From Arenibacter catalasegens (GTDB lineage: Bacteria; Bacteroidota; Bacteroidia; Flavobacteriales; Flavobacteriaceae): DNA of 64,000 nt. The position numbers were made by a program, and so were the translations under genes. The first letter of the stretch is position 1. Every line of letters begins with the position of its first letter. Of this stretch, positions 1 through 64,000 are shown in pieces. The DNA lies in NCBI RefSeq assembly GCF_002909235.1, contig NZ_PHQQ01000016.1, positions 1 to 64,000 of the forward strand, written 5' to 3'. Under the pieces are notes generated by a model. That model did no database searches, was not told the DNA's origin, and saw nothing but the letters and a program-made list of their open reading frames with translations.

Positions 1-130
1 ATTCCAAGGCTTCCTGACCATTTTTATCCGGCAAATCCAACCAAGGCCGGTTCTCCGAATGGCTCCGTAAAAACAACCTACTAGGGTCAATATCTTATAC
101 GTAGAGCACTTCTGCAACGGCCACGACCAT
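1..130 (-). pseudogene. possible gene remnant at left edge
   Basis: On the minus strand one frame is open from position 94 to the window edge and reads like real protein (it includes SENRPWLDLPDKNGQEALE). A TAA at 95-97 separates it in frame from an 11-codon stretch starting with ATG at 130. It may be the broken 5' end of a gene, or a gene that starts downstream at a TTG. I do not recognise the family and the rest lies outside the window. Confidence 0.3.
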
Positions 131-202
131 TTTACGGGACTATGAAAGAATATTCTTCATCAACTATTACCTATTTCATTTTTAAAAATACTTCGGACGA
201 AA

Positions 203-229
203 AATAGTAACTATATTTTAGTTACTATT
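203..229. promoter_or_regulatory. candidate operator of the hicAB pair
   Basis: Perfect 11-bp inverted repeat (AATAGTAACTA at 203-213, TAGTTACTATT at 219-229) with a 5-nt spacer. It sits 13 bp upstream of a -7 type box in front of hicA, where a ribbon-helix-helix antitoxin dimer would be expected to bind for autoregulation. The repeat is seen; the regulatory role is inferred. Confidence 0.55.
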
Positions 230-241
230 GTTGATTTTTGT

Positions 242-249
242 TATCTTTG
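242..249 (+). promoter_or_regulatory. candidate -7 box for hicA
   Basis: TATCTTTG matches the Bacteroidota -7 consensus TAnnTTTG. It ends only 3 nt before the preferred hicA ATG at 253, so a transcript from it would be leaderless or nearly so. There is no clean -33 TTG at the usual distance; the inverted repeat at 203-229 occupies that position. Confidence 0.45.
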
Positions 250-252
250 CAT

Positions 253-498
253 ATGTCCAAGATCGAAAAGTTAATTGCCAAGTTTCTGAAAGTGCCGAAT
301 GACCTTACTTGGGATGAGTTGGTTAAAATACTGAACCATAAAGGCTACTATGAAAAATTGGGAAAGGGCAAAACGGGCGGGTCTAGAATTAAATTCGTCA
401 ACTCGAATAATGATATCATCAATTTACACAAGCCTCATCCGGCAAACATTGTGAAACAGTACATAATTCGGCAGATTTTGGAAAAGTTGGATTTTTAA
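253..498 (+). CDS. hicA: HicA-family toxin (mRNA interferase-like)
   Basis: Small basic protein of 81 aa when started at the ATG at 253; a TTG five codons upstream is also in frame but would overlap the -7 box. HicA proteins have a dsRBD-like fold and cleave mRNA. The region KTGGSRIKF followed by LHKPHP matches a HicA subfamily. In classical members the glycine-serine pair is followed by the catalytic histidine; here it is arginine, while a histidine pair occurs about 15 residues later in LHKPHP. The hicB gene follows 10 bp downstream in the same direction, the usual toxin-antitoxin layout. The family call is good; activity is not shown. Confidence 0.8.
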   Translation: MSKIEKLIAKFLKVPNDLTWDELVKILNHKGYYEKLGKGKTGGSRIKFVNSNNDIINLHKPHPANIVKQYIIRQILEKLDF

Positions 499-508
499 TT
501 ATAAAGTC

Positions 509-865
509 ATGAAAGATTATTTGGAATACAAAGGATATTTGGGAAGCGTAAATTACAGTGCAGAAGACAAGGTTTTTTACGGAAAATTAGAAGGAATCAG
601 CGACCTGGTCAATTTTGAGGCCGATAATGTCAAAGAATTGGAAGCCGGTTTTAAGGAAGCTGTTAATGATTACCTGGAAACTTGTAAAGAGCTTGGCAAG
701 GATCCAGAGAAAACCTATAAAGGAGTTTTCAACGTTAGGGTGCCAAGTGCCATTCATAGAAGAATATCCATGTTGGCCGTAAAGAAGGGTTTGAAATTGA
801 ACGACATTGTAAATCGCTCCTTGGATTATTTGATCAAAAATGAGGATAAGGTCTTAAAAAGCTAA
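509..865 (+). CDS. hicB: HicB-family antitoxin
   Basis: 118 aa. The first ~60 residues (YKGYLGSVNYSAEDKVFYGK onward) fit the HicB partial RNase-H-like fold that sequesters HicA. The last ~45 (GVFNVRVPSAIHRRISMLA) form a ribbon-helix-helix/Arc-type DNA-binding segment. It lies 10 bp after hicA, so the two are probably co-translated. The RHH domain is the likely reader of the palindrome at 203-229, giving autorepression. A hairpin begins right after the stop codon. Confidence 0.85.
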   Translation: MKDYLEYKGYLGSVNYSAEDKVFYGKLEGISDLVNFEADNVKELEAGFKEAVNDYLETCKELGKDPEKTYKGVFNVRVPSAIHRRISMLAVKKGLKLNDIVNRSLDYLIKNEDKVLKS

Positions 866-895
866 AGTCCCTAAAAACGAACCTTTTTTGGGACT
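866..895 (+). terminator. hairpin after hicB, possible terminator
   Basis: AGTCCC (866-871) pairs with GGGACT (890-895), and an A-run pairs with a T-run inside the stem. It starts one base after the hicB stop. There is no U-tract after the stem, so termination is uncertain. Confidence 0.3.
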
Positions 896-1000
896 AAGAT
901 AAATTTCAGAAGCATGTTTAACCAATAAGTGCCAGACTACTACACAACTGAAGAACAGCCAAGTTTTATTTTCGAACATTCTCGCTTTTTTAACAAGCGC

Positions 1001-1291
1001 TTAAAGATGGCGTTCAAAATCCTGTCTCTGACCTAATATGCGGACGACAAAAATACCCTGGTCCGTCGGTTCGTAAAAAATGGTATGGGCTTTGTAATTA
1101 TATCTTTTTAGGAGCGGTGCATATTCAGCAGCATTTCTACCAAGATCTGGTTTATTCGCTAAAGATTGAAAACATTGCACGAACCCGGCAATATAATCTC
1201 GAGTCTGGTTTTCACCCCAAATCTCTAAAGTATAATCTGCTATATCATCAAGGTCATTGTCAGCCCTGGAGGATAGAGTATATCTATGCAT
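1001..1291 (-). CDS. parE: ParE/RelE-family toxin
   Basis: 96 aa. The N-terminal pattern YTLSSRADNDLDDIADYTLEIWG followed by a helix with ARDYI-like residues, then KPDLGRNAAEY and the C-terminal beta strands TIFYEPTDQGIFVVRILGQRQD, is typical of ParE toxins (gyrase poisons of the RelE fold). Its start overlaps the end of the parD-like gene by 8 bp, the standard parDE layout. Complete and of normal length. The target cannot be read from the sequence. Confidence 0.85.
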   Translation of the reverse strand: MHRYTLSSRADNDLDDIADYTLEIWGENQTRDYIAGFVQCFQSLANKPDLGRNAAEYAPLLKRYNYKAHTIFYEPTDQGIFVVRILGQRQDFERHL

Positions 1292-1559
1292 TCTGTTTCC
1301 CGTGGGTTTTGTCCGTTCGGCGATCTAATGCCGCATTCATAATTTCGTCAACGGTTCTGACCTTAGGGCTAACACCACTGTCATAGCCCTCCCGAATAGC
1401 TGCTTTAGTAATTAAAAATTCCCTATTACGTTCCTCGTCCAAACGTATTAGATGTCGCATATATTCGCTGTCGTTGGCGAAACCTCCATTTTCAATTTGC
1501 AATTTAATCCATTTCTCTTGGGCTGCGGTAATGGTCAATGATTTTCGGACTGTAGCCAT
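1284..1559 (-). CDS. parD: ParD-family antitoxin (CopG/RHH type)
   Basis: About 91 aa from the ATG at 1559; in-frame upstream starts exist but the conserved start is MATVRKSLTIT. The first ~45 residues form the ribbon-helix-helix DNA-binding domain (KSLTITAAQEKWIKLQIENG, then SEYMRHLIR). The acidic/charged C-terminus (VRTVDEIMNAALDRR) is the usual toxin-binding tail. It is followed with an 8-bp overlap by the ParE toxin. Autoregulation is expected, and arms ATAATAT (1581-1587) and ATATTAT (1600-1606) upstream could be the operator. Confidence 0.85.
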   Translation of the reverse strand: MATVRKSLTITAAQEKWIKLQIENGGFANDSEYMRHLIRLDEERNREFLITKAAIREGYDSGVSPKVRTVDEIMNAALDRRTDKTHGKQNA

Positions 1560-1580
1560 AATTTCATTCTTATAAATCAT

Positions 1581-1606
1581 ATAATATACGCAATATAACA
1601 TATTAT
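1581..1606. promoter_or_regulatory. weak inverted repeat upstream of parDE
   Basis: ATAATAT (1581-1587) and ATATTAT (1600-1606) are inverted copies 12 bp apart, just upstream of the parD start on the minus strand. They could be an RHH operator, but in such AT-rich DNA a 7-bp match is weak evidence. Confidence 0.25.
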
Positions 1607-1813
1607 CAGCATACTTTTTTAAAAGATTTGGCGATAATAACGAGAATTACTCCATTTTCGACCGAGTTTGGGTGTCAAGGATAGCTTTAAACACAATGCG
1701 CCTTATGCTCCATTAAACATTCTGGGAAGCAATTGAATGCATTAGTGAAAAAATAAGTTTTCTAAAACAGCTTTTTTTGGACTAATGATGACTAGTAAGA
1801 TATCTATTCAGAT

Positions 1814-4114
1814 TTAAATCGACATCCCCCTACCCTTGTACTTTGAATAATCTGTCATTTCATCCCTGAACCCGTTATAGACCTCTTCGTACCCTTTGCC
1901 CCTATTGCCCAACAACGAACTGATGGCATAGACGCCTTTCCGCAATAAATGATTCTGTTGGATACTTGATTGTCTTTTGATCGCTTCGCCCACACTTTTT
2001 CGAAGCCCGTTGTCCATGTGGTGGTGCACCATTTCTGGATGCAGGTTGGGGTAGCTTTTTTCAAATGTGAGCATAAAGGCGACCTTGTCGTACCTTCCCC
2101 TTTCCATTAGATGGCCCGCCCATAGGTTCTTCAGATGGTCCCTGCCGTCTTTAACTAGTCCGTTGATGATGGACTGTTGTTCCTCTAATATTTTAGTTAC
2201 ATCGGGAACGGAATTCAAATAAAGGCCTGTCTTTTTAGAGAGCGTGCAACTTGTTCCGTTGTCCGTATAAATGGATTTAATCTCGAAACCATTTTCCGTT
2301 CTGGTAAAATAGAACCCTTTGGCATTGAAAAATGCGATATAGTCCTTTGGCGATTTTTCAAAAGGGGCATGCATCCGTTCGGCATATTTCACATAGGAAC
2401 CCAAGGCGACATTTTCATATTGCTTATGGTAAACAGGATCCATTTTTTCATAAAGCTTTGGAAAAATCATGGGCAGGAAAAAGGCGGATGCCGTCAGCTT
2501 CGGGCTGTTCTCCGAATTCTTTTCAGCCAATAGTTCCAGCACCGAATGATTTTGATGTACAAATCCGGTGGATACATATTGCTCCATGGCCTTGGGGAAA
2601 GGTAAATTTCCCAAACGGACTGGGACCGTATGCCTGTTCGAATTGGCAAAAGACAACTGGTTGTCGTGATACTTTACCCCTAGGGAATGGAACAAAAGCC
2701 GGACGCTTCCCTTTTCCATCCCGACATCGAATATGCCTTTTTCCAACACCTTGCCGATAAGGTTGAACTTACCTTCCAAGGTTTCCATTTCCTTTTTGGT
2801 TTCAAGTTGATATAATCTTTCCCTGACCGTTGGGAATTCCCGTTCAAGAGCTTCCTTCAACAATTCTTTTTGATTACTTGGTAAATAGCGTTCAAGGAAA
2901 ATGTAGTTTTTTGAGGTTGCTATATATGGAAGGATATCCGATAAGCTTTTGGTCATGATACTTTCCGATAGCAGTCCGTTCCGTTCTGGGGATTTAAGAT
3001 GGGATGTTTGGAATGCCTCCTTTATCAATTTTTGGATCTCTATTCCGAACTGACTGCTATTGGTATCGATTTCCGTGGGTTCGTCACCTTTTCCAAAAAT
3101 TACTGGTCGCATATCCATTCTCATTTTTTGGCCCAGCTCCTTTTCCGTGAACTCATATCCCGATCTATCATGGATGGTATATCCCTTGATGGCAAGCCCT
3201 TTTCTGTCCAGTTTGATATCGATGTCCTGATATTCCTTGAGCACTGCTGCCAATTCCTTAGACCGAATTGTCTTGAAGAGGCCATAGGTAGTTTCTATTT
3301 GTTTCAGCAAACGTTTGCGGTGCATCGGAAGTAGCTTGGATTTTGAATTGGCCTCGAAGACCTTTTGTAGTTTCGGGCCGCTCAAGCTTCGGTGCACGGT
3401 GGAGCCGTTGATGAACCGGGTCCTATAGCCCTTCAGATTGTCCAGGCCATAGGCCACCCCTATCCTTCCCGATATGTTTTTTGTTTGCCTCACTTGAATG
3501 TGATAGGGCTTTACGAGTTTTGCCAGCTCCCCGAAACTTCGCACTTTGTGTTTTTGGAGGATTCCGCTGAGCACATCCTGCAAATAGTACTTCGTCCCTT
3601 GGGCAGTGTCCATGCCGAACTGTAGTTCTGGCAATCTGTAGATCGGTAGTTCCCTCTGCTGTTTGGTACGTGGCGATGGCGATAGGTTAAACTTTTGTTC
3701 AAGGTAGCGTTGGGTGGCCACGTTCCTTCGGTAACTATTGAAAATTCCGAGGACCTTTCCATCATCGTCCACATTGGTCGTAATTATATGGACATGCTCG
3801 TGCCCGGTATCGGTGTGCCTTACAATTACAAAGGGCTGTTCGCCATAGCCCATTTGCACCATGTATTCCATTGAGACTGCTTGGAAGATTTTGTCGTCTA
3901 GGTGTTCCCCTAACGGAAGGTTCAGGGTAATATGGGCATAACGGTTCTTGGTGGCATTGCGCTGCCCCTGGAAATGGAGTACGCTACCGAAGAATTTTTG
4001 TGATATGTCCTGTGAGTACATGTTCCCGTAACCGAGAATGCGCATGCCTTCCTTGTCGAAGACATAGTTCAGCATTCCCTGACAGCTTTCCCCATATCCT
4101 ATCCTTCCTATCAT
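1814..4114 (-). CDS. MOBP-type relaxase / mobilization protein
   Basis: 766 aa. Relaxases nick oriT and pilot the strand during conjugative transfer. The N-terminal ~250 residues carry the relaxase domain (PF03432 type): an early region with Tyr17 in LNYVFDKEG as a candidate nicking tyrosine, and the metal-binding histidine motif RHTDTGHEHVHII at residues 99-111 (H100, H105, H107, H109). The C-terminal ~500 residues are a long helical region without a domain I can name. Its start overlaps the mobC stop by 4 bp (ATGA), so the two are translationally coupled. No coupling protein or type IV secretion genes are visible, so transfer would depend on a helper element. Confidence 0.88.
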   Translation of the reverse strand: MIGRIGYGESCQGMLNYVFDKEGMRILGYGNMYSQDISQKFFGSVLHFQGQRNATKNRYAHITLNLPLGEHLDDKIFQAVSMEYMVQMGYGEQPFVIVRHTDTGHEHVHIITTNVDDDGKVLGIFNSYRRNVATQRYLEQKFNLSPSPRTKQQRELPIYRLPELQFGMDTAQGTKYYLQDVLSGILQKHKVRSFGELAKLVKPYHIQVRQTKNISGRIGVAYGLDNLKGYRTRFINGSTVHRSLSGPKLQKVFEANSKSKLLPMHRKRLLKQIETTYGLFKTIRSKELAAVLKEYQDIDIKLDRKGLAIKGYTIHDRSGYEFTEKELGQKMRMDMRPVIFGKGDEPTEIDTNSSQFGIEIQKLIKEAFQTSHLKSPERNGLLSESIMTKSLSDILPYIATSKNYIFLERYLPSNQKELLKEALEREFPTVRERLYQLETKKEMETLEGKFNLIGKVLEKGIFDVGMEKGSVRLLFHSLGVKYHDNQLSFANSNRHTVPVRLGNLPFPKAMEQYVSTGFVHQNHSVLELLAEKNSENSPKLTASAFFLPMIFPKLYEKMDPVYHKQYENVALGSYVKYAERMHAPFEKSPKDYIAFFNAKGFYFTRTENGFEIKSIYTDNGTSCTLSKKTGLYLNSVPDVTKILEEQQSIINGLVKDGRDHLKNLWAGHLMERGRYDKVAFMLTFEKSYPNLHPEMVHHHMDNGLRKSVGEAIKRQSSIQQNHLLRKGVYAISSLLGNRGKGYEEVYNGFRDEMTDYSKYKGRGMSI

Positions 4115-4518
4115 CCCAATTGTTCTTCTTTTGTAATTTCGATAAGTGCGTCCAGCAGTTCATTTGTCCTTTGAATCTCGTCTACCAAACCACTGTTCGG
4201 ACTTCTCAGATTCTTGAAGTGTGCCAGTTTTACCAATTGGTTGATATTGCTGCCTATCCTGTTGATATGATGGGCAAGTTCCGAGGTATTTTGAAGCCTG
4301 TCCTTTTCCTCCGATTCCCTGTCCAATACCAGTCTTCTTAGGAAGGGGCTAATTACGCCCCTTTCGTAAATATTCAAGTGATAAGATTCGCAGATTATCC
4401 TCAATTTATCATATTCCACATCGTTGAACCGCAGCATTACGTTATGGTACCGCTTACTTTTTCCCAATCGTTTACGGCCTCTTTTCCTGCTTTCCATTTC
4501 CTTTGCTCTTTTAGGCAA
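4111..4518 (-). CDS. MobC-like relaxosome accessory protein
   Basis: 135 aa. The basic N-terminus (RKRGRKRLGKSKRYHNVMLRF) is followed by a ribbon-helix-helix-like segment and then by NRIGSNINQLVKLAH (residues ~90-104), the signature of the Bacteroidota MobC/BmgB group that helps the relaxase at oriT. It is the first gene of a two-gene operon and overlaps the relaxase by 4 bp. A -7 box and two hairpins lie directly upstream. Confidence 0.85.
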   Translation of the reverse strand: MPKRAKEMESRKRGRKRLGKSKRYHNVMLRFNDVEYDKLRIICESYHLNIYERGVISPFLRRLVLDRESEEKDRLQNTSELAHHINRIGSNINQLVKLAHFKNLRSPNSGLVDEIQRTNELLDALIEITKEEQLG

Positions 4519-4539
4519 ACACTTCGTCAGAAGTAGACA

Positions 4540-4558
4540 ATTCTAAGTTACTTAGAAT
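4540..4558. other. hairpin, candidate oriT nick region
   Basis: Perfect 8-bp inverted repeat ATTCTAAG/CTTAGAAT with a TTA loop, 21 bp upstream of mobC. Mobilizable elements of this phylum keep oriT just upstream of their mob genes, so this is the best oriT candidate here. It could instead be an operator of the mob operon. No nick site can be assigned by eye. Confidence 0.35.
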
Positions 4559-4567
4559 ACAACTTGC

Positions 4568-4584
4568 TATCTTTTTCAAAGATA
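4568..4584 (-). promoter_or_regulatory. candidate mobCA promoter -7 box inside a palindrome
   Basis: On the minus strand TATCTTTG (4584-4577) matches the TAnnTTTG box, about 60 bp upstream of mobC. The same bases form a perfect 7-bp inverted repeat (TATCTTT at 4568-4574, AAAGATA at 4578-4584), so the promoter may double as a binding site. Confidence 0.4.
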
Positions 4585-5122
4585 AATATAGTTGATCGAT
4601 ATTGAATATAACTATCTTATAATCAAAAATTTAACCTCTTAAAACATATCGAACCATATGAATTCAAATGGGTACAGTTAGGAGATTTATCCGGTCCAAT
4701 ATGGTGTTTAAAAAATTAAGGAAACATGGAAAAATCCTTTTATTTGTGGGTAGGGAGAAGAAAGGTCAAGCGGTTTTTTCGCCGCTTGTACTTTTGCGCG
4801 GCTCCGAGGGGGTTAAAAAACCGGAAACCGAAAGATGCTGAATGTAGATTGGCGAAGCGAGTCTGTTCTGGTGGTTTTGGACTTGAGGGGTTTTTAACTT
4901 CCGCAAGGGCTTGGACAACAATGGGCTCACAGAGCGTGTCAAAATGTGCCTGTTTCTAATCAGTGGAAAAATTTATCATTCCTTTTTACCACAAACCATA
5001 TTTAGCTTTATTGTATTTGCCTTCATTAAAAAGGCTAAAACAGCTTTCTCTACTTATTTGCGTGTGAAATCTTCAAACATAAAGGTTCTTGTCTTCATGA
5101 TATTTTGATTATCAAGGTAGCT
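4585..5122. other. non-coding gap between mob genes and remnant
   Basis: No convincing gene. Short open frames here have no recognisable composition. Visible structure is a hairpin AAGCGG/CCGCTT (4768-4773, 4782-4787) and a small G/C-rich patch around 4795-4870 that differs from the AT-rich surroundings. This kind of sequence is common around mobilization regions, but I cannot assign a function. Confidence 0.4.
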
Positions 5123-5515
5123 TAAAGCTTAAGTTTGTCATTTAAAACATCTGTCAGATAGTACCCCCCCTGTTTGAGGAGCATCTCCTCTAAATTCAAT
5201 TAGACCAACATAACGTAACTGAGCAATATATCTTTCTATTGAACTTTCGGCAAGTTCGGTCTTTACTCTATAATCAGGAACTCTTTTGCCTTCAACATCG
5301 GCTATAGCAGTAAGAAGAATAGCTAGTTTTTCCTTTACTCCCTTAGTTGCTCCTTCAATTGCTCCCTCATTTGCACCGTCATGAGTTCCGACAATTAACA
5401 ATTTAAGGAATTACAACTTTAAAGGTAGCTTCTTTAAAGAGCGGAGCATTATTCTTTTGGGAATGTGTTTTATTATACTTGCTAATGCTAAGTAAGGGAG
5501 AAATTGATTTTAAAA
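5123..5515 (-). pseudogene. remnant of ATP-binding protein C-terminus, two frameshifts
   Basis: The minus-strand frame from ~5515 gives a plausible protein ending NAPLFKEATFKVVIP and then hits a TAA. One base out of frame it continues as LLIVGTHDGANEGAIEGA and later RYIAQLRYVGLIEFRGDAPQTGG. A 7-base G run (C run at 5165-5171) then shifts the frame again; with six G the reading would continue as GGYYLTDVLNDKLKL and stop at 5123-5125. The pattern (GLIEFRG, then TGGYYLT) is that of the C-terminal winged helix of RecG-like/AlbA_2 ATP-binding regulators. The N-terminal part is absent, so this is a decayed fragment. Confidence 0.6.
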
Positions 5516-5517
5516 AA

Positions 5518-5539
5518 GCACGCCGAAAGCACGCCGAAA
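5518..5539. repeat. 11-bp tandem repeat next to attL
   Basis: GCACGCCGAAA occurs twice, head to tail, at 5518-5528 and 5529-5539, 45 bp outside the island's left attachment repeat. It may be a recombinase arm site of a neighbouring element or a relic of one. Confidence 0.5.
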
Positions 5540-5547
5540 AACAAAAA

Positions 5548-5575
5548 AGACAGTTACAAATTTATGTAACTGTCT
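5548..5575 (-). terminator. terminator, original tRNA trailer
   Basis: Perfect 10-bp stem AGACAGTTAC (5548-5557) / GTAACTGTCT (5566-5575), followed on the minus strand by a T-run (A-run at 5543-5548). It lies just downstream, in tRNA orientation, of the attL copy of the tRNA 3' end, so before the island inserted it probably terminated the tRNA transcript. Confidence 0.7.
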
Positions 5576-5584
5576 GATTTCTAA

Positions 5585-5612
5585 GTGGTCCCACCTGGGC
5601 TCGAACCAGGGA
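5585..5612. repeat. attL: 28-bp direct repeat of tRNA 3' end
   Basis: These 28 bases are identical to 23856-23883, the T-arm and acceptor end of the tRNA gene. They start at GTGGTCCC and end at ACCAGGGA. Identity stops sharply on both sides (A versus G before, G versus C after). This is the distal attachment site of the integrated island; the tRNA copy is the proximal one. Confidence 0.93.
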
Positions 5613-5637
5613 GAGTAACCTGTTAAAATCCAACTCT

Positions 5638-5655
5638 TTGACAACTTGTCAACTT
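5638..5655. repeat. left copy of inverted arm-like repeat
   Basis: TTGACAACTTGTCAACTT lies 25 bp inside attL. Its last 16 bases reappear in inverted orientation at 23744-23759 with one mismatch, and it is internally palindromic (TTGACAACTTGTCAA). This is the arrangement of integrase or excisionase arm sites at the two ends of an element. Confidence 0.5.
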
Positions 5656-5692
5656 AATGGGTAACCGAATTGTATGCCTTTTTTATTAAAAA

Positions 5693-8194
5693 TTATTTTA
5701 GATTCATAATGCTTGGTTGCAGTGCTTTTTCAAATTTAGGTAAATATGTTACTAAAAAATCATTCATTTTATTCCAATGGGATCTGTCATATAAATTGAC
5801 TTCTTGCAATTCATACTTAATACGGCTCATTTTATTTTCAGGCAATTCTTCCCATTCAAGTTTTTTCCCAAATCTTTCCTCAATCTCTTCCTTATTATTA
5901 AATAACTTTTTGAAATAGTTTTTGTTATTTTCTTTGCTTGAGGAAGTCATCACAAGTTCTATTCTCACGTATTTACTTGTAATAACAAAGGCATATCCCA
6001 GACCACTTATTCCTGCTCCTGCATTTATCCACGATTCTTTAGAAGGGTTTACATTTGAGAAGAGCTCTGTTCCTGTAATTAAAGGTAACAATTGCCTCCA
6101 AAATTCTTTACGTACATTAAAACGATTTGGTAAATTATCATTTCCACTATAGGCATATTTTATGAGCAATTCATCTTCAAGTTCAAATAGGGGGAGGAGT
6201 TTTTTAAGAGTGCTGAATTTAGAGCTACTATCTATATTAGATTCAATAAAATAACCGCTTTGTAATTCTTGTGGAGCCCTAAAATCGGATGCATTACGGG
6301 TTATTTTAAATACCTCATTAGCTTCCAACAAAAGTTGAGCGTTTTTCTCATATAGTTTTTCAATGACATAAAAATACATTTGAGCTATTACTTCTTCATC
6401 CACTTTTGTGTTCTCAAAAATAAAATATTCTAATTTTTTATGCCTAGGAGATTCAGCATCGTATATATTTTGTTCCTCTGAATTTTCAGAATCAGGGATG
6501 GTAATATTAGGGTATTCCCAAATATTAAGAAAACGACTATAAATTAAGTTAAAGCGTTCATTATAGTTAGCAATATTCCAATTATCAATAGTTTTAAGAT
6601 AGTCGTTTAACCAAAGACGACTGTAATTATAACCTTGTTCAGCACCTTGTCTGTTCATTGTTTTTTTATCCCTAAAAGACTTATTACTTAAAGCTCCATT
6701 ATTACCTGACAAGGTTAAATTAGCTATAGAATTAACAAACTTTTCTTTAAATTGAAAATAGTCGTCTGGTGTAATAGCTTTATTCCAATCTTCATTAGGA
6801 GTTTGAGGGAAAATGTGTTCTATTGTGATGTTTTCATTAGCTGTATTTACATATTCTCTATTGTTATAATTCTCTAACAACTCGAACATATAATTCCTGT
6901 TTTTAGACTGAATATTATATAAATCTTTATCTTTTAATGCCGTTTTTAAGTCTTCATCAGTTGGAAATTTAGATCCCCCACTTTTTTTTATCAAAGCCAA
7001 AGCAATAGAGTCGTAATACTCTTCAGTATCAACTTCGGAATATAAGGTCATAAATATTTTATTCAATGCGTTAGTAGGTAAGCCTACTACGAATCTTCTC
7101 CAAGTATAAGATTGTATAAGTTTTAATACTTTAATTAAATCATCATTGGTTATTAAACCATTCTCCGCATCTTCAAATACTTGCAAAAGAAAAGGGAATG
7201 CTACATTTATTTCTAGTCGAGAAATATATTCCAATTCTCTTCTCACATTATTTTCTTGTACTATGTATGGATTAATAAACTTTTTATAATGTGTTGAAAG
7301 TGATTTTATGTTTTCCAACTCTTGATGATATTCTTCATCTTTAATTGAATAGAGTTTCTTAAATTCCAAATAAACTTTGTTTTTATTAGGTATTTTCTTG
7401 TTACGTAAGGTTAGATAATCTCTTATATAGTCGGATACCACAGACTTCTGCTTAATTAAATCTCTTGCGTTTTCTTCAATAGGATTCCAAATTTGTTCAA
7501 ATACTTTATTCTGATTTTTAGGGTCTAAATCCATCAGAATATAGTTCCTAATTAAATCGGATTGTGATAAATCTAACCCAGTAGAATTTAAACTCTCAAA
7601 AATGCGTTGTGGGTCGTCCTTACCTCTTTCTAATGATATTTCAACAAAAATTAATCGCTTTAGTCCATTAAGTATGGTAGGAAAACTCTCTTTTGTAATA
7701 ATACCTTGAAAATATTTGAAGTTTTCAATTACATTAGAGTAGTGGTTAAACTCATTTTCTGTACCATGCATAATAGCTTTAAATGCTAATGAGTTGGTGT
7801 CTGTTTGTTTTAATTTGAGTTTGCTTGATTCGTTCTGAACATACTGATTGGTTAAAAACATATTAAGCAACATATCAGCTTCATTTTTCAGGCTGTTATC
7901 TTTCGCAAAACGAAATAAAGCTACATATATAATGTTAATGGTTGTTAAACGTTGCTGACCATCAATAATCACTAATTCTTTAACTTCGCTTGTGCTATAA
8001 GTGCCTTCGTGTATAAAAACAATACTACCGATAAAGTGTGTACCTCTGTTATATTTTTCTACCGCAATAACATCACTAATTAACTCTTTGCACTCATTAT
8101 TTGTCCAATCGTAATTCCGTTGATATACAGGTATTACAAACTGTACATTAGGTGCTTGTAAGAAATTGGTAATTGGTAGTTCGTTTGCTTTCAT
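5693..8194 (-). CDS. DUF262-DUF1524-DUF4268 restriction-like protein
   Basis: 833 aa. N-terminal DUF262 (GmrS-type, ParB/sulfiredoxin-like nucleotide-binding fold): FVIPVYQRNYDW at residues 19-30 and IDGQQRLTT at 77-85. In the middle is a DUF1524 HNH-type nuclease segment, IEHIFPQ with His460, followed by NLTLSGNNGALSNKSF. The C-terminal ~230 residues match DUF4268 (FWRQLLPLI ... KYVRIELVM ... ERFGKKLEWEELPENKMSRI). DUF262/DUF1524 proteins are NTP-dependent modification-sensing nucleases (GmrSD, SspE relatives). It is the last gene of a three-gene operon, 62 bp after the helicase-methylase. The extra C-terminal domain makes it longer than plain GmrSD. Domain calls are good; target and partners are inferred. 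Confidence 0.85.
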   Translation of the reverse strand: MKANELPITNFLQAPNVQFVIPVYQRNYDWTNNECKELISDVIAVEKYNRGTHFIGSIVFIHEGTYSTSEVKELVIIDGQQRLTTINIIYVALFRFAKDNSLKNEADMLLNMFLTNQYVQNESSKLKLKQTDTNSLAFKAIMHGTENEFNHYSNVIENFKYFQGIITKESFPTILNGLKRLIFVEISLERGKDDPQRIFESLNSTGLDLSQSDLIRNYILMDLDPKNQNKVFEQIWNPIEENARDLIKQKSVVSDYIRDYLTLRNKKIPNKNKVYLEFKKLYSIKDEEYHQELENIKSLSTHYKKFINPYIVQENNVRRELEYISRLEINVAFPFLLQVFEDAENGLITNDDLIKVLKLIQSYTWRRFVVGLPTNALNKIFMTLYSEVDTEEYYDSIALALIKKSGGSKFPTDEDLKTALKDKDLYNIQSKNRNYMFELLENYNNREYVNTANENITIEHIFPQTPNEDWNKAITPDDYFQFKEKFVNSIANLTLSGNNGALSNKSFRDKKTMNRQGAEQGYNYSRLWLNDYLKTIDNWNIANYNERFNLIYSRFLNIWEYPNITIPDSENSEEQNIYDAESPRHKKLEYFIFENTKVDEEVIAQMYFYVIEKLYEKNAQLLLEANEVFKITRNASDFRAPQELQSGYFIESNIDSSSKFSTLKKLLPLFELEDELLIKYAYSGNDNLPNRFNVRKEFWRQLLPLITGTELFSNVNPSKESWINAGAGISGLGYAFVITSKYVRIELVMTSSSKENNKNYFKKLFNNKEEIEERFGKKLEWEELPENKMSRIKYELQEVNLYDRSHWNKMNDFLVTYLPKFEKALQPSIMNLK

Positions 8195-8256
8195 ATTTAT
8201 AATGAATGATCTTATTGGTTTGTTTGAATTTTATGACTTAAAAAACAAAACTCTGG

Positions 8257-11200
8257 TTAAATATTTCTTACTCTGCTTTCAATATAGCTCCATTCATCGG
8301 CTGTAATACCCCAAAGTTTACATAATTGCTCATCGGTATATGTAGCTTCATAGCTTTCTAAATCAGGTATAAAAGCAAAACACTTTCTTGTAACATCTTG
8401 TGATACAACTCTTTGCAATAATAAAAATCGAACTACTTTGGTGAATAGATAAGATTTGAAAGATTTCACTTCTTCTTCGGAATCTGACGAAAAAGCAACT
8501 AAATATGTTTCCGTACAACATTCACCTGGTTTAGCTATTCGAGTATTACCTTCATAATAAAAACCGACAGGTTTAGTAAAATCTGTTTGACCTGCAATAG
8601 GTGATTTCGGTATTAATAATTTCCATTTATCTAAATAATCAAATTTATCAGATATATCTTTTTCAGAAGCAAATTTCAGACCTATACGCTGAGTAAAATA
8701 ACAAGGTAATCCTTGTTTTTTAGGTTTGTAAAAACCTCTAATACCAAATGGTCTTGAAGTTGAAATAAGATTATTTAATGTTTTATTTGATTTATTTAAC
8801 TTTTGCACTTTCTTTAAAATAGGGATTGCTTTATTATCTCTTATTAAAATATCAAAAGCGTCTAAATCTCTTGTTTCCGTACTTAACTCTCCATTAATAT
8901 AATTGGTTATTTTAGTTTTTCCATTGTATTCTTTATCCCAAAGGAAATAACATAAGCCTCCAGCAATATCTACGTTTGTAAAACAATCGTTAGAATTAGG
9001 ATAGTCAAATAATTTTGAAATACGTTTATCATTAAGCATTGTTTCTCTAAACGTATCTAAACCTTTACCACCTGCATACCATCTTGCTGGCATAATTAAA
9101 GACACGTAATCTGGTTGAATGCTTTTTGCTATTTCTACAAAGTGATGATATACTGGTTTTGCACTTACACTATTACCACCATCCATTACTTGATAAGGTG
9201 GATTACCAACTATTGAGTTAAATTTCATATCATTATTTTTATTAGCTTTCCAATAGGATTTCCCTTTTTTGACTTTCTCTAAAAAATTAGATTGTTTATT
9301 TGTAATTTGGTTTTCTAAGTCCTCAAAATACCTTGTATTTACTGTAACATCTCTAAATCCTACCAATGTGCGTCTTGTTATGCTTTTTGCCATTGGTGTT
9401 TTACACAACACAAAAACATTATTTGCTACAACTTTATCCCAAATTTTATGTTGTTCTGAAACTGTTAGTTCATCATAATCTTTATTAGGATAGGCTATTT
9501 TTATAGCATAACGATATACACTATAAGCTATAAACAAAGGGTATAAGCCTGATTTTGAATTAATTTCAAGGATATTACTATCTGTTTTATAAACCTCTTC
9601 AGTTATTTTATCTTGATTAATGTAACGTGGTGTAGTAGTCGTATTTTCAAAATCATCATCAAAAAACACATAACCACCAAGACAATTACCCATATGCATA
9701 TTAACTACACGCCAAGGTGTCAATACTGTTTCTTTATCAGGGTTTTTAAACTTACCAAAGATTGCTGTAATACGTTCTATACGCTCATCTATAGTTAAAC
9801 TATCTGTTGCTCTTGATAAAGCACGTATACGTTTACCAGCTGCTCTAAATACATCAGGCTCATAGTATTTTTTAAACTTTTCAAAAGTGGCTTTTGTCAC
9901 ACCTTTTGGCATAAACTCTGTCCAAGATTGGTTATCAACTAAATCAGCAAAATTGTCAATAGTTAATTCCTTTTCTTCATTTTTAATATCTGCACCATAA
10001 ATTAGTAATGGCATACGAATAGAAATACCTCGAAGAATAGAAACAGCAGTATCTCTATTTTTCTTTTTCTCTTTTCTCTCGTCTAAAAGTTTTTTATCCT
10101 CTTCTGTTAAATCTTCTTCTCTCTTTTTCTTAGCTGCTTCTAATTTTTGGTATTCTTCCTCTGTAAAACCTTGTTTATTAATATCTATCTCACTTGTTCT
10201 TGGAATTGCCTTAGTGCTACCAATAATCTTTTTAAGTCCATTAAATTCTTCTAATTCAACAGCCCCTAATTTCATCAATTGGTCGTTATTGTATAAGTGA
10301 GAATCTTCAAAACCATTACTTACAACTCGCTCTATGTATACTTTTTTAAGTTGTTCAAGCATTGTATTGACGTTATACTCTTTCATTTGAGTACCATCAG
10401 CAGAAATAATTGGACAAAAGTTTAAAAACTCGCCCATTACTATACGGTCTTGGTCTGTCGTTTTACCTGCTTTAGCAGACATTTTTGCAGTTTCGGCAAT
10501 TACTTTAAGTGTTCTATCAGGTGCAAAGTCAAATACAAAACATTCTTCTTTAACCTTACCATTAATAGTTGCAGGTGTTTGTACTCTAAAAATAGTTTGC
10601 ATATAACTTGATGCAGAAGTATTGTGAGAACCTGAAAGCATAAATACTGCTGTCCATGCCTTTACAGAAACACCCGTTGTAAGACGACCACAGGATAAAG
10701 TTATTGTGTAGGTATCTTGTGGTTTATCTGTTATTGCTTTTTCAACTTTTTTAAGTGCTTCTTCATTGTCTTCATCTACATCACCGTCTCCAGCTACATT
10801 AACAATATTAAAATGACTAAAAACTGGATGCGAATTTAATAAGGTGCTTAAAGATCTTGCTTCTTTAACGCCTGGAACCATCCATAAAGAATGACGGAAA
10901 TTATCTCTATATTCTTGGGTGGCAAAAGGATAGTTGCTTTCAGAATCACCTTTGCAAATAAGGTTTAAAAACTTTTCTACATCTTTTTTATGTATAAAAT
11001 TGTCTGTTTCATCAACTCTAAAAAACTCTTTGAAATTAAATGCTACATCTTCATCTACAAAGTCATTTATAAGTTTACCTAAATCGTAAGTAAAAATATT
11101 CATCCTAGGCAATGATGCATAAGGATTAGGGTCGCCAAAATGTATTTCGTCCCAATCTTGTTTTGCCTTTTGCTCCATTACATAATCCCAAGTATAAATG

Positions 11201-12183
11201 TCTTCTTCCTTGTAATCATCTATTAAATTGAATGGCGTACCTGATAAATGAAGAATTTTAGGATTATTTCGTCTCAGCACATTTAAAACATTGCCACCTA
11301 GTTCGGTTTGCGTTCCTTCGTGGGCTTCATCTACAATTATAAAATCCCAAGCAGCATCAAAAATCTCATCATTTTTATTAAAATTACCGCCTACTAATTC
11401 AGAACCTCTTAAGTCTTGCATAGAGGCAAAATATATGTAATGAATATCTTCTTTTTTACTACGCTTTTCTAATGAGAGAAATTCTTCTCCTTTATTTTTA
11501 GAGCCATAATGATACTCTTCTTTGTCATAAAATATTTTACCAAAATCTTCAAACCAACCTGAATCTACAACAGGTCTGTGCGTTAGTATTAATGTTCTTT
11601 TAAAATCGTGTTCTCTAATTACTTGTAAAGCAGATAGTGTTTTACCAAAACGCATTTTAGCAAACCACAACATTTCATCACTTTTTTTAAATTGCTTTTT
11701 AGTTTTGGCAATAGCATCTTTCTGTTCAGGTCTAAAAATTATTGGACTTTGATTTGTAGATATTTCACTTGCGTTTAATGATGTTTTACCTTCCTTTACA
11801 GCCTTTATTGCCTTTATAACGGTTTCTAAATCTGTAATAACCCATTCATTAGCCTTATTTTCAATGTCGAAAACCTTTTTTTTGATACCTGAACGAAAAA
11901 GAACATTTCTTACCTCATAATCATTAAACGATTTAATCGATCCTTTATCATTAAAAACCGTTACTTCAGTATACAATAAATCATAAGATATACCTGCTGT
12001 TTGGGTATATTGATTAATTCTTGTTTTAGCAGACTTATTAAGTTTACTACTATTTGGTTCAAGTCCCCAAATATCTTCATTATCTGAAGTAGCCTCCCCA
12101 ACTTTCAAACAACCTAAATGTGCAGTATCGTTAATACGAAACACATATATTAATTTAAGTTTTAGTGATGAAGTAAATTTCAT
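8257..12183 (-). CDS. GIY-YIG/SF2 helicase/Eco57I-type methylase fusion
   Basis: 1308 aa, apparently a single-chain restriction-modification enzyme. Residues ~10-120 resemble a GIY-YIG (T5orf172-like) nuclease: IYVFRIN (Tyr13), LKVGEA (27-29), Arg55, Glu90 and EW at 113-114. Residues ~150-620 are an SF2 translocase: FAKMRFGKT Walker A (175-182, K181), VDEAHE DEAH box (284-289), LSGTPF (313-318) and a motif VI-like TIFRVQTP. A charged coiled stretch follows at ~660-710. Residues ~840-1100 form an N6-adenine methylase: a motif I-like LEINSKSGLYPLF at ~872-884 and catalytic NPPY at 994-997. The last ~200 residues are probably the target-recognition domain. The layout parallels Type ISP enzymes but with a different nuclease. 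The SAM-binding-like partner gene ends 5 bp upstream. Confidence 0.88.
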   Translation of the reverse strand: MKFTSSLKLKLIYVFRINDTAHLGCLKVGEATSDNEDIWGLEPNSSKLNKSAKTRINQYTQTAGISYDLLYTEVTVFNDKGSIKSFNDYEVRNVLFRSGIKKKVFDIENKANEWVITDLETVIKAIKAVKEGKTSLNASEISTNQSPIIFRPEQKDAIAKTKKQFKKSDEMLWFAKMRFGKTLSALQVIREHDFKRTLILTHRPVVDSGWFEDFGKIFYDKEEYHYGSKNKGEEFLSLEKRSKKEDIHYIYFASMQDLRGSELVGGNFNKNDEIFDAAWDFIIVDEAHEGTQTELGGNVLNVLRRNNPKILHLSGTPFNLIDDYKEEDIYTWDYVMEQKAKQDWDEIHFGDPNPYASLPRMNIFTYDLGKLINDFVDEDVAFNFKEFFRVDETDNFIHKKDVEKFLNLICKGDSESNYPFATQEYRDNFRHSLWMVPGVKEARSLSTLLNSHPVFSHFNIVNVAGDGDVDEDNEEALKKVEKAITDKPQDTYTITLSCGRLTTGVSVKAWTAVFMLSGSHNTSASSYMQTIFRVQTPATINGKVKEECFVFDFAPDRTLKVIAETAKMSAKAGKTTDQDRIVMGEFLNFCPIISADGTQMKEYNVNTMLEQLKKVYIERVVSNGFEDSHLYNNDQLMKLGAVELEEFNGLKKIIGSTKAIPRTSEIDINKQGFTEEEYQKLEAAKKKREEDLTEEDKKLLDERKEKKKNRDTAVSILRGISIRMPLLIYGADIKNEEKELTIDNFADLVDNQSWTEFMPKGVTKATFEKFKKYYEPDVFRAAGKRIRALSRATDSLTIDERIERITAIFGKFKNPDKETVLTPWRVVNMHMGNCLGGYVFFDDDFENTTTTPRYINQDKITEEVYKTDSNILEINSKSGLYPLFIAYSVYRYAIKIAYPNKDYDELTVSEQHKIWDKVVANNVFVLCKTPMAKSITRRTLVGFRDVTVNTRYFEDLENQITNKQSNFLEKVKKGKSYWKANKNNDMKFNSIVGNPPYQVMDGGNSVSAKPVYHHFVEIAKSIQPDYVSLIMPARWYAGGKGLDTFRETMLNDKRISKLFDYPNSNDCFTNVDIAGGLCYFLWDKEYNGKTKITNYINGELSTETRDLDAFDILIRDNKAIPILKKVQKLNKSNKTLNNLISTSRPFGIRGFYKPKKQGLPCYFTQRIGLKFASEKDISDKFDYLDKWKLLIPKSPIAGQTDFTKPVGFYYEGNTRIAKPGECCTETYLVAFSSDSEEEVKSFKSYLFTKVVRFLLLQRVVSQDVTRKCFAFIPDLESYEATYTDEQLCKLWGITADEWSYIESRVRNI

Positions 12184-12188
12184 TAATC

Positions 12189-13196
12189 TTAATTATTTAA
12201 TAGGTCTATAAATCTTATCTTCTTGCCTTTGCGTCCTGTTGTTTTGTCAATATATGACCAGTCTTTTATAATACAATATGTACCATTATGATTTTTTAGT
12301 ACTTCTTTTTGGCAACCAACACAAGGGAAGCACTTAATTTCTTCGATACCAAAAAGTATTTCGGTGGTTGTACAAATTGTTTCGCAAGAATCAGGAACAA
12401 CCCCTTTAATACCATCCATTTGCCAAATATTCCAAGAGATAATATAGGCTATGTATTTTATAGATTTTAATAATGGCTCTTTGCCAAACTTTAATACATA
12501 GTTTTCAATAAATGTAAACAACATAGCTTCTCTTGCTAATAGCAAACTATCTCCTTGCCATTCGTATGCATAAGTAGATTTAAAAGCTGTTTGGGCAGCA
12601 TTTAACCACTCACCTGAAGTATTTACATTTTCATTAATCACTCTAAGTTTACGGTCTAATATGCCTATTCTTTCATATATAGGAATAAATGCCCCTGTTG
12701 TTGTATCATAGCGACTAGTTATATAAGGCGCTTCACCACAAGCCATTTCAAGACGTTTATCTCTTATGTAATTTTTCCACGTTTTATTCTTAGGGAAAAT
12801 TATCTTTTGTGGATTTACCTCCCAAATCCAATTACCATTAACAAGTTCTGTTTCTTTATTAAAGACATTTTCTTTCTCAAACCAAGAATTATCAATTAGA
12901 TTATTTTGTGCATTACAAATCCAAGATGGTGTAAATACTTCTGCCATATTTCTCACTCTTGATAGTTGCAAAATTTTATCTTTTTGTACCCGTGGCATAA
13001 TTACATTGCCATTATGCCCTGTAATTAATTCAGGATATATTTCGGATTTAAAACTATATGATATACCTAAACTATCGTAGTTATTAGTTGCCCATAAAAT
13101 ATTCTTATGAGTAGTGTGGTCGCGTAAAAGAACATCCAGTACATCAGGATATTTTTCAAGGATTTCATTTTCTAATATGTCAATTTTATTACACAA
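12189..13196 (-). CDS. methyltransferase-like subunit lacking the catalytic motif
   Basis: 335 aa, started at TTG 13196; the codon before it is a stop and the next Met is residue 67, so TTG is almost certain. It carries the SAM-binding half of an N6-adenine methylase: AEVFTPSWI (residues 85-93, motif X-like), LEMACGEAPYI (149-159, motif I-like) and YEWQGDSLLLAR (211-222), then ISWNIWQMDGIKG. No (N/D)PP(Y/F) catalytic motif is present anywhere. A CFPCVGC cluster at 289-295 could bind zinc. It is the first gene of the operon, 5 bp before the helicase-methylase. Similar proteins are often labelled restriction endonuclease subunit M; the role is inferred. Confidence 0.75.
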   Translation of the reverse strand: MCNKIDILENEILEKYPDVLDVLLRDHTTHKNILWATNNYDSLGISYSFKSEIYPELITGHNGNVIMPRVQKDKILQLSRVRNMAEVFTPSWICNAQNNLIDNSWFEKENVFNKETELVNGNWIWEVNPQKIIFPKNKTWKNYIRDKRLEMACGEAPYITSRYDTTTGAFIPIYERIGILDRKLRVINENVNTSGEWLNAAQTAFKSTYAYEWQGDSLLLAREAMLFTFIENYVLKFGKEPLLKSIKYIAYIISWNIWQMDGIKGVVPDSCETICTTTEILFGIEEIKCFPCVGCQKEVLKNHNGTYCIIKDWSYIDKTTGRKGKKIRFIDLLNN

Positions 13197-13398
13197 TTAA
13201 TTGTTTTGATTATTAGAGGTTAATGAATCTTTAACTACTTCTAATTTGCCGAAGTGTGTGCTTAAATGGTGATTATAAATTATATTTTTACATCAAACTG
13301 CAATATTGTCATATAATTATTGGTATTTTCAAAATAATTATAAAACCTTAAAAATATAAATCTTTTGTAACCTTTGGGAGTTAATCTAATTAAATAAA

Positions 13399-13424
13399 AA
13401 AGGGCAACATTACTGCTGCCCTTT
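13399..13424 (-). terminator. terminator of the GIY-YIG/ATPase operon
   Basis: Stem AAAGGGCA (13399-13406) / TGCCCTTT (13417-13424), with a T-rich tract following on the minus strand. It sits immediately after the stop of the GIY-YIG gene and separates it from the restriction-like operon. Confidence 0.75.
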
Positions 13425-13428
13425 AAAC

Positions 13429-14079
13429 TTAGGTGTATTTCCAAAGAAACCCACCTGTTTGTTCTCTCTCACCTCTACAACATCTTGAAATACAGGTTTT
13501 GGATATTCCTGAAATCCTTGATGCTTCGGCTACAGAAACATATTTAATTATAAATTCTCCATTTAATGTATTTTGACAAACAAACTTTTTTCTATCATCA
13601 ACAGCCATATCAATGGTAAAATTCTCATTGTAACTCCAATAATTATTGTCAAGTAAATGTGTCTTGCTAAGGCAAGCATTTGATATCCTTTTATTGGTTA
13701 CACCAGTTACACTAGCTGCACTAGTTAAGGAATCATATTCTGAAATCAAATTACCTTTCAAATCAAATTGGTAAACCATCTTTTTAAAACCACCTCCTGA
13801 ATCTGAATTCAAACCATTTTTAAATGAGTCATATTTCAAAATGAAATCTTTCTCTTTCTTGGCTAATTCGTTGATGTCATTTGCGGTATCAATCTCTACC
13901 CAGCTGAAGGCATCAGCGCCATATGTTGCAATGGCGCTTTGAAAATTACTGCCTTCCAATCTCGAAGCCTTATTTATATGGTCTACTATTCTTTCTTTAA
14001 TAGATTTCGTAGTAGCCCCTATATAGACTTCCTGGGTTTCTCTATTTACTGCTTTGTAAACAAGCCCAAACGAACTCAT
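13429..14079 (-). CDS. GIY-YIG endonuclease with NUMOD1 repeats
   Basis: 216 aa. Residues 1-95 are a GIY-YIG nuclease: GLVYKAV (5-11), EVYIGATT (17-24), Arg30 in IKERI and a downstream Glu in ELAKKEKDFI. Two C-terminal repeats (about 104-150 and 168-214) follow the NUMOD1 DNA-binding pattern (VYQFDLKGNLISEYDSLTSA and a second copy with VAEASRISGISKTCI). This is the architecture of free-standing homing-type endonucleases of phages. It lies 11 bp after the RepA-like ATPase in the same direction and is followed by a terminator. It may spread itself at its locus or attack competing elements. Confidence 0.85.
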   Translation of the reverse strand: MSSFGLVYKAVNRETQEVYIGATTKSIKERIVDHINKASRLEGSNFQSAIATYGADAFSWVEIDTANDINELAKKEKDFILKYDSFKNGLNSDSGGGFKKMVYQFDLKGNLISEYDSLTSAASVTGVTNKRISNACLSKTHLLDNNYWSYNENFTIDMAVDDRKKFVCQNTLNGEFIIKYVSVAEASRISGISKTCISRCCRGEREQTGGFLWKYT

Positions 14080-14090
14080 GTTCCAATAGT

Positions 14091-15116
14091 TTATTTTGGT
14101 ATGCAGTAATTCCCATTATTATTAACTATTTCATTTTGTAGAATTAACTTTTTAAGGTTATTAAAGAGCGTTTTTCGGCTCATAGTATTCGTTGAGACAA
14201 ATTCCTTTTCCAATTCACCACTAGCACTGCATGAGTTCGATTTTAGATACTCCAAAATCCCGTCTGCGTTACTATTGTCCCTACGACCATCCATTTCCTG
14301 ATACAACTTATATTCATGAACTTCACCGATGGAGTTAATCCAAAGTTTGTCGTCAATACTATACGTTGTTACGGTTTCAGAATAATCATCGGCGTACCTG
14401 AAAAAGATATTTTTAATATACCTGTCATTCAACTGTGTTCTAGTAACTGCAATGGCAAAGTCAGCTTCTTGAGCCAAAACTCTACTACCAGCCATACTAT
14501 CACGTGTAATGGGTTTGTCTCCCATTTTCGTTGAATGATGAATAACAATCATGGTAATCCCTAGATTATAGGTAATATCCCTAAGCTTTTGGGTCACCCT
14601 TTTAGCGGTCTCACTTTCTTCAATATTTGAGGCAAGTCTGGTCAAACTGTCTATAAAAACAACCTGAGCCTCACTTTCTTCAATTAAGTTTTGAAAACGC
14701 GACCAATCTTTATCATTATCAACATATCTTAAAAAATCCTTAGGCGAAGTTTGATAATTTTGTTCCAATCTTTTCTTTGAAACATCTTCAAAAATGCTTA
14801 TTTGTTTAGCATTTCGATAAGCTCTGCTGAGCCAATATTCCTCAAGACTTACGAATAAGACTTTTTGAGGTTGCTCAATCAACTTATCGCCTAAATAATC
14901 CTCTGAACCAACAGCTAATTTCATCGCCAAGTTTTCACATAAAACAGTTTTACCTGATTTACTGGGACCAAATATAAATCCGAACGAACCTTTAGTAATT
15001 CCTCGCCATATGATTTCAGGAGCGGGCTCCTTTTCTGATTTCTTAATTAATTCCATAATTGATAATGGATGCTCTTTATCTGTTTCTACATCCTCATTTT
15101 TTTTGTTTTTAAACAT
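14091..15116 (-). CDS. RepA/RecA-like AAA ATPase
   Basis: 341 aa. The ATPase core has GPSKSGKT Walker A (50-57), the VVFIDSL Walker B segment (D156), a sensor-like MIVIHHSTK (193-201 region) and the GSRVLAQEADFAIAV block typical of the RepA/AAA_25 hexameric helicases of plasmids and phages. The last ~60 residues (NADGILEYLKSNSCSASGELEKEF) look like a winged helix. It probably unwinds or loads at an element origin. It is followed by the GIY-YIG gene after 11 bp. The family call is firm; a replication role is inferred from the fold and the surrounding genes. Confidence 0.82.
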   Translation of the reverse strand: MFKNKKNEDVETDKEHPLSIMELIKKSEKEPAPEIIWRGITKGSFGFIFGPSKSGKTVLCENLAMKLAVGSEDYLGDKLIEQPQKVLFVSLEEYWLSRAYRNAKQISIFEDVSKKRLEQNYQTSPKDFLRYVDNDKDWSRFQNLIEESEAQVVFIDSLTRLASNIEESETAKRVTQKLRDITYNLGITMIVIHHSTKMGDKPITRDSMAGSRVLAQEADFAIAVTRTQLNDRYIKNIFFRYADDYSETVTTYSIDDKLWINSIGEVHEYKLYQEMDGRRDNSNADGILEYLKSNSCSASGELEKEFVSTNTMSRKTLFNNLKKLILQNEIVNNNGNYCIPK

Positions 15117-15307
15117 AATTTTTCTTCATTTAGAATACACACTCTAGAAATGCATACTCCTTTCTTTTCTTTTAAATTTCTCCCTCTTTTCTAAGGTCGG
15201 GAGTTTAACCCAATTATAGCGCTATAGATTCCATTCATGACTGGATCCAATACAAAGTAATGAAGAAGAGTAAATAAAATTTGAGGAAAGTTTATTGTCC
15301 CTAAGGA

Positions 15308-16054
15308 TTATTCCTTGTAGAAGTCTGGATTCTGGAACGTATTCATAAGTCTTTTCTTCGATTCTGAAACTATAGGAGGAGTTTGTTGATTGTATGCGCT
15401 TAGTCTTTTTCTGGAATCATTGATCGGTGAAAAATTTTCTCCGTCACTGTATTCAATCAAATTGTCAATAATCCTTGCATACGCTGTATTAGATAAGTAT
15501 TCTATTTGTTTATTTTCTCGTAGGAGGTGGAAGAAATAGAGAACATCAGCTTTGTTCCAATTGAATTTAAGTTTTCCGTCTGCATAAGGAAAAGGATGCT
15601 TTATATAATTTTCAATATCCTGGATTAATCTTTCCAATTGTTGTAAAACTCTTTTTTTAATTTCATCATCCAGATGAGGGGCTTCTTCTATTACACTAAA
15701 CCATTTAAGATAGTCATTTATAACTATTTTGGAATAGTTCTGGAGGGATTCGGAATTGATAATTGATTTTTCATCAATATTCTTTTGGAATTCCCCATAA
15801 TGGTAGATTGCCATTCTTGAAACTTTCGGATATAAAAAGTCTTTTAAAAAGTACTTGTATATTTCTCCAACTATACCACGTTCGTCATCAACATCAAGCT
15901 CCTTGATTTTAAAATCGGTTACGGAGTGCAAAAGCTCAAGTTCTTGAAGACTAGGCTGCTCTATTGATTGAATGCGGAAATCTTCCCTTAAACCATGATA
16001 ATTTATCTCAGTAGTAAAATCCGTAAAATTTAATTCTCTAATAACATACCTCAT
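15308..16054 (-). CDS. unknown protein with RteC-like C-terminal region
   Basis: 248 aa. No firm family. Residues ~160-215 (KLKFNWNKADVLYFFHLLRE and the following helices) resemble the C-terminal helical part of RteC-type regulators of Bacteroides conjugative elements. The rest is helical and charged, without catalytic motifs. A 20-bp inverted repeat with short GTTACAC-type units lies 9 bp upstream of its start, which fits an autoregulated DNA-binding or initiator protein. About 190 bp separate it from the downstream RepA-like ATPase, so the two may share a transcript. Confidence 0.45.
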   Translation of the reverse strand: MRYVIRELNFTDFTTEINYHGLREDFRIQSIEQPSLQELELLHSVTDFKIKELDVDDERGIVGEIYKYFLKDFLYPKVSRMAIYHYGEFQKNIDEKSIINSESLQNYSKIVINDYLKWFSVIEEAPHLDDEIKKRVLQQLERLIQDIENYIKHPFPYADGKLKFNWNKADVLYFFHLLRENKQIEYLSNTAYARIIDNLIEYSDGENFSPINDSRKRLSAYNQQTPPIVSESKKRLMNTFQNPDFYKE

Positions 16055-16062
16055 ATAACAAA

Positions 16063-16125
16063 TTACTTACACTAGTTACACTGCGTCAATTTATACAATG
16101 TAATTAGTGTAACCAATGTAAGTAA
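16063..16125. promoter_or_regulatory. 20-bp imperfect inverted repeat, origin or operator candidate
   Basis: Arms 16063-16082 and 16106-16125 are inverted copies with two mismatches around a 23-nt centre. The motif GTTACAC/GTGTAAC and the related TTACTTACA/TGTAAGTAA appear in each arm, and a further ATGTAATT lies in the centre, giving about five half-sites in 63 bp. The dense repeats near replication-type genes suggest an iteron origin or a promoter operator. Confidence 0.55.
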
Positions 16126-16268
16126 TAAATAAAGGTAATCCGATTTAAAGACTAATAAATCAAACCTTGTTGCACAAAATCATTTTCAGTGGTTTTTTGA
16201 TATAGGAGAAACCGTCTCAAAAGCTTGGATATCCAAAATTCAGCATAACTCCGTTTGCTCTATAGGAA

Positions 16269-16520
16269 CTAATCCGTTAATATTTCAAAGTGATGGTAGT
16301 AATATGCCCTCCCCTGAATAATATATACCGTTTTTAATTCCTTGGTAATCTTTACATGCTCCACCCAAACTACGCTCCCTTTCACCAATGCCTCCAAATC
16401 ATCTAAAACAAGGACTTTAAAGGGGGTAAATAGGAGCTTCAGCAAGTTGTTCCAGGTCACAACGTAAAGTTCATTAGGGGAGCTGTATTTAAGCAATTCT
16501 GCCAGTTGTTTTTCATTCAT
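16269..16520 (-). CDS. small hypothetical island protein
   Basis: 83 aa. Not recognised. It has no signal peptide or membrane segment; the sequence is a helix (NEKQLAELLKYS) followed by beta-rich stretches (ELYVVTWNN, KVLVLDDLEALV, TVYIIQGRAYYYHHF). It lies between the DUF3871 gene and the RteC-like gene in the same direction, consistent with an accessory role in the same module. Confidence 0.55.
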   Translation of the reverse strand: MNEKQLAELLKYSSPNELYVVTWNNLLKLLFTPFKVLVLDDLEALVKGSVVWVEHVKITKELKTVYIIQGRAYYYHHFEILTD

Positions 16521-16586
16521 AACATTATTTTCTAGGAGGATATTTTAAACTTGCACCTCCCCTCAAAACAGGAAATAGCTATAATA

Positions 16587-17570
16587 TTAATTTGAGAGCA
16601 ACCAATTGGAGGTGTGGTTTTCCATGGAAATACCTAGGTTATTCACTAACTCGTATGCATTGACATTGCGTTCCAAATTATTATCTATATAAGAGGACTT
16701 GTTCGCTTCCGTAAACATATTGTACAAATTCCACAGGTTAATGGACCCATCAGTGTCTCTACTAAAATTTTGCCCAACATAGTACTCCTTGACCACATTG
16801 TTTATTTGGCTGTCATTGAGTGATACAGGAAACACCTGCCTGTGCTCGGTTTTATCCAAATGCGGGTACATGCGAAGTTTTCCTATGAAATGAGCAAACT
16901 GCCTTTCAGTCAATTTATAGCTGCTCAAACGCTTCATTGTCCCAATATGCTTTTCCTTATCATAACCTTCAAATAGCTGTGCCATCCGCTGCTCCATGTC
17001 CAGTATAGAACCAATACGTATATCATTGGAAAAACCATCAGTACTTATACAAAGATTGGTACATACCCTATTCTTGAAACCAATGAAAACCTTGAATTTT
17101 TCCAAAGATTTTCTACTATAAAGGTTTTCTTGGCTAAGACTTCTCACACCTCCTATGCTCAAATTAAGCTCGTTCCCATTCACAATTTCTTTTACACTTG
17201 GCAGTTCAATTAAAAAGGCACAGCGCTCATAATAGATGGTCTTTTCATGTGGCATTAGCTCCTTGGCAGGTTTACCCACTGCTGAAGGAATCCTTCCTTT
17301 TATGACATGGCTCACCCTAATATTTGGCGGTCTAATTTCCGTTTCAGGGAATAATTTTTGAACCACTTCATGCGCTTTATCTATAAATTGAAAATGCGAA
17401 ATGGTGGATTCATTATCCTTGCTAAATACTGGAATTACACAGTCATTTTTTAAATGCTCTAAAGAAACCTTCTGTGTATTGGCTTCTATAAAACTACTGG
17501 ATGGATTACTGGATACTTTTGAAGCATCCTGTATCATCTCTATGGGGTTATGATTAGCTATTAATTCCAT
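16587..17570 (-). CDS. DUF3871 family protein
   Basis: 327 aa. The sequence matches the DUF3871 family found on Bacteroidota mobile elements: HFQFIDKAHEVVQKLFP, then IRVSHVIKGRIPSAVGKPAKEL, the segment YERCAFLIELPSVKEIVNGNELNLSIGGVRSL and HLDKTEHRQVFPVSLNDSQINNVV. The layout recalls DUF932-type plasmid/phage proteins that accompany recombination ATPases, but no biochemical role is established. Its start overlaps the end of the Sak4-like ATPase gene by 17 bp, implying translational coupling. Confidence 0.75.
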   Translation of the reverse strand: MELIANHNPIEMIQDASKVSSNPSSSFIEANTQKVSLEHLKNDCVIPVFSKDNESTISHFQFIDKAHEVVQKLFPETEIRPPNIRVSHVIKGRIPSAVGKPAKELMPHEKTIYYERCAFLIELPSVKEIVNGNELNLSIGGVRSLSQENLYSRKSLEKFKVFIGFKNRVCTNLCISTDGFSNDIRIGSILDMEQRMAQLFEGYDKEKHIGTMKRLSSYKLTERQFAHFIGKLRMYPHLDKTEHRQVFPVSLNDSQINNVVKEYYVGQNFSRDTDGSINLWNLYNMFTEANKSSYIDNNLERNVNAYELVNNLGISMENHTSNWLLSN

Positions 17571-18444
17571 TGTTATTTATTTTATTTGGTTCAACAATAT
17601 TTTCTTGGTCAATCAATTGGTTATTCATGTTTTCAATGGACTGTTTTCGTTTTATAAGCAATGGATGTATTTCAGACTGCATACTGGTGTATTTAGAGTA
17701 TAATTCCCTTAACCCATCCACAGTAGTACATGATTCTATTTCTAGTTTGACATCCTCCAAGGATAGTCCCAAATTGCACCACTGCATCAATTTTTTCCCA
17801 GTGGCTTGATTTATTATGAATTCCTGTTTGTCCATAAATAAGCCTGTTCTATCCTTGGATGCCTTCGCCAAATGTTTGTCATTGATTAGTTCAAAATTCA
17901 CGGTAAGTTCATATTCAAAGCCCTCGCGCGTAATTTCTTTGGTACCATGTTTGACAACCTTAGTCTTTCCATTTTGGTCACTATCCAAGGAGTAGTCAAT
18001 CTTGCTCCTTACAGTAGTTATTATATGACATGAGGATTGTAGAATGGCATCAATAAAACTCTGATGCCTTGGAGAAACCTTTGCCCAATCTTGGAACCTT
18101 CCCCCTAATTGTTCATGAATCTGTAGACAGCCTCCCTTACCCTGCCACTCATGGGTAATACTATCAATAACTATGACCTCCATAGAGGCTTTCTCACAAG
18201 TTTTAATGGCATTGATATATCTTTCTGGACTGTAGAGCTCATCTAGAGAAAGCACGTTAAAATTGCCCAAATGAGCATATAAATTGGCACTGTTGTTTTC
18301 AGTATCAATAATGGCTATTTTAGACCAATCGTTGGTAATACCATTTGCCAGCAATAAAGCAGAAAATGTCTTTCCAAATCCACTGGCTCCACTTAATCCA
18401 AGTCTTAGTTTTACTTGGTGCCGTTGCGCTGTTTTTAATTCCAT
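17554..18444 (-). CDS. Sak4-like AAA ATPase (AAA_24 type)
   Basis: 296 aa. Compact RecA-like ATPase: GASGFGKT Walker A (19-26), DTENNSANLY (48-57) and VIVIDSI Walker B (D94), then ITTVRSKIDY and a family-typical GFEYELTVNFELINDKHLAKASKDRTGLF. Such proteins are phage single-strand-annealing or recombination ATPases that act with an SSB. The ~60 C-terminal residues are polar and low complexity (NNQLIDQENIVEPNKINNNGINS). It overlaps the DUF3871 gene by 17 bp; a small OB-like protein is encoded just upstream. Confidence 0.8.
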   Translation of the reverse strand: MELKTAQRHQVKLRLGLSGASGFGKTFSALLLANGITNDWSKIAIIDTENNSANLYAHLGNFNVLSLDELYSPERYINAIKTCEKASMEVIVIDSITHEWQGKGGCLQIHEQLGGRFQDWAKVSPRHQSFIDAILQSSCHIITTVRSKIDYSLDSDQNGKTKVVKHGTKEITREGFEYELTVNFELINDKHLAKASKDRTGLFMDKQEFIINQATGKKLMQWCNLGLSLEDVKLEIESCTTVDGLRELYSKYTSMQSEIHPLLIKRKQSIENMNNQLIDQENIVEPNKINNNGINS

Positions 18445-18513
18445 AATTATTATTTTAAGGGTTTATAATTAAAAATATTACACTTTATACTTTTTGAGAA
18501 TAGGGCATAAAAA

Positions 18514-18538
18514 AAGGACCTCTTATGTAGAAGTCCTT
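18514..18538 (-). terminator. terminator after the small OB-like gene
   Basis: AAGGAC (18514-18519) pairs with GTCCTT (18533-18538), and the minus strand continues with a run of seven T. It lies 27 bp after the stop of the 114-aa gene and before the ATPase gene, so it may attenuate read-through between them. Confidence 0.65.
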
Positions 18539-18565
18539 CCATTATCTAGGCGGGTCATTACTTTT

Positions 18566-18910
18566 CTAAGCCACCACTTCGCTTTTAATCACATTATTCC
18601 TAAGAATAGAGTCCTCTTCGTTTATATATTCAAAACGGTGGGTCAATGTCATAACTTCTCCAGTCGCCTGATTGGTATACTGATAAGGTTCGGTTTCCAC
18701 CCTTTCAATCCTACCTTCAAGTTCTGTTCCAATAGAAGCTTTGCACATATCTTCTTTAAATGTACATGCAACCTTAGCCTCCCTAACAGTTAGGTACGTT
18801 CTATTGGTCTCTTGGCTTTTTACCGCCTCAATACCACCTTGCACCACTAGTGCATAAAATTCTTTCCCATCCTCTTTTTGATAGGTTTTGTAATCCACAA
18901 TTTTTACCAT
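18566..18910 (-). CDS. small beta-rich protein, possible ssDNA-binding partner
   Basis: 114 aa with no family I can name. Strand-rich pattern (FYALVVQGGIEAV, RTYLTVREAKVACTF, TELEGRIERVETEPY, LTHRFEYINEED) compatible with an OB fold. It is located directly upstream of the Sak4-like ATPase, where phages often encode their single-strand binding protein. A GGGGGTATCCCC palindrome lies upstream (about 18952-18963). SSB function is an inference from position and strand pattern only. Confidence 0.45.
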   Translation of the reverse strand: MVKIVDYKTYQKEDGKEFYALVVQGGIEAVKSQETNRTYLTVREAKVACTFKEDMCKASIGTELEGRIERVETEPYQYTNQATGEVMTLTHRFEYINEEDSILRNNVIKSEVVA

Positions 18911-19096
18911 GGTTTTAAATTTTTAAGATTAAACAATACGGGGGTATCCCCAAAAGTCAAGAGGAGCGGGGGTTGAAGTCTAGGTTCATACGTTTTCACC
19001 TTGAGAAAAGGTAAAAAAAAATTACTGGAAAAAAATTTTTGGTTTGGATTTACTATTACTACTTTAAGGGGGTATGATAATTACCTATTGACACTT

Positions 19097-19510
19097 CTAA
19101 ATCCTTATTACTTTATAATCAATTAAGTTCCCTTCCTTAAACTCCAATGCGAATTCCTTTTCATATTCTGATAAATAATCTGCATGGACGTATTTAGTGA
19201 CTTTTCCATGTGGTACACGATCGGTTCCGCTAAACCATTGGGCATATACCCTCTCTTTCCCAGGAAATAAATAGTCAAGACCAACATCAATAATATCATT
19301 ACCATCTTCAATTTTACCACTAAAATCAATGAGGTAAAGTTGATTGTTGATTAACTCCCAACTTCCTATATATCCACGCCAACAGGCTGTACTAAATAAG
19401 ATAAGTTTTGGCTTAGGTTGCAATTCCTTTAAATACGCTGCCAGTGGCTCCGTAGCCATACCATATTCTTTTCCATCAATAATGAGCCTTTCTTTTAATT
19501 GAGCTGTCAT
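19097..19510 (-). CDS. hypothetical cargo protein
   Basis: 137 aa, cytoplasmic, no catalytic motif. It belongs to a conserved but uncharacterised type seen in scattered bacteria, with DGKEYGMATEPLAAYL, STACWRGYIGSWEL, an LFPG segment followed by VYAQWFSGTDRVPHGK, then YVHADYLSEYEKEFALEF. I associate this family loosely with accessory loci (immunity-like genes), which I cannot verify. It sits among cargo genes near the integrase end. Confidence 0.5.
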   Translation of the reverse strand: MTAQLKERLIIDGKEYGMATEPLAAYLKELQPKPKLILFSTACWRGYIGSWELINNQLYLIDFSGKIEDGNDIIDVGLDYLFPGKERVYAQWFSGTDRVPHGKVTKYVHADYLSEYEKEFALEFKEGNLIDYKVIRI

Positions 19511-19545
19511 AATCTTTATCTATAATCTTAATAAATATCAGAAAC

Positions 19546-20562
19546 CTAATAATTCATTTGTTCTTCCAGTAGGTTTTCTATCATTAAAAAATCCTCTTCC
19601 GTCAATTCTTTTTCAATAGGTACATGTCCTAGATTTTTTGCTGTTTGAACATGTTCTGCAATCATTATGGAATAAATTGTGTCAATATTATCCGCTATGA
19701 ATATTTGTTGACTCTGTACATAACCATTTTCTAAATAAAATAGAATAAAAAGCACGCTAGGAATATTGTCACTTAAATTATGTGCTATCCTTTCTATCAA
19801 TTTGGGTTTTATCTCCTTAACTTCGGCAAAACTTGTATAAAAACTACTTCTATAAGTAAGTAGCTCCAAAGCTGACTTCTTTAAATCTCTATTATCATAA
19901 CAAAAATTATAATAATATTCCGTTAGTACTCTAGATGTTTCCCCTGCATATCCTGGTTTATTTCTGATTAATTCGATTAATTCTGATTTCGCATTATCTT
20001 TATGTACATCCCCTTCATTCTTCAATTCAATATATTCTTCCTTGGAAAAATGTGTATTCGAAGTAGTATAAATGATATTAGCCCATACTCCAGTTGTTTG
20101 ATTTTCAAAATATACATTTGAATCCGTTTTAACTATTGTGTTAAATCCAATCATTGTAACGATACTAAAGCAAACACCTCCATTCCTTTTTGAACTCAAT
20201 TCATAATAATCAAAGCCCTTACTGTGATTTTTCAATGGTACCATGTAAGAATAGAGTTTAGAGTCGTTAGAAACTAAACTAGGCGACTTATCTTGAAGAA
20301 GAAATAACAAGGCATTTTTATAACTAGGAAAAGTTTCAGATATCTTCTTAGAACTTTTAATATTATCATATAAAGTTTTGGTATTATCGAATATTGATTC
20401 TACAATTAAAAAAACCAAACCAATACAGCATCCAAAGATTAATATTGCTATAAATATTGGTGTAATTCCATCAGTTGGCAAAATTCCACTTATTAACCCA
20501 ATAATAAATGCCCCTAGTACGGTCCCACCAATAAAGGAGATGACAAATTTTGAAGTATCCAT
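19546..20562 (-). CDS. hypothetical membrane protein (cargo)
   Basis: 338 aa. Two hydrophobic helices at the N-terminus (residues ~6-28 and ~34-55: FVISFIGGTVLGAFIIGLIS and PIFIAILIFGCCIGLVFLIV), then a ~280-residue soluble domain ending in an acidic tail (LTEEDFLMIENLLEEQMNY). No recognised domain. It lies in a run of minus-strand cargo genes; the neighbours are a secreted protein and a lipoprotein. Confidence 0.6.
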   Translation of the reverse strand: MDTSKFVISFIGGTVLGAFIIGLISGILPTDGITPIFIAILIFGCCIGLVFLIVESIFDNTKTLYDNIKSSKKISETFPSYKNALLFLLQDKSPSLVSNDSKLYSYMVPLKNHSKGFDYYELSSKRNGGVCFSIVTMIGFNTIVKTDSNVYFENQTTGVWANIIYTTSNTHFSKEEYIELKNEGDVHKDNAKSELIELIRNKPGYAGETSRVLTEYYYNFCYDNRDLKKSALELLTYRSSFYTSFAEVKEIKPKLIERIAHNLSDNIPSVLFILFYLENGYVQSQQIFIADNIDTIYSIMIAEHVQTAKNLGHVPIEKELTEEDFLMIENLLEEQMNY

Positions 20563-20597
20563 TACAGTTCTATCATTTTTAATTTTAGCTTAATACA

Positions 20598-21080
20598 CTA
20601 AAAACAATTTAAATTATTTTTTAAAGTCAATTTATTTTCAGTAACAGTAGCGCCAACCAAATTATCGCCGACATACACATAAATGCCTTTTAACGAGTAA
20701 TTTGACAACTCTTTATATGATGTTTCATCAATTTCATAAAGCCCAATTGCCACATCCCTACCGTTCATTTCTATCAATTCTGACATTACAGGCTTTAAGG
20801 ATATACCCTTGCTATTTGTAGTTTGAATAATTAAGTTTCCTCTTAGATTTTTAGGTGGTTTTCCTTTAAACAAAACTGAAGTATTGACCATTACTACTTC
20901 CGTTGTAATATTTTTATAAATTGAAACCCCAATTTCATATTCAGTTTGTCGAATTACTGGTTTAGGATTAAAGTATTTAATGATATTACCATCTGGTCTT
21001 TCAGTTGTTTTAATATCACATTGTCCATATGTGGCTAGACACACTAAACAGGCAAGTAATGCTAAATGTATATTTTTCAT
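20598..21080 (-). CDS. hypothetical secreted protein (cargo)
   Basis: 160 aa with a clear signal peptide (MKNIHLALLACLVCLATYGQ) and a beta-rich mature part (IIKYFNPKPVIRQTEYEIGV, EVVMVNTSVLFKG, KGIYVYVGDNLVGATVTENK). No family recognised. It is 35 bp upstream of the membrane protein gene and probably co-transcribed with it. Confidence 0.6.
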   Translation of the reverse strand: MKNIHLALLACLVCLATYGQCDIKTTERPDGNIIKYFNPKPVIRQTEYEIGVSIYKNITTEVVMVNTSVLFKGKPPKNLRGNLIIQTTNSKGISLKPVMSELIEMNGRDVAIGLYEIDETSYKELSNYSLKGIYVYVGDNLVGATVTENKLTLKNNLNCF

Positions 21081-21258
21081 AGTTATGGGATTAATCTATC
21101 TGAACTTCAAGTACTGAATGAAAGGTTACGCCCCGCATATAAGTTTCTCATCTAGACAATTCCTTAAATGTGGGGTCTCCTAATGAAAATTAGGATTTTT
21201 GAACTTTTGGGAAAAACCCTAGCTTTTCAAGCTCCAAAATTATTATCAGCAATGTTCT

Positions 21259-22020
21259 TTATAAATAAGTAAACAATACATTGCCACTGGATTCCCCTGT
21301 GCTTGAATATTTAGTATACCTACAACTTATTGGATAACCATCGTCATCATATGTATAGTTAATTTCGAGCTCCAATTCATTATCTTCATATATTTTTGTA
21401 GGATTATGCTTGAAATTCAGCGGTATTATATCATACGGATAAACCTCCAAATCAATAAAAAATCCAAATTCTGACCAAAGTGAGTAAAAAGGGTTAATTT
21501 TATCATCAAAATCAAAAGTATATACAGAAGTATGTTCAGTATTTTCTGGACCTATTCTATAAGTTACTACATCCCCTTTGGAATTAAAGGTTGTGTAGGT
21601 GCTTTGATTATACTCCCCCTCAACTGCTTCAATAACTGAGGTTATATTCCCATTTTTATCAAAGTTGAACACAACATTTTTTTCACCATCCGAAATCATT
21701 TGTAATCTTGCCTCTTCGTAGAAGAATTCCTTAACCTCATCAAACTGGTTTGTGGATTTTGACACTTTATTATCTGAGTTATACTCAATATATTGCTTCT
21801 CACCAATATCATCGAATGTTTGCATAAGATTATTCGTGTAGGTAATTTCTATTGAATCATCCCTTTCAGTCCATTCTCTGTCGTCAACAACACTTTTTAA
21901 TAATTTGATACTTACAAGGTCTTCTTTATTATTATTCTCCGATTTAAGAGAATCACTATCAGAACATGATATACAGATTAGTAAAGAAAGGATTGCAAAG
22001 CTTAAATAGTTTCTTGTCAT
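21259..22020 (-). CDS. hypothetical lipoprotein with YD-like repeats (cargo)
   Basis: 253 aa from the ATG at 22020 (an ATG at 22044 is also in frame but leaves the signal peptide off-centre). The signal peptide ends in a lipobox-like CISC, followed by SDSDSLKSENN. The mature part has short repeats such as FNFDKNGNITSVIEAVEGEY, FNSKGDVVTYRIG and YTYDDDGYPISCRYT, resembling Bacteroidota lipoproteins of the DUF4595 group. Likely surface or periplasmic. Function unknown. Confidence 0.6.
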   Translation of the reverse strand: MTRNYLSFAILSLLICISCSDSDSLKSENNNKEDLVSIKLLKSVVDDREWTERDDSIEITYTNNLMQTFDDIGEKQYIEYNSDNKVSKSTNQFDEVKEFFYEEARLQMISDGEKNVVFNFDKNGNITSVIEAVEGEYNQSTYTTFNSKGDVVTYRIGPENTEHTSVYTFDFDDKINPFYSLWSEFGFFIDLEVYPYDIIPLNFKHNPTKIYEDNELELEINYTYDDDGYPISCRYTKYSSTGESSGNVLFTYL

Positions 22021-22133
22021 AATTTTTGGGTTTAGTTTATGCAATAATAATTCATCATGATATTTGGCTAGTACGGTTTTCCGTAATAACTTGGTTTTTA
22101 CGTTTCAAATATGGAAAAAATAAATGCATAAAC

Positions 22134-22184
22134 CACATATATGTGTCCGATTTATTTTACAGTATACCACACCTTTAGCGTGTG
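22134..22184. promoter_or_regulatory. two palindromes before the XRE gene
   Basis: CACATATATGTG (22134-22145) is a perfect 12-bp palindrome. CACAC (22168-22172) and GTGTG (22180-22184) form a second inverted pair that overlaps the GTG start of the regulator. Both share the CACA/TGTG half-site and are well placed for autoregulation by the XRE protein. Confidence 0.45.
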
Positions 22185-22403
22185 TTTACAGTAGAAGAAA
22201 AAAAAATATTACTCAAATTAGGCAACAAAATAAGGGCTTTAAGGGAAGAGAAGCTCTTGTCTCAATTTCAGCTAGCTATGGAGGCTGATATTCCAAAAAA
22301 TCAAGTGGGCAGAATAGAAAGAGCTGAAATAAACACCACCATACTTACCTTGTCCAATATTGCCAAAGCCTTAAACGTTGATGTTAAGGACTTTTTATTA
22401 TAA
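22182..22403 (+). CDS. XRE-family transcriptional regulator
   Basis: 73 aa, GTG start. Almost the whole protein is one Cro/C1-type helix-turn-helix (LGNKIRALREEKLLSQFQLA, MEADIPKNQVGRIERAEI, TLSNIAKALNVDVKDFLL). It is the only plus-strand gene of the island and ends 21 bp before the convergent integrase stop. Such small regulators often control the integrase or the lysogeny-like state of an island. Palindromes at 22134-22184 are candidate operators. Confidence 0.85.
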   Translation: MFTVEEKKILLKLGNKIRALREEKLLSQFQLAMEADIPKNQVGRIERAEINTTILTLSNIAKALNVDVKDFLL

Positions 22404-22424
22404 AACGGATTAATTGCCCTTATC

Positions 22425-23636
22425 CTATTGCTGGTTTCTCTCTTTCAGCCTAATTATTTCTTCACTTACTCTTTTCTGAACAACCTTTCCATAATATTCT
22501 TGGGTAATCTTCATACTGGAATGCCCCAATAATTCACTTACTATTTCCATGGGAACATCATTATAAAGGAGCACAGTAGATGCAAATGTCTTTCTAGCCA
22601 TATGATGGCTAATGGATTTATTTATTCCGACAATATCAGCAATTTCTTTTAAGTAGGAATTAATCTTTTGGTTGCTAAATTTTGGCAACGAATAATCCTC
22701 CACTTCTTTATTATACTTATCTAGTAGGACCTTGGCTTGTGGCAGTAAAGGAATGGAAATCATCTTACTTGTTTTTTCCCTTTTCATTTTAATCCAAAGG
22801 TTACCGTCAAACCCCTTTATAATGTGCTCCGTTTTTAAATTGGACATTTCGTTATATGCCAAACCCGTATAACAGCAGAAAACAAAAAGGTCTTTTACCA
22901 ATTGTAACCTAGGTTGTGAGAAATTATGGCATTCCAACTTTTCCAATTCTTCCGTAGACAGGAAAATAACCTCTTTTTTAACTCTCCTAGGCTTATGTAG
23001 TGCAAAGGGGTCTTTATCCAAATAACCTTCCGCTACAGCCACCTTAATAGGCTTCCTAAAGCGCTGTATTGCCTTGTTTATAGTAACCTGGCTTTGTTCT
23101 TCTTCCGTCTTTAAATAATACTCAAAATCAACTAAAAACTGAGAAGTTAAATCTCCTAAAGGGATGTCAATTTTTTTATATTTCCATTTGACATAACGTT
23201 CAATTTGGGAGCATACATAGTTGTACTTTTTCCAAGTAGCCATTTGAATGTCTTTCCCGATAAGTTTTTTAATCTTAGCAACATATTCCTTTATATAGTA
23301 GACTAATTTTACTTTATCTTTTAGTGGCTTTCCAACATAGTAATTGAAAACATCATCAATTGAAAATTCAATCCCTTTAAGCTGTAGTTTTAGATAGGTG
23401 GCTGTTATTTTAGAGGAAATTAATTCTAATTGAATATTTAAATGTTGTCCACTAGAAGATTCTGGAGTAACATATTGCTTCTTTGAATTCCATTGTTTTG
23501 GATTTAGGAATAATCCAGTAGAAAATTGTTTCCTATTCTTTTCGTAGGTGATTCTACAGTAAATAGGGCATTTTCCTTTTTGATTTGTTTTCGCCTTATT
23601 CAAATAAAATAAGACAATTAGATTTTTTTGATTCAT
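22425..23636 (-). CDS. tyrosine recombinase/integrase of the island
   Basis: About 403 aa from the ATG at 23636; that start gives the usual Bacteroidota N-terminus (IVLFYLNKAKTNQKGKCPIY, then an arm-binding KQFSTGLFLNPKQW). A SAM-like core-binding domain follows at ~110-200, then the catalytic domain. Catalytic residues: His345/Arg348 in HHMARKTF, LGHSSMKITQEYY with Tyr381. The first arginine of the usual TGLRxxE box is alanine (TGLAYNEM), a known feature of several Bacteroidota integrases. It lies beside the tRNA attachment site and reads away from it, so it is the enzyme that inserted and can excise the island. Confidence 0.93.
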   Translation of the reverse strand: MNQKNLIVLFYLNKAKTNQKGKCPIYCRITYEKNRKQFSTGLFLNPKQWNSKKQYVTPESSSGQHLNIQLELISSKITATYLKLQLKGIEFSIDDVFNYYVGKPLKDKVKLVYYIKEYVAKIKKLIGKDIQMATWKKYNYVCSQIERYVKWKYKKIDIPLGDLTSQFLVDFEYYLKTEEEQSQVTINKAIQRFRKPIKVAVAEGYLDKDPFALHKPRRVKKEVIFLSTEELEKLECHNFSQPRLQLVKDLFVFCCYTGLAYNEMSNLKTEHIIKGFDGNLWIKMKREKTSKMISIPLLPQAKVLLDKYNKEVEDYSLPKFSNQKINSYLKEIADIVGINKSISHHMARKTFASTVLLYNDVPMEIVSELLGHSSMKITQEYYGKVVQKRVSEEIIRLKERNQQ

Positions 23637-23743
23637 GACCAATTGGTTTAGGGTTAAACAATTGGCATACAATTCAGATTTGTAATAATGGGATACCTGA
23701 GATTTAAATTGGGATACCCACAGGGATACCTCAAAGCTCAAAA

Positions 23744-23759
23744 AAGTTGACAAGTTGAC
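23744..23759. repeat. right copy of inverted arm-like repeat
   Basis: AAGTTGACAAGTTGAC is the inverted counterpart of the last 16 bases of the repeat at 5638-5655, with one mismatch. It lies about 97 bp inside the tRNA-side attachment site, upstream of the integrase. Candidate integrase arm site or excisionase site. Confidence 0.5.
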
Positions 23760-23818
23760 TTCTAAAGGAAAGTATTCTATTCTCCCTAAAACCCTATGTT
23801 TATGGGGCTAAAAGAAAA

Positions 23819-23846
23819 AGTCCAACTTAAATAAATAAGCTGGACT
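23819..23846 (-). terminator. island-borne terminator for the tRNA
   Basis: Stem AGTCCA (23819-23824) / TGGACT (23841-23846), with an inner CTTA/TAAG pairing, followed on the minus strand by a T-rich tract. It sits 8 bp after the tRNA 3' end and belongs to the island side of the junction. It replaces the original terminator now stranded at 5548-5575. Confidence 0.65.
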
Positions 23847-23853
23847 CTTCTTC

Positions 23854-23930
23854 TGGTGGTCCCACCTGGGCTCGAACCAGGGACCACCTGATTATGAGTC
23901 AGGTGCTCTAACCAACTGAGCTATAGGACC
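23854..23930 (-). tRNA. tRNA with CAT anticodon (Met, or Ile with lysidine)
   Basis: Cloverleaf on the minus strand: acceptor GGTCCTA pairs with TGGGACC, D-arm AGCTCAGTTGGTTAGAGC, anticodon stem ACCTGAC-loop-closing with loop CTCATAA (anticodon CAT), T-arm CCTGG/TTCGAGC/CCAGG, and encoded CCA at 23856-23854. The sequence alone does not decide between elongator Met and Ile2. It is the integration target of the island; its last 28 bases plus the discriminator are duplicated at 5585-5612. Confidence 0.95.
23856..23883. repeat. attR: tRNA-side copy of the 28-bp repeat
   Basis: Identical to 5585-5612 and part of the intact tRNA gene. Recombination between the two copies would excise the island and leave one tRNA gene. 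Confidence 0.93.
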
Positions 23931-24082
23931 AATTCCTTTTTTGCTTCTACCTTCAAATACGCTTATCTGAAAAAGCAATCGGGAACCGCAAATTGCGGAT
24001 GCAATATTACTATTTATTTTTCAACGCTGCAAACAAAATTACAAGCTTAATTAGACTTAAATAACCTCTGACCCAGCAAATA

Positions 24083-24511
24083 TCATTCTTCCCCACCTTG
24101 GGCAATTGCCGAGGGATCTTCCTGGCATAGCTCTATCAACACCCCATTGGTACCCTTGGGATGTAGAAAGGCCACCAATTTGTTGTCCGCTCCCTTCTTT
24201 GGGGTTGTATTTAAAACGGTAAACCCTTCCTTGGTCAAGCGTTCCATTTCAGCTTCAATATCGTCTACTGCAAAGGCAATATGGTGTACTCCCTCTCCCT
24301 TTTTAGTCAAAAATTTAGCTATGGGACTATGGTCATCAATGGCCTGTAATAATTCAATTTTATTGGGACCTGCTTTAAAAAAGGACGTTTTCACTCCCTC
24401 AGAGGCTACCTCTTCCTCCTTATAATGTGGCACTCCCAATAATTTTTCGAACAAAGCATTGGAAGCCTCCAAATCATGTACCGCTATTCCCAGATGTTCA
24501 ATTTTGTTCAT
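24083..24511 (-). CDS. mce: methylmalonyl-CoA epimerase
   Basis: About 142 aa from MNKIEHLGIAVHD; the in-frame MVN three codons earlier is less likely. Vicinal-oxygen-chelate (glyoxalase) fold with two repeats: IEHLGIAVHDLEASNALFEK and GVHHIAFAVDDIEAEMERL. His of HLG, the paired HHIAF histidine and the C-terminal LIEL glutamate fit the metal site. The enzyme interconverts (R)- and (S)-methylmalonyl-CoA in the succinate-propionate route. It stands alone, reading toward the tRNA. Confidence 0.9.
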   Translation of the reverse strand: MNKIEHLGIAVHDLEASNALFEKLLGVPHYKEEEVASEGVKTSFFKAGPNKIELLQAIDDHSPIAKFLTKKGEGVHHIAFAVDDIEAEMERLTKEGFTVLNTTPKKGADNKLVAFLHPKGTNGVLIELCQEDPSAIAQGGEE

Positions 24512-24684
24512 ATTTACCATATTTAGCTGATGCCGATTTACTTGAGTCTGGATAATTTTTGCCGTCTTCCATTAATTTATTACTATCCTTAATGGGCTTA
24601 TTACCCCCTTTTATCAAAAATACTACATTCCACATAATCTAAAGCTAATCCGTTCCCAATCATAGAATCTACATAAATATATCG

Positions 24685-24692
24685 TATTTTTG
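24685..24692 (+). promoter_or_regulatory. candidate -7 box of rbfA
   Basis: TATTTTTG matches TAnnTTTG and ends 4 nt before the rbfA ATG at 24697. If used, rbfA mRNA would be leaderless or almost so. A matching -33 box is not evident. Confidence 0.4.
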
Positions 24693-24696
24693 CCCT

Positions 24697-25089
24697 ATGG
24701 AAACACAACGACAGAAGAAAATAGGCGGGGTTATACAAAAAGATATCGCGGATATTTTACAGCGTGCGGCAACCGATGGTGGACTAAAAGGTACGCTAAT
24801 GTCGGTATCCAAAGTGTCGGTCACCTCTGATCTCTCCATTGCCAAAATTTATGTTAGTATTTTTCCTTCTACCAAGGGCAAAGAATTAATGGATGGTATA
24901 AAATCCAATCAGCCTTTGATCAAGCACGAACTTGCACAGCGCACCAGAAATCAATTAAGACGGGTGCCTGAACTTTTATTCTTTTTAGATGATTCCTTAG
25001 AATATATAGACGGCATTGAAAAATCGCTTAAGGGCGAAGAAAATCCTGTTAAGAATCCTGATCTATTAGAGAAAAGGAAAAAATCATAA
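24697..25089 (+). CDS. rbfA: 30S ribosome-binding factor A
   Basis: 130 aa. KH-type RbfA: METQRQKKIGGVIQKDIADILQRA at the start, the strand-helix core VSVTSDLSIAKIYVSIFPS, and RTRNQLRRVPELLFFLDDSLEYIDGIEKSL. It binds the 5' end of 16S rRNA during 30S maturation and cold adaptation. The stop is 2 bp before the ABC-permease start, an arrangement also seen in relatives. Normal length. Confidence 0.95.
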   Translation: METQRQKKIGGVIQKDIADILQRAATDGGLKGTLMSVSKVSVTSDLSIAKIYVSIFPSTKGKELMDGIKSNQPLIKHELAQRTRNQLRRVPELLFFLDDSLEYIDGIEKSLKGEENPVKNPDLLEKRKKS

Positions 25090-25091
25090 GG

Positions 25092-26300
25092 TTGAACTTC
25101 CCTTTATACATAGCAAAGCGGTACTTGCGTTCCAAGAGTAGCCAAAATGCCGTAAACATCATCAATTTTATTACTTTTCTGGTCATCGTTATTGGATCGG
25201 CAGCGCTCTTTATTGTGCTTTCCGGTTTTGCAGGACTAAAAACGTTTAGCCTTTCCTATACCAATATGGTAGACCCAGATTTAAAGGCACTGCCGTTAAC
25301 TGGTAAATTTTTTAGCGTTTCGGAGTCCCAGGACAAAGAACTTCAGCAATTAAAGGGCGTTGTGGCCTATTCCAAAGAAATTGAGGACAAGGTATATTTG
25401 ACACATGACCAAAAACCCCATATTGCTTATATAAAAGGAATTGATTCCACCTATACAAAAACGACACCCATAGATAGTAGCCTATACTTTTACGGAGATT
25501 GGGCAATAAACGGATTACAGGGGGTCGCAGGCCAAGGTATCGTTAATCTTTTGGGTCTGAGTATCAACAATTTTAGAAATCCGTTAGTTATCAGAGTGCC
25601 CAAACCAGGTAAGGGATTGTTGGGGCAACGTTTGTTAAAGGACAGCTACAATGAAACTTCTCTTGTAATTAGCGGCATATACCAAATTGAAGAGGAGTTA
25701 GATCGAAAATATATTTTTGCCGATCTGCCATTGGTACAAGCCTTACTGGAAAAGGATAGTACCCAAATATCGGGTATTAATTTTAAGTTGACCACAAACG
25801 TCAATAATTCTCAACTTAGACAACAAATTGAAGGTATTTTTTCGGGTCAAGTTGTTCTAAAGGACCGAAGGGAATTGAATAGTACCCTCCACAGGATGTT
25901 AAATACCGAGAATCTGGCCACTTACCTGATCTTCACCCTAGTGCTTATCATAGCACTTTTTAATGTAGTAGGCGCCATAATTATGATGATTCTGGACAAA
26001 CAACAAAATTCAAAGACCTTGTATAATTTGGGTACCACCATTAAGGCGCTTCGAAGAATTTATTTTGTACAGGGCATAATGGTAACAGGGCTGGGTGGCT
26101 TTATCGGCGTATTTTTGGGTTCGTTATTGGTATGGTCCCAATTGGCATTTGGCTGGCTTAAAATAACGCCTAGTCTATCCTATCCAGTGGAATACAGTTT
26201 TATTAATGTATTTGTCGTGTTCGCAACTATTATTGTATTAGGCATAATTGCCTCTTTAATTGCCAGTAGTAGAATCAATAAGAAATTAATAGCACATTAG
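25092..26300 (+). CDS. LolC/LolE-type ABC transporter permease
   Basis: 402 aa with a TTG start, 2 bp after rbfA. MacB/FtsX-type topology: one membrane helix near residues 22-45 (INFITFLVIVIGSAALFIVL), a ~220-residue periplasmic domain, then three C-terminal helices (TYLIFTLVLIIALFNVVGAIIMM; VTGLGGFIGVFLGSLLVWSQ; FINVFVVFATIIVLGIIASLIA). Such permeases release lipoproteins from the inner membrane (Lol pathway); the ATPase is not adjacent. Confidence 0.88.
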   Translation: MNFPLYIAKRYLRSKSSQNAVNIINFITFLVIVIGSAALFIVLSGFAGLKTFSLSYTNMVDPDLKALPLTGKFFSVSESQDKELQQLKGVVAYSKEIEDKVYLTHDQKPHIAYIKGIDSTYTKTTPIDSSLYFYGDWAINGLQGVAGQGIVNLLGLSINNFRNPLVIRVPKPGKGLLGQRLLKDSYNETSLVISGIYQIEEELDRKYIFADLPLVQALLEKDSTQISGINFKLTTNVNNSQLRQQIEGIFSGQVVLKDRRELNSTLHRMLNTENLATYLIFTLVLIIALFNVVGAIIMMILDKQQNSKTLYNLGTTIKALRRIYFVQGIMVTGLGGFIGVFLGSLLVWSQLAFGWLKITPSLSYPVEYSFINVFVVFATIIVLGIIASLIASSRINKKLIAH

Positions 26301-27292
26301 CCCACAAATTCGAAATCCCCGAATTTTTCCATTACCTCATCAAAAGCTTCAAACACATCTACTGAATGATCACTAGTGACCATTTTCATACGATAATCTT
26401 TGAAATTGGGAATTCCCTTGAAATAATTGGTATAGTGCCTACGGGTTTCAAAAACACCCAATTGCTCTCCTTTCCAATCTATAGCCATTTGTAGGTGCCT
26501 ACGGGCTGCCTCTACTCGCTCTTCCATAGTGGGAGGGGCAGCATGAAGTCCAGTCTTAAAATAATGCTTCACTTCTTTAAAGAACCAAGGATACCCAATA
26601 CTTGCACGGCCTATCATGGCTCCGTCTAACCCGTATTCATCTCTCATTTTCATGGCCATTTCAGGAGTATCTACATCGCCATTTCCAAAAACCGGAATAT
26701 GCATGCGTTGATTGTTCTTTACGTCAGCAATAGGGCCCCAGTCGGCTTCCCCCTTGTACATTTGCACCCTGGTTCTCCCATGAATGGATATGGCCTTGCA
26801 GCCAACATCCTGTAAGCGTTCCGCGACCTCAACAATTTTAATGGAATCGGAATCCCAACCCAGACGGGTCTTTACGGTAATTGGCAGTTTGGTATGCTCT
26901 ACCATGGCTTTGGTCAAAGATACCATTAAGTCGATATCCTTCAGGATACCAGCTCCCGCTCCTTTACTCACCACTTTTTTCACCGGACATCCAAAATTGA
27001 TATCGATTATATCCGGACCAGACTTTTCCACTATCTCTACAGATTGTAGCATGGAGTCTAGATTGGCCCCAAAAATTTGTATCCCCACCGGACGCTCTTT
27101 TTCATAAATATCCAATTTCATGACGCTTTTGGCGGCATCGCGAATAAGGCCTTCCGAAGAGATAAATTCGGTATACACCACATCTGCTCCCTGTTCCTTG
27201 CACAAGGCACGGAAGGGTGGATCGCTAACGTCTTCCATTGGCGCAAGCAGCAATGGGAAATCCGGTAATTGAATGTCTCCTATTTTAGGCAC
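26297..27292 (-). CDS. dusB: tRNA-dihydrouridine synthase B
   Basis: 331 aa TIM-barrel flavoenzyme that reduces uridines in the tRNA D-loop. LLAPMEDVSDPPFRALC at the start (FMN site), INFGCPVKKVVSKGAGAG with the catalytic cysteine, KTRLGWD, ISIHGRTRVQMYKGEADW, GNGDVDTPEMA and GAMIGRASIGYPWFF. Its stop overlaps the convergent permease gene by 4 bp. A TAATTTTG promoter-like box lies ~30 bp upstream. Confidence 0.95.
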   Translation of the reverse strand: MPKIGDIQLPDFPLLLAPMEDVSDPPFRALCKEQGADVVYTEFISSEGLIRDAAKSVMKLDIYEKERPVGIQIFGANLDSMLQSVEIVEKSGPDIIDINFGCPVKKVVSKGAGAGILKDIDLMVSLTKAMVEHTKLPITVKTRLGWDSDSIKIVEVAERLQDVGCKAISIHGRTRVQMYKGEADWGPIADVKNNQRMHIPVFGNGDVDTPEMAMKMRDEYGLDGAMIGRASIGYPWFFKEVKHYFKTGLHAAPPTMEERVEAARRHLQMAIDWKGEQLGVFETRRHYTNYFKGIPNFKDYRMKMVTSDHSVDVFEAFDEVMEKFGDFEFVG

Positions 27293-27320
27293 AGTTTGTA
27301 TACTTTAATTTTTGGGACTG

Positions 27321-27328
27321 CAAAATTA
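27321..27328 (-). promoter_or_regulatory. candidate -7 box of dusB
   Basis: TAATTTTG on the minus strand fits TAnnTTTG and lies 28 bp upstream of the dusB ATG, a normal leader length. Confidence 0.4.
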
Positions 27329-27389
27329 CTGAAAAATTATATAATCCTAACTTTCAGGGGATAAGAATCGTTCAGAAGCCAACCTTTTC

Positions 27390-29801
27390 CTAAAACGACT
27401 TCTTCCCTTCAAGTCTTTTTTGTTCCGCAGGGGTAGTGTCCCTATTGTTATCCTGCAACCGATAATTGCCAAATTTATATCTCAATCCCAAAGAAATACT
27501 CCTACTTTCAGGCTTGGAGAAAAAACCATTGTCCTGATTAAGATAGGAAGATTTTAAAGGAATATTGGTGGTATTAAAAATATCATTGAACGCGAGGGTA
27601 ATATAAAAACGTTTTTTACTGAACGACTTTCTAAAACTGAGATCGGCAGTGAACTGGTTCTTATAGCCAAAAGATCCCACTATATAGTTGGATAAATACA
27701 ATAACGAAAGGTCCGAAACAAAACTACTGTCTTTGGAAAGGGTAAACTGATTGTAGACTTGCCCCAAATATCCAAGTGTATTGTTCTTATGAAGAATTCC
27801 CCCACTCTGCTGTGCTAAAAAGGAACTTTCCAAATAATATCCGGACATATAAGTGCTTACATACCACCAATCTTTAAGGTAATCGAAATAAATAAAATCC
27901 GCACTATATTGAAAATTTTCCTCGATATTAAATTCCGTGGTGTTCAAGGTTTTATTGATATTATCTTGAAAGATAAGTTGTTCAATGGCATTATTCATAT
28001 GCTGGTAATACAAGGAAAAAATGTACTTGCCCTTTAAGGTATAATCAAGGGTAAGCTTATTTTCTATGGCGGGTCCAAGCATAGGGTTGCCCGTGTTGTA
28101 CTGTTGTTCATTTAAAAAATAGCGATATGGATTTAGGCTTTGATACCTTGGCCGCTCAATGGCCCTCTTATAACTAAGTCCAAAAATGTGGTCTTCCCCG
28201 CTACTGTGCTGCAGGCTGAAACTTGGAAAAAGTTTAAAGTAATTATCTACATTTAGCTTCCCCAAAGAAATGGAATTGGCGTTTACAGCTATATACTCCC
28301 CTCTTAAGCCCAATACCAAACTCCATGCATCCCAATCTTGAGCAAGATTCGTGTAGGCAGCATAAATATCCTCATCATACTGAAATTTATCATCGCTGGT
28401 GGAAGGAGGTAAATCCAGACCATTAAAACCGATACTACTATTGCTCCTTATAGATGAGTACTTAAATCCAAAATCGGTTTGGCCATGGCCAAATGAAAAT
28501 GAAAAATCAATTTGTCCAGTAACAATATTATTACGTTGTTGGGACATGGAATTAAAGCGGTTAGAATTGGTTAAGGATTGGTCACCATTATAATAGTCGG
28601 TACTTAAATCTTGAAATAGATCATCATCAAAATAAAGATAATTGCCAATGAATTTTAAATTGGAGCCCTTATTTCCCAGAACGATACCATAATCCAAATT
28701 TAAGGCAATACTACTATTGTTGTTTTTTAGATTGCTGAATGTATTGGAATAGGATTCTAATTCCATAGCTTGATTAAAATCTTTGGTAAATACTACATTA
28801 TTGTTCCTCTTTATGGGAGAATACAGAATGTTTGCAGCCAAACTCAATTGTTGATCTTCCGCCAATTTTATATCCGCAACAGAATTTAGGGTATGCACAT
28901 TGGATTTGGAAGTACTTCCAAATGTTGTTTCCCTTCTAAAGTCCTTGAGATTTCCATTAAAAAAATTTATAAAGCTCTCATCCATTTTGTCTTCCTTTTT
29001 AGGGTTATAGCCATAGCTGGCGAACAAATTAATGGCCTCAGTTTTGTAATAATGACTGCTGCTGAGCTTATATTTTGGATAAACGGCCTGAGTGATTTTA
29101 CCGCTTACTTCGCCCTTATAACCGATGGACAGATTTTTTGCGGCCAAAATATTTAAAACTGCACTCCCTTCCGCATCGTACTTGGCGGTAGGATTGGTGA
29201 TTACTTCGATAGCACTAATATTTTCTCCTGCATAATTTTCCAACAGATCCTTTAATTCCGAATTGGACAGATATACCCTTCTATTATTGATATATATTAC
29301 GGTTGGGGAATTTTTAATAGAGATTTGATCTCCAATTATGATTACCCCAGGTGTTTTGGTTATAATGGAATAGGCACTTTCTTGGGATAAGTTGGTGTTG
29401 GCAACATTAAAAATTAGTCGGTCTGTTTTACGTTCTATGACAGGCTTTTTTAAAACTACTTCAACTTCATCCAATTCGCTGTTGTATTCCTCAATAATTA
29501 TTGACCCAATATTTTTGTCCTCCTTAATATCGACAGTAATAAGACGGGATAAGTTGCCAATAAAGCTCGCCCGTATATAGTATGTATTAGATGGAACCCT
29601 GGGTAATAGGAACTCTCCTTTTTCATTTGTAGAGGTCCCCATTACCGTTGTTGTATCGGATACCTGCAAGAGTAAAATGATGGAATAGGGAATGGGTTGG
29701 TCAAGTTCATTCATCACTTTCCCCTCTAATTCATAGAATTGTCCCAATAAGGTTAGTGGCGTAATTAAAATGCAAAAAAAAAGAAACTTATAAGTTCTCA
29801 A
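27390..29801 (-). CDS. outer-membrane beta-barrel protein (OMP_b-brl_3), copy 1
   Basis: 803 aa. Signal peptide (MRTYKFLFFCILITPLTLLGQ), then a CarboxypepD_reg-like beta-sandwich (YELEGKVMNELDQPIPYSII, GEFLLPRVPSNTYYIRASFIG), a plug-like region (IITKTPGVIIIGDQISIKNSPTVIYINNRRV, IEVITNPTAKYDAEG), and a ~550-residue barrel ending in SISLGLRYKFGNYR. TonB-receptor-like family without a recognisable TonB box; substrate unknown. The 3' end carries a short polar extension (DTTPAEQKRLEGKKSF). Paralogue of the next gene. Confidence 0.85.
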   Translation of the reverse strand: MRTYKFLFFCILITPLTLLGQFYELEGKVMNELDQPIPYSIILLLQVSDTTTVMGTSTNEKGEFLLPRVPSNTYYIRASFIGNLSRLITVDIKEDKNIGSIIIEEYNSELDEVEVVLKKPVIERKTDRLIFNVANTNLSQESAYSIITKTPGVIIIGDQISIKNSPTVIYINNRRVYLSNSELKDLLENYAGENISAIEVITNPTAKYDAEGSAVLNILAAKNLSIGYKGEVSGKITQAVYPKYKLSSSHYYKTEAINLFASYGYNPKKEDKMDESFINFFNGNLKDFRRETTFGSTSKSNVHTLNSVADIKLAEDQQLSLAANILYSPIKRNNNVVFTKDFNQAMELESYSNTFSNLKNNNSSIALNLDYGIVLGNKGSNLKFIGNYLYFDDDLFQDLSTDYYNGDQSLTNSNRFNSMSQQRNNIVTGQIDFSFSFGHGQTDFGFKYSSIRSNSSIGFNGLDLPPSTSDDKFQYDEDIYAAYTNLAQDWDAWSLVLGLRGEYIAVNANSISLGKLNVDNYFKLFPSFSLQHSSGEDHIFGLSYKRAIERPRYQSLNPYRYFLNEQQYNTGNPMLGPAIENKLTLDYTLKGKYIFSLYYQHMNNAIEQLIFQDNINKTLNTTEFNIEENFQYSADFIYFDYLKDWWYVSTYMSGYYLESSFLAQQSGGILHKNNTLGYLGQVYNQFTLSKDSSFVSDLSLLYLSNYIVGSFGYKNQFTADLSFRKSFSKKRFYITLAFNDIFNTTNIPLKSSYLNQDNGFFSKPESRSISLGLRYKFGNYRLQDNNRDTTPAEQKRLEGKKSF

Positions 29802-29985
29802 GAGGTATATAATTGGAGCCTGTCTTGCTGCAAATTTACGTCATAATTAAGAATGTATCGATGAAACGCATAAAAAATCGATAATCAGTCAGTTCCAATC
29901 TTATGAAGGTATAGCTTAATTCCAATTTGGGCAGAATTTTATCTCCTCAATATCTTGTGTGTTCACCAAGACTTGGTTGTATATT

Positions 29986-32394
29986 TTAAAGCCGATCCCT
30001 TTCATCCGTATCTTTGGACTTATAGTTGTCCCTAATCTTCATATTGCCAAAATTATACCTAAATCCAAGGGAAAATATTCTATTATTCGGCCTGTAAATC
30101 GAGATATTATCTTGGTTGCCATACTTTCGGGTATTTTTTAGTTTAAACTGCTTAAAAATATCGGTCAATCCCATAGTAATGGTTCCTTTTTTGCCCCAAA
30201 TATTCTTTTTTAGGGAAATCCCCCATTCATTGTAGTATTCCTGTCTGGAATTTCCAATAACGATTGGTGAAACATAGCTATAATTAAGGCTGGCAGTTAA
30301 AGATCTGTCTTCCAGCATGGTAAAATTATTATTGAACTGTAGCAAGAGCGTCCACAGTCCCTGGTCTACGGTTTCTTGTGATATAATATCGGTAAAACGC
30401 TCGGTACCATAATAGTAGGAAGAAAGGAAATAGGTGTCCCAAGAATTGGAGATCTCTTTCCTATAAATAAAATCCATTCCATAGGCCATTTCCCTATCTG
30501 TATTATGCGTAATAAACCTCAGGAATTTGCTTTCATTGTCCTGAAAAGTCAACAATCTCATAATATTCCTATGATATCTATAAAAAAGTTCAAAGGTATA
30601 GTCCCTGTCGTAGGTATAAGACAGTATCACCGAATTCTTAAAGGATGGCTGCAGATTTACATTGCCTTCCACCACGGAATTATTACTTTGAAAAACCTGA
30701 AAAGGATTAATTTTATTGTAACTGGGCCTAATGATACTTCTTTTGTAGCTTGCCCCGAATCTATGTTTTCTGTTCGGGTTAAATTGAAAAAATATGGTTG
30801 GAAACAATTCCAAATAATGATTTTTAATTTTGTTTTCACTATTACTAAAGTCCCCTTTAGTTTCTGTATACTCGGACCTTAGCCCAGATTTCATCGTCCA
30901 GTTATTCCATTTGGCATCAAAGCTTGCATAACTTGAAAAAATTTCCTCATCGTAAAAAAATGTACCATCTTCAGTAGGCGCTATTCCTTCCTGATCTCGA
31001 TCAAAACCCTCCTGGGCAATATAACTTTCGGAATCTATAAGTGCATATTTTATACCCGATTCAAAATTGGCATCTTCTCCCATAGGTGTTGAATAATCGG
31101 CTTGAACACTAAATAACTTGGTATGCTGCTTATTAAAGGTGTTAAAATCGTTCTCCCCAACTGTAGCCCCACTATCATCGTAAAAGTCGGTTTCCAAAGC
31201 CTGGTTTTTATCATAATCATAGTAGGTAAAATGTGAATTAACCCCCAACTTTGACCCTAAATCATTGAACTGGTGTACATAATCCAAATAAAAGGCCGCG
31301 TTGATCGATTCAAACTTGGCATTGTTCAAAGTAATAAAACCAGAGGTATTGCCATTATTGGCATCCTGTATTTCTGTATCGGAAAAATCCTTGGTCAAAT
31401 AAGATGGTGTAATGGTGGCAATGGAAGAAAAACTTAGCGCATTCTTGTCGTTTATGGTATAATCTAAAAAAGCACTCGTATTGTGTTTCTTGCTTCTATA
31501 GATAACCTCCAGATCAGAGGTCCAGGTCTCCGTTATTTGTTCGTCCTCTATAAAATTAGTGATATCCGTATAATTCGTTAAGATCTTGTTCTGGGTAAAA
31601 CTATAATTAAAAGACGCCTCCAATTGCTTACCCTTGAAATAGTGACTGGTACCGAACATTTGCCTGGGAAATATACCTTGACTATATCTATTATAAACGG
31701 CACCATTATACCCGGCAATTAAATTCTTTTTCATTTTAATGTTAATCAAGGTCCCCCCCTCGGCATCATATTTTGCCGGCGGTGTTGTTATCACCTCAAT
31801 CGACTGTACCCCTTTAGCGGAAGTACCACTTAGAAGATTTAGTACATCCTCCGCTGGCAGGTTCACTTTCTTGTCGTTGATCATTATTTGAACCCCTCTT
31901 TCCCCTTTAACCGTTATCACATCGTTCATGGCAAATACCGTAGGCGTACTCTTAAGAACATTCCATATGTCCGAATCTGAAAGCGCCGTGTTTTCAATAT
32001 TAAATACCAAACGATCCACCTTTTGTTCAAGTGTAGGCTTTTTAGAGACTACTATGACCTCATTTAATTCCTGTCCAAGGACATCTATAAAAAGGGAACC
32101 CACATCCAAATCGGAATTTACATCCGCGAATTTATAGTCAGAATAATTCCCTATATAACTAGCTCGAATATAGTATTGGTTGTGGAGTACATTATCAAAA
32201 GAAAATAAACCATTTTCATCAGAAGCTGCACCTTTGACAAAACTGGTGTCGGGTACTTTATAAAGCAGTATATTTGCGAAGGCTACCTCAGCACCGTCTG
32301 TTTGCATAATATGCCCTGAAACCTTGTATTCTTGACCTATCAAAGGAATACAAAATAGGAGAAGAAATGGGGCAAAAACCTTTAACATTGTCAC
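29986..32394 (-). CDS. outer-membrane beta-barrel protein (OMP_b-brl_3), copy 2
   Basis: 802 aa, same architecture and length as its downstream neighbour: signal peptide (MTMLKVFAPFLLLFCIPLIGQ), carboxypeptidase-regulatory-like sandwich (KVSGHIMQTDGAEVAFANIL), plug motifs (LKSTPTVFAMNDVITVKGERG and IEVITTPPAKYDAEGGTLINI) and a barrel ending IFSLGFRYNFGNMKIRDN. The two are head-to-tail with a 184-bp gap, so they are tandem paralogues, clearly diverged. Neighbouring genes give no hint of the ligand. Confidence 0.85.
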   Translation of the reverse strand: MTMLKVFAPFLLLFCIPLIGQEYKVSGHIMQTDGAEVAFANILLYKVPDTSFVKGAASDENGLFSFDNVLHNQYYIRASYIGNYSDYKFADVNSDLDVGSLFIDVLGQELNEVIVVSKKPTLEQKVDRLVFNIENTALSDSDIWNVLKSTPTVFAMNDVITVKGERGVQIMINDKKVNLPAEDVLNLLSGTSAKGVQSIEVITTPPAKYDAEGGTLINIKMKKNLIAGYNGAVYNRYSQGIFPRQMFGTSHYFKGKQLEASFNYSFTQNKILTNYTDITNFIEDEQITETWTSDLEVIYRSKKHNTSAFLDYTINDKNALSFSSIATITPSYLTKDFSDTEIQDANNGNTSGFITLNNAKFESINAAFYLDYVHQFNDLGSKLGVNSHFTYYDYDKNQALETDFYDDSGATVGENDFNTFNKQHTKLFSVQADYSTPMGEDANFESGIKYALIDSESYIAQEGFDRDQEGIAPTEDGTFFYDEEIFSSYASFDAKWNNWTMKSGLRSEYTETKGDFSNSENKIKNHYLELFPTIFFQFNPNRKHRFGASYKRSIIRPSYNKINPFQVFQSNNSVVEGNVNLQPSFKNSVILSYTYDRDYTFELFYRYHRNIMRLLTFQDNESKFLRFITHNTDREMAYGMDFIYRKEISNSWDTYFLSSYYYGTERFTDIISQETVDQGLWTLLLQFNNNFTMLEDRSLTASLNYSYVSPIVIGNSRQEYYNEWGISLKKNIWGKKGTITMGLTDIFKQFKLKNTRKYGNQDNISIYRPNNRIFSLGFRYNFGNMKIRDNYKSKDTDERDRL

Positions 32395-32572
32395 AAACAG
32401 CGGCCTCTAAGTTATAAAAAATTTAAAGTTAACTTTTTCTTAACAACCCACAATGCTTTCGCTAAAATTTGTAGTAAAAATCTACAAACTGGTAATTTGC
32501 CCAGAGAAAAACCCTTTATTAATCTACCAAAATTAAATCCCAGCCGCAGCATGTAAGCTACCCCCAAGATTT

Positions 32573-32607
32573 TTACTTTAAAAATCATGGATAAAGCCTA
32601 TCTTTGC
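32573..32607 (+). promoter_or_regulatory. lepA promoter
   Basis: TATCTTTG at 32600-32607 is a perfect -7 box. TTTACTTT at 32573-32580 lies at the right distance for the -33 element. It gives an mRNA with a leader of ~115 nt. Confidence 0.55.
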
Positions 32608-32647
32608 GGTTGCTTTGGTTTGCATGTGACTCCTTGGAGCGCAAATC

Positions 32648-32722
32648 ATGGAAAATGAGAAACTGAATTGCCTTTCGCTTCTTCAATTTTTGCCAAGGGT
32701 AGATTTAGATCAGGTAAATTGA
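32648..32722 (+). CDS. possible 24-aa leader peptide upstream of lepA
   Basis: An ATG-initiated frame of 24 codons begins MENEKLNCLSLLQFLPRV and ends TGA at 32720-32722, six bases before the lepA ATG. It lies wholly inside the transcript predicted from the promoter at 32600. Length and distance fit a coupled upstream ORF, but a chance ORF of this size is also possible. Confidence 0.3.
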   Translation: MENEKLNCLSLLQFLPRVDLDQVN

Positions 32723-32728
32723 TCATAA

Positions 32729-34525
32729 ATGAAAAACATACGAAATTTCTGCATTATAGCGCATATCGATCACGGTAAAAGTACTTTGGCCGATAGGCTG
32801 TTGGAATTTACAGGTTCGGTGACCGATCGGGAAAAACAAGACCAGCTACTGGATAGTATGGATCTTGAGCGGGAGCGTGGAATTACCATTAAGAGCCATG
32901 CTATTCAAATGGATTACGAACATGAGGGCGAAAAATATGTTCTTAATCTTATCGATACTCCAGGACACGTAGATTTCTCCTATGAAGTATCACGGTCCAT
33001 AGCGGCCTGTGAGGGCGCTTTATTGATTGTAGATGCGGCACAGAGCATTCAGGCGCAGACCATTTCCAATCTTTATTTGGCTTTGGAAAATGATTTGGAG
33101 ATCATTCCCGTTTTAAATAAAGTAGACCTACCAAGTGCCAATCCGGAAGAGGTTACCGATGATATAGTTGATTTATTAGGCTGCAAGCGTGAGGACGTTA
33201 TCCCTGCAAGTGCCAAAACTGGCTTGGGCATTCAAGAAATTTTAACCGCCATTATAGAACGTATCCCGGCGCCCAAGGGCAATCTAGATGAATCCCTACA
33301 GGCACTTGTATTCGATTCTGTTTACAATCCTTTCAGAGGGGTAGAAACCTATTTTAGGGTAATTAATGGTGAAATAAAAAAAGGTCAAAAAATAAAATTC
33401 GTCGCCACGGACAAAAATTATTTTGCTGATGAGGTAGGTACCTTAAAATTGGTGCAACACCCCAAACAAAGTATAAAAGCCGGAGACGTGGGCTATCTTA
33501 TTACCGGGATCAAGGATGCGCGTGAAGTAAAAGTGGGCGATACCATAACGGATGCCGCGAGCCCTACTAAAAACCCTATTGGTGGTTTTGAAGATGTCAA
33601 GCCCATGGTATTTGCAGGTATATACCCTGTAGATACGGAAGACTTCGAAGAACTCCGTTCTTCTATGGAAAAATTACAGCTAAACGATGCTTCTTTGGTC
33701 TTTACTCCAGAAAGCAGTGCTGCGCTTGGATTTGGATTTCGTTGCGGTTTCTTGGGGATGCTGCACATGGAAATCATCCAAGAACGTTTGGAGCGAGAGT
33801 TTGATATGACGGTAATCACAACGGTACCTAACGTAAGCTACCATGCCTTTACACGTAAGAATCCAGAAGTGCCCATTATAGTTAATAACCCTACAGATTT
33901 ACCCGATCCCTCTACTTTGGATCATGTAGAGGAACCTTATATTAAAGCCACAATTATTACAAAAGCCGATTTTGTGGGCAACGTTATGTCTTTATGTATA
34001 GATAAAAGAGGGCTGATCACGAATCAAACTTATTTAACCACAGAAAGAGTGGAATTGAATTTTGATATGCCATTGGCAGAGATTGTATTCGACTTTTACG
34101 ATAGGTTAAAAACAGTATCCAAAGGCTATGCCTCATTTGATTATACCCCTATAGGTTTACGAACCTCCAAATTGGTGAGGGTAGACATATTACTAAACGC
34201 TCAACCTGTGGATGCTTTGTCCGCGCTGATTCATGCAGACAACGCTGCCAATATCGGTAAAAAAATGTGCGAAAAGCTTAAGGAGCTTATTCCAAGGCAA
34301 CAATTTGACATTCCGATACAAGCCGCAATTGGCGCCAAAATAATCTCTAGGGAAACCATTAAGGCCTTGAGAAAGGATGTAACGGCCAAATGTTATGGTG
34401 GTGATATCTCAAGAAAAAGAAAATTGTTGGAAAAGCAAAAGAAGGGTAAGAAACGTATGCGTCAGGTTGGAAATGTAGAAATACCCCAACAGGCCTTTAT
34501 GGCGGTGCTTAAACTGAACGATTAA
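32729..34525 (+). CDS. lepA: elongation factor 4 (LepA)
   Basis: 598 aa, full family length. GTPase motifs: AHIDHGKST (11-19), RGITIKS, DTPGH (76-80) and NKVD (130-133), then EF-G-like domains and the LepA-specific C-terminus ([19 protein letters not shown]). It binds stalled ribosomes and back-translocates or remodels them, and affects 30S biogenesis. Preceded by a 120-nt leader with a short upstream ORF. Transcribed divergently from the outer-membrane gene. Confidence 0.97.
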
Positions 34526-34635
34526 GCTTTATTCATTTAAAAGGGCCTTAACATTGCCTAAAATGGTGTATTAGCATCTCTTAATGAACCATTCCTAAAA
34601 GATTTTAGTTGGAACGTTCCATGACAATCTAACTA

Positions 34636-36105
34636 TTAAAGTGAAGTGTTTTCCCCCTTGCGTTTTACCAATAATAATCCTATTATGGTAAGTCCGGCAT
34701 TGACCGCTATATTGATAAAACCGAAATCGAAATTAAAGGTTTTGGCAAAGTAGACACTCAATAAATAGGTAAGTACCGGTGCCATTAGACAGACAATGGG
34801 CACCCATTTATCCTTAACCTGAATCTTGGTGAACATTCCCAACATATAAAGTCCCAAAAGAGGCCCATAGGTATACCCAGCTACTTTAAAAATAAGCGAT
34901 ACCACATCTCCCCTACTGTTGGAAAACAACATAATTATTAAAAATAATACTCCAGAAAAACCGAGTAGCACCCAGTTTTTAAGCCTTTTTTTATCAGCAC
35001 TGGATTTATGTGAAATATCGAGAAAATCGTAGGTAAAAGAGGTAGTCAGGGCCGTTAGGGAGGAATCAACACTTGAAAAAGACGCTGCTACGATACCCAA
35101 CAAGAAACTGATCCCAGCAAAGACACCAAGGTGGTTTAACGCCAAATCGGGAAAAAGGTTATCCGTATCCAAAAGGGCACCGTTTTCACCAACGGCCAAA
35201 GTAATCCCATTTTTTTCCGCATAGCTATACAGTAGAATTCCCAATCCTAAAAACAAGAATTGGGTCAAGGCTAAAATTAAACTATAAGTCAAAGTATTTT
35301 TTTGCGCATCCCATTGATTTTTACAGGTCAATGTTTTTTGCATCATATTCTGATCTAACCCGATCATGGCTATAGCCACAAGAATACCCGCTATAAACTG
35401 TTTGAAAAAATTATTGCTCGATTTGCTATCCCAATTGAACACCTCAAAATACTTATGCTCGGTAACCTGCTGTACAGCCTCGGAAAAAGACAAATTTAAG
35501 GAGGTTGTAATCGTATAAATCGTAATTATAGCGCCTAAAACCAGAAAGGTCGTCTGCAAAGTATCGGTCCAAACTATGGTCTTAATTCCAGACTTGTTGG
35601 TATATAACCAAACTAAGAGCAAGATAATAATTACTGTTATGGGAAATGGGATATTTAGCTTGTCGAAAAGTGCGAACTGAAGTATTTTTGAAGCTAGAAG
35701 TAACCTTAACGCAGCACCAAAGGATTGGGACACCAGAAAGAACAAAGACCCGGTCTTATACGTTTTAACCCCATATCGCTGATCCAAATATCCATAAATG
35801 GAAACCAGCCTTAATCTGTAATACAACGGAATCAAAACAAAAGTAATAAACAAATAGCCCACTACATTGCCTAAAATAAACTGGTAGAAATAAAAATTGT
35901 TGTTGCCTACCATCCCGGGCAGGGAAACAAAGGTAACTCCTGAAAGACCAGCTCCCACCATTCCAAAAGCCACCAAAAACCAAGGCGATTGTCTGTCCCC
36001 AGTAAAATAAGACTCATCACTTCTATTTCTTGAGGTGAAATACGAAATGGTCATCAATAGAACAAAATAGATTGAAATTATGGCTAAAACTATCAGTGGA
36101 TTCAA
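34636..36105 (-). CDS. sodium:solute symporter (SSS family)
   Basis: 489 aa, about 13 hydrophobic segments. SSSF features: LVAFGMVGAGLSGVTFVSLPG near residue 50, LVSQSFGAALRLLLAS, the kinked KSGIKTIVWTDTLQT region and the SSVDSSLTALTTSF stretch that contributes to the Na2 site. It couples Na+ entry to uptake of a small solute; the substrate cannot be told from sequence. No companion genes. Confidence 0.88.
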   Translation of the reverse strand: MNPLIVLAIISIYFVLLMTISYFTSRNRSDESYFTGDRQSPWFLVAFGMVGAGLSGVTFVSLPGMVGNNNFYFYQFILGNVVGYLFITFVLIPLYYRLRLVSIYGYLDQRYGVKTYKTGSLFFLVSQSFGAALRLLLASKILQFALFDKLNIPFPITVIIILLLVWLYTNKSGIKTIVWTDTLQTTFLVLGAIITIYTITTSLNLSFSEAVQQVTEHKYFEVFNWDSKSSNNFFKQFIAGILVAIAMIGLDQNMMQKTLTCKNQWDAQKNTLTYSLILALTQFLFLGLGILLYSYAEKNGITLAVGENGALLDTDNLFPDLALNHLGVFAGISFLLGIVAASFSSVDSSLTALTTSFTYDFLDISHKSSADKKRLKNWVLLGFSGVLFLIIMLFSNSRGDVVSLIFKVAGYTYGPLLGLYMLGMFTKIQVKDKWVPIVCLMAPVLTYLLSVYFAKTFNFDFGFINIAVNAGLTIIGLLLVKRKGENTSL

Positions 36106-36214
36106 TGCAGTTGGATTTTAATTTAACTTAAAGTACCGTGCCTATTATTACAATTTTTAGACGACCCATGTAAGTAAATATTAGAAATGCTCTCTTAAAT
36201 ATTGGCTTGAGAAT

Positions 36215-38110
36215 TTATTTTTTAGGTTTTTTTTCCTTGTTATCAGCGTCTAACAACTTACCAAGATAGACTAACTTAGATCCTTCCTGAATATCTTCAA
36301 AATTCTTGCTAAAGGATGAAATAATTTTGAGGTCCCCATCCAAGCTCTTAACAAAAAGGGGAATAATACCTTTATCTGCTTTCGTAATTTCAATGAGGCC
36401 TTCATAATGTTCCTTGCCCTTTAATTCTATTTCATGAATCACAGGATTACTTCTAGCGGCTTCGGTCAATGTAATAAAATCATCGGTATGCGAAAAAAGA
36501 CCTTCATGAGGATTATTGTCAGGATCGTTCATCTCATCAGTATTAACAAGTCTAAATGATCCGTGTTCCCCAAATTCTTTCTTGAACGTATCAATCGCAT
36601 ATTCGTTAATGTCAGAGTTGCCCGTCAAGGCCATAAGATAACCTACATCATTTAGTTCTATATTGTCCGTTAAATTGTCGGAATAAATGTTAGCGACAAA
36701 GCTTTCCAGGCCTAGGTTTTTGGCTTTGTCAATATTATTTGAGTTGTTATCTATCAGCACAACGTGTCTGTTATTCTTTTTAAGATAGCTGGCTATTAAT
36801 CTAGGTACCTTAGAAGCTCCAACGATGAGGATACCTTCGGACTTTTCCAAAAACACCCCCAGTAATTTTGCCATAATCCGCGCAGTAGATGCATTGAGCA
36901 GAACTGTTCCCAAAACAATCATAAAGACCAAGGGTGTAATATATTCCGCTCCCGGTTCACCCCTTAAAATCAATTTAGAACCGAAAAGGGAGGCAATACC
37001 TGCAGCAACAATACCCCTAGGTCCAACCCAACTAATAAACAACTTCTCCTTAAAGTTAAGTTTGGAGCCTATCGTGCTCAAAAATACCCCCAACGGTCTT
37101 ACCACAAAAACCACTATAGCAAAAAGCACTAGCGTTTTGGGACTATACAATAATTCCAGTTCCGGTAAATTCATACTTGCCGAAAGAAGTATGAAAAGCA
37201 TAGAAATTAAAAGTATACTGAGCGACTCCTTAAAGTAGAGCAGTTCCTTAATATTTGGCAACTGGGTATTTCCCATAACCATGCCCATGACCACCACAGC
37301 CAACAGCCCGGATTCATGTGCAAAAAGTTCGGAGATGACAAAAACAGAAAGTACTACAGACAAGGAAACCACATTTAACAAATAATGAGGCACATAATTC
37401 TTTTTTATAGCCAGGGTCAAGGCATGTGCAAAGGTAAAACCAAAGGTGAAACCTAATAACAGCACCTTTACAAACTCAAGAAGTCCTGTTTGGGTATAGC
37501 CTTGCCCTTCCCCTATACTAATGAACTCAAAGACCAATACCGCCACAAGTGCACCAATAGGATCGATCAATATGCCCTCCCATTTCAATACCGCCGATAA
37601 ATCTTTTTTTAATGGAATATTCCTAAGAATTGGTGTAATAACCGTTGGTCCGGTAACAATTATAAGTGCAGAAAACAAAAATGAAATTTGCCAAGGTAGA
37701 TCGAAAATAAAATGAGCGGCCGTACCTGCTAAAAAAAAGGTAACCGCACTGCCCACGGTAATCAACTTGGTAATTACAGGGCCCACTCTTGCTACCTCGG
37801 AACGCTTCAGGGTAAGTCCACCCTCAAATAGGATAACCCCAATAGCCAGAGATACAAAATGATATAGGCTCTCCCCTAAAAACAAACCCTCTGTCTTATT
37901 CCAGATTGGTCTGATCAATTTGGTGCCGTCCTCTGTAAACAAAGTAGATATAGGTCCTACCAATAGACCTATAAGGATAAGCGGTAAAATGGCCGGTAAT
38001 TTAAACCGCCATGCAACCCATTGTGCAATGATACCAAGAACGATTATTCCAGCAAGTTCTACCATAAAAAAATTTGAAGCAATATAGGTTTTAATATAGA
38101 AAAAATCCAT
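36215..38110 (-). CDS. cation/proton antiporter with TrkA-N domain (CPA1-like)
   Basis: 631 aa; the alternative start MVELAGIIVLG at 38065 is more conserved-looking than the ATG at 38110. About 12 membrane helices form the Na+/H+ exchanger domain (residues ~20-410; LIVTGPTVITPIL is the conserved TGPT segment, later SWVGPRGIVAAGIASLFG). A TrkA-N NAD-binding domain follows (GILIVGASKVPRLIASYL ... LIDNNSNNIDKA) and a final RCK_C-like part. Residues 75-110 differ from classical NhaP. Regulates Na+ or K+ and pH; gating by nucleotides is likely. Divergent from a similar gene. Confidence 0.87.
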   Translation of the reverse strand: MDFFYIKTYIASNFFMVELAGIIVLGIIAQWVAWRFKLPAILPLILIGLLVGPISTLFTEDGTKLIRPIWNKTEGLFLGESLYHFVSLAIGVILFEGGLTLKRSEVARVGPVITKLITVGSAVTFFLAGTAAHFIFDLPWQISFLFSALIIVTGPTVITPILRNIPLKKDLSAVLKWEGILIDPIGALVAVLVFEFISIGEGQGYTQTGLLEFVKVLLLGFTFGFTFAHALTLAIKKNYVPHYLLNVVSLSVVLSVFVISELFAHESGLLAVVVMGMVMGNTQLPNIKELLYFKESLSILLISMLFILLSASMNLPELELLYSPKTLVLFAIVVFVVRPLGVFLSTIGSKLNFKEKLFISWVGPRGIVAAGIASLFGSKLILRGEPGAEYITPLVFMIVLGTVLLNASTARIMAKLLGVFLEKSEGILIVGASKVPRLIASYLKKNNRHVVLIDNNSNNIDKAKNLGLESFVANIYSDNLTDNIELNDVGYLMALTGNSDINEYAIDTFKKEFGEHGSFRLVNTDEMNDPDNNPHEGLFSHTDDFITLTEAARSNPVIHEIELKGKEHYEGLIEITKADKGIIPLFVKSLDGDLKIISSFSKNFEDIQEGSKLVYLGKLLDADNKEKKPKK

Positions 38111-38304
38111 CTATGATAAAAAAAACCTTGGAAGCGGCTTTAAATTTGCACATTTCATCCGGTTCCCCAGAATGTTTTCATTCCAAAAAAATATAGACAA
38201 ACAGCCCATTTATGAACCTGTAAAGAATTATGTAGCACTTGCTTGCCGCATAAGAAATATTTAGCTATTTTTTCATCTGATTGCCCAACAACCAAATTGA
38301 TCTT

Positions 38305-40086
38305 ATGGTAGAACTAAATATAGTAAATCTGCTAATGGTATTGTCAGCCGCTTGGCTTGGGGGAATATTTGCCAAACGCATAGGTTTCCCTTCCATTTTA
38401 GGCGAACTTCTAATTGGAATCTTGTTGGGTCCTGCCTTGTTGGGTGTTCTAGAAACTTCCAATGCCCTGAATATTTTGGCGGAACTGGGCATCCTCTTCC
38501 TCATGGCCTATATTGGGATGGAAATCAACTTTAAAGATCTCGGAAAAGCATCATGGGCGGGTCTTCTTGCAGCTATTGGCGGATTCGTTGTTCCTTTTGC
38601 TATGGGCTATTATACCATCCTATATTTTGACGGTACACAGATTGCCGGTCTGTTCGTAGGTATTGCCGTTGGTGTAACCTCCTTAGCCACTAAAAGTCGA
38701 ATTTTGGTAGACTTAAAGCTTTTGGACACGAGAATAGCCTATGTACTTATGGCCGGTGCCCTAATCTCGGATACTTTGGCGCTAATCATTTTTGCAGGAA
38801 TTATTGGTTTTGTCGAGGCTGGCAGCATTGATACCGTAGGTCTTGGTTGGGTGGCGGGCAAGGCCATTCTATTTTTCTCTTTCGCAGGATTGATTGGCAT
38901 TTATATATTTCCACTATTGGGTAAGTTACTTATAAAGACTAAACTAACTGGCCGGACATTGCTTTTTAGCATTATCGTCATTATTGTGTTGGGGTTTTCC
39001 GAATTGGCCGAACTTGCCGGACTTCACGGTATATTAGGGGCCTTTATGGCCGGACTGTTTATAAGGGATGGTGTATTTTCTAGAACCGTCCTTAAGGAGG
39101 TTACCGGTGTCTTCCATGATATCTCCATAGGATTTCTGGCACCCTTGTTTTTTGTTACCGCAGGCTTTCATGTCACCCTAGAAGTATTTCAGACAGATCT
39201 GGCCTTGTTAATTTGGATTATTACAGGAGCTGTCGTTGGTAAAATTTTAGGAACTACCCTTTTTTACCTGCCAAGTGGTTACGGCTGGCGCGAAGGATTC
39301 ACGATTGGAACAGGCATGAACGGGAGGGGAGCTGTAGAGATAATAATTGCAGGAATAGGCCTTCAGATGAACATTATTTCCCAAGAAATTTTTTCAATAT
39401 TAGTATTTATGGCCATATCCACCACACTTACAGTACCCATATTACTTTCTTGGACAACCAATTGGCTAAAAAAACGGGGAGAACTTGTAAAGCAGGATGC
39501 CCGAAATGGATACCTGATTCTTGGGGCCAACCCCTTGGGACTTTACATCTCTAGACAACTTGCCGAAAAGAACGAAGTGATCCTAATAGATTCCAATAAG
39601 GATTTGGTGCATGAAGCCAATGCACAGGGTGTGAAAGCAATCTATGGCAACGGACTTAAGGAAGATGCGTTCGAAGCGGCCAATGCCCTTACCAAAAACA
39701 CCTTCATTGCACTGACCGGCAATAGTGAAATTAATCTCCTATCCGCACAATTGGCCTACAACTCATTTTATATCCCGAACAGAATAGTCCTTGTATCCCC
39801 AGTTGAAAATGGGGCTGGGCTAAATCTGCTGGATCACATGGATGCCTCTTCAATGTTTGCCAATAAAACTGATATGGTACCTTGGTCATATAAAATTGCC
39901 ACAAATGATTTTGAGGAAAAGTCAGAACGGATAGAGAAGGAAATTACCACTCGCAATTGGGTTAAAAAAAGTTCCAAAAACAAAGATATCCTACCTATAA
40001 TAATTCAAGATGAAAATGGTCTTAAACGTCCATTTCATTACAAGGAGATTATAAAGCCAAAAGAAACTGTAATTTTCCTCCAATAG
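38305..40086 (+). CDS. cation/proton antiporter with RCK domain (CPA2/Kef-like)
   Basis: 593 aa from ATG 38305; an in-frame TTG eight codons upstream is less plausible. Helical exchanger domain to ~residue 395 (GFPSILGELLIGILLGPALLG, GVTSLATKSRILVDLKLLDTRIA, LAGLHGILGAFMAGLF and GRGAVEIIIAGIG), then a Rossmann domain with GYLILGANPLGLYISRQLAEK. It differs from the divergent neighbour in membrane-domain subtype. Such proteins exchange K+ or Na+ for H+ and are controlled by nucleotide binding. 194 bp of intergenic DNA lie between the two starts. Confidence 0.87.
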   Translation: MVELNIVNLLMVLSAAWLGGIFAKRIGFPSILGELLIGILLGPALLGVLETSNALNILAELGILFLMAYIGMEINFKDLGKASWAGLLAAIGGFVVPFAMGYYTILYFDGTQIAGLFVGIAVGVTSLATKSRILVDLKLLDTRIAYVLMAGALISDTLALIIFAGIIGFVEAGSIDTVGLGWVAGKAILFFSFAGLIGIYIFPLLGKLLIKTKLTGRTLLFSIIVIIVLGFSELAELAGLHGILGAFMAGLFIRDGVFSRTVLKEVTGVFHDISIGFLAPLFFVTAGFHVTLEVFQTDLALLIWIITGAVVGKILGTTLFYLPSGYGWREGFTIGTGMNGRGAVEIIIAGIGLQMNIISQEIFSILVFMAISTTLTVPILLSWTTNWLKKRGELVKQDARNGYLILGANPLGLYISRQLAEKNEVILIDSNKDLVHEANAQGVKAIYGNGLKEDAFEAANALTKNTFIALTGNSEINLLSAQLAYNSFYIPNRIVLVSPVENGAGLNLLDHMDASSMFANKTDMVPWSYKIATNDFEEKSERIEKEITTRNWVKKSSKNKDILPIIIQDENGLKRPFHYKEIIKPKETVIFLQ

Positions 40087-40203
40087 TCCGGTTGGGAAGA
40101 AATAAATATTGATTAAATGTTAAAAAACCTCTAATAAACAAGAGTTTCAAGAAATATCCCTAGTGCTTTCCTTAATTTGCAGCTACTTTAGGCTAGGTTA
40201 TTT

Positions 40204-41064
40204 ATGAAGTTATACCCTATAGAATCAGGAAATTTTAAGTTGGACGGAGGTGCTATGTTTGGCGTGGTGCCAAAATCGTTATGGAATAGAACCAATCCTG
40301 CGGATTCCAACAATTTGATAGATATGGCAGCCAGATGTCTATTAATTGAGAATGGCAATCGACTTACTTTAATAGATACCGGGATGGGCAATAAACAGTC
40401 CGACAAATTCTTTGGATACTATTACAGATGGGGAGACCATTCCTTGGATAAATCCCTAAACCAATACGGCTTTCATAGAGATGATATCACTGATGTATTC
40501 CTGACACACCTGCATTTTGATCATTGTGGAGGAAGCATACAATGGAACAAAGATAAAACTGGTTATGAACCCGCCTTCAAAAATGCTGTCTTCTGGACCA
40601 ATGAGGCACATTGGAAATGGGCCACGGAACCTAATGAACGGGAAAAGGCTTCCTTTCTAAAGGAAAATCTACTGCCCATGCAAGAAAGTGGCCAGCTGCG
40701 ATTTGTTGCCCGCGACAACAACACTTTTAAGGACCAAACAGAATTGGATTTTGGAATCTTATTTGTGGACGGACATACAGAGAAACAAATGATCCCCCAC
40801 ATTCAATATAAGGAAAAGACTTTGGTCTTTGCTGCGGATCTGCTTCCTACCGCAGGTCATATTCCACTACCCTATGTTATGGGTTATGATACACGGCCCC
40901 TATTAACTCTTACAGAAAAAGCATTGTTTTTGGAAATGGCCGAGAAAAACAATCATTACCTGTTTTTGGAACATGATGCCCATAACCAGATCTGTTCCCT
41001 ACAAACAACCGAAAAAGGTATACGTTTAAAAGAAATACATACCTTTGCCCAGCTTTTTGAATAA
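40204..41064 (+). CDS. MBL-fold metallo-hydrolase
   Basis: 286 aa. Metallo-beta-lactamase fold with THLHFDHCGG (H102, H104, D106, H107), then FVDGHTEKQMIPHIQYK and VFAADLLPT with an aspartate as further ligands, and a late FLEHDAHN. Closest in feel to the quorum-quenching/MBL hydrolase group with 250-300 residues. Cytoplasmic, no signal. Substrate not inferable; a lactone or thioester is possible. Confidence 0.85.
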   Translation: MKLYPIESGNFKLDGGAMFGVVPKSLWNRTNPADSNNLIDMAARCLLIENGNRLTLIDTGMGNKQSDKFFGYYYRWGDHSLDKSLNQYGFHRDDITDVFLTHLHFDHCGGSIQWNKDKTGYEPAFKNAVFWTNEAHWKWATEPNEREKASFLKENLLPMQESGQLRFVARDNNTFKDQTELDFGILFVDGHTEKQMIPHIQYKEKTLVFAADLLPTAGHIPLPYVMGYDTRPLLTLTEKALFLEMAEKNNHYLFLEHDAHNQICSLQTTEKGIRLKEIHTFAQLFE

Positions 41065-41178
41065 TATGATCAATTGTAGACTCCTTTTCAAGGTAAACCA
41101 TTGCTTTATAGTAAGCAGTAAGGCTAAATATCCCAAAAACATATTGAATAAGACATTCTAATTTAACACTGTAAATAA

Positions 41179-42810
41179 ATGACACTAACATTAAACAGAA
41201 CTTTTTTGGCCGTATCGGTCTCTATTTTACTTTATGGCTGTGGTGGTACCGCCCTAGTTTCCACACCAATTGATAATATTGATACACTTCCACTTAAAAT
41301 TTCGGAATTAACCGAAACGCAAAAAAAGAATTGGGGTCATACAGATTTAATTACGGACACTATTCCAGGTATGAGCGTAGATAAGGCCTATGCAGAGATC
41401 ATTGGGAATAAAAAAGGGGAAAAGGTAATCGTAGCGGTGTTGGATTCGGGAATGGACCTAACCCATGAGGACTTGGTAGATGTCCTTTGGGTTAACAAAG
41501 GAGAAATTGCCGGGAACAATAAGGATGATGACAATAATGGTTATATAGATGATATACATGGCTACAACTTTTTAGGGGAATCCTACAACGAACAATTGGA
41601 AATGGCCCGTATTATTGGTAAGAAAATAGGAGACGCATCCTTACAGGCCAAGGCCAAAAGTAACCTGGACAAGGATTATCAAAAAGCAATTCAAAATAAG
41701 GAACAATACGAACAAATACTTCAGGCAGTCCAAAATGCGGATAAAGAAGTAAAAACACTTTTAGGGAAGGAAAACTATTCTAAAAAAGACTTGACCGAAA
41801 TAAAGACGGAAGACGAGACCATGCAAAGAAATGTCAGTATCTTGATGCAAATGTTAAGTATCAAGGATACTATTCCAGAGGTGCTTTCAGAACTTAAGGA
41901 TGGAATTAAACATTTTTCAGATCAACTTAACTATAATCTAAATGTAGATTTTGATGGACGGAAAATGGTGGGCGATAATCCTTATGATATCAATGATAAG
42001 GATTACGGTAATGGAAATCCTAAAAATAGGGTAGAGGACGAAAGTCATGGAACTCACGTAGCCGGTATAATTGCAGCAAAACGGAACAATGGTCTTGGTG
42101 CCAATGGGGTTGCAAATAATGTGGAGATTATGAGTATTAGAGCAGTTCCAAATGGGGATGAGTATGACAAAGATATTGCCTTGGGAATCCGCTATGCAGT
42201 GGATAACGGGGCCAAAATTATTAACGGAAGTTTTGGAAAAGCCTTCTCTCCAAATGCCCAATGGGTATATGATGCCATTAAATATGCAGCGGACCACGAT
42301 GTTATCTTTGTGCATGCCGCTGGAAATTCGGGCGAAGACCTTGATGACCCAAACAATCCAAATTTTCCCAATGATCAAATTAATAACGGTCCTGAAATGG
42401 CGGATAATGTTATAACCGTAGGTGCTCTATCAAGCGAATATGGTTCCGAAATGGTAGCCTCCTTTTCTAATTATGGAATTATAAATGTAGATATTTTTGC
42501 CCCTGGTGATGCCATCTATTCTACCATGCCGAACAATGAATACGATTTTCAGGGTGGTACATCCATGGCCGCCCCAGCTGTTGCAGGAGTAGCCGCTCTG
42601 GTAAGATCTTATTACCCTACATTAACTGCTTCCCAAGTAAAGGCCATATTGATGAACTCCGGACTTACTACCAAATCCAAAGTAGTGGTTGCGGGTGATG
42701 CATCCAAAGCAATGGATTTTCAAAAAATCTCCAAATCGGGAAAAATGGTCAATGCATATAATGCCCTAATAATGGCAGATGCAGTATCTAAAGGTAAATT
42801 AAAACTTTAA
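41179..42810 (+). CDS. subtilisin-like (S8) peptidase, lipoprotein
   Basis: 543 aa. Lipobox LYGC at 18-21 (Cys21) marks it as a lipoprotein. Catalytic triad Asp89 (VLDSGMDLTHEDLV), His290 (SHGTHVAGIIAA) and Ser462 (GTSMAAPAVAGVAAL). Asp and His are separated by ~200 residues because an extra, mostly helical, charged insert (about 130-255) lies between them, which is longer than in plain subtilisins. It should face the periplasm or outer surface. It is followed by an M1 peptidase gene in the same direction after 144 bp. Confidence 0.9.
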   Translation: MTLTLNRTFLAVSVSILLYGCGGTALVSTPIDNIDTLPLKISELTETQKKNWGHTDLITDTIPGMSVDKAYAEIIGNKKGEKVIVAVLDSGMDLTHEDLVDVLWVNKGEIAGNNKDDDNNGYIDDIHGYNFLGESYNEQLEMARIIGKKIGDASLQAKAKSNLDKDYQKAIQNKEQYEQILQAVQNADKEVKTLLGKENYSKKDLTEIKTEDETMQRNVSILMQMLSIKDTIPEVLSELKDGIKHFSDQLNYNLNVDFDGRKMVGDNPYDINDKDYGNGNPKNRVEDESHGTHVAGIIAAKRNNGLGANGVANNVEIMSIRAVPNGDEYDKDIALGIRYAVDNGAKIINGSFGKAFSPNAQWVYDAIKYAADHDVIFVHAAGNSGEDLDDPNNPNFPNDQINNGPEMADNVITVGALSSEYGSEMVASFSNYGIINVDIFAPGDAIYSTMPNNEYDFQGGTSMAAPAVAGVAALVRSYYPTLTASQVKAILMNSGLTTKSKVVVAGDASKAMDFQKISKSGKMVNAYNALIMADAVSKGKLKL

Positions 42811-42954
42811 CGCAAAAGGCAAGGCTATAACAGTCATTAAGTACTCTGAAGTAGGATTGTTTTGGTCATCTAAAGAGAATGATTTAAATTTTTAAATTGG
42901 GGAACGCAGCCCTTATCCACGTTCTCCATTTTATTATTAAATAGGTTTAAACAT

Positions 42955-44823
42955 ATGAAATATAATAGAGGACTTTTTATAGGTTTAGTCGTTGCGATTC
43001 TAAGCTTAACAGCTACATTAGAAGCACAAAACAATACCACTTATTGGCAGCAACATGTAGATTATGCCATGGAAGTAGAGGTGGACGTTAAAAATTATCA
43101 TTACAAGGGGACCCAAAAATTGATCTATACCAATAACTCACCAGATGAACTAAGCCGGGTCTATTATCATCTTTTTTTCAATGCCTTTCAACCTGGCAGT
43201 GAAATGGACATGCGTTTACAAAGTATTTCCGATCCTGACGGTAGAATGATGGAGGAAGGCAAAAGCAGAATAGCAAGCCTTACCCAAGAAGAAATAGGTT
43301 TTCTAAGGGTTTCTTCCCTTACTCAGGACAACCAAGCGGTTTCCTATTTGGAAGAGGGTACTGTTTTGGTTGTTGAATTAAATAAACCTATTCCTGCAGG
43401 CGGAAAAACTACCTTTGAAATGACCTTTAATGGACAAATACCACTGCAAATAAGACGAGCCGGTAGAAACAGCAGTGAAGGTGTGGCCCTATCCATGAGC
43501 CAGTGGTACCCAAAAATGGCTGAGTACGACTTTGAAGGCTGGCATGCCGATCCCTATATAGCGCGTGAATTTCATGGGGTTTGGGGCAATTTTGATGTAA
43601 AGCTAACCTTGGACAAAAAATATGTAGTTGGTGGAACAGGATATTTACAAAATGCCCAAGAAATAGGCCATGGGTATGAATCTCCTGGGTCAAAAGTAAA
43701 AAAGACCAAAGGAAAAACACTTACATGGCACTTTAAAGCTCCAATGGTCCACGATTTTATGTGGGCCGCAGACCCTGACTACCTTCACGACACCTTGCAG
43801 GTGGAAAATGGCCCAATGCTTCATTTTTTCTATAAGAATGATAAGGAAATCTTAGAAAATTGGAAAAAACTTCAGCCTAAAACGGCTGAGGCTATGAAAT
43901 TTTTTAATAAAAATATTGGCGATTATCCATATGAACAATACTCGATAATACAAGGTGGTGATGGAGGCATGGAATATGCCATGAGTACCCTGATTACTGG
44001 AGGCAGAAACTTTGGAAGCCTAGTAGGCGTTATGGTTCACGAAATGGCCCATTCCTGGTTTCAGCATGTACTGGCAAGCAACGAATCCAAACATGAATGG
44101 ATGGATGAAGGTTTTACCACCTTTATCTCCACCTTAGGTATGGACCAAATCATGGACCAAAAAAAGGATAACCCCTTTGAAAGTTCCTATCAAGGATACT
44201 ACAATTTGGTGGCTTCCGGTAAAGAACAACCCCAAACTACCCATGCAGATAGATATGAGCTAAATTTTGCCTATGGTGTCGCAGCCTATAGCAAAGGGGC
44301 TATCTTCTTATCACAATTGGGCTATATCATAGGCCAGGATAAGCTTATGGAGACCCTAAGAAAATATTACCAAGACTTTAAATTTAAACACCCTACGCCA
44401 AACGACATAAAAAGAACCGCTGAAAAAGTATCCGGTATGGAATTGGACTGGTACCTTACCGATTGGACCCAAACAACCAACACCATAGACTACGGCATTA
44501 AGACCGTGGAGGCAGAAGGGCAAAAAACAAAAGTAAACATGGAACGTATTGGTCTTATGCCGATGCCTATAGATATATTGGTGCTTTTTAATGATGGTAC
44601 TCAAGAAACGTATTATGCGCCCTTGCGTATGATGTATGGTGAAAAAGAGAACCCTTATTCCAATTTAAAAAGAACTGTATTGCCAGATTGGCCTTGGGCG
44701 AATACCAGCTATGACTTTGTCTTGGACAAACCGCTAAGTGCCATTAAAGCAATTGTTTTGGACCCATCCCAATTAATGGCCGATGTAGATCCGGAAAACA
44801 ATGTTTGGCAAGAGGCCCCTTAG
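42955..44823 (+). CDS. M1-family metallopeptidase
   Basis: 622 aa. Signal peptide (MKYNRGLFIGLVVAILSLTATLEA), N-terminal beta domain, then the gluzincin motif HEMAHSW (H362, E363, H366) with third zinc ligand E385 in WMDEGF, and GGMEYAMST at ~340 as the exopeptidase-type substrate motif (GxMEN-like, here GGMEYA). Secreted aminopeptidase-like enzyme; it probably degrades peptides in the periplasm. It sits next to the S8 lipoprotein and may act on the same protein substrates. Confidence 0.88.
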   Translation: MKYNRGLFIGLVVAILSLTATLEAQNNTTYWQQHVDYAMEVEVDVKNYHYKGTQKLIYTNNSPDELSRVYYHLFFNAFQPGSEMDMRLQSISDPDGRMMEEGKSRIASLTQEEIGFLRVSSLTQDNQAVSYLEEGTVLVVELNKPIPAGGKTTFEMTFNGQIPLQIRRAGRNSSEGVALSMSQWYPKMAEYDFEGWHADPYIAREFHGVWGNFDVKLTLDKKYVVGGTGYLQNAQEIGHGYESPGSKVKKTKGKTLTWHFKAPMVHDFMWAADPDYLHDTLQVENGPMLHFFYKNDKEILENWKKLQPKTAEAMKFFNKNIGDYPYEQYSIIQGGDGGMEYAMSTLITGGRNFGSLVGVMVHEMAHSWFQHVLASNESKHEWMDEGFTTFISTLGMDQIMDQKKDNPFESSYQGYYNLVASGKEQPQTTHADRYELNFAYGVAAYSKGAIFLSQLGYIIGQDKLMETLRKYYQDFKFKHPTPNDIKRTAEKVSGMELDWYLTDWTQTTNTIDYGIKTVEAEGQKTKVNMERIGLMPMPIDILVLFNDGTQETYYAPLRMMYGEKENPYSNLKRTVLPDWPWANTSYDFVLDKPLSAIKAIVLDPSQLMADVDPENNVWQEAP

Positions 44824-44965
44824 TCCTTAAAAAAGTGTTGATCACCCATTGGGTCCTAGTTATTTATATAATAGGAATGGGTTGTCCCCTTAAGGAGACC
44901 CCAAGCGTGTTTAGAATTAGAATCTTGCGAAAAAACAAAATTATTCCTTCTGAACCCTAAATAGT

Positions 44966-45010
44966 ATCTTTATCCAATAAACAATCACTCTAGGTTGCCC
45001 CCACAAGGGG
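44966..45010 (+). promoter_or_regulatory. rnpA promoter box and leader hairpin
   Basis: TATCTTTA (44966-44973) is a near-match to the -7 box. A hairpin CCCC/GGGG with loop ACAA (44999-45010) sits 12 bp before the rnpA ATG, over the ribosome-binding region. GGGGACAA at 45007-45014 is also perfectly complementary to TTGTCCCC at 44882-44889. A translational control role is inference. Confidence 0.35.
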
Positions 45011-45021
45011 ACAATATTATT

Positions 45022-45423
45022 ATGACCAACAGCGACAATCCAAATTTTAGCTTCCCAAAAAAAGAAAAGCTAAAAAGCAAAAAACTTATTGAGAAGTTGT
45101 TTGCCGAAGGGGTTGGTGTTACCAATTATCCCATAAAACTTGTTTACCTAAAAACCAGTTATGAAGACGATGCCAAATGCAAGGTAGGGGTAACCGTTTC
45201 CAAAAGAAATTTCAAAAGTGCCGTAAAAAGAAATCGTATTAAACGATTGATGCGCGAAAGCTATCGGCTGAACAAGCATCTTATTTTTAACAACATAGAG
45301 AGCAACTTTGCGTTTATGTTTTTATACCTTGGTAAGGAGATCCCTTCGCAATCTAAAATAACAAACACTATTATTCCTCTGATGCGAAAATTTGTTGATG
45401 AAATTGCCAAGGGTAGTAAATAA
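45022..45423 (+). CDS. rnpA: ribonuclease P protein component
   Basis: 133 aa from ATG 45022 (an upstream in-frame start would place the hairpin inside the gene). The alpha-beta core has KVGVTVSKRNFKSAVKRNRIKRLMRESYR, the signature RNR region that binds P RNA and pre-tRNA leaders, and a flavobacterial N-terminus (FPKKEKLKSKKLIEKLFAEG). It matures tRNA 5' ends. The S41 protease gene begins 11 bp downstream, so they form an operon. Confidence 0.95.
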   Translation: MTNSDNPNFSFPKKEKLKSKKLIEKLFAEGVGVTNYPIKLVYLKTSYEDDAKCKVGVTVSKRNFKSAVKRNRIKRLMRESYRLNKHLIFNNIESNFAFMFLYLGKEIPSQSKITNTIIPLMRKFVDEIAKGSK

Positions 45424-45434
45424 ATTATGAACTA

Positions 45435-47063
45435 ATGAAAGAGATTTTTAAAAAGAGGGTGTTAATTCCCATTATCGCCGTTGCCTTATTGATTGCCGGA
45501 AGTAGCTTTAAGGGCGATTTTTTTGAAATTGCCAAACAGATAGAAATTTTTACTACCCTGTTCAAGGAATTGAACATGAACTATGTGGATGAAACCAATC
45601 CTGCAGAACTAATGGATACGGCCATTAAAAACATGCTGGAAGAGCTTGATCCCTATACTAAATTCCTTAACGAACAAGATGTAGAATCCTTTAAAATAAA
45701 CAATGCCGGAGAATATTCAGGAATTGGATCTATTGTTCGAAGTTATAAAGATAAAATTGTTATTGTTGAGCCTTATAAAGGCTACCCGGCAGATAAGGCC
45801 GGACTTAAAGCAGGGGACGAAATTATTAAGATCGGGGATATTGCCATATCTGACGTTAAGGATGATGCAGACGAACTTTTAAAGGGTGCCAACAACACAA
45901 GTGTAGCTATTACCTATGTTAGACAGGGAGAAACCAAATCTACCACAGTGAATAGAGAATCCATAGAAGTAGACGCTGTTCCATATTATAAGATGATCAG
46001 CGAGGATACGGGTTATATTGTTCTTTTAAAATTTAATAAGAAAGCTACGGAACAAACAAAAAAAGCACTCCTAGATCTAAAAAATGATGGCGCCAAAAAA
46101 ATTATTCTGGACCTGAGGGATAATCCGGGAGGCCTATTGAGCGAAGCCATAAATGTAACCAATCTTTTTATCCCAAAAGGAGAACTTGTGGTTACTACCA
46201 AGTCCAAAGTAAAGAAATTCAATAGGGAATATAAAACTACAAATCAAGCTGTGGATACTGAAATACCACTGGCAGTCCTTGTAAATGGCAGAAGTGCCTC
46301 GGCCAGCGAAATTGTCTCGGGCAGTCTTCAGGATTTGGACCGTGCCGTTATAGTAGGTGCAAGAAGCTTTGGCAAGGGATTGGTACAACGTCCTTTAAAA
46401 CTTACTTATGGTACCCAATTAAAAGTAACCATCTCCAGATATTATACGGCATCCGGTAGGTGTATTCAATCTTTAGACTATTGGAATAGGGATGAGAATG
46501 GAAACGCAGTTAAAAATACCCAATTCAGGGATTTCAAAACCAAAAATGGCCGTAAAGTACAAGATGGGGGTGGGGTTTTACCCGATATAGAAATCGCTGC
46601 AGCCAAAACAAATACCCTAACCCAAGCCCTGTTATCTGGCAACGTAATTTTTGATTACGCCACCGATTATTATTATAATAACACGTTGGAAAAGGTTTTG
46701 GATTTCAACTTTAATGATGATGATTTTTCATCATTTAAGAATTATGTTTCAAAAAGTAGTTTTGACTTTGAAACCAAAGCCGAAAAAGCGCTAAAGGAAG
46801 CGATGGCAGGTGAGGACAGCTCCCTATATAATAATTCGGTTACCGAGAAGTATAAATCGCTATTGTTAGAAATGGACAAAAGCAAGATTTTGGCCTTGGA
46901 TAAATATAAAGCGGAAATACAAAAGAATTTAGAGGATGAGATTCTTAAGCGTTATTTCTATAGGGATGGACTTTATGACTATCATCTACAAAATGACGAA
47001 GCCATAATGACAGCCACTGTTTTGTTAAACGATAATAGCAAGTATACGGATATCCTAAAATAA
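45435..47063 (+). CDS. S41 C-terminal processing peptidase
   Basis: 542 aa. N-terminal membrane anchor (VLIPIIAVALLIAGSSF), a PDZ domain (~75-160: EYSGIGSIVRSYKDKIVIVEP, GLKAGDEIIKIG) and the S41 protease core with LDLRDNPGGLLSEAI, NGRSASASEIVSGSLQD carrying the serine nucleophile, and GARSFGKGLVQ with the lysine base. A ~170-residue C-terminal extension follows. Trims or degrades periplasmic proteins. Downstream of rnpA in a shared operon, the arrangement seen in other Bacteroidota. Confidence 0.93.
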   Translation: MKEIFKKRVLIPIIAVALLIAGSSFKGDFFEIAKQIEIFTTLFKELNMNYVDETNPAELMDTAIKNMLEELDPYTKFLNEQDVESFKINNAGEYSGIGSIVRSYKDKIVIVEPYKGYPADKAGLKAGDEIIKIGDIAISDVKDDADELLKGANNTSVAITYVRQGETKSTTVNRESIEVDAVPYYKMISEDTGYIVLLKFNKKATEQTKKALLDLKNDGAKKIILDLRDNPGGLLSEAINVTNLFIPKGELVVTTKSKVKKFNREYKTTNQAVDTEIPLAVLVNGRSASASEIVSGSLQDLDRAVIVGARSFGKGLVQRPLKLTYGTQLKVTISRYYTASGRCIQSLDYWNRDENGNAVKNTQFRDFKTKNGRKVQDGGGVLPDIEIAAAKTNTLTQALLSGNVIFDYATDYYYNNTLEKVLDFNFNDDDFSSFKNYVSKSSFDFETKAEKALKEAMAGEDSSLYNNSVTEKYKSLLLEMDKSKILALDKYKAEIQKNLEDEILKRYFYRDGLYDYHLQNDEAIMTATVLLNDNSKYTDILK

Positions 47064-47096
47064 TCCACTATCGGCAAGCTTAATAATCCTTGGTCC

Positions 47097-48203
47097 CTAA
47101 ATCTTAAAATATACCTTCCTTTGATCCAAAAAGTAGGTTATATACCAAAACATAAAAAGGACAAAAAAGGAATTTATCACCAATATTAATCCTTCCTGCA
47201 TCCCTAAAGGAGCCAATATTCCTTCTGTAAAAATCAACCCAAAACCTCTAAACCACTGTGACCCCACTGTTTCAGCAAACAAATAAATAAATATTGAATT
47301 TGTCCCAACTACAGAAAAAATCTTCAACCAATTACTTTTATGATCTTTAATGTCTATCCACCAATAGAATAATGCCAAGGCCAGCAGTGCCCATCCGCCT
47401 GATGCTAAAGTAAATGAGGAAGTTGCAATCCTTTTAATTATTGGTGTTATCCCTAGAAGATCCATCCCATAACCCATCACAAGTAAAGCTGCTCCCCACA
47501 TTAATATGGGACTTAACTTTTCCTTGGCCGATTTATTGGAAAGCAACAATTGGCCACAAATCACACCCATTATCGTATGGACCGCGGTGGGTAGGAAATT
47601 TATGAAAACCCAGCCTCCATCGTTAATTTTTCCCATAACCAACATATCTATCCAAGATCCAAAACTTTGTCCTTGATTATAAGGATCTTGTGGGTTATAA
47701 ACTCGATAAAGAATTTCGGTAAGAATTAATATTCCAAGACAAATTATAATCTGGGTACGATGCGGAAGATTCATAATCGCATAGGCTATAAGGATGGTAA
47801 AAGCCAATTGGACCAAAACGTTCCATAACTCCCACACCAATGCATGGCTATATACGCAGTGCAACAATACTCCAAAACTAAATAGCAATAAACATCTTCT
47901 CAAAATATGTTTAGTGGCGGCCTTTCTGCTTCCAGTAGCCAAACGCTTTCTCAATGAAAATGGCATCGCCACCCCTACTATAAACATAAAAAAGGGCTGA
48001 ATAAGGTCCCAAAACCGCAATCCGTTCCAAGGATGGTGATGTAACTGCTCTGCCACAGGATGCAAAAAGGCATTATTTTCAGTATAATCCCCAAAACTTC
48101 CGTGAAAGCCTGCAGCCTCTGCAATGAGTAAAAACATAGTTAATCCGCGAAATACGTCTAGGGAAAATAACCTCTTGGTAAGGTTGGTAGATTCGTTAGT
48201 CAT
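47097..48203 (-). CDS. acyltransferase-family membrane protein (DUF5009-like)
   Basis: 368 aa with 9-10 predicted helices. The start TKRLFSLDVFRGLTMFLLIAEAAG and FWDLIQPFFMFIVGVAMPFSLRKR match the heparan-alpha-glucosaminide N-acetyltransferase/DUF5009 group of sugar transmembrane acetyltransferases; short loops include HHHPWNGLRFWDL with catalytic-type histidines. It may acetylate sugars that feed an adjacent polysaccharide or aldonate pathway, but that is a guess. Confidence 0.78.
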   Translation of the reverse strand: MTNESTNLTKRLFSLDVFRGLTMFLLIAEAAGFHGSFGDYTENNAFLHPVAEQLHHHPWNGLRFWDLIQPFFMFIVGVAMPFSLRKRLATGSRKAATKHILRRCLLLFSFGVLLHCVYSHALVWELWNVLVQLAFTILIAYAIMNLPHRTQIIICLGILILTEILYRVYNPQDPYNQGQSFGSWIDMLVMGKINDGGWVFINFLPTAVHTIMGVICGQLLLSNKSAKEKLSPILMWGAALLVMGYGMDLLGITPIIKRIATSSFTLASGGWALLALALFYWWIDIKDHKSNWLKIFSVVGTNSIFIYLFAETVGSQWFRGFGLIFTEGILAPLGMQEGLILVINSFFVLFMFWYITYFLDQRKVYFKI

Positions 48204-48417
48204 CTTATAATTGGTTGGTTATTTGGCAAGAACAATGTAGTGATTTTCTTTAGACCTTCATAAAGAATTATAAACATGGGCAAATTGTTCTATCCCCACC
48301 TAAAAATACAAGCTGCCTATTTATTGGCTCTAACCATAAAGTTACGGCATTATAGTAATGCCACCATGCCCCTTCTAAATTTTTTTAAGTAATTTTCCCT
48401 TTCGAAAAATCATTCCA

Positions 48418-49077
48418 ATGAAAAACAAGGTTCTCCTTCTAATTGCCTTAAGTATTTTTCTTTGTCTAGGCTACAAGCCAAAAGAGCCTAAAATACTGAT
48501 CATAGGAGACTCCATTTCTTTAGGATATTTTCCTAAAGTTAAAGAAGCCCTGGCCTCAAAGGCAATAGTATTGCACAATCCTGGAAATGCACAACATACT
48601 GGAACGGGATTGGAAAAAATTGAGACTTGGGTAGGTCAGGAGGATTGGGATATTATTCAATTTAATTGGGGGTTATGGGATCTTTGTTACCGACACCCAG
48701 ATTCTAAAGTCTATGGGAATAGAGATAAAATTAACGGCACTATAACCTATGATCTTCAAACCTATGGACAAAATCTGGAAGAATTGGTCAGTTTCCTTAA
48801 GTCCAATACCTCTGCAAAATTAATCTATGTAACAACTACCTATGTCCCTATTAATGAAGCTGGCAGAAATGCTGCCGATGTTGACAAATACAATGCCGTT
48901 GCAAAATCAATAATGAAAAAAAATGGCGTTATTATCAACGACATTTATAAAAAATCTATTGCAATTCATCATAAAAATGGCTTGGGAGATAAAGATGTCC
49001 ACTATAGCAAGGAGGGATATGTAGATCTTAGTAAACTAATTGTTCCTGTCCTTAAAAAAACAATGAAAAAATTATAG
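48418..49077 (+). CDS. SGNH/GDSL hydrolase
   Basis: 219 aa. Signal-peptide-like start (MKNKVLLLIALSIFLCLGYK). Block I is ILIIGDSIS (GDS, Ser nucleophile near residue 32), block II/III residues lie around NWGLWDLCYR and YVTTTYVP, and the C-terminal DVHYSKEGY supplies the Asp-His pair. Secreted esterase that could deacetylate carbohydrates. It precedes the aldonate cluster by 189 bp in the same direction and may belong to it. Confidence 0.85.
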   Translation: MKNKVLLLIALSIFLCLGYKPKEPKILIIGDSISLGYFPKVKEALASKAIVLHNPGNAQHTGTGLEKIETWVGQEDWDIIQFNWGLWDLCYRHPDSKVYGNRDKINGTITYDLQTYGQNLEELVSFLKSNTSAKLIYVTTTYVPINEAGRNAADVDKYNAVAKSIMKKNGVIINDIYKKSIAIHHKNGLGDKDVHYSKEGYVDLSKLIVPVLKKTMKKL

Positions 49078-49266
49078 CTCAAACAGACCAAAAGAAAAAA
49101 GTATTTTATTTATAAAACCTAAATAGCTTACCCCCTACCTCCATATTTTAACCAATACAAAATTGAACCGTCCTATCTATAAACAATTAAAAGTATTTAG
49201 AACAACTGAAAAATAAGACCTATGTTCTCTAAAAATTAATTAATTTAAGCGATAAAACCACCACAA

Positions 49267-51390
49267 ATGTCGCTTCCAACTGCCAAACATTTATCACTCT
49301 TAACTATAGCGGCAATTTGTTTATTAGGTTGCAAGGATGTTACTACTACCAATACGGATTACGGTAAGTATACCACTTGGAAATCCTATTTAGGTGGGTC
49401 GGACCGTAACCACTATTCCGTCCTTTCACAAATAACTCCAGAAAATGTTACCCAACTTAAGGTCGCCTGGACCTATTCGGCCCCTGACAGTGGTCAAATG
49501 CAAATGAATCCCATTGTAGTGGACTCTATTTTATACGGGGTTACGGCAGCATTACGGGCAGTGGCCCTGGACGCCCGAACTGGAATAGAAATCTGGCAAT
49601 TTGGCGATTCATTAAACCAGGAGAATTCCACCAGCCGAGGTGTAGCGTATTGGAAAAAAAATGAAGATGAACGTATTCTGTTTACCCAAGGGGCCCATCT
49701 TTTTGCTTTAAATGCCAGTACGGGCAAACCTATTTATTCATTTGGAACACAAGGAAAAATTGACCTTCACTCCGGATTGCCATCAAATGCAAAGGATAAA
49801 TTTGTAGTATCCAATACTCCAGGAACGGTTTACAAGGATTTAATTGTTATGCCCATTAGACTCTCTGAAGGTCGAGGAGCAGCTCCAGGAGATATAATGG
49901 CATTTAATGTATTAACCGGTACCCTGGTATGGGCCTTCCATACCATACCTTATCCCGGTGAACCTGGTAATGAAACATGGGAAGACCCCAATACCTATAA
50001 AAGCGAGATAGTAGGTGCCGCCAACAACTGGGCCGGTATGGCCTTGGATGAAGCAACTGGAATCCTTTATGTACCAACAGGATCTGCAGCTCCTGATTTT
50101 TATGGTGGCGAAAGGAAAGGAAGTAACCTTTATGCCAATTCTTTATTGGCTTTGGATGCCCAATCAGGAAAACTTCTTTGGCATTATCAATTTACCCACC
50201 ACGACTTATGGGATAGAGATCCTTCGGCACCGCCCAACCTGATAACAATTTCTAGGGAAGGGAAAAAGATTCTGGCGGTGGCCCAAGTAACCAAACAGGG
50301 CTATGTGTTTCTTTTCGATAGGGCAACGGGAACCCCATTGTTCGATATTGAAGAGATCTCCGTACCCGCCTCTACTTTGGATGGTGAAGAAACATGGGAA
50401 ACCCAACCATTTCCAACAAAACCCAGACCTTTTGCAAGACAGTCCAATCTCTTGACCGAAAAAGACCTAAGTCCGTATGCCGAAAACAGGGAAGAATTAC
50501 TGACCCAATTCAATGAAGCGGACAAAAGAATCTATGCTCCTCCGGGTTTAGATCCAGTTCTCCTATTGCCTGGTTATGACGGGGCTGCGGAATGGGGCGG
50601 TGCTGCCGCCGATCCCGAAGAAGGGATTTTGTACGTAAACTCCAATGAAATGGCCTGGTTCCTTCAAATGGAAAAAGACTCCTTGGATGCAAGCCTACCT
50701 TTAGGAGAATATACCTATAATAAATATTGCGTGGTATGTCATCAAAAAGACCGCAAAGGTAATGTGGCAAGTGGATATCCATCCCTCGTAAACCTAAGAT
50801 CAACTCATAAAAAAAACGCCGTTGCCTTGACTATTGAAATGGGAAAAGGAATGATGACCGGATTTCCACAGATTAAAAAAGCGGAAATGGACGCTTTGCT
50901 GCAATTCTTGTATGGAGAAGAAATAGTACAAAATGTGATTAAAAAGGAGGCAAAACCTATAGAAACAATATATAAACATACAGGATATAAGAAATTCTTG
51001 GACAGTAAAGGGCTTCCTGCCATTTCCCCTCCTTGGGGCACATTACATGCTATAGACCTTAATACTGGCGATTACCTCTGGTCTATTACTTTTGGAGAAA
51101 CTTTGACACTAAAAGAAAAAGGATTTCCACAGACAGGTTCAGAAAATTATGGCGGGGCCGTAGTGACTAAAAACGGACTATTGTTTATTGGGGCCACGAA
51201 AGATGGATATTTTAGAGCTTTTAATAAAAATAGCGGTAAGTTACTATGGGAATATAAACTCCCAGCCGCAGCATTTGCTACTCCTGCCATGTATGAAGTA
51301 AACGGCAAGCAGTACATTGCCATTGCATGTGGTGGTGAAAAATTAGGAACCGAAAAAGGAAACCAAATTATTGCTTTTGCCTTGGAATAA
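49267..51390 (+). CDS. PQQ-dependent sugar/alcohol dehydrogenase with cytochrome c
   Basis: 707 aa. Lipoprotein signal (LLTIAAICLLGCKD). Beta-propeller quinoprotein: W-motif-like repeats (LDARTGIEIWQFG, FNVLTGTLVWAFHT, LDAQSGKLLWHYQF, FNKNSGKLLWEYKL), TTTDYGKYTTWKSYLGG at the start and GAANNWAGMALDEATGILYVPTGS. A cytochrome c insert carries YCVVCHQKDRKG (CxxCH). Periplasmic or surface oxidation of an aldose or alcohol to the lactone/acid, passing electrons to the chain. First enzyme of the aldonate cluster. Confidence 0.88.
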   Translation: MSLPTAKHLSLLTIAAICLLGCKDVTTTNTDYGKYTTWKSYLGGSDRNHYSVLSQITPENVTQLKVAWTYSAPDSGQMQMNPIVVDSILYGVTAALRAVALDARTGIEIWQFGDSLNQENSTSRGVAYWKKNEDERILFTQGAHLFALNASTGKPIYSFGTQGKIDLHSGLPSNAKDKFVVSNTPGTVYKDLIVMPIRLSEGRGAAPGDIMAFNVLTGTLVWAFHTIPYPGEPGNETWEDPNTYKSEIVGAANNWAGMALDEATGILYVPTGSAAPDFYGGERKGSNLYANSLLALDAQSGKLLWHYQFTHHDLWDRDPSAPPNLITISREGKKILAVAQVTKQGYVFLFDRATGTPLFDIEEISVPASTLDGEETWETQPFPTKPRPFARQSNLLTEKDLSPYAENREELLTQFNEADKRIYAPPGLDPVLLLPGYDGAAEWGGAAADPEEGILYVNSNEMAWFLQMEKDSLDASLPLGEYTYNKYCVVCHQKDRKGNVASGYPSLVNLRSTHKKNAVALTIEMGKGMMTGFPQIKKAEMDALLQFLYGEEIVQNVIKKEAKPIETIYKHTGYKKFLDSKGLPAISPPWGTLHAIDLNTGDYLWSITFGETLTLKEKGFPQTGSENYGGAVVTKNGLLFIGATKDGYFRAFNKNSGKLLWEYKLPAAAFATPAMYEVNGKQYIAIACGGEKLGTEKGNQIIAFALE

Positions 51391-51418
51391 AAATTAAGAA
51401 ACTATATAAATTAGGAAT

Positions 51419-52480
51419 ATGAAAAAATTAAAAACCCTTGTAGTAGGGTGCGGAAATATGGGAATCTCCCATGCAAGAGCCTATCACAAACTTCCTGAAT
51501 TTGATATTGTGGGCCTTGTAAGTCGTACGCCCCAAAGTAGGGAGAAATTATCCCAGGAATTGGATGGCTTGCCCACCTTTGATAATTTTGATACCGCTTT
51601 GAGGGAATCCAAACCAGATGTAGTATCTATTAACACCTATCCCGACACCCATGCCGACTATGTTAGAAAAAGTTTACTTGCAGGAGCCCATGTTTTTGTT
51701 GAGAAACCCCTTGCCCTTACCGTTAAAGAGGCGGAAGAATTAGTGGCTTTGGCCAAGGCAAAAAACAGGAAAATGGTAGTAGGCTATATTCTTAGGGTAC
51801 ATCCTTCTTGGACCAAATTTGTTGAAATTGCCCGTACCCTTGGTAAACCGTTGGTAATGCGCATGAACTTAAACCAACAAAGTTCTGGTGATAAGTGGTA
51901 TACCCATAAACAACTAATGAATTCAATGTCGCCCATAGTAGATTGTGGCGTTCATTATGTAGATGTTATGTGTTTAATGACCCAATCTACACCCATTAGT
52001 GTCAGTGCCATTGGAGCTAATTTAACCAATGAAATTGATTCCAAGATGTATAATTACGGTCAATTACAGGTGCGCTTTAAAGATGGTTCTGTTGGGTGGT
52101 ACGAGGCCGGCTGGGGACCTATGATGAGTGAAACAGCCGTTTTTATCAAGGATGTTATTGGCCCAAAAGGAGCGGTATCCATAGCAGACAAACCAGAAGA
52201 CAATTCACAGGATATAGAAGGACATACAAAAACTGGAAGCCTAAAAATTCACTATAGCGAATTGGATAAGGTAGGAAATTTTATTAAAAAGGATGATCAT
52301 ATTACCACGGAAGAAGAACCTGATCATGATGGACTTTGCTTACTGGAACAGCAATATTTATTAAATGCTATTGTAAACGATCAAGATCTTTCATCCCATT
52401 TATTGGATGCCATTAGTAGCCTGAAAATTGTATTGGCAGCCGATGAGTCGGTAAGGACAGGACTAACTGTTATACTTTAG
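51419..52480 (+). CDS. Gfo/Idh/MocA-family oxidoreductase
   Basis: 353 aa. Rossmann NAD(P) site VVGCGNMGISHARAYHKLPEFD (residues ~8-29), the EKPLAL signature with the conserved lysine around residue 97, and an alpha/beta C-terminal domain with DCGVHYVDVMCLM. Likely oxidises or reduces a sugar or sugar derivative. It starts 29 bp after the PQQ dehydrogenase and is probably in one operon with it and the dehydratase. Exact substrate unknown. Confidence 0.88.
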   Translation: MKKLKTLVVGCGNMGISHARAYHKLPEFDIVGLVSRTPQSREKLSQELDGLPTFDNFDTALRESKPDVVSINTYPDTHADYVRKSLLAGAHVFVEKPLALTVKEAEELVALAKAKNRKMVVGYILRVHPSWTKFVEIARTLGKPLVMRMNLNQQSSGDKWYTHKQLMNSMSPIVDCGVHYVDVMCLMTQSTPISVSAIGANLTNEIDSKMYNYGQLQVRFKDGSVGWYEAGWGPMMSETAVFIKDVIGPKGAVSIADKPEDNSQDIEGHTKTGSLKIHYSELDKVGNFIKKDDHITTEEEPDHDGLCLLEQQYLLNAIVNDQDLSSHLLDAISSLKIVLAADESVRTGLTVIL

Positions 52481-52660
52481 ATTGATATGTTGAAAAACTC
52501 TGATATTCTAAATATTCATAACAATTAGTTATATTTAATTTCTTAATACTTTTAATATCATAGACTTATGAAAATCATGTGTCGGATTAACTACAACCAC
52601 TATAAATAAATACGATTTTTAGAACAACCTAGAAGGGGTTAAAGAAATTGTAAAAACATT

Positions 52661-53821
52661 ATGAAGGAACAACTTATTATTGAAAAAATTGAACTTTTTA
52701 AAGTCCCTCCAAGATGGCTTTTTGTTAAGATAACCACTAGAGAAGGGATTATTGGTTGGGGTGAACCGGTGGTGGAAGGAAAAGCCGATACAGTAGCCGC
52801 CTGCGTAATGGAACTTCAACAATACCTCATCGGAAGGTCGGCATCAAATATTGAAGACATATGGCAAGTCCTCTATCGTGGTGGGTTTTACAGGGGTGGT
52901 CCCATCCTGATGAGTGCTCTTTCAGGAATAGATCAAGCACTTTGGGACATAAAAGGTAAGTTTCTAGGGGTTCCCGTTTACGATTTATTGGGAGGTGCTG
53001 TGCGACATAAAATGAAAATGTACTGCTGGATAGGCGGCGATCATCCCGAAGTGCTATTGGAACAAGCCCATGAGAAAGTAAAGGCAGGTTTTAAAGCAGT
53101 AAAAATGAATGCTACAGGGGGAATGGACTGGATATCTACTTTAAAGGATGTAAAACAAGTGGCAAACAACATTCGTTTGTTAAGGGAGGAATTTGGAACC
53201 GATCTGGACATAGGACTGGATTTTCATGGGCGCGTCCACAAAGGCATGGTTAAGCGACTCATAGATGAACTTTCGCCCTATGAACCCATGTTTATTGAAG
53301 AACCGGTACTTAGCGAAAATAATGATGCCTTAAAACATATTTATCCGTACACCAGTATACCCATTGCCACTGGGGAGCGTATGTTTTCCCGTTGGGATTT
53401 TAAAAAAATTCTGGAAGAAGGTGTGGTAGACATTATTCAACCAGATCTTAGCCACGCCGGAGGAATTTCCGAGGTAAGGAGAATAGCCACTATGGCAGAA
53501 GCCTATGATGTGGCCTTGGCTCCACATTGCCCTTTAGGCCCCATATCTTTAGCTTCCGCATTACATATCGATTTTGTCTCAGCTAATGCCTTTATTCAAG
53601 AAAATAGCATAGGAATTCATTACAATCAGGGCTTTGATCTATTGGACTATGTACTGAATCCTGAAATTTTTGATATCAAGGATGGGTATATTAACTTATT
53701 TCAAAAACCCGGATTGGGTGTTGAATTGAATGAAGAGAAATTAAGGGAAGGCCAAAAAATCGGACATAATTGGTCCAACCCAATATGGCGGGGCCCTGAT
53801 GGAAACTTTACCGAGTGGTAA
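52661..53821 (+). CDS. dgoD: D-galactonate dehydratase
   Basis: 386 aa. Enolase-superfamily (mandelate racemase group) enzyme; the sequence tracks E. coli DgoD along its length: PPRWLFVKITTREGIIGWGEP, GGFYRGGPILMSALSGIDQALWD, GLDFHGRVHKGM, IEEPVL, GERMFSRWDFKK, PDLSHAGGISE and APHCPLGPISLA. It converts D-galactonate to 2-keto-3-deoxygalactonate. Catalytic Lys in KMN, His in DFHG, Mg ligands in the later acidic residues. Kinase and aldolase for the next steps are not in the window. Confidence 0.9.
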   Translation: MKEQLIIEKIELFKVPPRWLFVKITTREGIIGWGEPVVEGKADTVAACVMELQQYLIGRSASNIEDIWQVLYRGGFYRGGPILMSALSGIDQALWDIKGKFLGVPVYDLLGGAVRHKMKMYCWIGGDHPEVLLEQAHEKVKAGFKAVKMNATGGMDWISTLKDVKQVANNIRLLREEFGTDLDIGLDFHGRVHKGMVKRLIDELSPYEPMFIEEPVLSENNDALKHIYPYTSIPIATGERMFSRWDFKKILEEGVVDIIQPDLSHAGGISEVRRIATMAEAYDVALAPHCPLGPISLASALHIDFVSANAFIQENSIGIHYNQGFDLLDYVLNPEIFDIKDGYINLFQKPGLGVELNEEKLREGQKIGHNWSNPIWRGPDGNFTEW

Positions 53822-53865
53822 GTATATCTATAATTGAATAATACCAACAACCAACCAAAAACACC

Positions 53866-55188
53866 ATGACTTACCTTATCGCCTTAATACTTTCCCTTAC
53901 CCTATTGATAGTAGGCATCATCAAATTTAAAGTGCATCCTTTTTTTGTGCTTCTTTTTTCAGCCATCGCTTACGGATTTATGACAGGAATGGACATTGAA
54001 GCCATTATTAATTCAATCAATAATGGATTTGGGGATATAATGGGCAAAATAGGCTTAATAATTTTATTTGGTGTTACCATTGGCAAGGTCCTGGAAAAAT
54101 CGGGCGGAGCATTTGTTATAGCCTCAAAAATTTTAAAAGTTATTGGAGCTAAATCCATTCATTTGGCCATGCTACTTACAGGATATATCCTTTCCATTCC
54201 CGTATTTGCGGATAGCGCCCTTCTCATCATGAACCCTTTGAACAAGGTACTCTCACATAAAGCTGGGGTATCCTTTGCAGGTACCACCGCGGCCCTGGCA
54301 TTAGGTTTAACCGCTTCGCATACCATGGTGCCACCTACCCCTGGACCCATTGCCGCTGCAGGTATTTTGGGGGCCGATTTAGGGAGTGTAATGATTTGGG
54401 GCTTGCTGATCAGTAGTATTTCCTTAATTCCATGTTATTTCTTTGCTACTAAATTCGCCTCCCGCATTCATGTTCCTATAATCCTGGAGGCAGTGACAAC
54501 CAAACAGGAACAACCGGCCCTTTGGAAATCTTTATTGGCCATTGTAATTCCCATTCTGCTGATTATTTTTAAATCGGTCATGGATTATCCAGAGTTTACT
54601 TTTCAACCTTCGATTTTTAAAACGATTATTTCCTTTTTAGGTACTCCTGTAATTGCGCTTTTGGTAGGGGTGTTATTGTCCCTGGTATTGCCTAAAAAAT
54701 TGGACGAAAAGATATTCTCTTCTACTGGTTGGTTTGGAGAATCGTTAAGGGAGGCCGCTCCAATTATCTTTATCACTGGAGCCGGTGGTGTTTTTGGAAA
54801 GATGTTGCAAAATTCAGGAATTGCCGATACCATTACCTCAGAATTTACGGGTATGCAATTGGGTTTGTTCCTGCCTTTTCTTTTGGCTGCCTGTCTAAAG
54901 ACCACTCAGGGATCATCCACAGTGGCATTGGTAACCACCGCCTCCATAATAGCCCCATTAATGCCCGCATTAGGTCTTAGCGAGCCTTTTATGGCTACCA
55001 TGACCGTCTTGGCCATTGGTGCTGGAGCTTCAGTAGTATCTCACGTAAATGACAGTTTCTTTTGGGTACTTACCCAACTTACCGGAATGAATGTAAAACA
55101 AGGCTATCAGATCCAATCTGCCGGAACTTTTGTCCTAGGTGTCACGGCAATGACCGTTATCACTATAATCGTTAAAATAATGACTTAA
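53866..55188 (+). CDS. GntP-family aldonate:H+ symporter
   Basis: 440 aa, 12 predicted helices. GntP family: FGVTIGKVLEKSGGAFVIA, GYILSIPVFADSALLIMNPL, FAGTTAALALGLTASHTMVPPTPGPIAAAG, and GASVVSHVNDSFFWVLTQ near the C-terminus. It imports gluconate-type sugar acids; next to dgoD the natural substrate would be galactonate. It begins 44 bp after dgoD and ends 1 bp before the gluconolactonase gene. Confidence 0.92.
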   Translation: MTYLIALILSLTLLIVGIIKFKVHPFFVLLFSAIAYGFMTGMDIEAIINSINNGFGDIMGKIGLIILFGVTIGKVLEKSGGAFVIASKILKVIGAKSIHLAMLLTGYILSIPVFADSALLIMNPLNKVLSHKAGVSFAGTTAALALGLTASHTMVPPTPGPIAAAGILGADLGSVMIWGLLISSISLIPCYFFATKFASRIHVPIILEAVTTKQEQPALWKSLLAIVIPILLIIFKSVMDYPEFTFQPSIFKTIISFLGTPVIALLVGVLLSLVLPKKLDEKIFSSTGWFGESLREAAPIIFITGAGGVFGKMLQNSGIADTITSEFTGMQLGLFLPFLLAACLKTTQGSSTVALVTTASIIAPLMPALGLSEPFMATMTVLAIGAGASVVSHVNDSFFWVLTQLTGMNVKQGYQIQSAGTFVLGVTAMTVITIIVKIMT

Positions 55189-55189
55189 A

Positions 55190-56218
55190 ATGAATAAAAT
55201 AACATGTGCTATCATAAGCTCCGTTCTTCTCTTGGGGTCTTGTAAAGAAGTGAGCAAAAAATCAATGCCAGCAGAAGATATTTCTTCTTCATTTTCAATA
55301 GAAATACTTGATGATGAAGCGTTGCAGATTATTGACCCAAAATCTAAAATTGAGATACTTGCTAGCGGCTTTGCCTGGACCGAAGGACCACTATGGATAA
55401 AAGAAGGCAACTATTTATTGTTTTCGGACATCCCAAATAATAAGGTCTACAAGCTAGATCCAAAAAATAATGATACGGTTACCTACCTATATTCCTCAGG
55501 GTTTTCGGGTACCGAGTTTACAGGAGACGAACCTGGCTCCAATGGTCTCTTGTTAAATGGGGAAGGCGAATTAGTGCTTATGCAACATGGTAATCGACAG
55601 GTAGCCAAAATGAATGCACCCATTGATGCTCCCAAGCCTGACTTTACTGCCCTAGTTTCTTCATATATGGGCAAGAAATTAAATAGCCCAAATGATGGAA
55701 CTTTCGATGAAAAAGGCAACCTCTATTTTACCGACCCCCCTTATGGGCTGCCAAAAAGAATGGGTGACCCCAATAAGGAGTTAAATTTTCAAGGTATTTA
55801 TTGCTTAATGACTTCAGGAGAATTAATGTTATTGGACTCCCTTTCCCGCCCTAACGGAATTGGAATATCGGCTGATGGTAAGACGCTTTATGTTGCAAAT
55901 TCTGACGAGGAACACGCAGCTTGGTATCAATATAAGATTGTGGAACCAGGAAAGCTAAGCGATAAAAAGCTATTTCATGAGGTAACTGATCTTATAGGGA
56001 AAAAAGGGCAACAGGGACTGCCAGACGGATTAAAAACAAATAGCAAGGGAATCTTATTTGCTACAGGTCCAGGCGGTATTTGGATATTTAATCCCATGGG
56101 GAAGGCATTGGCAAGAATCCATACAGGTCAGGCCACAGCCAATTGTGCTTTTGATTCAGAAGAAAAAAGACTCTACATTACAGCAGATGACTATATTTTG
56201 GGAGTAAACTTAAAATAA
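55190..56218 (+). CDS. SMP-30/gluconolactonase-like lipoprotein
   Basis: 342 aa. Signal peptide with lipobox LGSC (Cys18). Six-bladed propeller with blade motifs EGPLWIKEGNYLLFSDIPNNKVYKL, LNSPNDGTFDEKGNLYFTDPPYGL, SRPNGIGISADGKTLYVANSDEEH, PDGLKTNSKGILFATGPGGIWIF; these contain the metal-binding Glu/Asn/Asp residues of SMP-30 lactonases. It probably hydrolyses the lactone made by the PQQ dehydrogenase, in the same compartment. Only 1 bp from the permease stop, so same operon. Confidence 0.88.
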   Translation: MNKITCAIISSVLLLGSCKEVSKKSMPAEDISSSFSIEILDDEALQIIDPKSKIEILASGFAWTEGPLWIKEGNYLLFSDIPNNKVYKLDPKNNDTVTYLYSSGFSGTEFTGDEPGSNGLLLNGEGELVLMQHGNRQVAKMNAPIDAPKPDFTALVSSYMGKKLNSPNDGTFDEKGNLYFTDPPYGLPKRMGDPNKELNFQGIYCLMTSGELMLLDSLSRPNGIGISADGKTLYVANSDEEHAAWYQYKIVEPGKLSDKKLFHEVTDLIGKKGQQGLPDGLKTNSKGILFATGPGGIWIFNPMGKALARIHTGQATANCAFDSEEKRLYITADDYILGVNLK

Positions 56219-56225
56219 TCCTGCA

Positions 56226-57427
56226 CTAGTCCTTAAAAACTGGTGTTATGGCTAGCTCTATTAAACCGTCCTTAGCTTCCTTGAGATATCGATTGGAGCG
56301 CAAATACCTATTTAAATTATATTCGTCATAATTTGTGGCATTTTTGTCCATACTGCTAATATGCACTCTTCCCGCAGAATGGATAAACTCATTGTTCCCT
56401 ATCCACATACCCACATGAATTACACGTTCTTTAGTAGTTTCGGTTGCCGGTTTTCCAAAAAATAATAGGTCTCCTGGAACCAGCTTATCAAAATCCTTCT
56501 CAGCATCTACCTCCTTACCAGTGTGTATTTGTTGAGAAGCGTCTCTAGGTAGAACAATTCCGTTTAAAAAATATATTGTTTTTGTGAATCCACTACAATC
56601 TACCCCTTTGGTGGAAGTACCGCCCCATAAATAGGGAACGCCCATTAAGGTTTTGGAAGTATTCACCAAAGATTCCTGACTAGGGTCCAAAGCTGCCAAC
56701 CAAATATCATAATCCAGAGCTTCATGTTTATCAATATAAGCCTTTCTTCCATCTGGGTAACCCACAAAATAGAACTCCCCTTCTTCTCCAATACGTTCCA
56801 ATACACCTCCAGCTACCATATCGGAAACCACTTGTACTTCCTTATCAGGTTTAGAGTAAGAATGTCCGATAGTATTGGTGTAAATTACTTTTGATGTAGA
56901 TTTCCAAGATTTAAACCTCTCACTGGAAAGTACTTCTATCCCTCCCCATCTACCCAGGATAAATATTTATCCGGAGTTTGAATCAGGTACCAATCATCCT
57001 CTATCTTCAATATTTTTACAGGCGTTCCCAAGGTGGCCTGGGTAACCAATTCGGACGAGTGTGCAGGTTTAGCCCGTAAATTGGCCACAGAAATTGTAAT
57101 AAGGCCTTGGGTAGACCCATTTATATAGGGTGCAGGTAATAATTGAATACTATCTATAAAGTCGATTTTATTTTCTACCAGCTTTTCTTTGAAAGCAACA
57201 ACAGCTTTAGGAAGGTTAGACTCCCCCTTCAAGATAGTTTCGTTCCCGATTTTAAGAACTTCCACATTAAAAAGGGCTACCCTTTTATCCGGAGCAAATT
57301 CTTGTTTTATTTCTTCATACAAAGTATTGATAATAAGCTCTCCTTCGTCAACTCCGGGTCCACAAGAAAAGAATAGAAAAACACCTGTAATCAATAAAAA
57401 AAGCCTTCCCTTTTGGCAGTAATTCAT
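56226..57427 (-). pseudogene. NlpC/P60 peptidase gene split by a 1-base frameshift
   Basis: The 5' part (56936-57427) encodes a lipoprotein signal (VFLFFSCGPG) and an SH3-like domain (LRAKPAHSSELVTQATLG ... YLSWVDGEG, stop). One base out of frame the sequence continues IEVLSSERFKSWKSTSKVIYTNT, then the second SH3-like part and the NlpC/P60 domain: WGGTSTKGVDCSGFTKTIY (Cys), HVGMWIGNNEFIHSAGR (His). Adding one G to the 4-base G run (C run at 56944-56947) restores D-G-G-G-I-E and one ~400-aa protein. So this is either a recent mutation or a sequencing error in a peptidoglycan endopeptidase. The intact C-terminal part alone lacks a signal peptide. Confidence 0.85.
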
Positions 57428-57561
57428 GTAAACTATTTTAGGATTGTGAAACGAAAATTATTTTGGAATCTGGAAAATTATAAAAATTTAAGGATAGAGG
57501 GCCACTACAAGAGCAAAAATTAAATTTATAAGCTATTTTTTGTCTAATTTTAAGCACTACA

Positions 57562-58791
57562 ATGACGAAAAAATTAAAAACCATAGAATTATTTGCCGGA
57601 GTTGGTGGCTTCCGATTAGGATTGGAAAAAACGAAAAACTACGATATAATATGGTCCAACCAATGGGAGCCATCTACAAAAATACAACACGCTTCCTTAG
57701 TATATGAACATAATTTTGGTAATGAAAACCATACTAATAAAGATATATCGGAAGTTCTTGTTTCTGAAATCCCGGATCACGATATTTTGGTGGGCGGGTT
57801 TCCCTGCCAAGACTATTCCGTAGCCACATCCCTAAAAAACTCCAAAGGTCTTATAGGAAAGAAAGGAGTGCTATGGTGGAGTATACATAACATTTTAAAA
57901 GAAAAACAAAACAAGCCAAAATACCTCTTTTTAGAAAATGTAGATCGATTGTTAAAATCGCCCTCAAACCAAAGAGGGAGGGACTTCGCTGTAATGTTAA
58001 AAAGTTTGGACGAGTTAGGCTATGCTGTGGAATGGCGTGTTATAAATGCTGCAGATTATGGAATGCCACAGCGTAGGCGACGAGTATTTATTTTGGCTTA
58101 TCATAAATCAACAGCAATCTATAAATCTCTTAAACTATTGGATCCATTAACGTGGCTCATTAAAAATGGAACTATTGCCCAGTCCTTTCCGGTTAATGAA
58201 TTATCTTCTCAAATAACCAATCTATCCTTAGATAGTGATTTGGTTACTATTTCCAATAATTTCAATTTGGATGAAAAGCTATCACCATTTCAAAATACAG
58301 GAATCTCAATTGATGGCACTGTAACCACCACCAAGACCACTGCCAATTATAATGGATCAAGAACAACCCTAGGTGATATTCTTCATAATGGTGAAATAAC
58401 AGATAACTTTATTATTCCTCCGGAGGATATACACAAATGGGAGTATCTAAAGGGTGCTAAAAAAGAATTACGCCAGGCCAAAAACGGATTTCAATACCAG
58501 TATGGAGAAGGAAAAATGGTATTTCCAGATAATCTCGACAATGCTTCAAGAACTATAATAACAGGTGAAGGTGGAAAAAGTCCCTCGCGTTTTAAACATG
58601 TAGTTCAAACCCAAAAAGGGTTGAGAAGATTAACGCCTGTGGAATTGGAGCGCTTAAATATGTTTCCCGACAATCATACCAAACTACAAGGAATAAGTGA
58701 TACCAAACGTGCTTTTTTTATGGGAAATGCCCTCGTTGTGGGCGTTATTGAGCAAATAGGCAAAACGCTCTTTCAAAAAATTAACCTATAA
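57562..58791 (+). CDS. cytosine-5 DNA methyltransferase (orphan)
   Basis: 409 aa. Motif I FAGVGGFRLGLE (11-22), motif IV GGFPCQDYSVA (catalytic C82), motif VI ENVDRLL (125-131), motif VIII QRRRRVF (170-176), motif IX-X RRLTPVELERLNMFP and GNALVVGVIEQIG. The target-recognition domain would be ~185-345. No restriction endonuclease of the usual size is adjacent; the next gene is a 124-aa protein with a possible PD-(D/E)xK site. The preceding gene reads the other way. Specificity unknown. Confidence 0.93.
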   Translation: MTKKLKTIELFAGVGGFRLGLEKTKNYDIIWSNQWEPSTKIQHASLVYEHNFGNENHTNKDISEVLVSEIPDHDILVGGFPCQDYSVATSLKNSKGLIGKKGVLWWSIHNILKEKQNKPKYLFLENVDRLLKSPSNQRGRDFAVMLKSLDELGYAVEWRVINAADYGMPQRRRRVFILAYHKSTAIYKSLKLLDPLTWLIKNGTIAQSFPVNELSSQITNLSLDSDLVTISNNFNLDEKLSPFQNTGISIDGTVTTTKTTANYNGSRTTLGDILHNGEITDNFIIPPEDIHKWEYLKGAKKELRQAKNGFQYQYGEGKMVFPDNLDNASRTIITGEGGKSPSRFKHVVQTQKGLRRLTPVELERLNMFPDNHTKLQGISDTKRAFFMGNALVVGVIEQIGKTLFQKINL

Positions 58792-58991
58792 ACCACATAA
58801 ATATAATTTCTAATTGGAATTAAAAGTTATATCCTATTGTCAGAAATTAAATTTCTGCACAACACCAAGATGCACTAATACTAGCAGTACTTTACTCTAC
58901 GATTCCATTTATTTTGTTAAACTCCACTTAAATAACTGTTAATCAGCGTATTTATTTGCTTTTTATCGATTTTTTTTCGTAAATTACAACT

Positions 58992-59366
58992 ATGATAAAA
59001 ATTGAAAAGTCAGCTAACGAGGAGTTCATAAAGAAATCCATTTCCCATTTGGAAGCGCACGGTTTTGAGAAAATCAAGGCGGATTTAGAAGGTTATGATT
59101 GTCCAAAATCTTATTTAAAAAAAGGTAGCGACACCAAAATTACTCCCGATATAGTGGCTTTAAAAAATGGTAAAAAATACTATTTTGAAATCAGTTTAAA
59201 ATCAGATAGGCCATTATTGTTAAAATCCAAATGGTTGTTTTTGGATACTCTAAGCCGAATGAATTCTAATCGCTTTAAAATTATAACTACCAAAGGGCAC
59301 TATAAATTTACGGATAGTATGTTGGAGGATATAAATTTAAGTGACAAAACACCCATTAAAATTTAA
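58992..59366 (+). CDS. small PD-(D/E)xK-like hypothetical protein
   Basis: 124 aa, unknown. Residues ~45-70 read TKITPDIVALKNGKKYYFEI then SLK: an acidic PD pair (Pro52-Asp53), a hairpin, then Glu66 and Lys70. This resembles the PD-(D/E)xK nuclease core, although the usual spacing is E-x-K and here it is E-x-x-x-K. It lies 200 bp after the methyltransferase in the same direction and is followed by a strong terminator. Either a compact companion nuclease or an unrelated small protein. Confidence 0.5.
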   Translation: MIKIEKSANEEFIKKSISHLEAHGFEKIKADLEGYDCPKSYLKKGSDTKITPDIVALKNGKKYYFEISLKSDRPLLLKSKWLFLDTLSRMNSNRFKIITTKGHYKFTDSMLEDINLSDKTPIKI

Positions 59367-59394
59367 AAAGGCATCGTTAAACCATATTTTAAAA

Positions 59395-59423
59395 AGAGCT
59401 GTATATACAGCTCTTTTTTTTTT
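59395..59423. terminator. strong bidirectional terminator
   Basis: A fully palindromic 20-bp stem at 59395-59414 (AGAGCTGTATATACAGCTCT) with an A-run on the left and a 10-base T-run (59414-59423) on the right. It separates the plus-strand hypothetical gene from the convergent GNAT gene and can serve both. Confidence 0.85.
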
Positions 59424-59460
59424 GAATATTGTAAAATGAATCACGGGAAATAAATAAAAA

Positions 59461-59901
59461 CTATTCCTTTATCATTGCAACATGGGGAATGCCATCTTCT
59501 AAATATTCCTTCCCAATTAATTTAAAACCTAAAGAAGTATAAAATTTAGTCAAGTACTTTTGAGCTGAAATATGTATAGCGGTCGGTCCAAAAGTTTTAT
59601 TTATAATCTCAATTGAAGCCTGCATAATTTGTACACCAAACCCATACTGCCTTTCGGATTTTCTTACCGTTACCCTACCTATACTCGCTTCTTTAAAATA
59701 GTCTCCAGCCTTAAAGACCCTAGTATATGCTACAATTTTTTTGTTTTTATACCCAATTATGTGAAGGGCCTTTACATCTTTTCCGTCCAAATCTTGGTAA
59801 ACACAATCCTGTTCCACAACAAAAACTTCACTTCTTAGTTGTAAAATATCATATAGTTCCTGAGTCGAAAGTTCATGGAACTTTTTTATTTCTACCTTCA
59901 T
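59461..59901 (-). CDS. GNAT N-acetyltransferase (ElaA-like)
   Basis: 146 aa. ElaA-type pattern: FHELSTQELYDILQLRSEVFVVEQDCVYQDLDGKD, then IGRVTVRKSERQYGFGVQIMQ (acetyl-CoA loop) and a C-terminal FYTSLGFKLIGKEYLEDGIPH. It transfers acetyl groups from acetyl-CoA to an unidentified amine. Stands alone, convergent with the terminator. Confidence 0.85.
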   Translation of the reverse strand: MKVEIKKFHELSTQELYDILQLRSEVFVVEQDCVYQDLDGKDVKALHIIGYKNKKIVAYTRVFKAGDYFKEASIGRVTVRKSERQYGFGVQIMQASIEIINKTFGPTAIHISAQKYLTKFYTSLGFKLIGKEYLEDGIPHVAMIKE

Positions 59902-59985
59902 AAATTAATCCAATAAAGCAATTTTAAAAGTGTAAAACTTGTAGATATGTGTTATAAAGCAGGTGCTATCAAATTAGCAATTTCT

Positions 59986-60417
59986 TTACTTACATGGAAT
60001 TTTCTCTATTCTTCTTTCATGCCGACCACCTTCAAAGGAAGTATTCAAAAATGTTTTTACCATTTCCAACGCTTGCGGTAATGAAATAAATCTAGCAGGT
60101 AAGCTTAGTATATTAGCATCATTGTGTTCTTTGGCCAACTGTACAATCTCGGTTGTCCAACATAATGCCGCCCTAATTTTCTGATGCTTGTTTGCGGTCA
60201 TAGAAACTCCGTTGCCACTTCCACAAATTATAATTCCCAAATCTACATTCCCCTCCTCTACTTCATTAGCTACTGGATGTACAAAATCAGCATAATCAAC
60301 ACTATCAGTGCCATCTGTACCATGATTTATTACTTCTATGCCCATAGATTTCAATAATCCAATTATGGCAAGTTTATACTCTGTTCCAGCATGATCATTA
60401 CCTATGGCTATTTTCAT
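59986..60417 (-). CDS. rpiB: ribose 5-phosphate isomerase B
   Basis: 143 aa. MKIAIGNDHAGTEYK at the start, VDYADFVHPVANEV, ICGSGNGVSMTANKHQKIRAALCW (catalytic Cys and phosphate loop), NDANILSLPARF, and FEGGRHERRIEKI. Interconverts ribose 5-phosphate and ribulose 5-phosphate in the pentose phosphate pathway. Divergent from rnr across a long AT-rich gap. Confidence 0.93.
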   Translation of the reverse strand: MKIAIGNDHAGTEYKLAIIGLLKSMGIEVINHGTDGTDSVDYADFVHPVANEVEEGNVDLGIIICGSGNGVSMTANKHQKIRAALCWTTEIVQLAKEHNDANILSLPARFISLPQALEMVKTFLNTSFEGGRHERRIEKIPCK

Positions 60418-61074
60418 TGTTTTAGGTTCTTTATTAATAAAAAAAGTAATATAATATGTATATGAAATAAGTACTCATACACACACAAATGTACAAATAC
60501 CTATGGTTTCACCACAGAAACTAGGTTATTAACAACATAAATTTTATAAAATAAGAAAACCGTTGTTATTTAGTAGTTTAAGGATAATGGCTTATTGTTA
60601 ACAAACTACTTATAAAAAGTAAATATTAAATTTTTATTATCCGCTTTAATTTTGCTTTACAAAATGTTATTCTAAATGAATAATTTACTTCTTAGAATCT
60701 AATAGAAAGATATCAAATAATTAAACGAAGTAATTAACATTCCCATTACATTAACTTTTCAATAATTTTATGTTGATATAGGTTGTCAACAAATATTAAT
60801 AACCCATTTAAGTCATTGATTTAGAATATTTACTTGTTGTATAAATTGTCAATAAACTTATTTAATGGTTCAAAGCAAATTAAATGGTACTTTTTTATAG
60901 CTACTATAAACACACCATTATAATCACCATTTTATTTAAATTTAAGAAAAAAGAAAACATATATATATAATAGATGTTCATAACAACATTTATTATTAAA
61001 GAAGATGGAAACTAAAAATTGGAAATTAAGGACAATGGATTATAATTCGTAATTTTCCAAAAATTAAAGTGTTA
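60418..61074. other. AT-rich non-coding gap between rpiB and rnr
   Basis: About 650 bp without a gene. The sequence is extremely AT-rich and contains an inverted repeat AGTAGTTT (60572-60579) / AAACTACT (60603-60610), and several TTGTCAACA/TTAACA-like words. I see no clear -7 box close to either start. It may hold the rpiB and rnr promoters or a small RNA. Confidence 0.35.
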
Positions 61075-63264
61075 ATGTCAAAGAATAATAATAGAAACAA
61101 AAATCAAAGAAAAAACGAAATAACCAGAGGTATATTCACTGTTCTTGAAAAGGAACCAGAGAAATCTTTTAACTATAAGCAAATTGCTGCTAAAATTGGT
61201 GTAGTAGATGCCAATGATAGGAACACTCTTATTCAAAGACTGGTAGAATTAAAGGAAAAGAAACGAATTTTGGAGGAGGAAAGAGGTGCTTATAAGGCTA
61301 TAGCGGCAAATAAGACCTACCATACCGGAACAGTAGATATCACAGGTAGGGGAAATGCGTACATAATAGTGGAAGGTTTGGACGATGATGTCTTTGTTCC
61401 GTTTAATAAGTTAAAGAAGGCTTTCCATAAAGATGTAGTAGAAGTATATATTTTTCCTAGAAGAAAAGGAAAAAAATTGGAAGGTGAAATTACTAAGATA
61501 GTATCAAGAAATAAGATGGCCTTTGTTGGTATTATGGATATGCAAAAAGATTTTGCTTTTGTACGCCCAACGGATTACAGAATGTATACTGATATTTTTG
61601 TAGCTAAAAATAAAATTTCAACTGCTGAGGATGGAGATAAAGTAATTGTAGAAATTAATGAATGGCCAGATAATGCGGATTCCCCTTTTGGGACTATAAC
61701 CCAAGTATTGGGGAAACCTGGAGAGCACAATACAGAAATACATTCTATTTTGGCACAATATGGGCTTCCATATGAATTTCCAACGGAGGTTGAAATGTAT
61801 GCAAATACTCTGGATACCAGTATTAAAGAAGAAGAAATAGCGAAGAGAAGAGATCTTAGGGATACGTTAACGTTTACTATTGATCCAAAGGACGCGAAGG
61901 ATTTTGATGATGCCCTTTCTTTTAAGATATTAGAAAATGGTAATTATGAGATTGGCATTCATATAGCGGATGTTTCCCATTATTTGGAAACAGGTACTAT
62001 CTTGGATGATGAAGCCTATGACAGGGCAACCTCTGTTTATTTAGTAGATAGAGTGGTACCCATGTTACCGGAGGTATTATCAAATAATGTCTGTTCACTA
62101 CGTCCTAATGAGGAGAAATATACTTTTTCTGCCATTTTCGAAATTGATGATAATGCAATCATAAAAGAGGAGTGGTTTGGACGTACTGTAATTAATTCGG
62201 ATGAACGATTTGCTTATGAGGAAGCTCAGCACATTATTGAGACAGGTAATGGCGCAATTCCCCAGGAATTATCTATTAGAGAAAGTGCTTATACCGTTGG
62301 TGAGGAGGTAGTTAATGCCACTTTGACAATGGACCGTCTTGCAAAAATAATGCGTGATAAACGTATGGAGCAAGGGGCTATATCCTTTGATAAAATTGAG
62401 GTACGTTTTAATCTTAATGATAAAATGGAACCTGAAGGAGTTTATTTTAAGGAATCCAAGGATGCTAATAAACTAATTGAAGAATTTATGTTGTTGGCCA
62501 ACAGGAAAGTAGCCCGTTATATAGGTACACAAAAACCCGTAAAAACTTTTGTTTATAGGGTTCATGATGAACCTAATGAGGATAAATTAATGGCACTTAA
62601 TGGGATTATTTCTCGTTTTGGACATCAATTAAATTTTAAGGACAAAAAATCAATAAGTGATTCCCTAAATCAGCTTTTGGAGGATGTAAAAGGGAAAAAG
62701 GAACAAAATTTGGTAGATACTTTGGCCATTCGTAGTATGAGCAAGGCAATTTATACCGTGGATAATATTGGCCATTATGGATTGGCTTTTGATTATTATA
62801 CGCATTTTACCTCTCCTATTAGAAGGTATCCGGATGTTATGGTACATAGACTGTTACAACATTATTTGGACGGTGGCGAAAGTCCAAAGGCAGAATCCTA
62901 TGAAGAAAAATGCAAGCATTCCTCTGATATGGAAAGTTTGGCAGCAAATGCTGAACGGGATTCTATTAAATATATGCAGATTAAATTTATGGAAGATCAC
63001 CAGGACCAGGAGTTTGTAGGTGTAATTTCTGGGGTTACCGAATGGGGTCTGTATGTTGAAATTATAGAGAATAAATGTGAAGGAATGATAAGGATAAGGG
63101 ATATAAAAGATGATTATTATACCTTTGATGAAAAGGAATACGCAATTGTTGGGGAAAGAACCAAGAAATCTTATCAATTGGGTGATGAGGTTGTAGTGAT
63201 GGTTAAGAGTACTGATTTAATTAAGCGGCATTTGGATTTTTCCTTAATTGGAAAAAACGACTAA
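61075..63264 (+). CDS. rnr: ribonuclease R
   Basis: 729 aa from the ATG at 61075; a GTG two codons upstream is in frame. Domains in order: N-terminal helix-turn-helix-like segment, cold-shock domains (~80-230, with TGTVDITGRGNAYIIVEG), RNB catalytic domain from TFTIDPKDAKDFDDALSF with the acidic metal site and YTHFTSPIRRYPDVMVHRLL, and a C-terminal S1 domain (GVISGVTEWGLYVEIIENKCEGMIRI). Degrades structured RNA 3' to 5'. Codon use here is more AT-rich than in genes further left. Confidence 0.95.
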   Translation: MSKNNNRNKNQRKNEITRGIFTVLEKEPEKSFNYKQIAAKIGVVDANDRNTLIQRLVELKEKKRILEEERGAYKAIAANKTYHTGTVDITGRGNAYIIVEGLDDDVFVPFNKLKKAFHKDVVEVYIFPRRKGKKLEGEITKIVSRNKMAFVGIMDMQKDFAFVRPTDYRMYTDIFVAKNKISTAEDGDKVIVEINEWPDNADSPFGTITQVLGKPGEHNTEIHSILAQYGLPYEFPTEVEMYANTLDTSIKEEEIAKRRDLRDTLTFTIDPKDAKDFDDALSFKILENGNYEIGIHIADVSHYLETGTILDDEAYDRATSVYLVDRVVPMLPEVLSNNVCSLRPNEEKYTFSAIFEIDDNAIIKEEWFGRTVINSDERFAYEEAQHIIETGNGAIPQELSIRESAYTVGEEVVNATLTMDRLAKIMRDKRMEQGAISFDKIEVRFNLNDKMEPEGVYFKESKDANKLIEEFMLLANRKVARYIGTQKPVKTFVYRVHDEPNEDKLMALNGIISRFGHQLNFKDKKSISDSLNQLLEDVKGKKEQNLVDTLAIRSMSKAIYTVDNIGHYGLAFDYYTHFTSPIRRYPDVMVHRLLQHYLDGGESPKAESYEEKCKHSSDMESLAANAERDSIKYMQIKFMEDHQDQEFVGVISGVTEWGLYVEIIENKCEGMIRIRDIKDDYYTFDEKEYAIVGERTKKSYQLGDEVVVMVKSTDLIKRHLDFSLIGKND

Positions 63265-63419
63265 ATTTTTGTTTTGGAATGGAATTTGTTTAACTAATTG
63301 AGTTAGCTCGATAAAGTTGGAAGAATTGTTACTGGGACATGAATATGTGTTACGGAATTTATCCGGAAAGAATGTTTTTGGGTTAAAAGTATTAATCTAA
63401 AAACTATAGCTCTAAAATA

Positions 63420-64000
63420 ATGGATCAAAAATTAATAGTGATGCTTTTGTTTGTTATTGCGACCCATTCATTAAGGTCGCAAAACGAAAAGGTAACTCAA
63501 AATTTACAGCCATTTAAAGAAGTTAAAGCCTTTGATGGTTTGTCTGTGAACCTAATAAAATCAGACGTTAACAAGGCTGTAATTACTGGTGCGAATACGA
63601 GTAATGTAGCCATTGTTAATAATGATGGTGTTCTAAAGATTCGTATGGAAGTTAATAAGCTATTTAGTGGCTATAGAACTTTTGTGGATTTGCATTATAC
63701 CGAAAAAATTGTTGTAATAGATACTAATGAAGATGCTAGAATTACTTCTAAAGAGTCAATAAGGCAAGATATTCTGGAACTTAAAGCACAAGAAGGTGGA
63801 GAGTTGATTATTAGTGCCCAAGTAGACCAAATGCTTATAAAAAGTGTTACAGGGGGTATTATTTCTGCTTCTGGCACCTCTAACATTCAGGACGTACAGA
63901 TAAATACTGGAGGAATTTATAAGGGAAAGGATTTTAAAACTAAATTCAGCACTATTAATGTAAATGCTGGCTCTAGGGCGGAGGTATTTGCTACAGACTA
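63420..64000 (+). CDS. head-GIN-domain (DUF2807) protein, cut by the window edge
   Basis: Reads from ATG 63420 to the right edge, 193 codons without a stop. Signal peptide (MDQKLIVMLLFVIATHSLRSQ). The mature part shows the repeated short strands of the DUF2807/head GIN domain: FKEVKAFDGLSVNLIKSDV, KAVITGANTSNVAIVNNDGV, ELKAQEGGELIISAQVD, IISASGTSNIQDVQINTGGI. Exported, probably periplasmic or surface-bound; function undefined. The C-terminus is not in the window. Confidence 0.8.
   Translation, partial: MDQKLIVMLLFVIATHSLRSQNEKVTQNLQPFKEVKAFDGLSVNLIKSDVNKAVITGANTSNVAIVNNDGVLKIRMEVNKLFSGYRTFVDLHYTEKIVVIDTNEDARITSKESIRQDILELKAQEGGELIISAQVDQMLIKSVTGGIISASGTSNIQDVQINTGGIYKGKDFKTKFSTINVNAGSRAEVFATD

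Follow-up and report, generated by a model that had tools for sequence, protein, structure and literature searches.

The window, a stretch of 64,000 nucleotides from Arenibacter catalasegens, contains an 18.3-kb island inserted at a tRNA-Met gene. It is bounded by two identical 28-bp copies of the tRNA-Met 3' end: one copy lies within the tRNA gene (23856-23883), adjoining an integrase-like ORF recognised by eye (22425-23753), and the distal copy lies at 5585-5612. Three minus-strand genes sit at this att end: gene 1 (M, 335 aa, TTG start, 12189-13196), gene 2 (R, 1308 aa, 8257-12183) and gene 3 (833 aa, 5693-8194), with gaps of 5 and 62 bp. A terminator-like hairpin on the minus strand (13399-13424) stands between the replication genes and gene 1, although such patterns are only mildly in excess in the window (8 seen vs 4.0 expected). 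The preliminary description of this DNA had proposed an operon of three genes, set apart by a terminator and placed next to an att repeat, and the genes with their order, strand, spacing and position were borne out. Adjoining the replication genes, at 13429-14079, we observed a GIY-YIG homing-endonuclease-like gene with NUMOD1 stretches. A locus of Maribacter stanieri DSM 19891 shares 81-85% DNA identity with the operon; protein identity is 85% for both M and gene 3, and 75-96% for the individual modules of R. A search for inverted cassettes in the window gave, at best, one 18-bp repeat of 89% identity, likely to be a chance match.

M carries motifs X (AEVFTP, residue 85), I (LEMACGEAPY, 149) and II (YEWQGD, 211) and a Cys-rich tail, and NPPY is found in none of 83 aligned M sequences (one of them, L069, cut by its contig). 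A Pfam search of gene 1 gave no match, and PADLOC assigns it to MTase_II PDLC03390 with 371 bits. The predicted model of M aligns with residues 10-155 of CamA, 161-468 of MmeI and 782-1074 of LlaGI; in CamA, NPPY is located just behind the aligned range. Judging by these motifs, M appears to be the SAM-binding half of an N6-adenine methylase, in agreement with the half-methylase of the preliminary description. R-type proteins are also found with a second M family, of about 230 aa, whose motif I is canonical: such pairs occur in L018, L019 and plasmids of Companilactobacillus, Enterococcus and Lactococcus.

R is a chain of modules, all on the minus strand. Residues 1-145 (11749-12183) are a putative GIY-YIG/T5orf172-type nuclease; residues 146-660 (10204-11748) an SF2 helicase/translocase with FGKT at 179 and VDEAH at 284; residues 661-815 (9739-10203, border approximate) a helical linker or coupler; residues 816-985 (9229-9738) a pseudo SAM-binding half with K877 in motif I, here called the Lys half; and residues 986-1308 (8260-9228) the catalytic half, with NPPY at 994 and a hypervariable specificity domain. 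The first codon of this last half is an ATG in frame, which may serve as an internal start. Pfam finds ResIII (4.9e-14) and Eco57I (8.4e-31) in gene 2, and neither a nuclease domain nor an Mrr match. Of the nuclease-helicase-methylase fusion described earlier, helicase and methylase stand by Pfam, while the nuclease is read through a relative: the R N-terminus aligns (27%, E 7e-9) with the MUG113/T5orf172 domain of the L018 protein, and K27, G29, R55, D88 and E113 show at least 97% conservation across 72 R. A T5orf172 search of the host's own genome hit two places, neither inside R. PADLOC labels R as REase_MTase_IIG PDLC03626 (149 bits).

NPPY is present in 74/74 aligned R sequences, and in the same 74/74 a Lys replaces the first Gly of SAM motif I, which reads K-[SQT]-G (K-M-G in L181); the acidic residue of motif II is also replaced, as judged by eye. 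Among 30 control loci, 26 lie outside the family with motif I in view, and none of the 26 has this Lys. PDB sequence searches returned nothing useful for R or M. In the plasmid loci L203-L205, R has a different N-terminus, with no GIY-YIG seen by eye, and accompanies a short M with a canonical motif I; from their sequences, these R would form a sister branch.

A search of 395 genomes of the phylum placed M relatives in 9, with marginal matches in two of these, and a species-genome collection yielded at least 528 stretches with such a gene. Neighbourhoods were analysed for the best 80 of these stretches, a sample biased towards close relatives, mostly from Bacteroidota. R follows M in 75 of these 80 loci, with a gap of -23 to +25 bp in 70 of the 75; four of the five loci without R end at a contig edge, and L098 does not. 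As a restriction-modification pair, genes 1 and 2 are widespread. Upstream of M, 12 of the 78 loci with room there carry an HTH gene resembling the one in L013, a position also taken by the control proteins of restriction-modification systems; the listed ORFs of the window include no such gene.

Since M has motifs X, I and II and no NPPY, and R has NPPY but a Lys in its SAM motif, the methylase would be split across both genes. The preliminary description missed that one enzyme seems to be divided between M and the end of R, and we conclude from the sequences that M and the last 323 residues of R probably form the methylase. The NPPY half is assigned to M on the grounds of fusions, stand-alone halves, module history and a phage. 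In L188 and L189, M is fused straight into an NPPY half, while the neighbouring helicase chain ends with the Lys half. NPPY halves are also encoded as stand-alone genes, which PADLOC PDLC03375 (348 aa) matches over its length. When 53 P-type and 17 Q-type R are compared (2 of 72 R omitted as a third type; M counted for 51 and 15 loci), identity collapses in the nuclease, helicase, coupler and Lys half, and hardly falls in the NPPY core, the specificity part and M; the module border at residue 986 had been set beforehand, from the stand-alone genes. By its sequence anatomy, R has one variable specificity element common to methylase and nuclease. Behind Q-type R, four loci (L058, L061, L071 and L088) share a conserved protein of about 100 aa with no Pfam match.

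The phage is PTm1 (L169/L178/L206, 193.8-196.4 kb), which retains the HTH gene, M and an open NPPY half. A stub of the Lys half can still be made out in the frame upstream of it, and the sole Eco57I match in PTm1 is the NPPY half itself. Frames of at least 150 aa at its three ResIII matches have no similarity to R or R relatives. PTm1 seems to have retained only the methylase halves. Eight virus contigs (L179, L190, L192 and L194-L198) have an M-like gene with no R nearby; an Eco57I search of six of them matched only L179, in two places, and the frame that was read there has its own motif I.

Apart from pieces of R itself, no NPPY halves turned up in the 80 genome loci. Among 91 R-type genes the codon eight residues before NPPY is ATG in 84, GTG in 4, and CTA, CTT and ATA in one each, so that ATG or GTG opens the NPPY half in 88 of 91; the next best of 30 positions, six residues after the first base of NPPY, has ATG in 37 of 91. 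This suggests that R may also yield the half by an internal start. Read whole, R would be the restriction chain; read from Met986, it would give a free 323-residue half that joins M as methylase, the half being common to marking and cutting. To internal initiation as such, judged from sequence, we give a little less than an even chance, and this dual reading of R is for us plausible without being the favoured option. On it, one NPPY half would pair with both the live M and the dead Lys half, so that marking and cutting would always read the same sequence and a single cassette swap would change both at once.

The competing account takes the codon for a remnant of cassette exchange, or for a Met kept for structural reasons, and seems to us evenly poised between true and false. 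It has to face not only the 88 genes but the fact that all four Val at the site are GTG (two of the genes being near-identical), a codon that makes up 0.25 of Val codons, and that none of 28 control methylases has Met at the equivalent site. Mean SD energy also speaks against it: in 17 plasmid and virus-contig genes it is -5.9 at the site vs -1.6 at 446 other in-frame ATGs, and the site is the best SD of its own gene in 8 of 17 (p 3e-7, with genes that are not independent). This 17-gene set is the one to use, as the sharper contrast of a 14-gene subset (-7.1 vs -1.6, 363 controls) was obtained by leaving out L180, L185 and L193, where SD is poor, after seeing the sequences. However, a synonymous-codon shuffle reproduces most of the signal (Fisher p 0.28, 11 representatives), so the SD likeness is carried by the encoded residues, as a leftover or structural Met would have it. 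Also in its favour, stand-alone and fused halves are intermixed on the tree (drawn with no support values), and in L185 an inverted repeat sits at NPPY. The remaining 74 genes, mostly from Bacteroidota, have no SD at the site (-0.3 vs -2.1 at other ATGs), as expected in hosts that do not use SD. The site is A-rich, and in 71 of these 74 it is folded less than the remaining gene, with third-position A/T in 365 of 543 cases vs 342 expected; an Asn/Asp/Lys-rich linker may explain this.

On virus contig L185 (8220-15213), a further NPPY half with no clear start lies behind R, as does an inverted NPPY/TRD half. The inverted repeat covers 33 bp at 97% identity over the NPPY codons, and the contig also has a tyrosine-recombinase-like gene (by eye). 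At this one locus, an invertible specificity switch that exchanges recognition halves is possible.

A different view of the pair would make R a self-sufficient Type ISP-like enzyme whose Lys variant binds SAM, with M as a structural or DNA-contacting pseudo-subunit. Indeed, the predicted model of R is a full methylase fold like CamA, LlaGI, BrxX and MmeI, among the Foldseek matches listed, and M.TaqI likewise does without the canonical Gly at that position of motif I. We nevertheless consider this view improbable, given the regular succession of M and R, the M-NPPY fusions of L188 and L189, the module identities that group the NPPY half with M, the PTm1 remnant without a nuclease-helicase part, and the canonical motif I in the short M of L018/L019 and L203-L205.

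Gene 3 is a GmrSD-family nuclease, as previously described: Pfam finds GmrSD_N (DUF262, 2.2e-34), GmrSD_C (DUF1524, 2e-19) and DUF4268 (1.3e-33), and the sequence has DGQQR (78), RIFES (197) and EHIFP (459). DGQQR in DUF262 and [DE]HIxP in DUF1524, the sequence marks of the family, are both named in the BrxU paper (PMC8565348). The sole PDB sequence match of gene 3 is SspE, with weak similarity. The preliminary description went further and saw one three-gene defence operon; taken as a dedicated system, it would join a restriction-modification enzyme and a modification-sensing nuclease that had co-evolved. The trio does look like one operon and recurs: in M. stanieri (L020), and in 2 of 13 virus-contig loci with R (L186 and L187; L200, a weak match, excluded), where a DUF262-DUF1524-DUF4268 gene 31% identical to gene 3 lies directly behind R, in L187 an R of a different type. 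A phmmer search with two queries places GmrSD-type genes in 4 of the 80 M loci (L020, L029, L033 and L062), where a background of 67 Pfam matches per 99 genomes (340 Mb) would predict 0.24, and a DUF262 gene lies behind R in one of eight plasmid records opened out of 17 that bear M.

Such an excess is also expected from defence islands, and the remaining 76 loci (stretches of 3.5-21 kb) have no GmrSD-type match. M-R is conserved as a neighbourhood, and gene 3 behind R is not, its ortholog standing there in 1 of 80 loci, L020. Other cargo takes the place behind R, including DUF3644, DUF2971, DUF488 and AbiJ_NTD4 genes; an S8-type protease, together with an AAA protein, was recognised there by eye. 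From the other side, 25 of 395 genomes encode gene-3 relatives (E <= 1e-30), and none of the ten relatives opened adjoins M-R: one (L130) is next to a Type IIG-like gene, two (L136 and L137) lie within Type I-like operons (by eye), and seven have no obvious restriction-modification partner. These neighbourhoods led us to reject a fixed three-gene system and make a co-evolved one unlikely. At no more than 4/80 genome, 2/13 virus-contig and 1/8 plasmid loci the association recurs but is loose, and gene 3 is a recurrent but optional add-on to M-R. On the E. faecium plasmid (L171:12122-14180), the genes behind M-R are one that has DUF262 alone and a small one with an RHRYAH motif (HEPN-like by eye). 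In M. stanieri (L020:15000-20996), a 70-aa ORF that is absent from the window lies between R and gene 3, and the protein encoded behind gene 3 has 1088 aa and matches HATPase_c weakly.

The partnership itself is of a known kind. Complementary guarding against modified and unmodified DNA, which the preliminary description had proposed, was already demonstrated for BREX with BrxU according to PMC8565348, where a DUF262-DUF1524 nuclease with DGQQR and H-I-x-P likewise stands in a methylation-based locus. Here, in contrast, the partner is a helicase restriction-modification pair, gene 3 has an extra DUF4268, and its cleavage of modified DNA is putative. No BREX models were among the matches listed for the six proteins scanned, and the main text of PMC8565338 makes no mention of DUF262.

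As for R, Type ISP enzymes (LlaGI, LlaBIII), with which the preliminary description rightly compared it, share its order of nuclease, translocase, coupler, methylase and TRD in one chain, the nuclease of R being an indirect assignment. Their nuclease is Mrr-type, whereas that of R would be GIY-YIG-type; R also has the Lys in motif I, a separate SAM-binding half in M and no self-contained methylase, so that, lacking an Mrr nuclease and an intact SAM motif, it is not a plain Type ISP enzyme. Type IIG enzymes (MmeI, DrdV, BpuSI) share its methylase core and PADLOC label, but they are endonuclease-methylases without an ATP-driven helicase; the ResIII domain, FGKT and DEAH of R rule out a plain Type IIG, and its SAM motif is not intact. 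It differs from Type I systems in that specificity lies in the hypervariable C-terminus of R and none of the three genes is a separate S gene. By its title, the PacII M1M2S methylase (7vs4) likewise has two unlike methylase subunits but also an S subunit. PADLOC has both halves, M as PDLC03390 (327 aa) and the NPPY half as PDLC03375, each labelled a methyltransferase alone, while we read them as halves of one enzyme. The split, shared half is the element that we could not match to any of the known families compared here.

We therefore hold with fair confidence that genes 1 and 2 make up a single restriction-modification system, ATP-dependent and with its adenine methylase split in two, and that gene 3 is a separate GmrSD-type nuclease. 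What the sequences themselves show is how the motifs are distributed, that the chain is modular, and how the genes are paired and fused. M would give the SAM-binding half, and the last 323 residues of R, with the NPPY core and target-recognition domain, the catalytic and sequence-reading half; in complex, the two would methylate host sites. The rest of R, that is the GIY-YIG-type nuclease, SF2 translocase, coupler and SAM-dead Lys half, would use the same recognition domain, and R would cut unmethylated DNA after translocation. Gene 3 would ride along, probably acting against DNA with other modifications. If this is true, several hundred genes now labelled 'Type II methyltransferases' or 'Type IIG' would be halves of one split enzyme, for which phage PTm1 offers a natural test case, and a simple design, in which marking and cutting share a single exchangeable half, would account for changes of specificity that do not kill the host.
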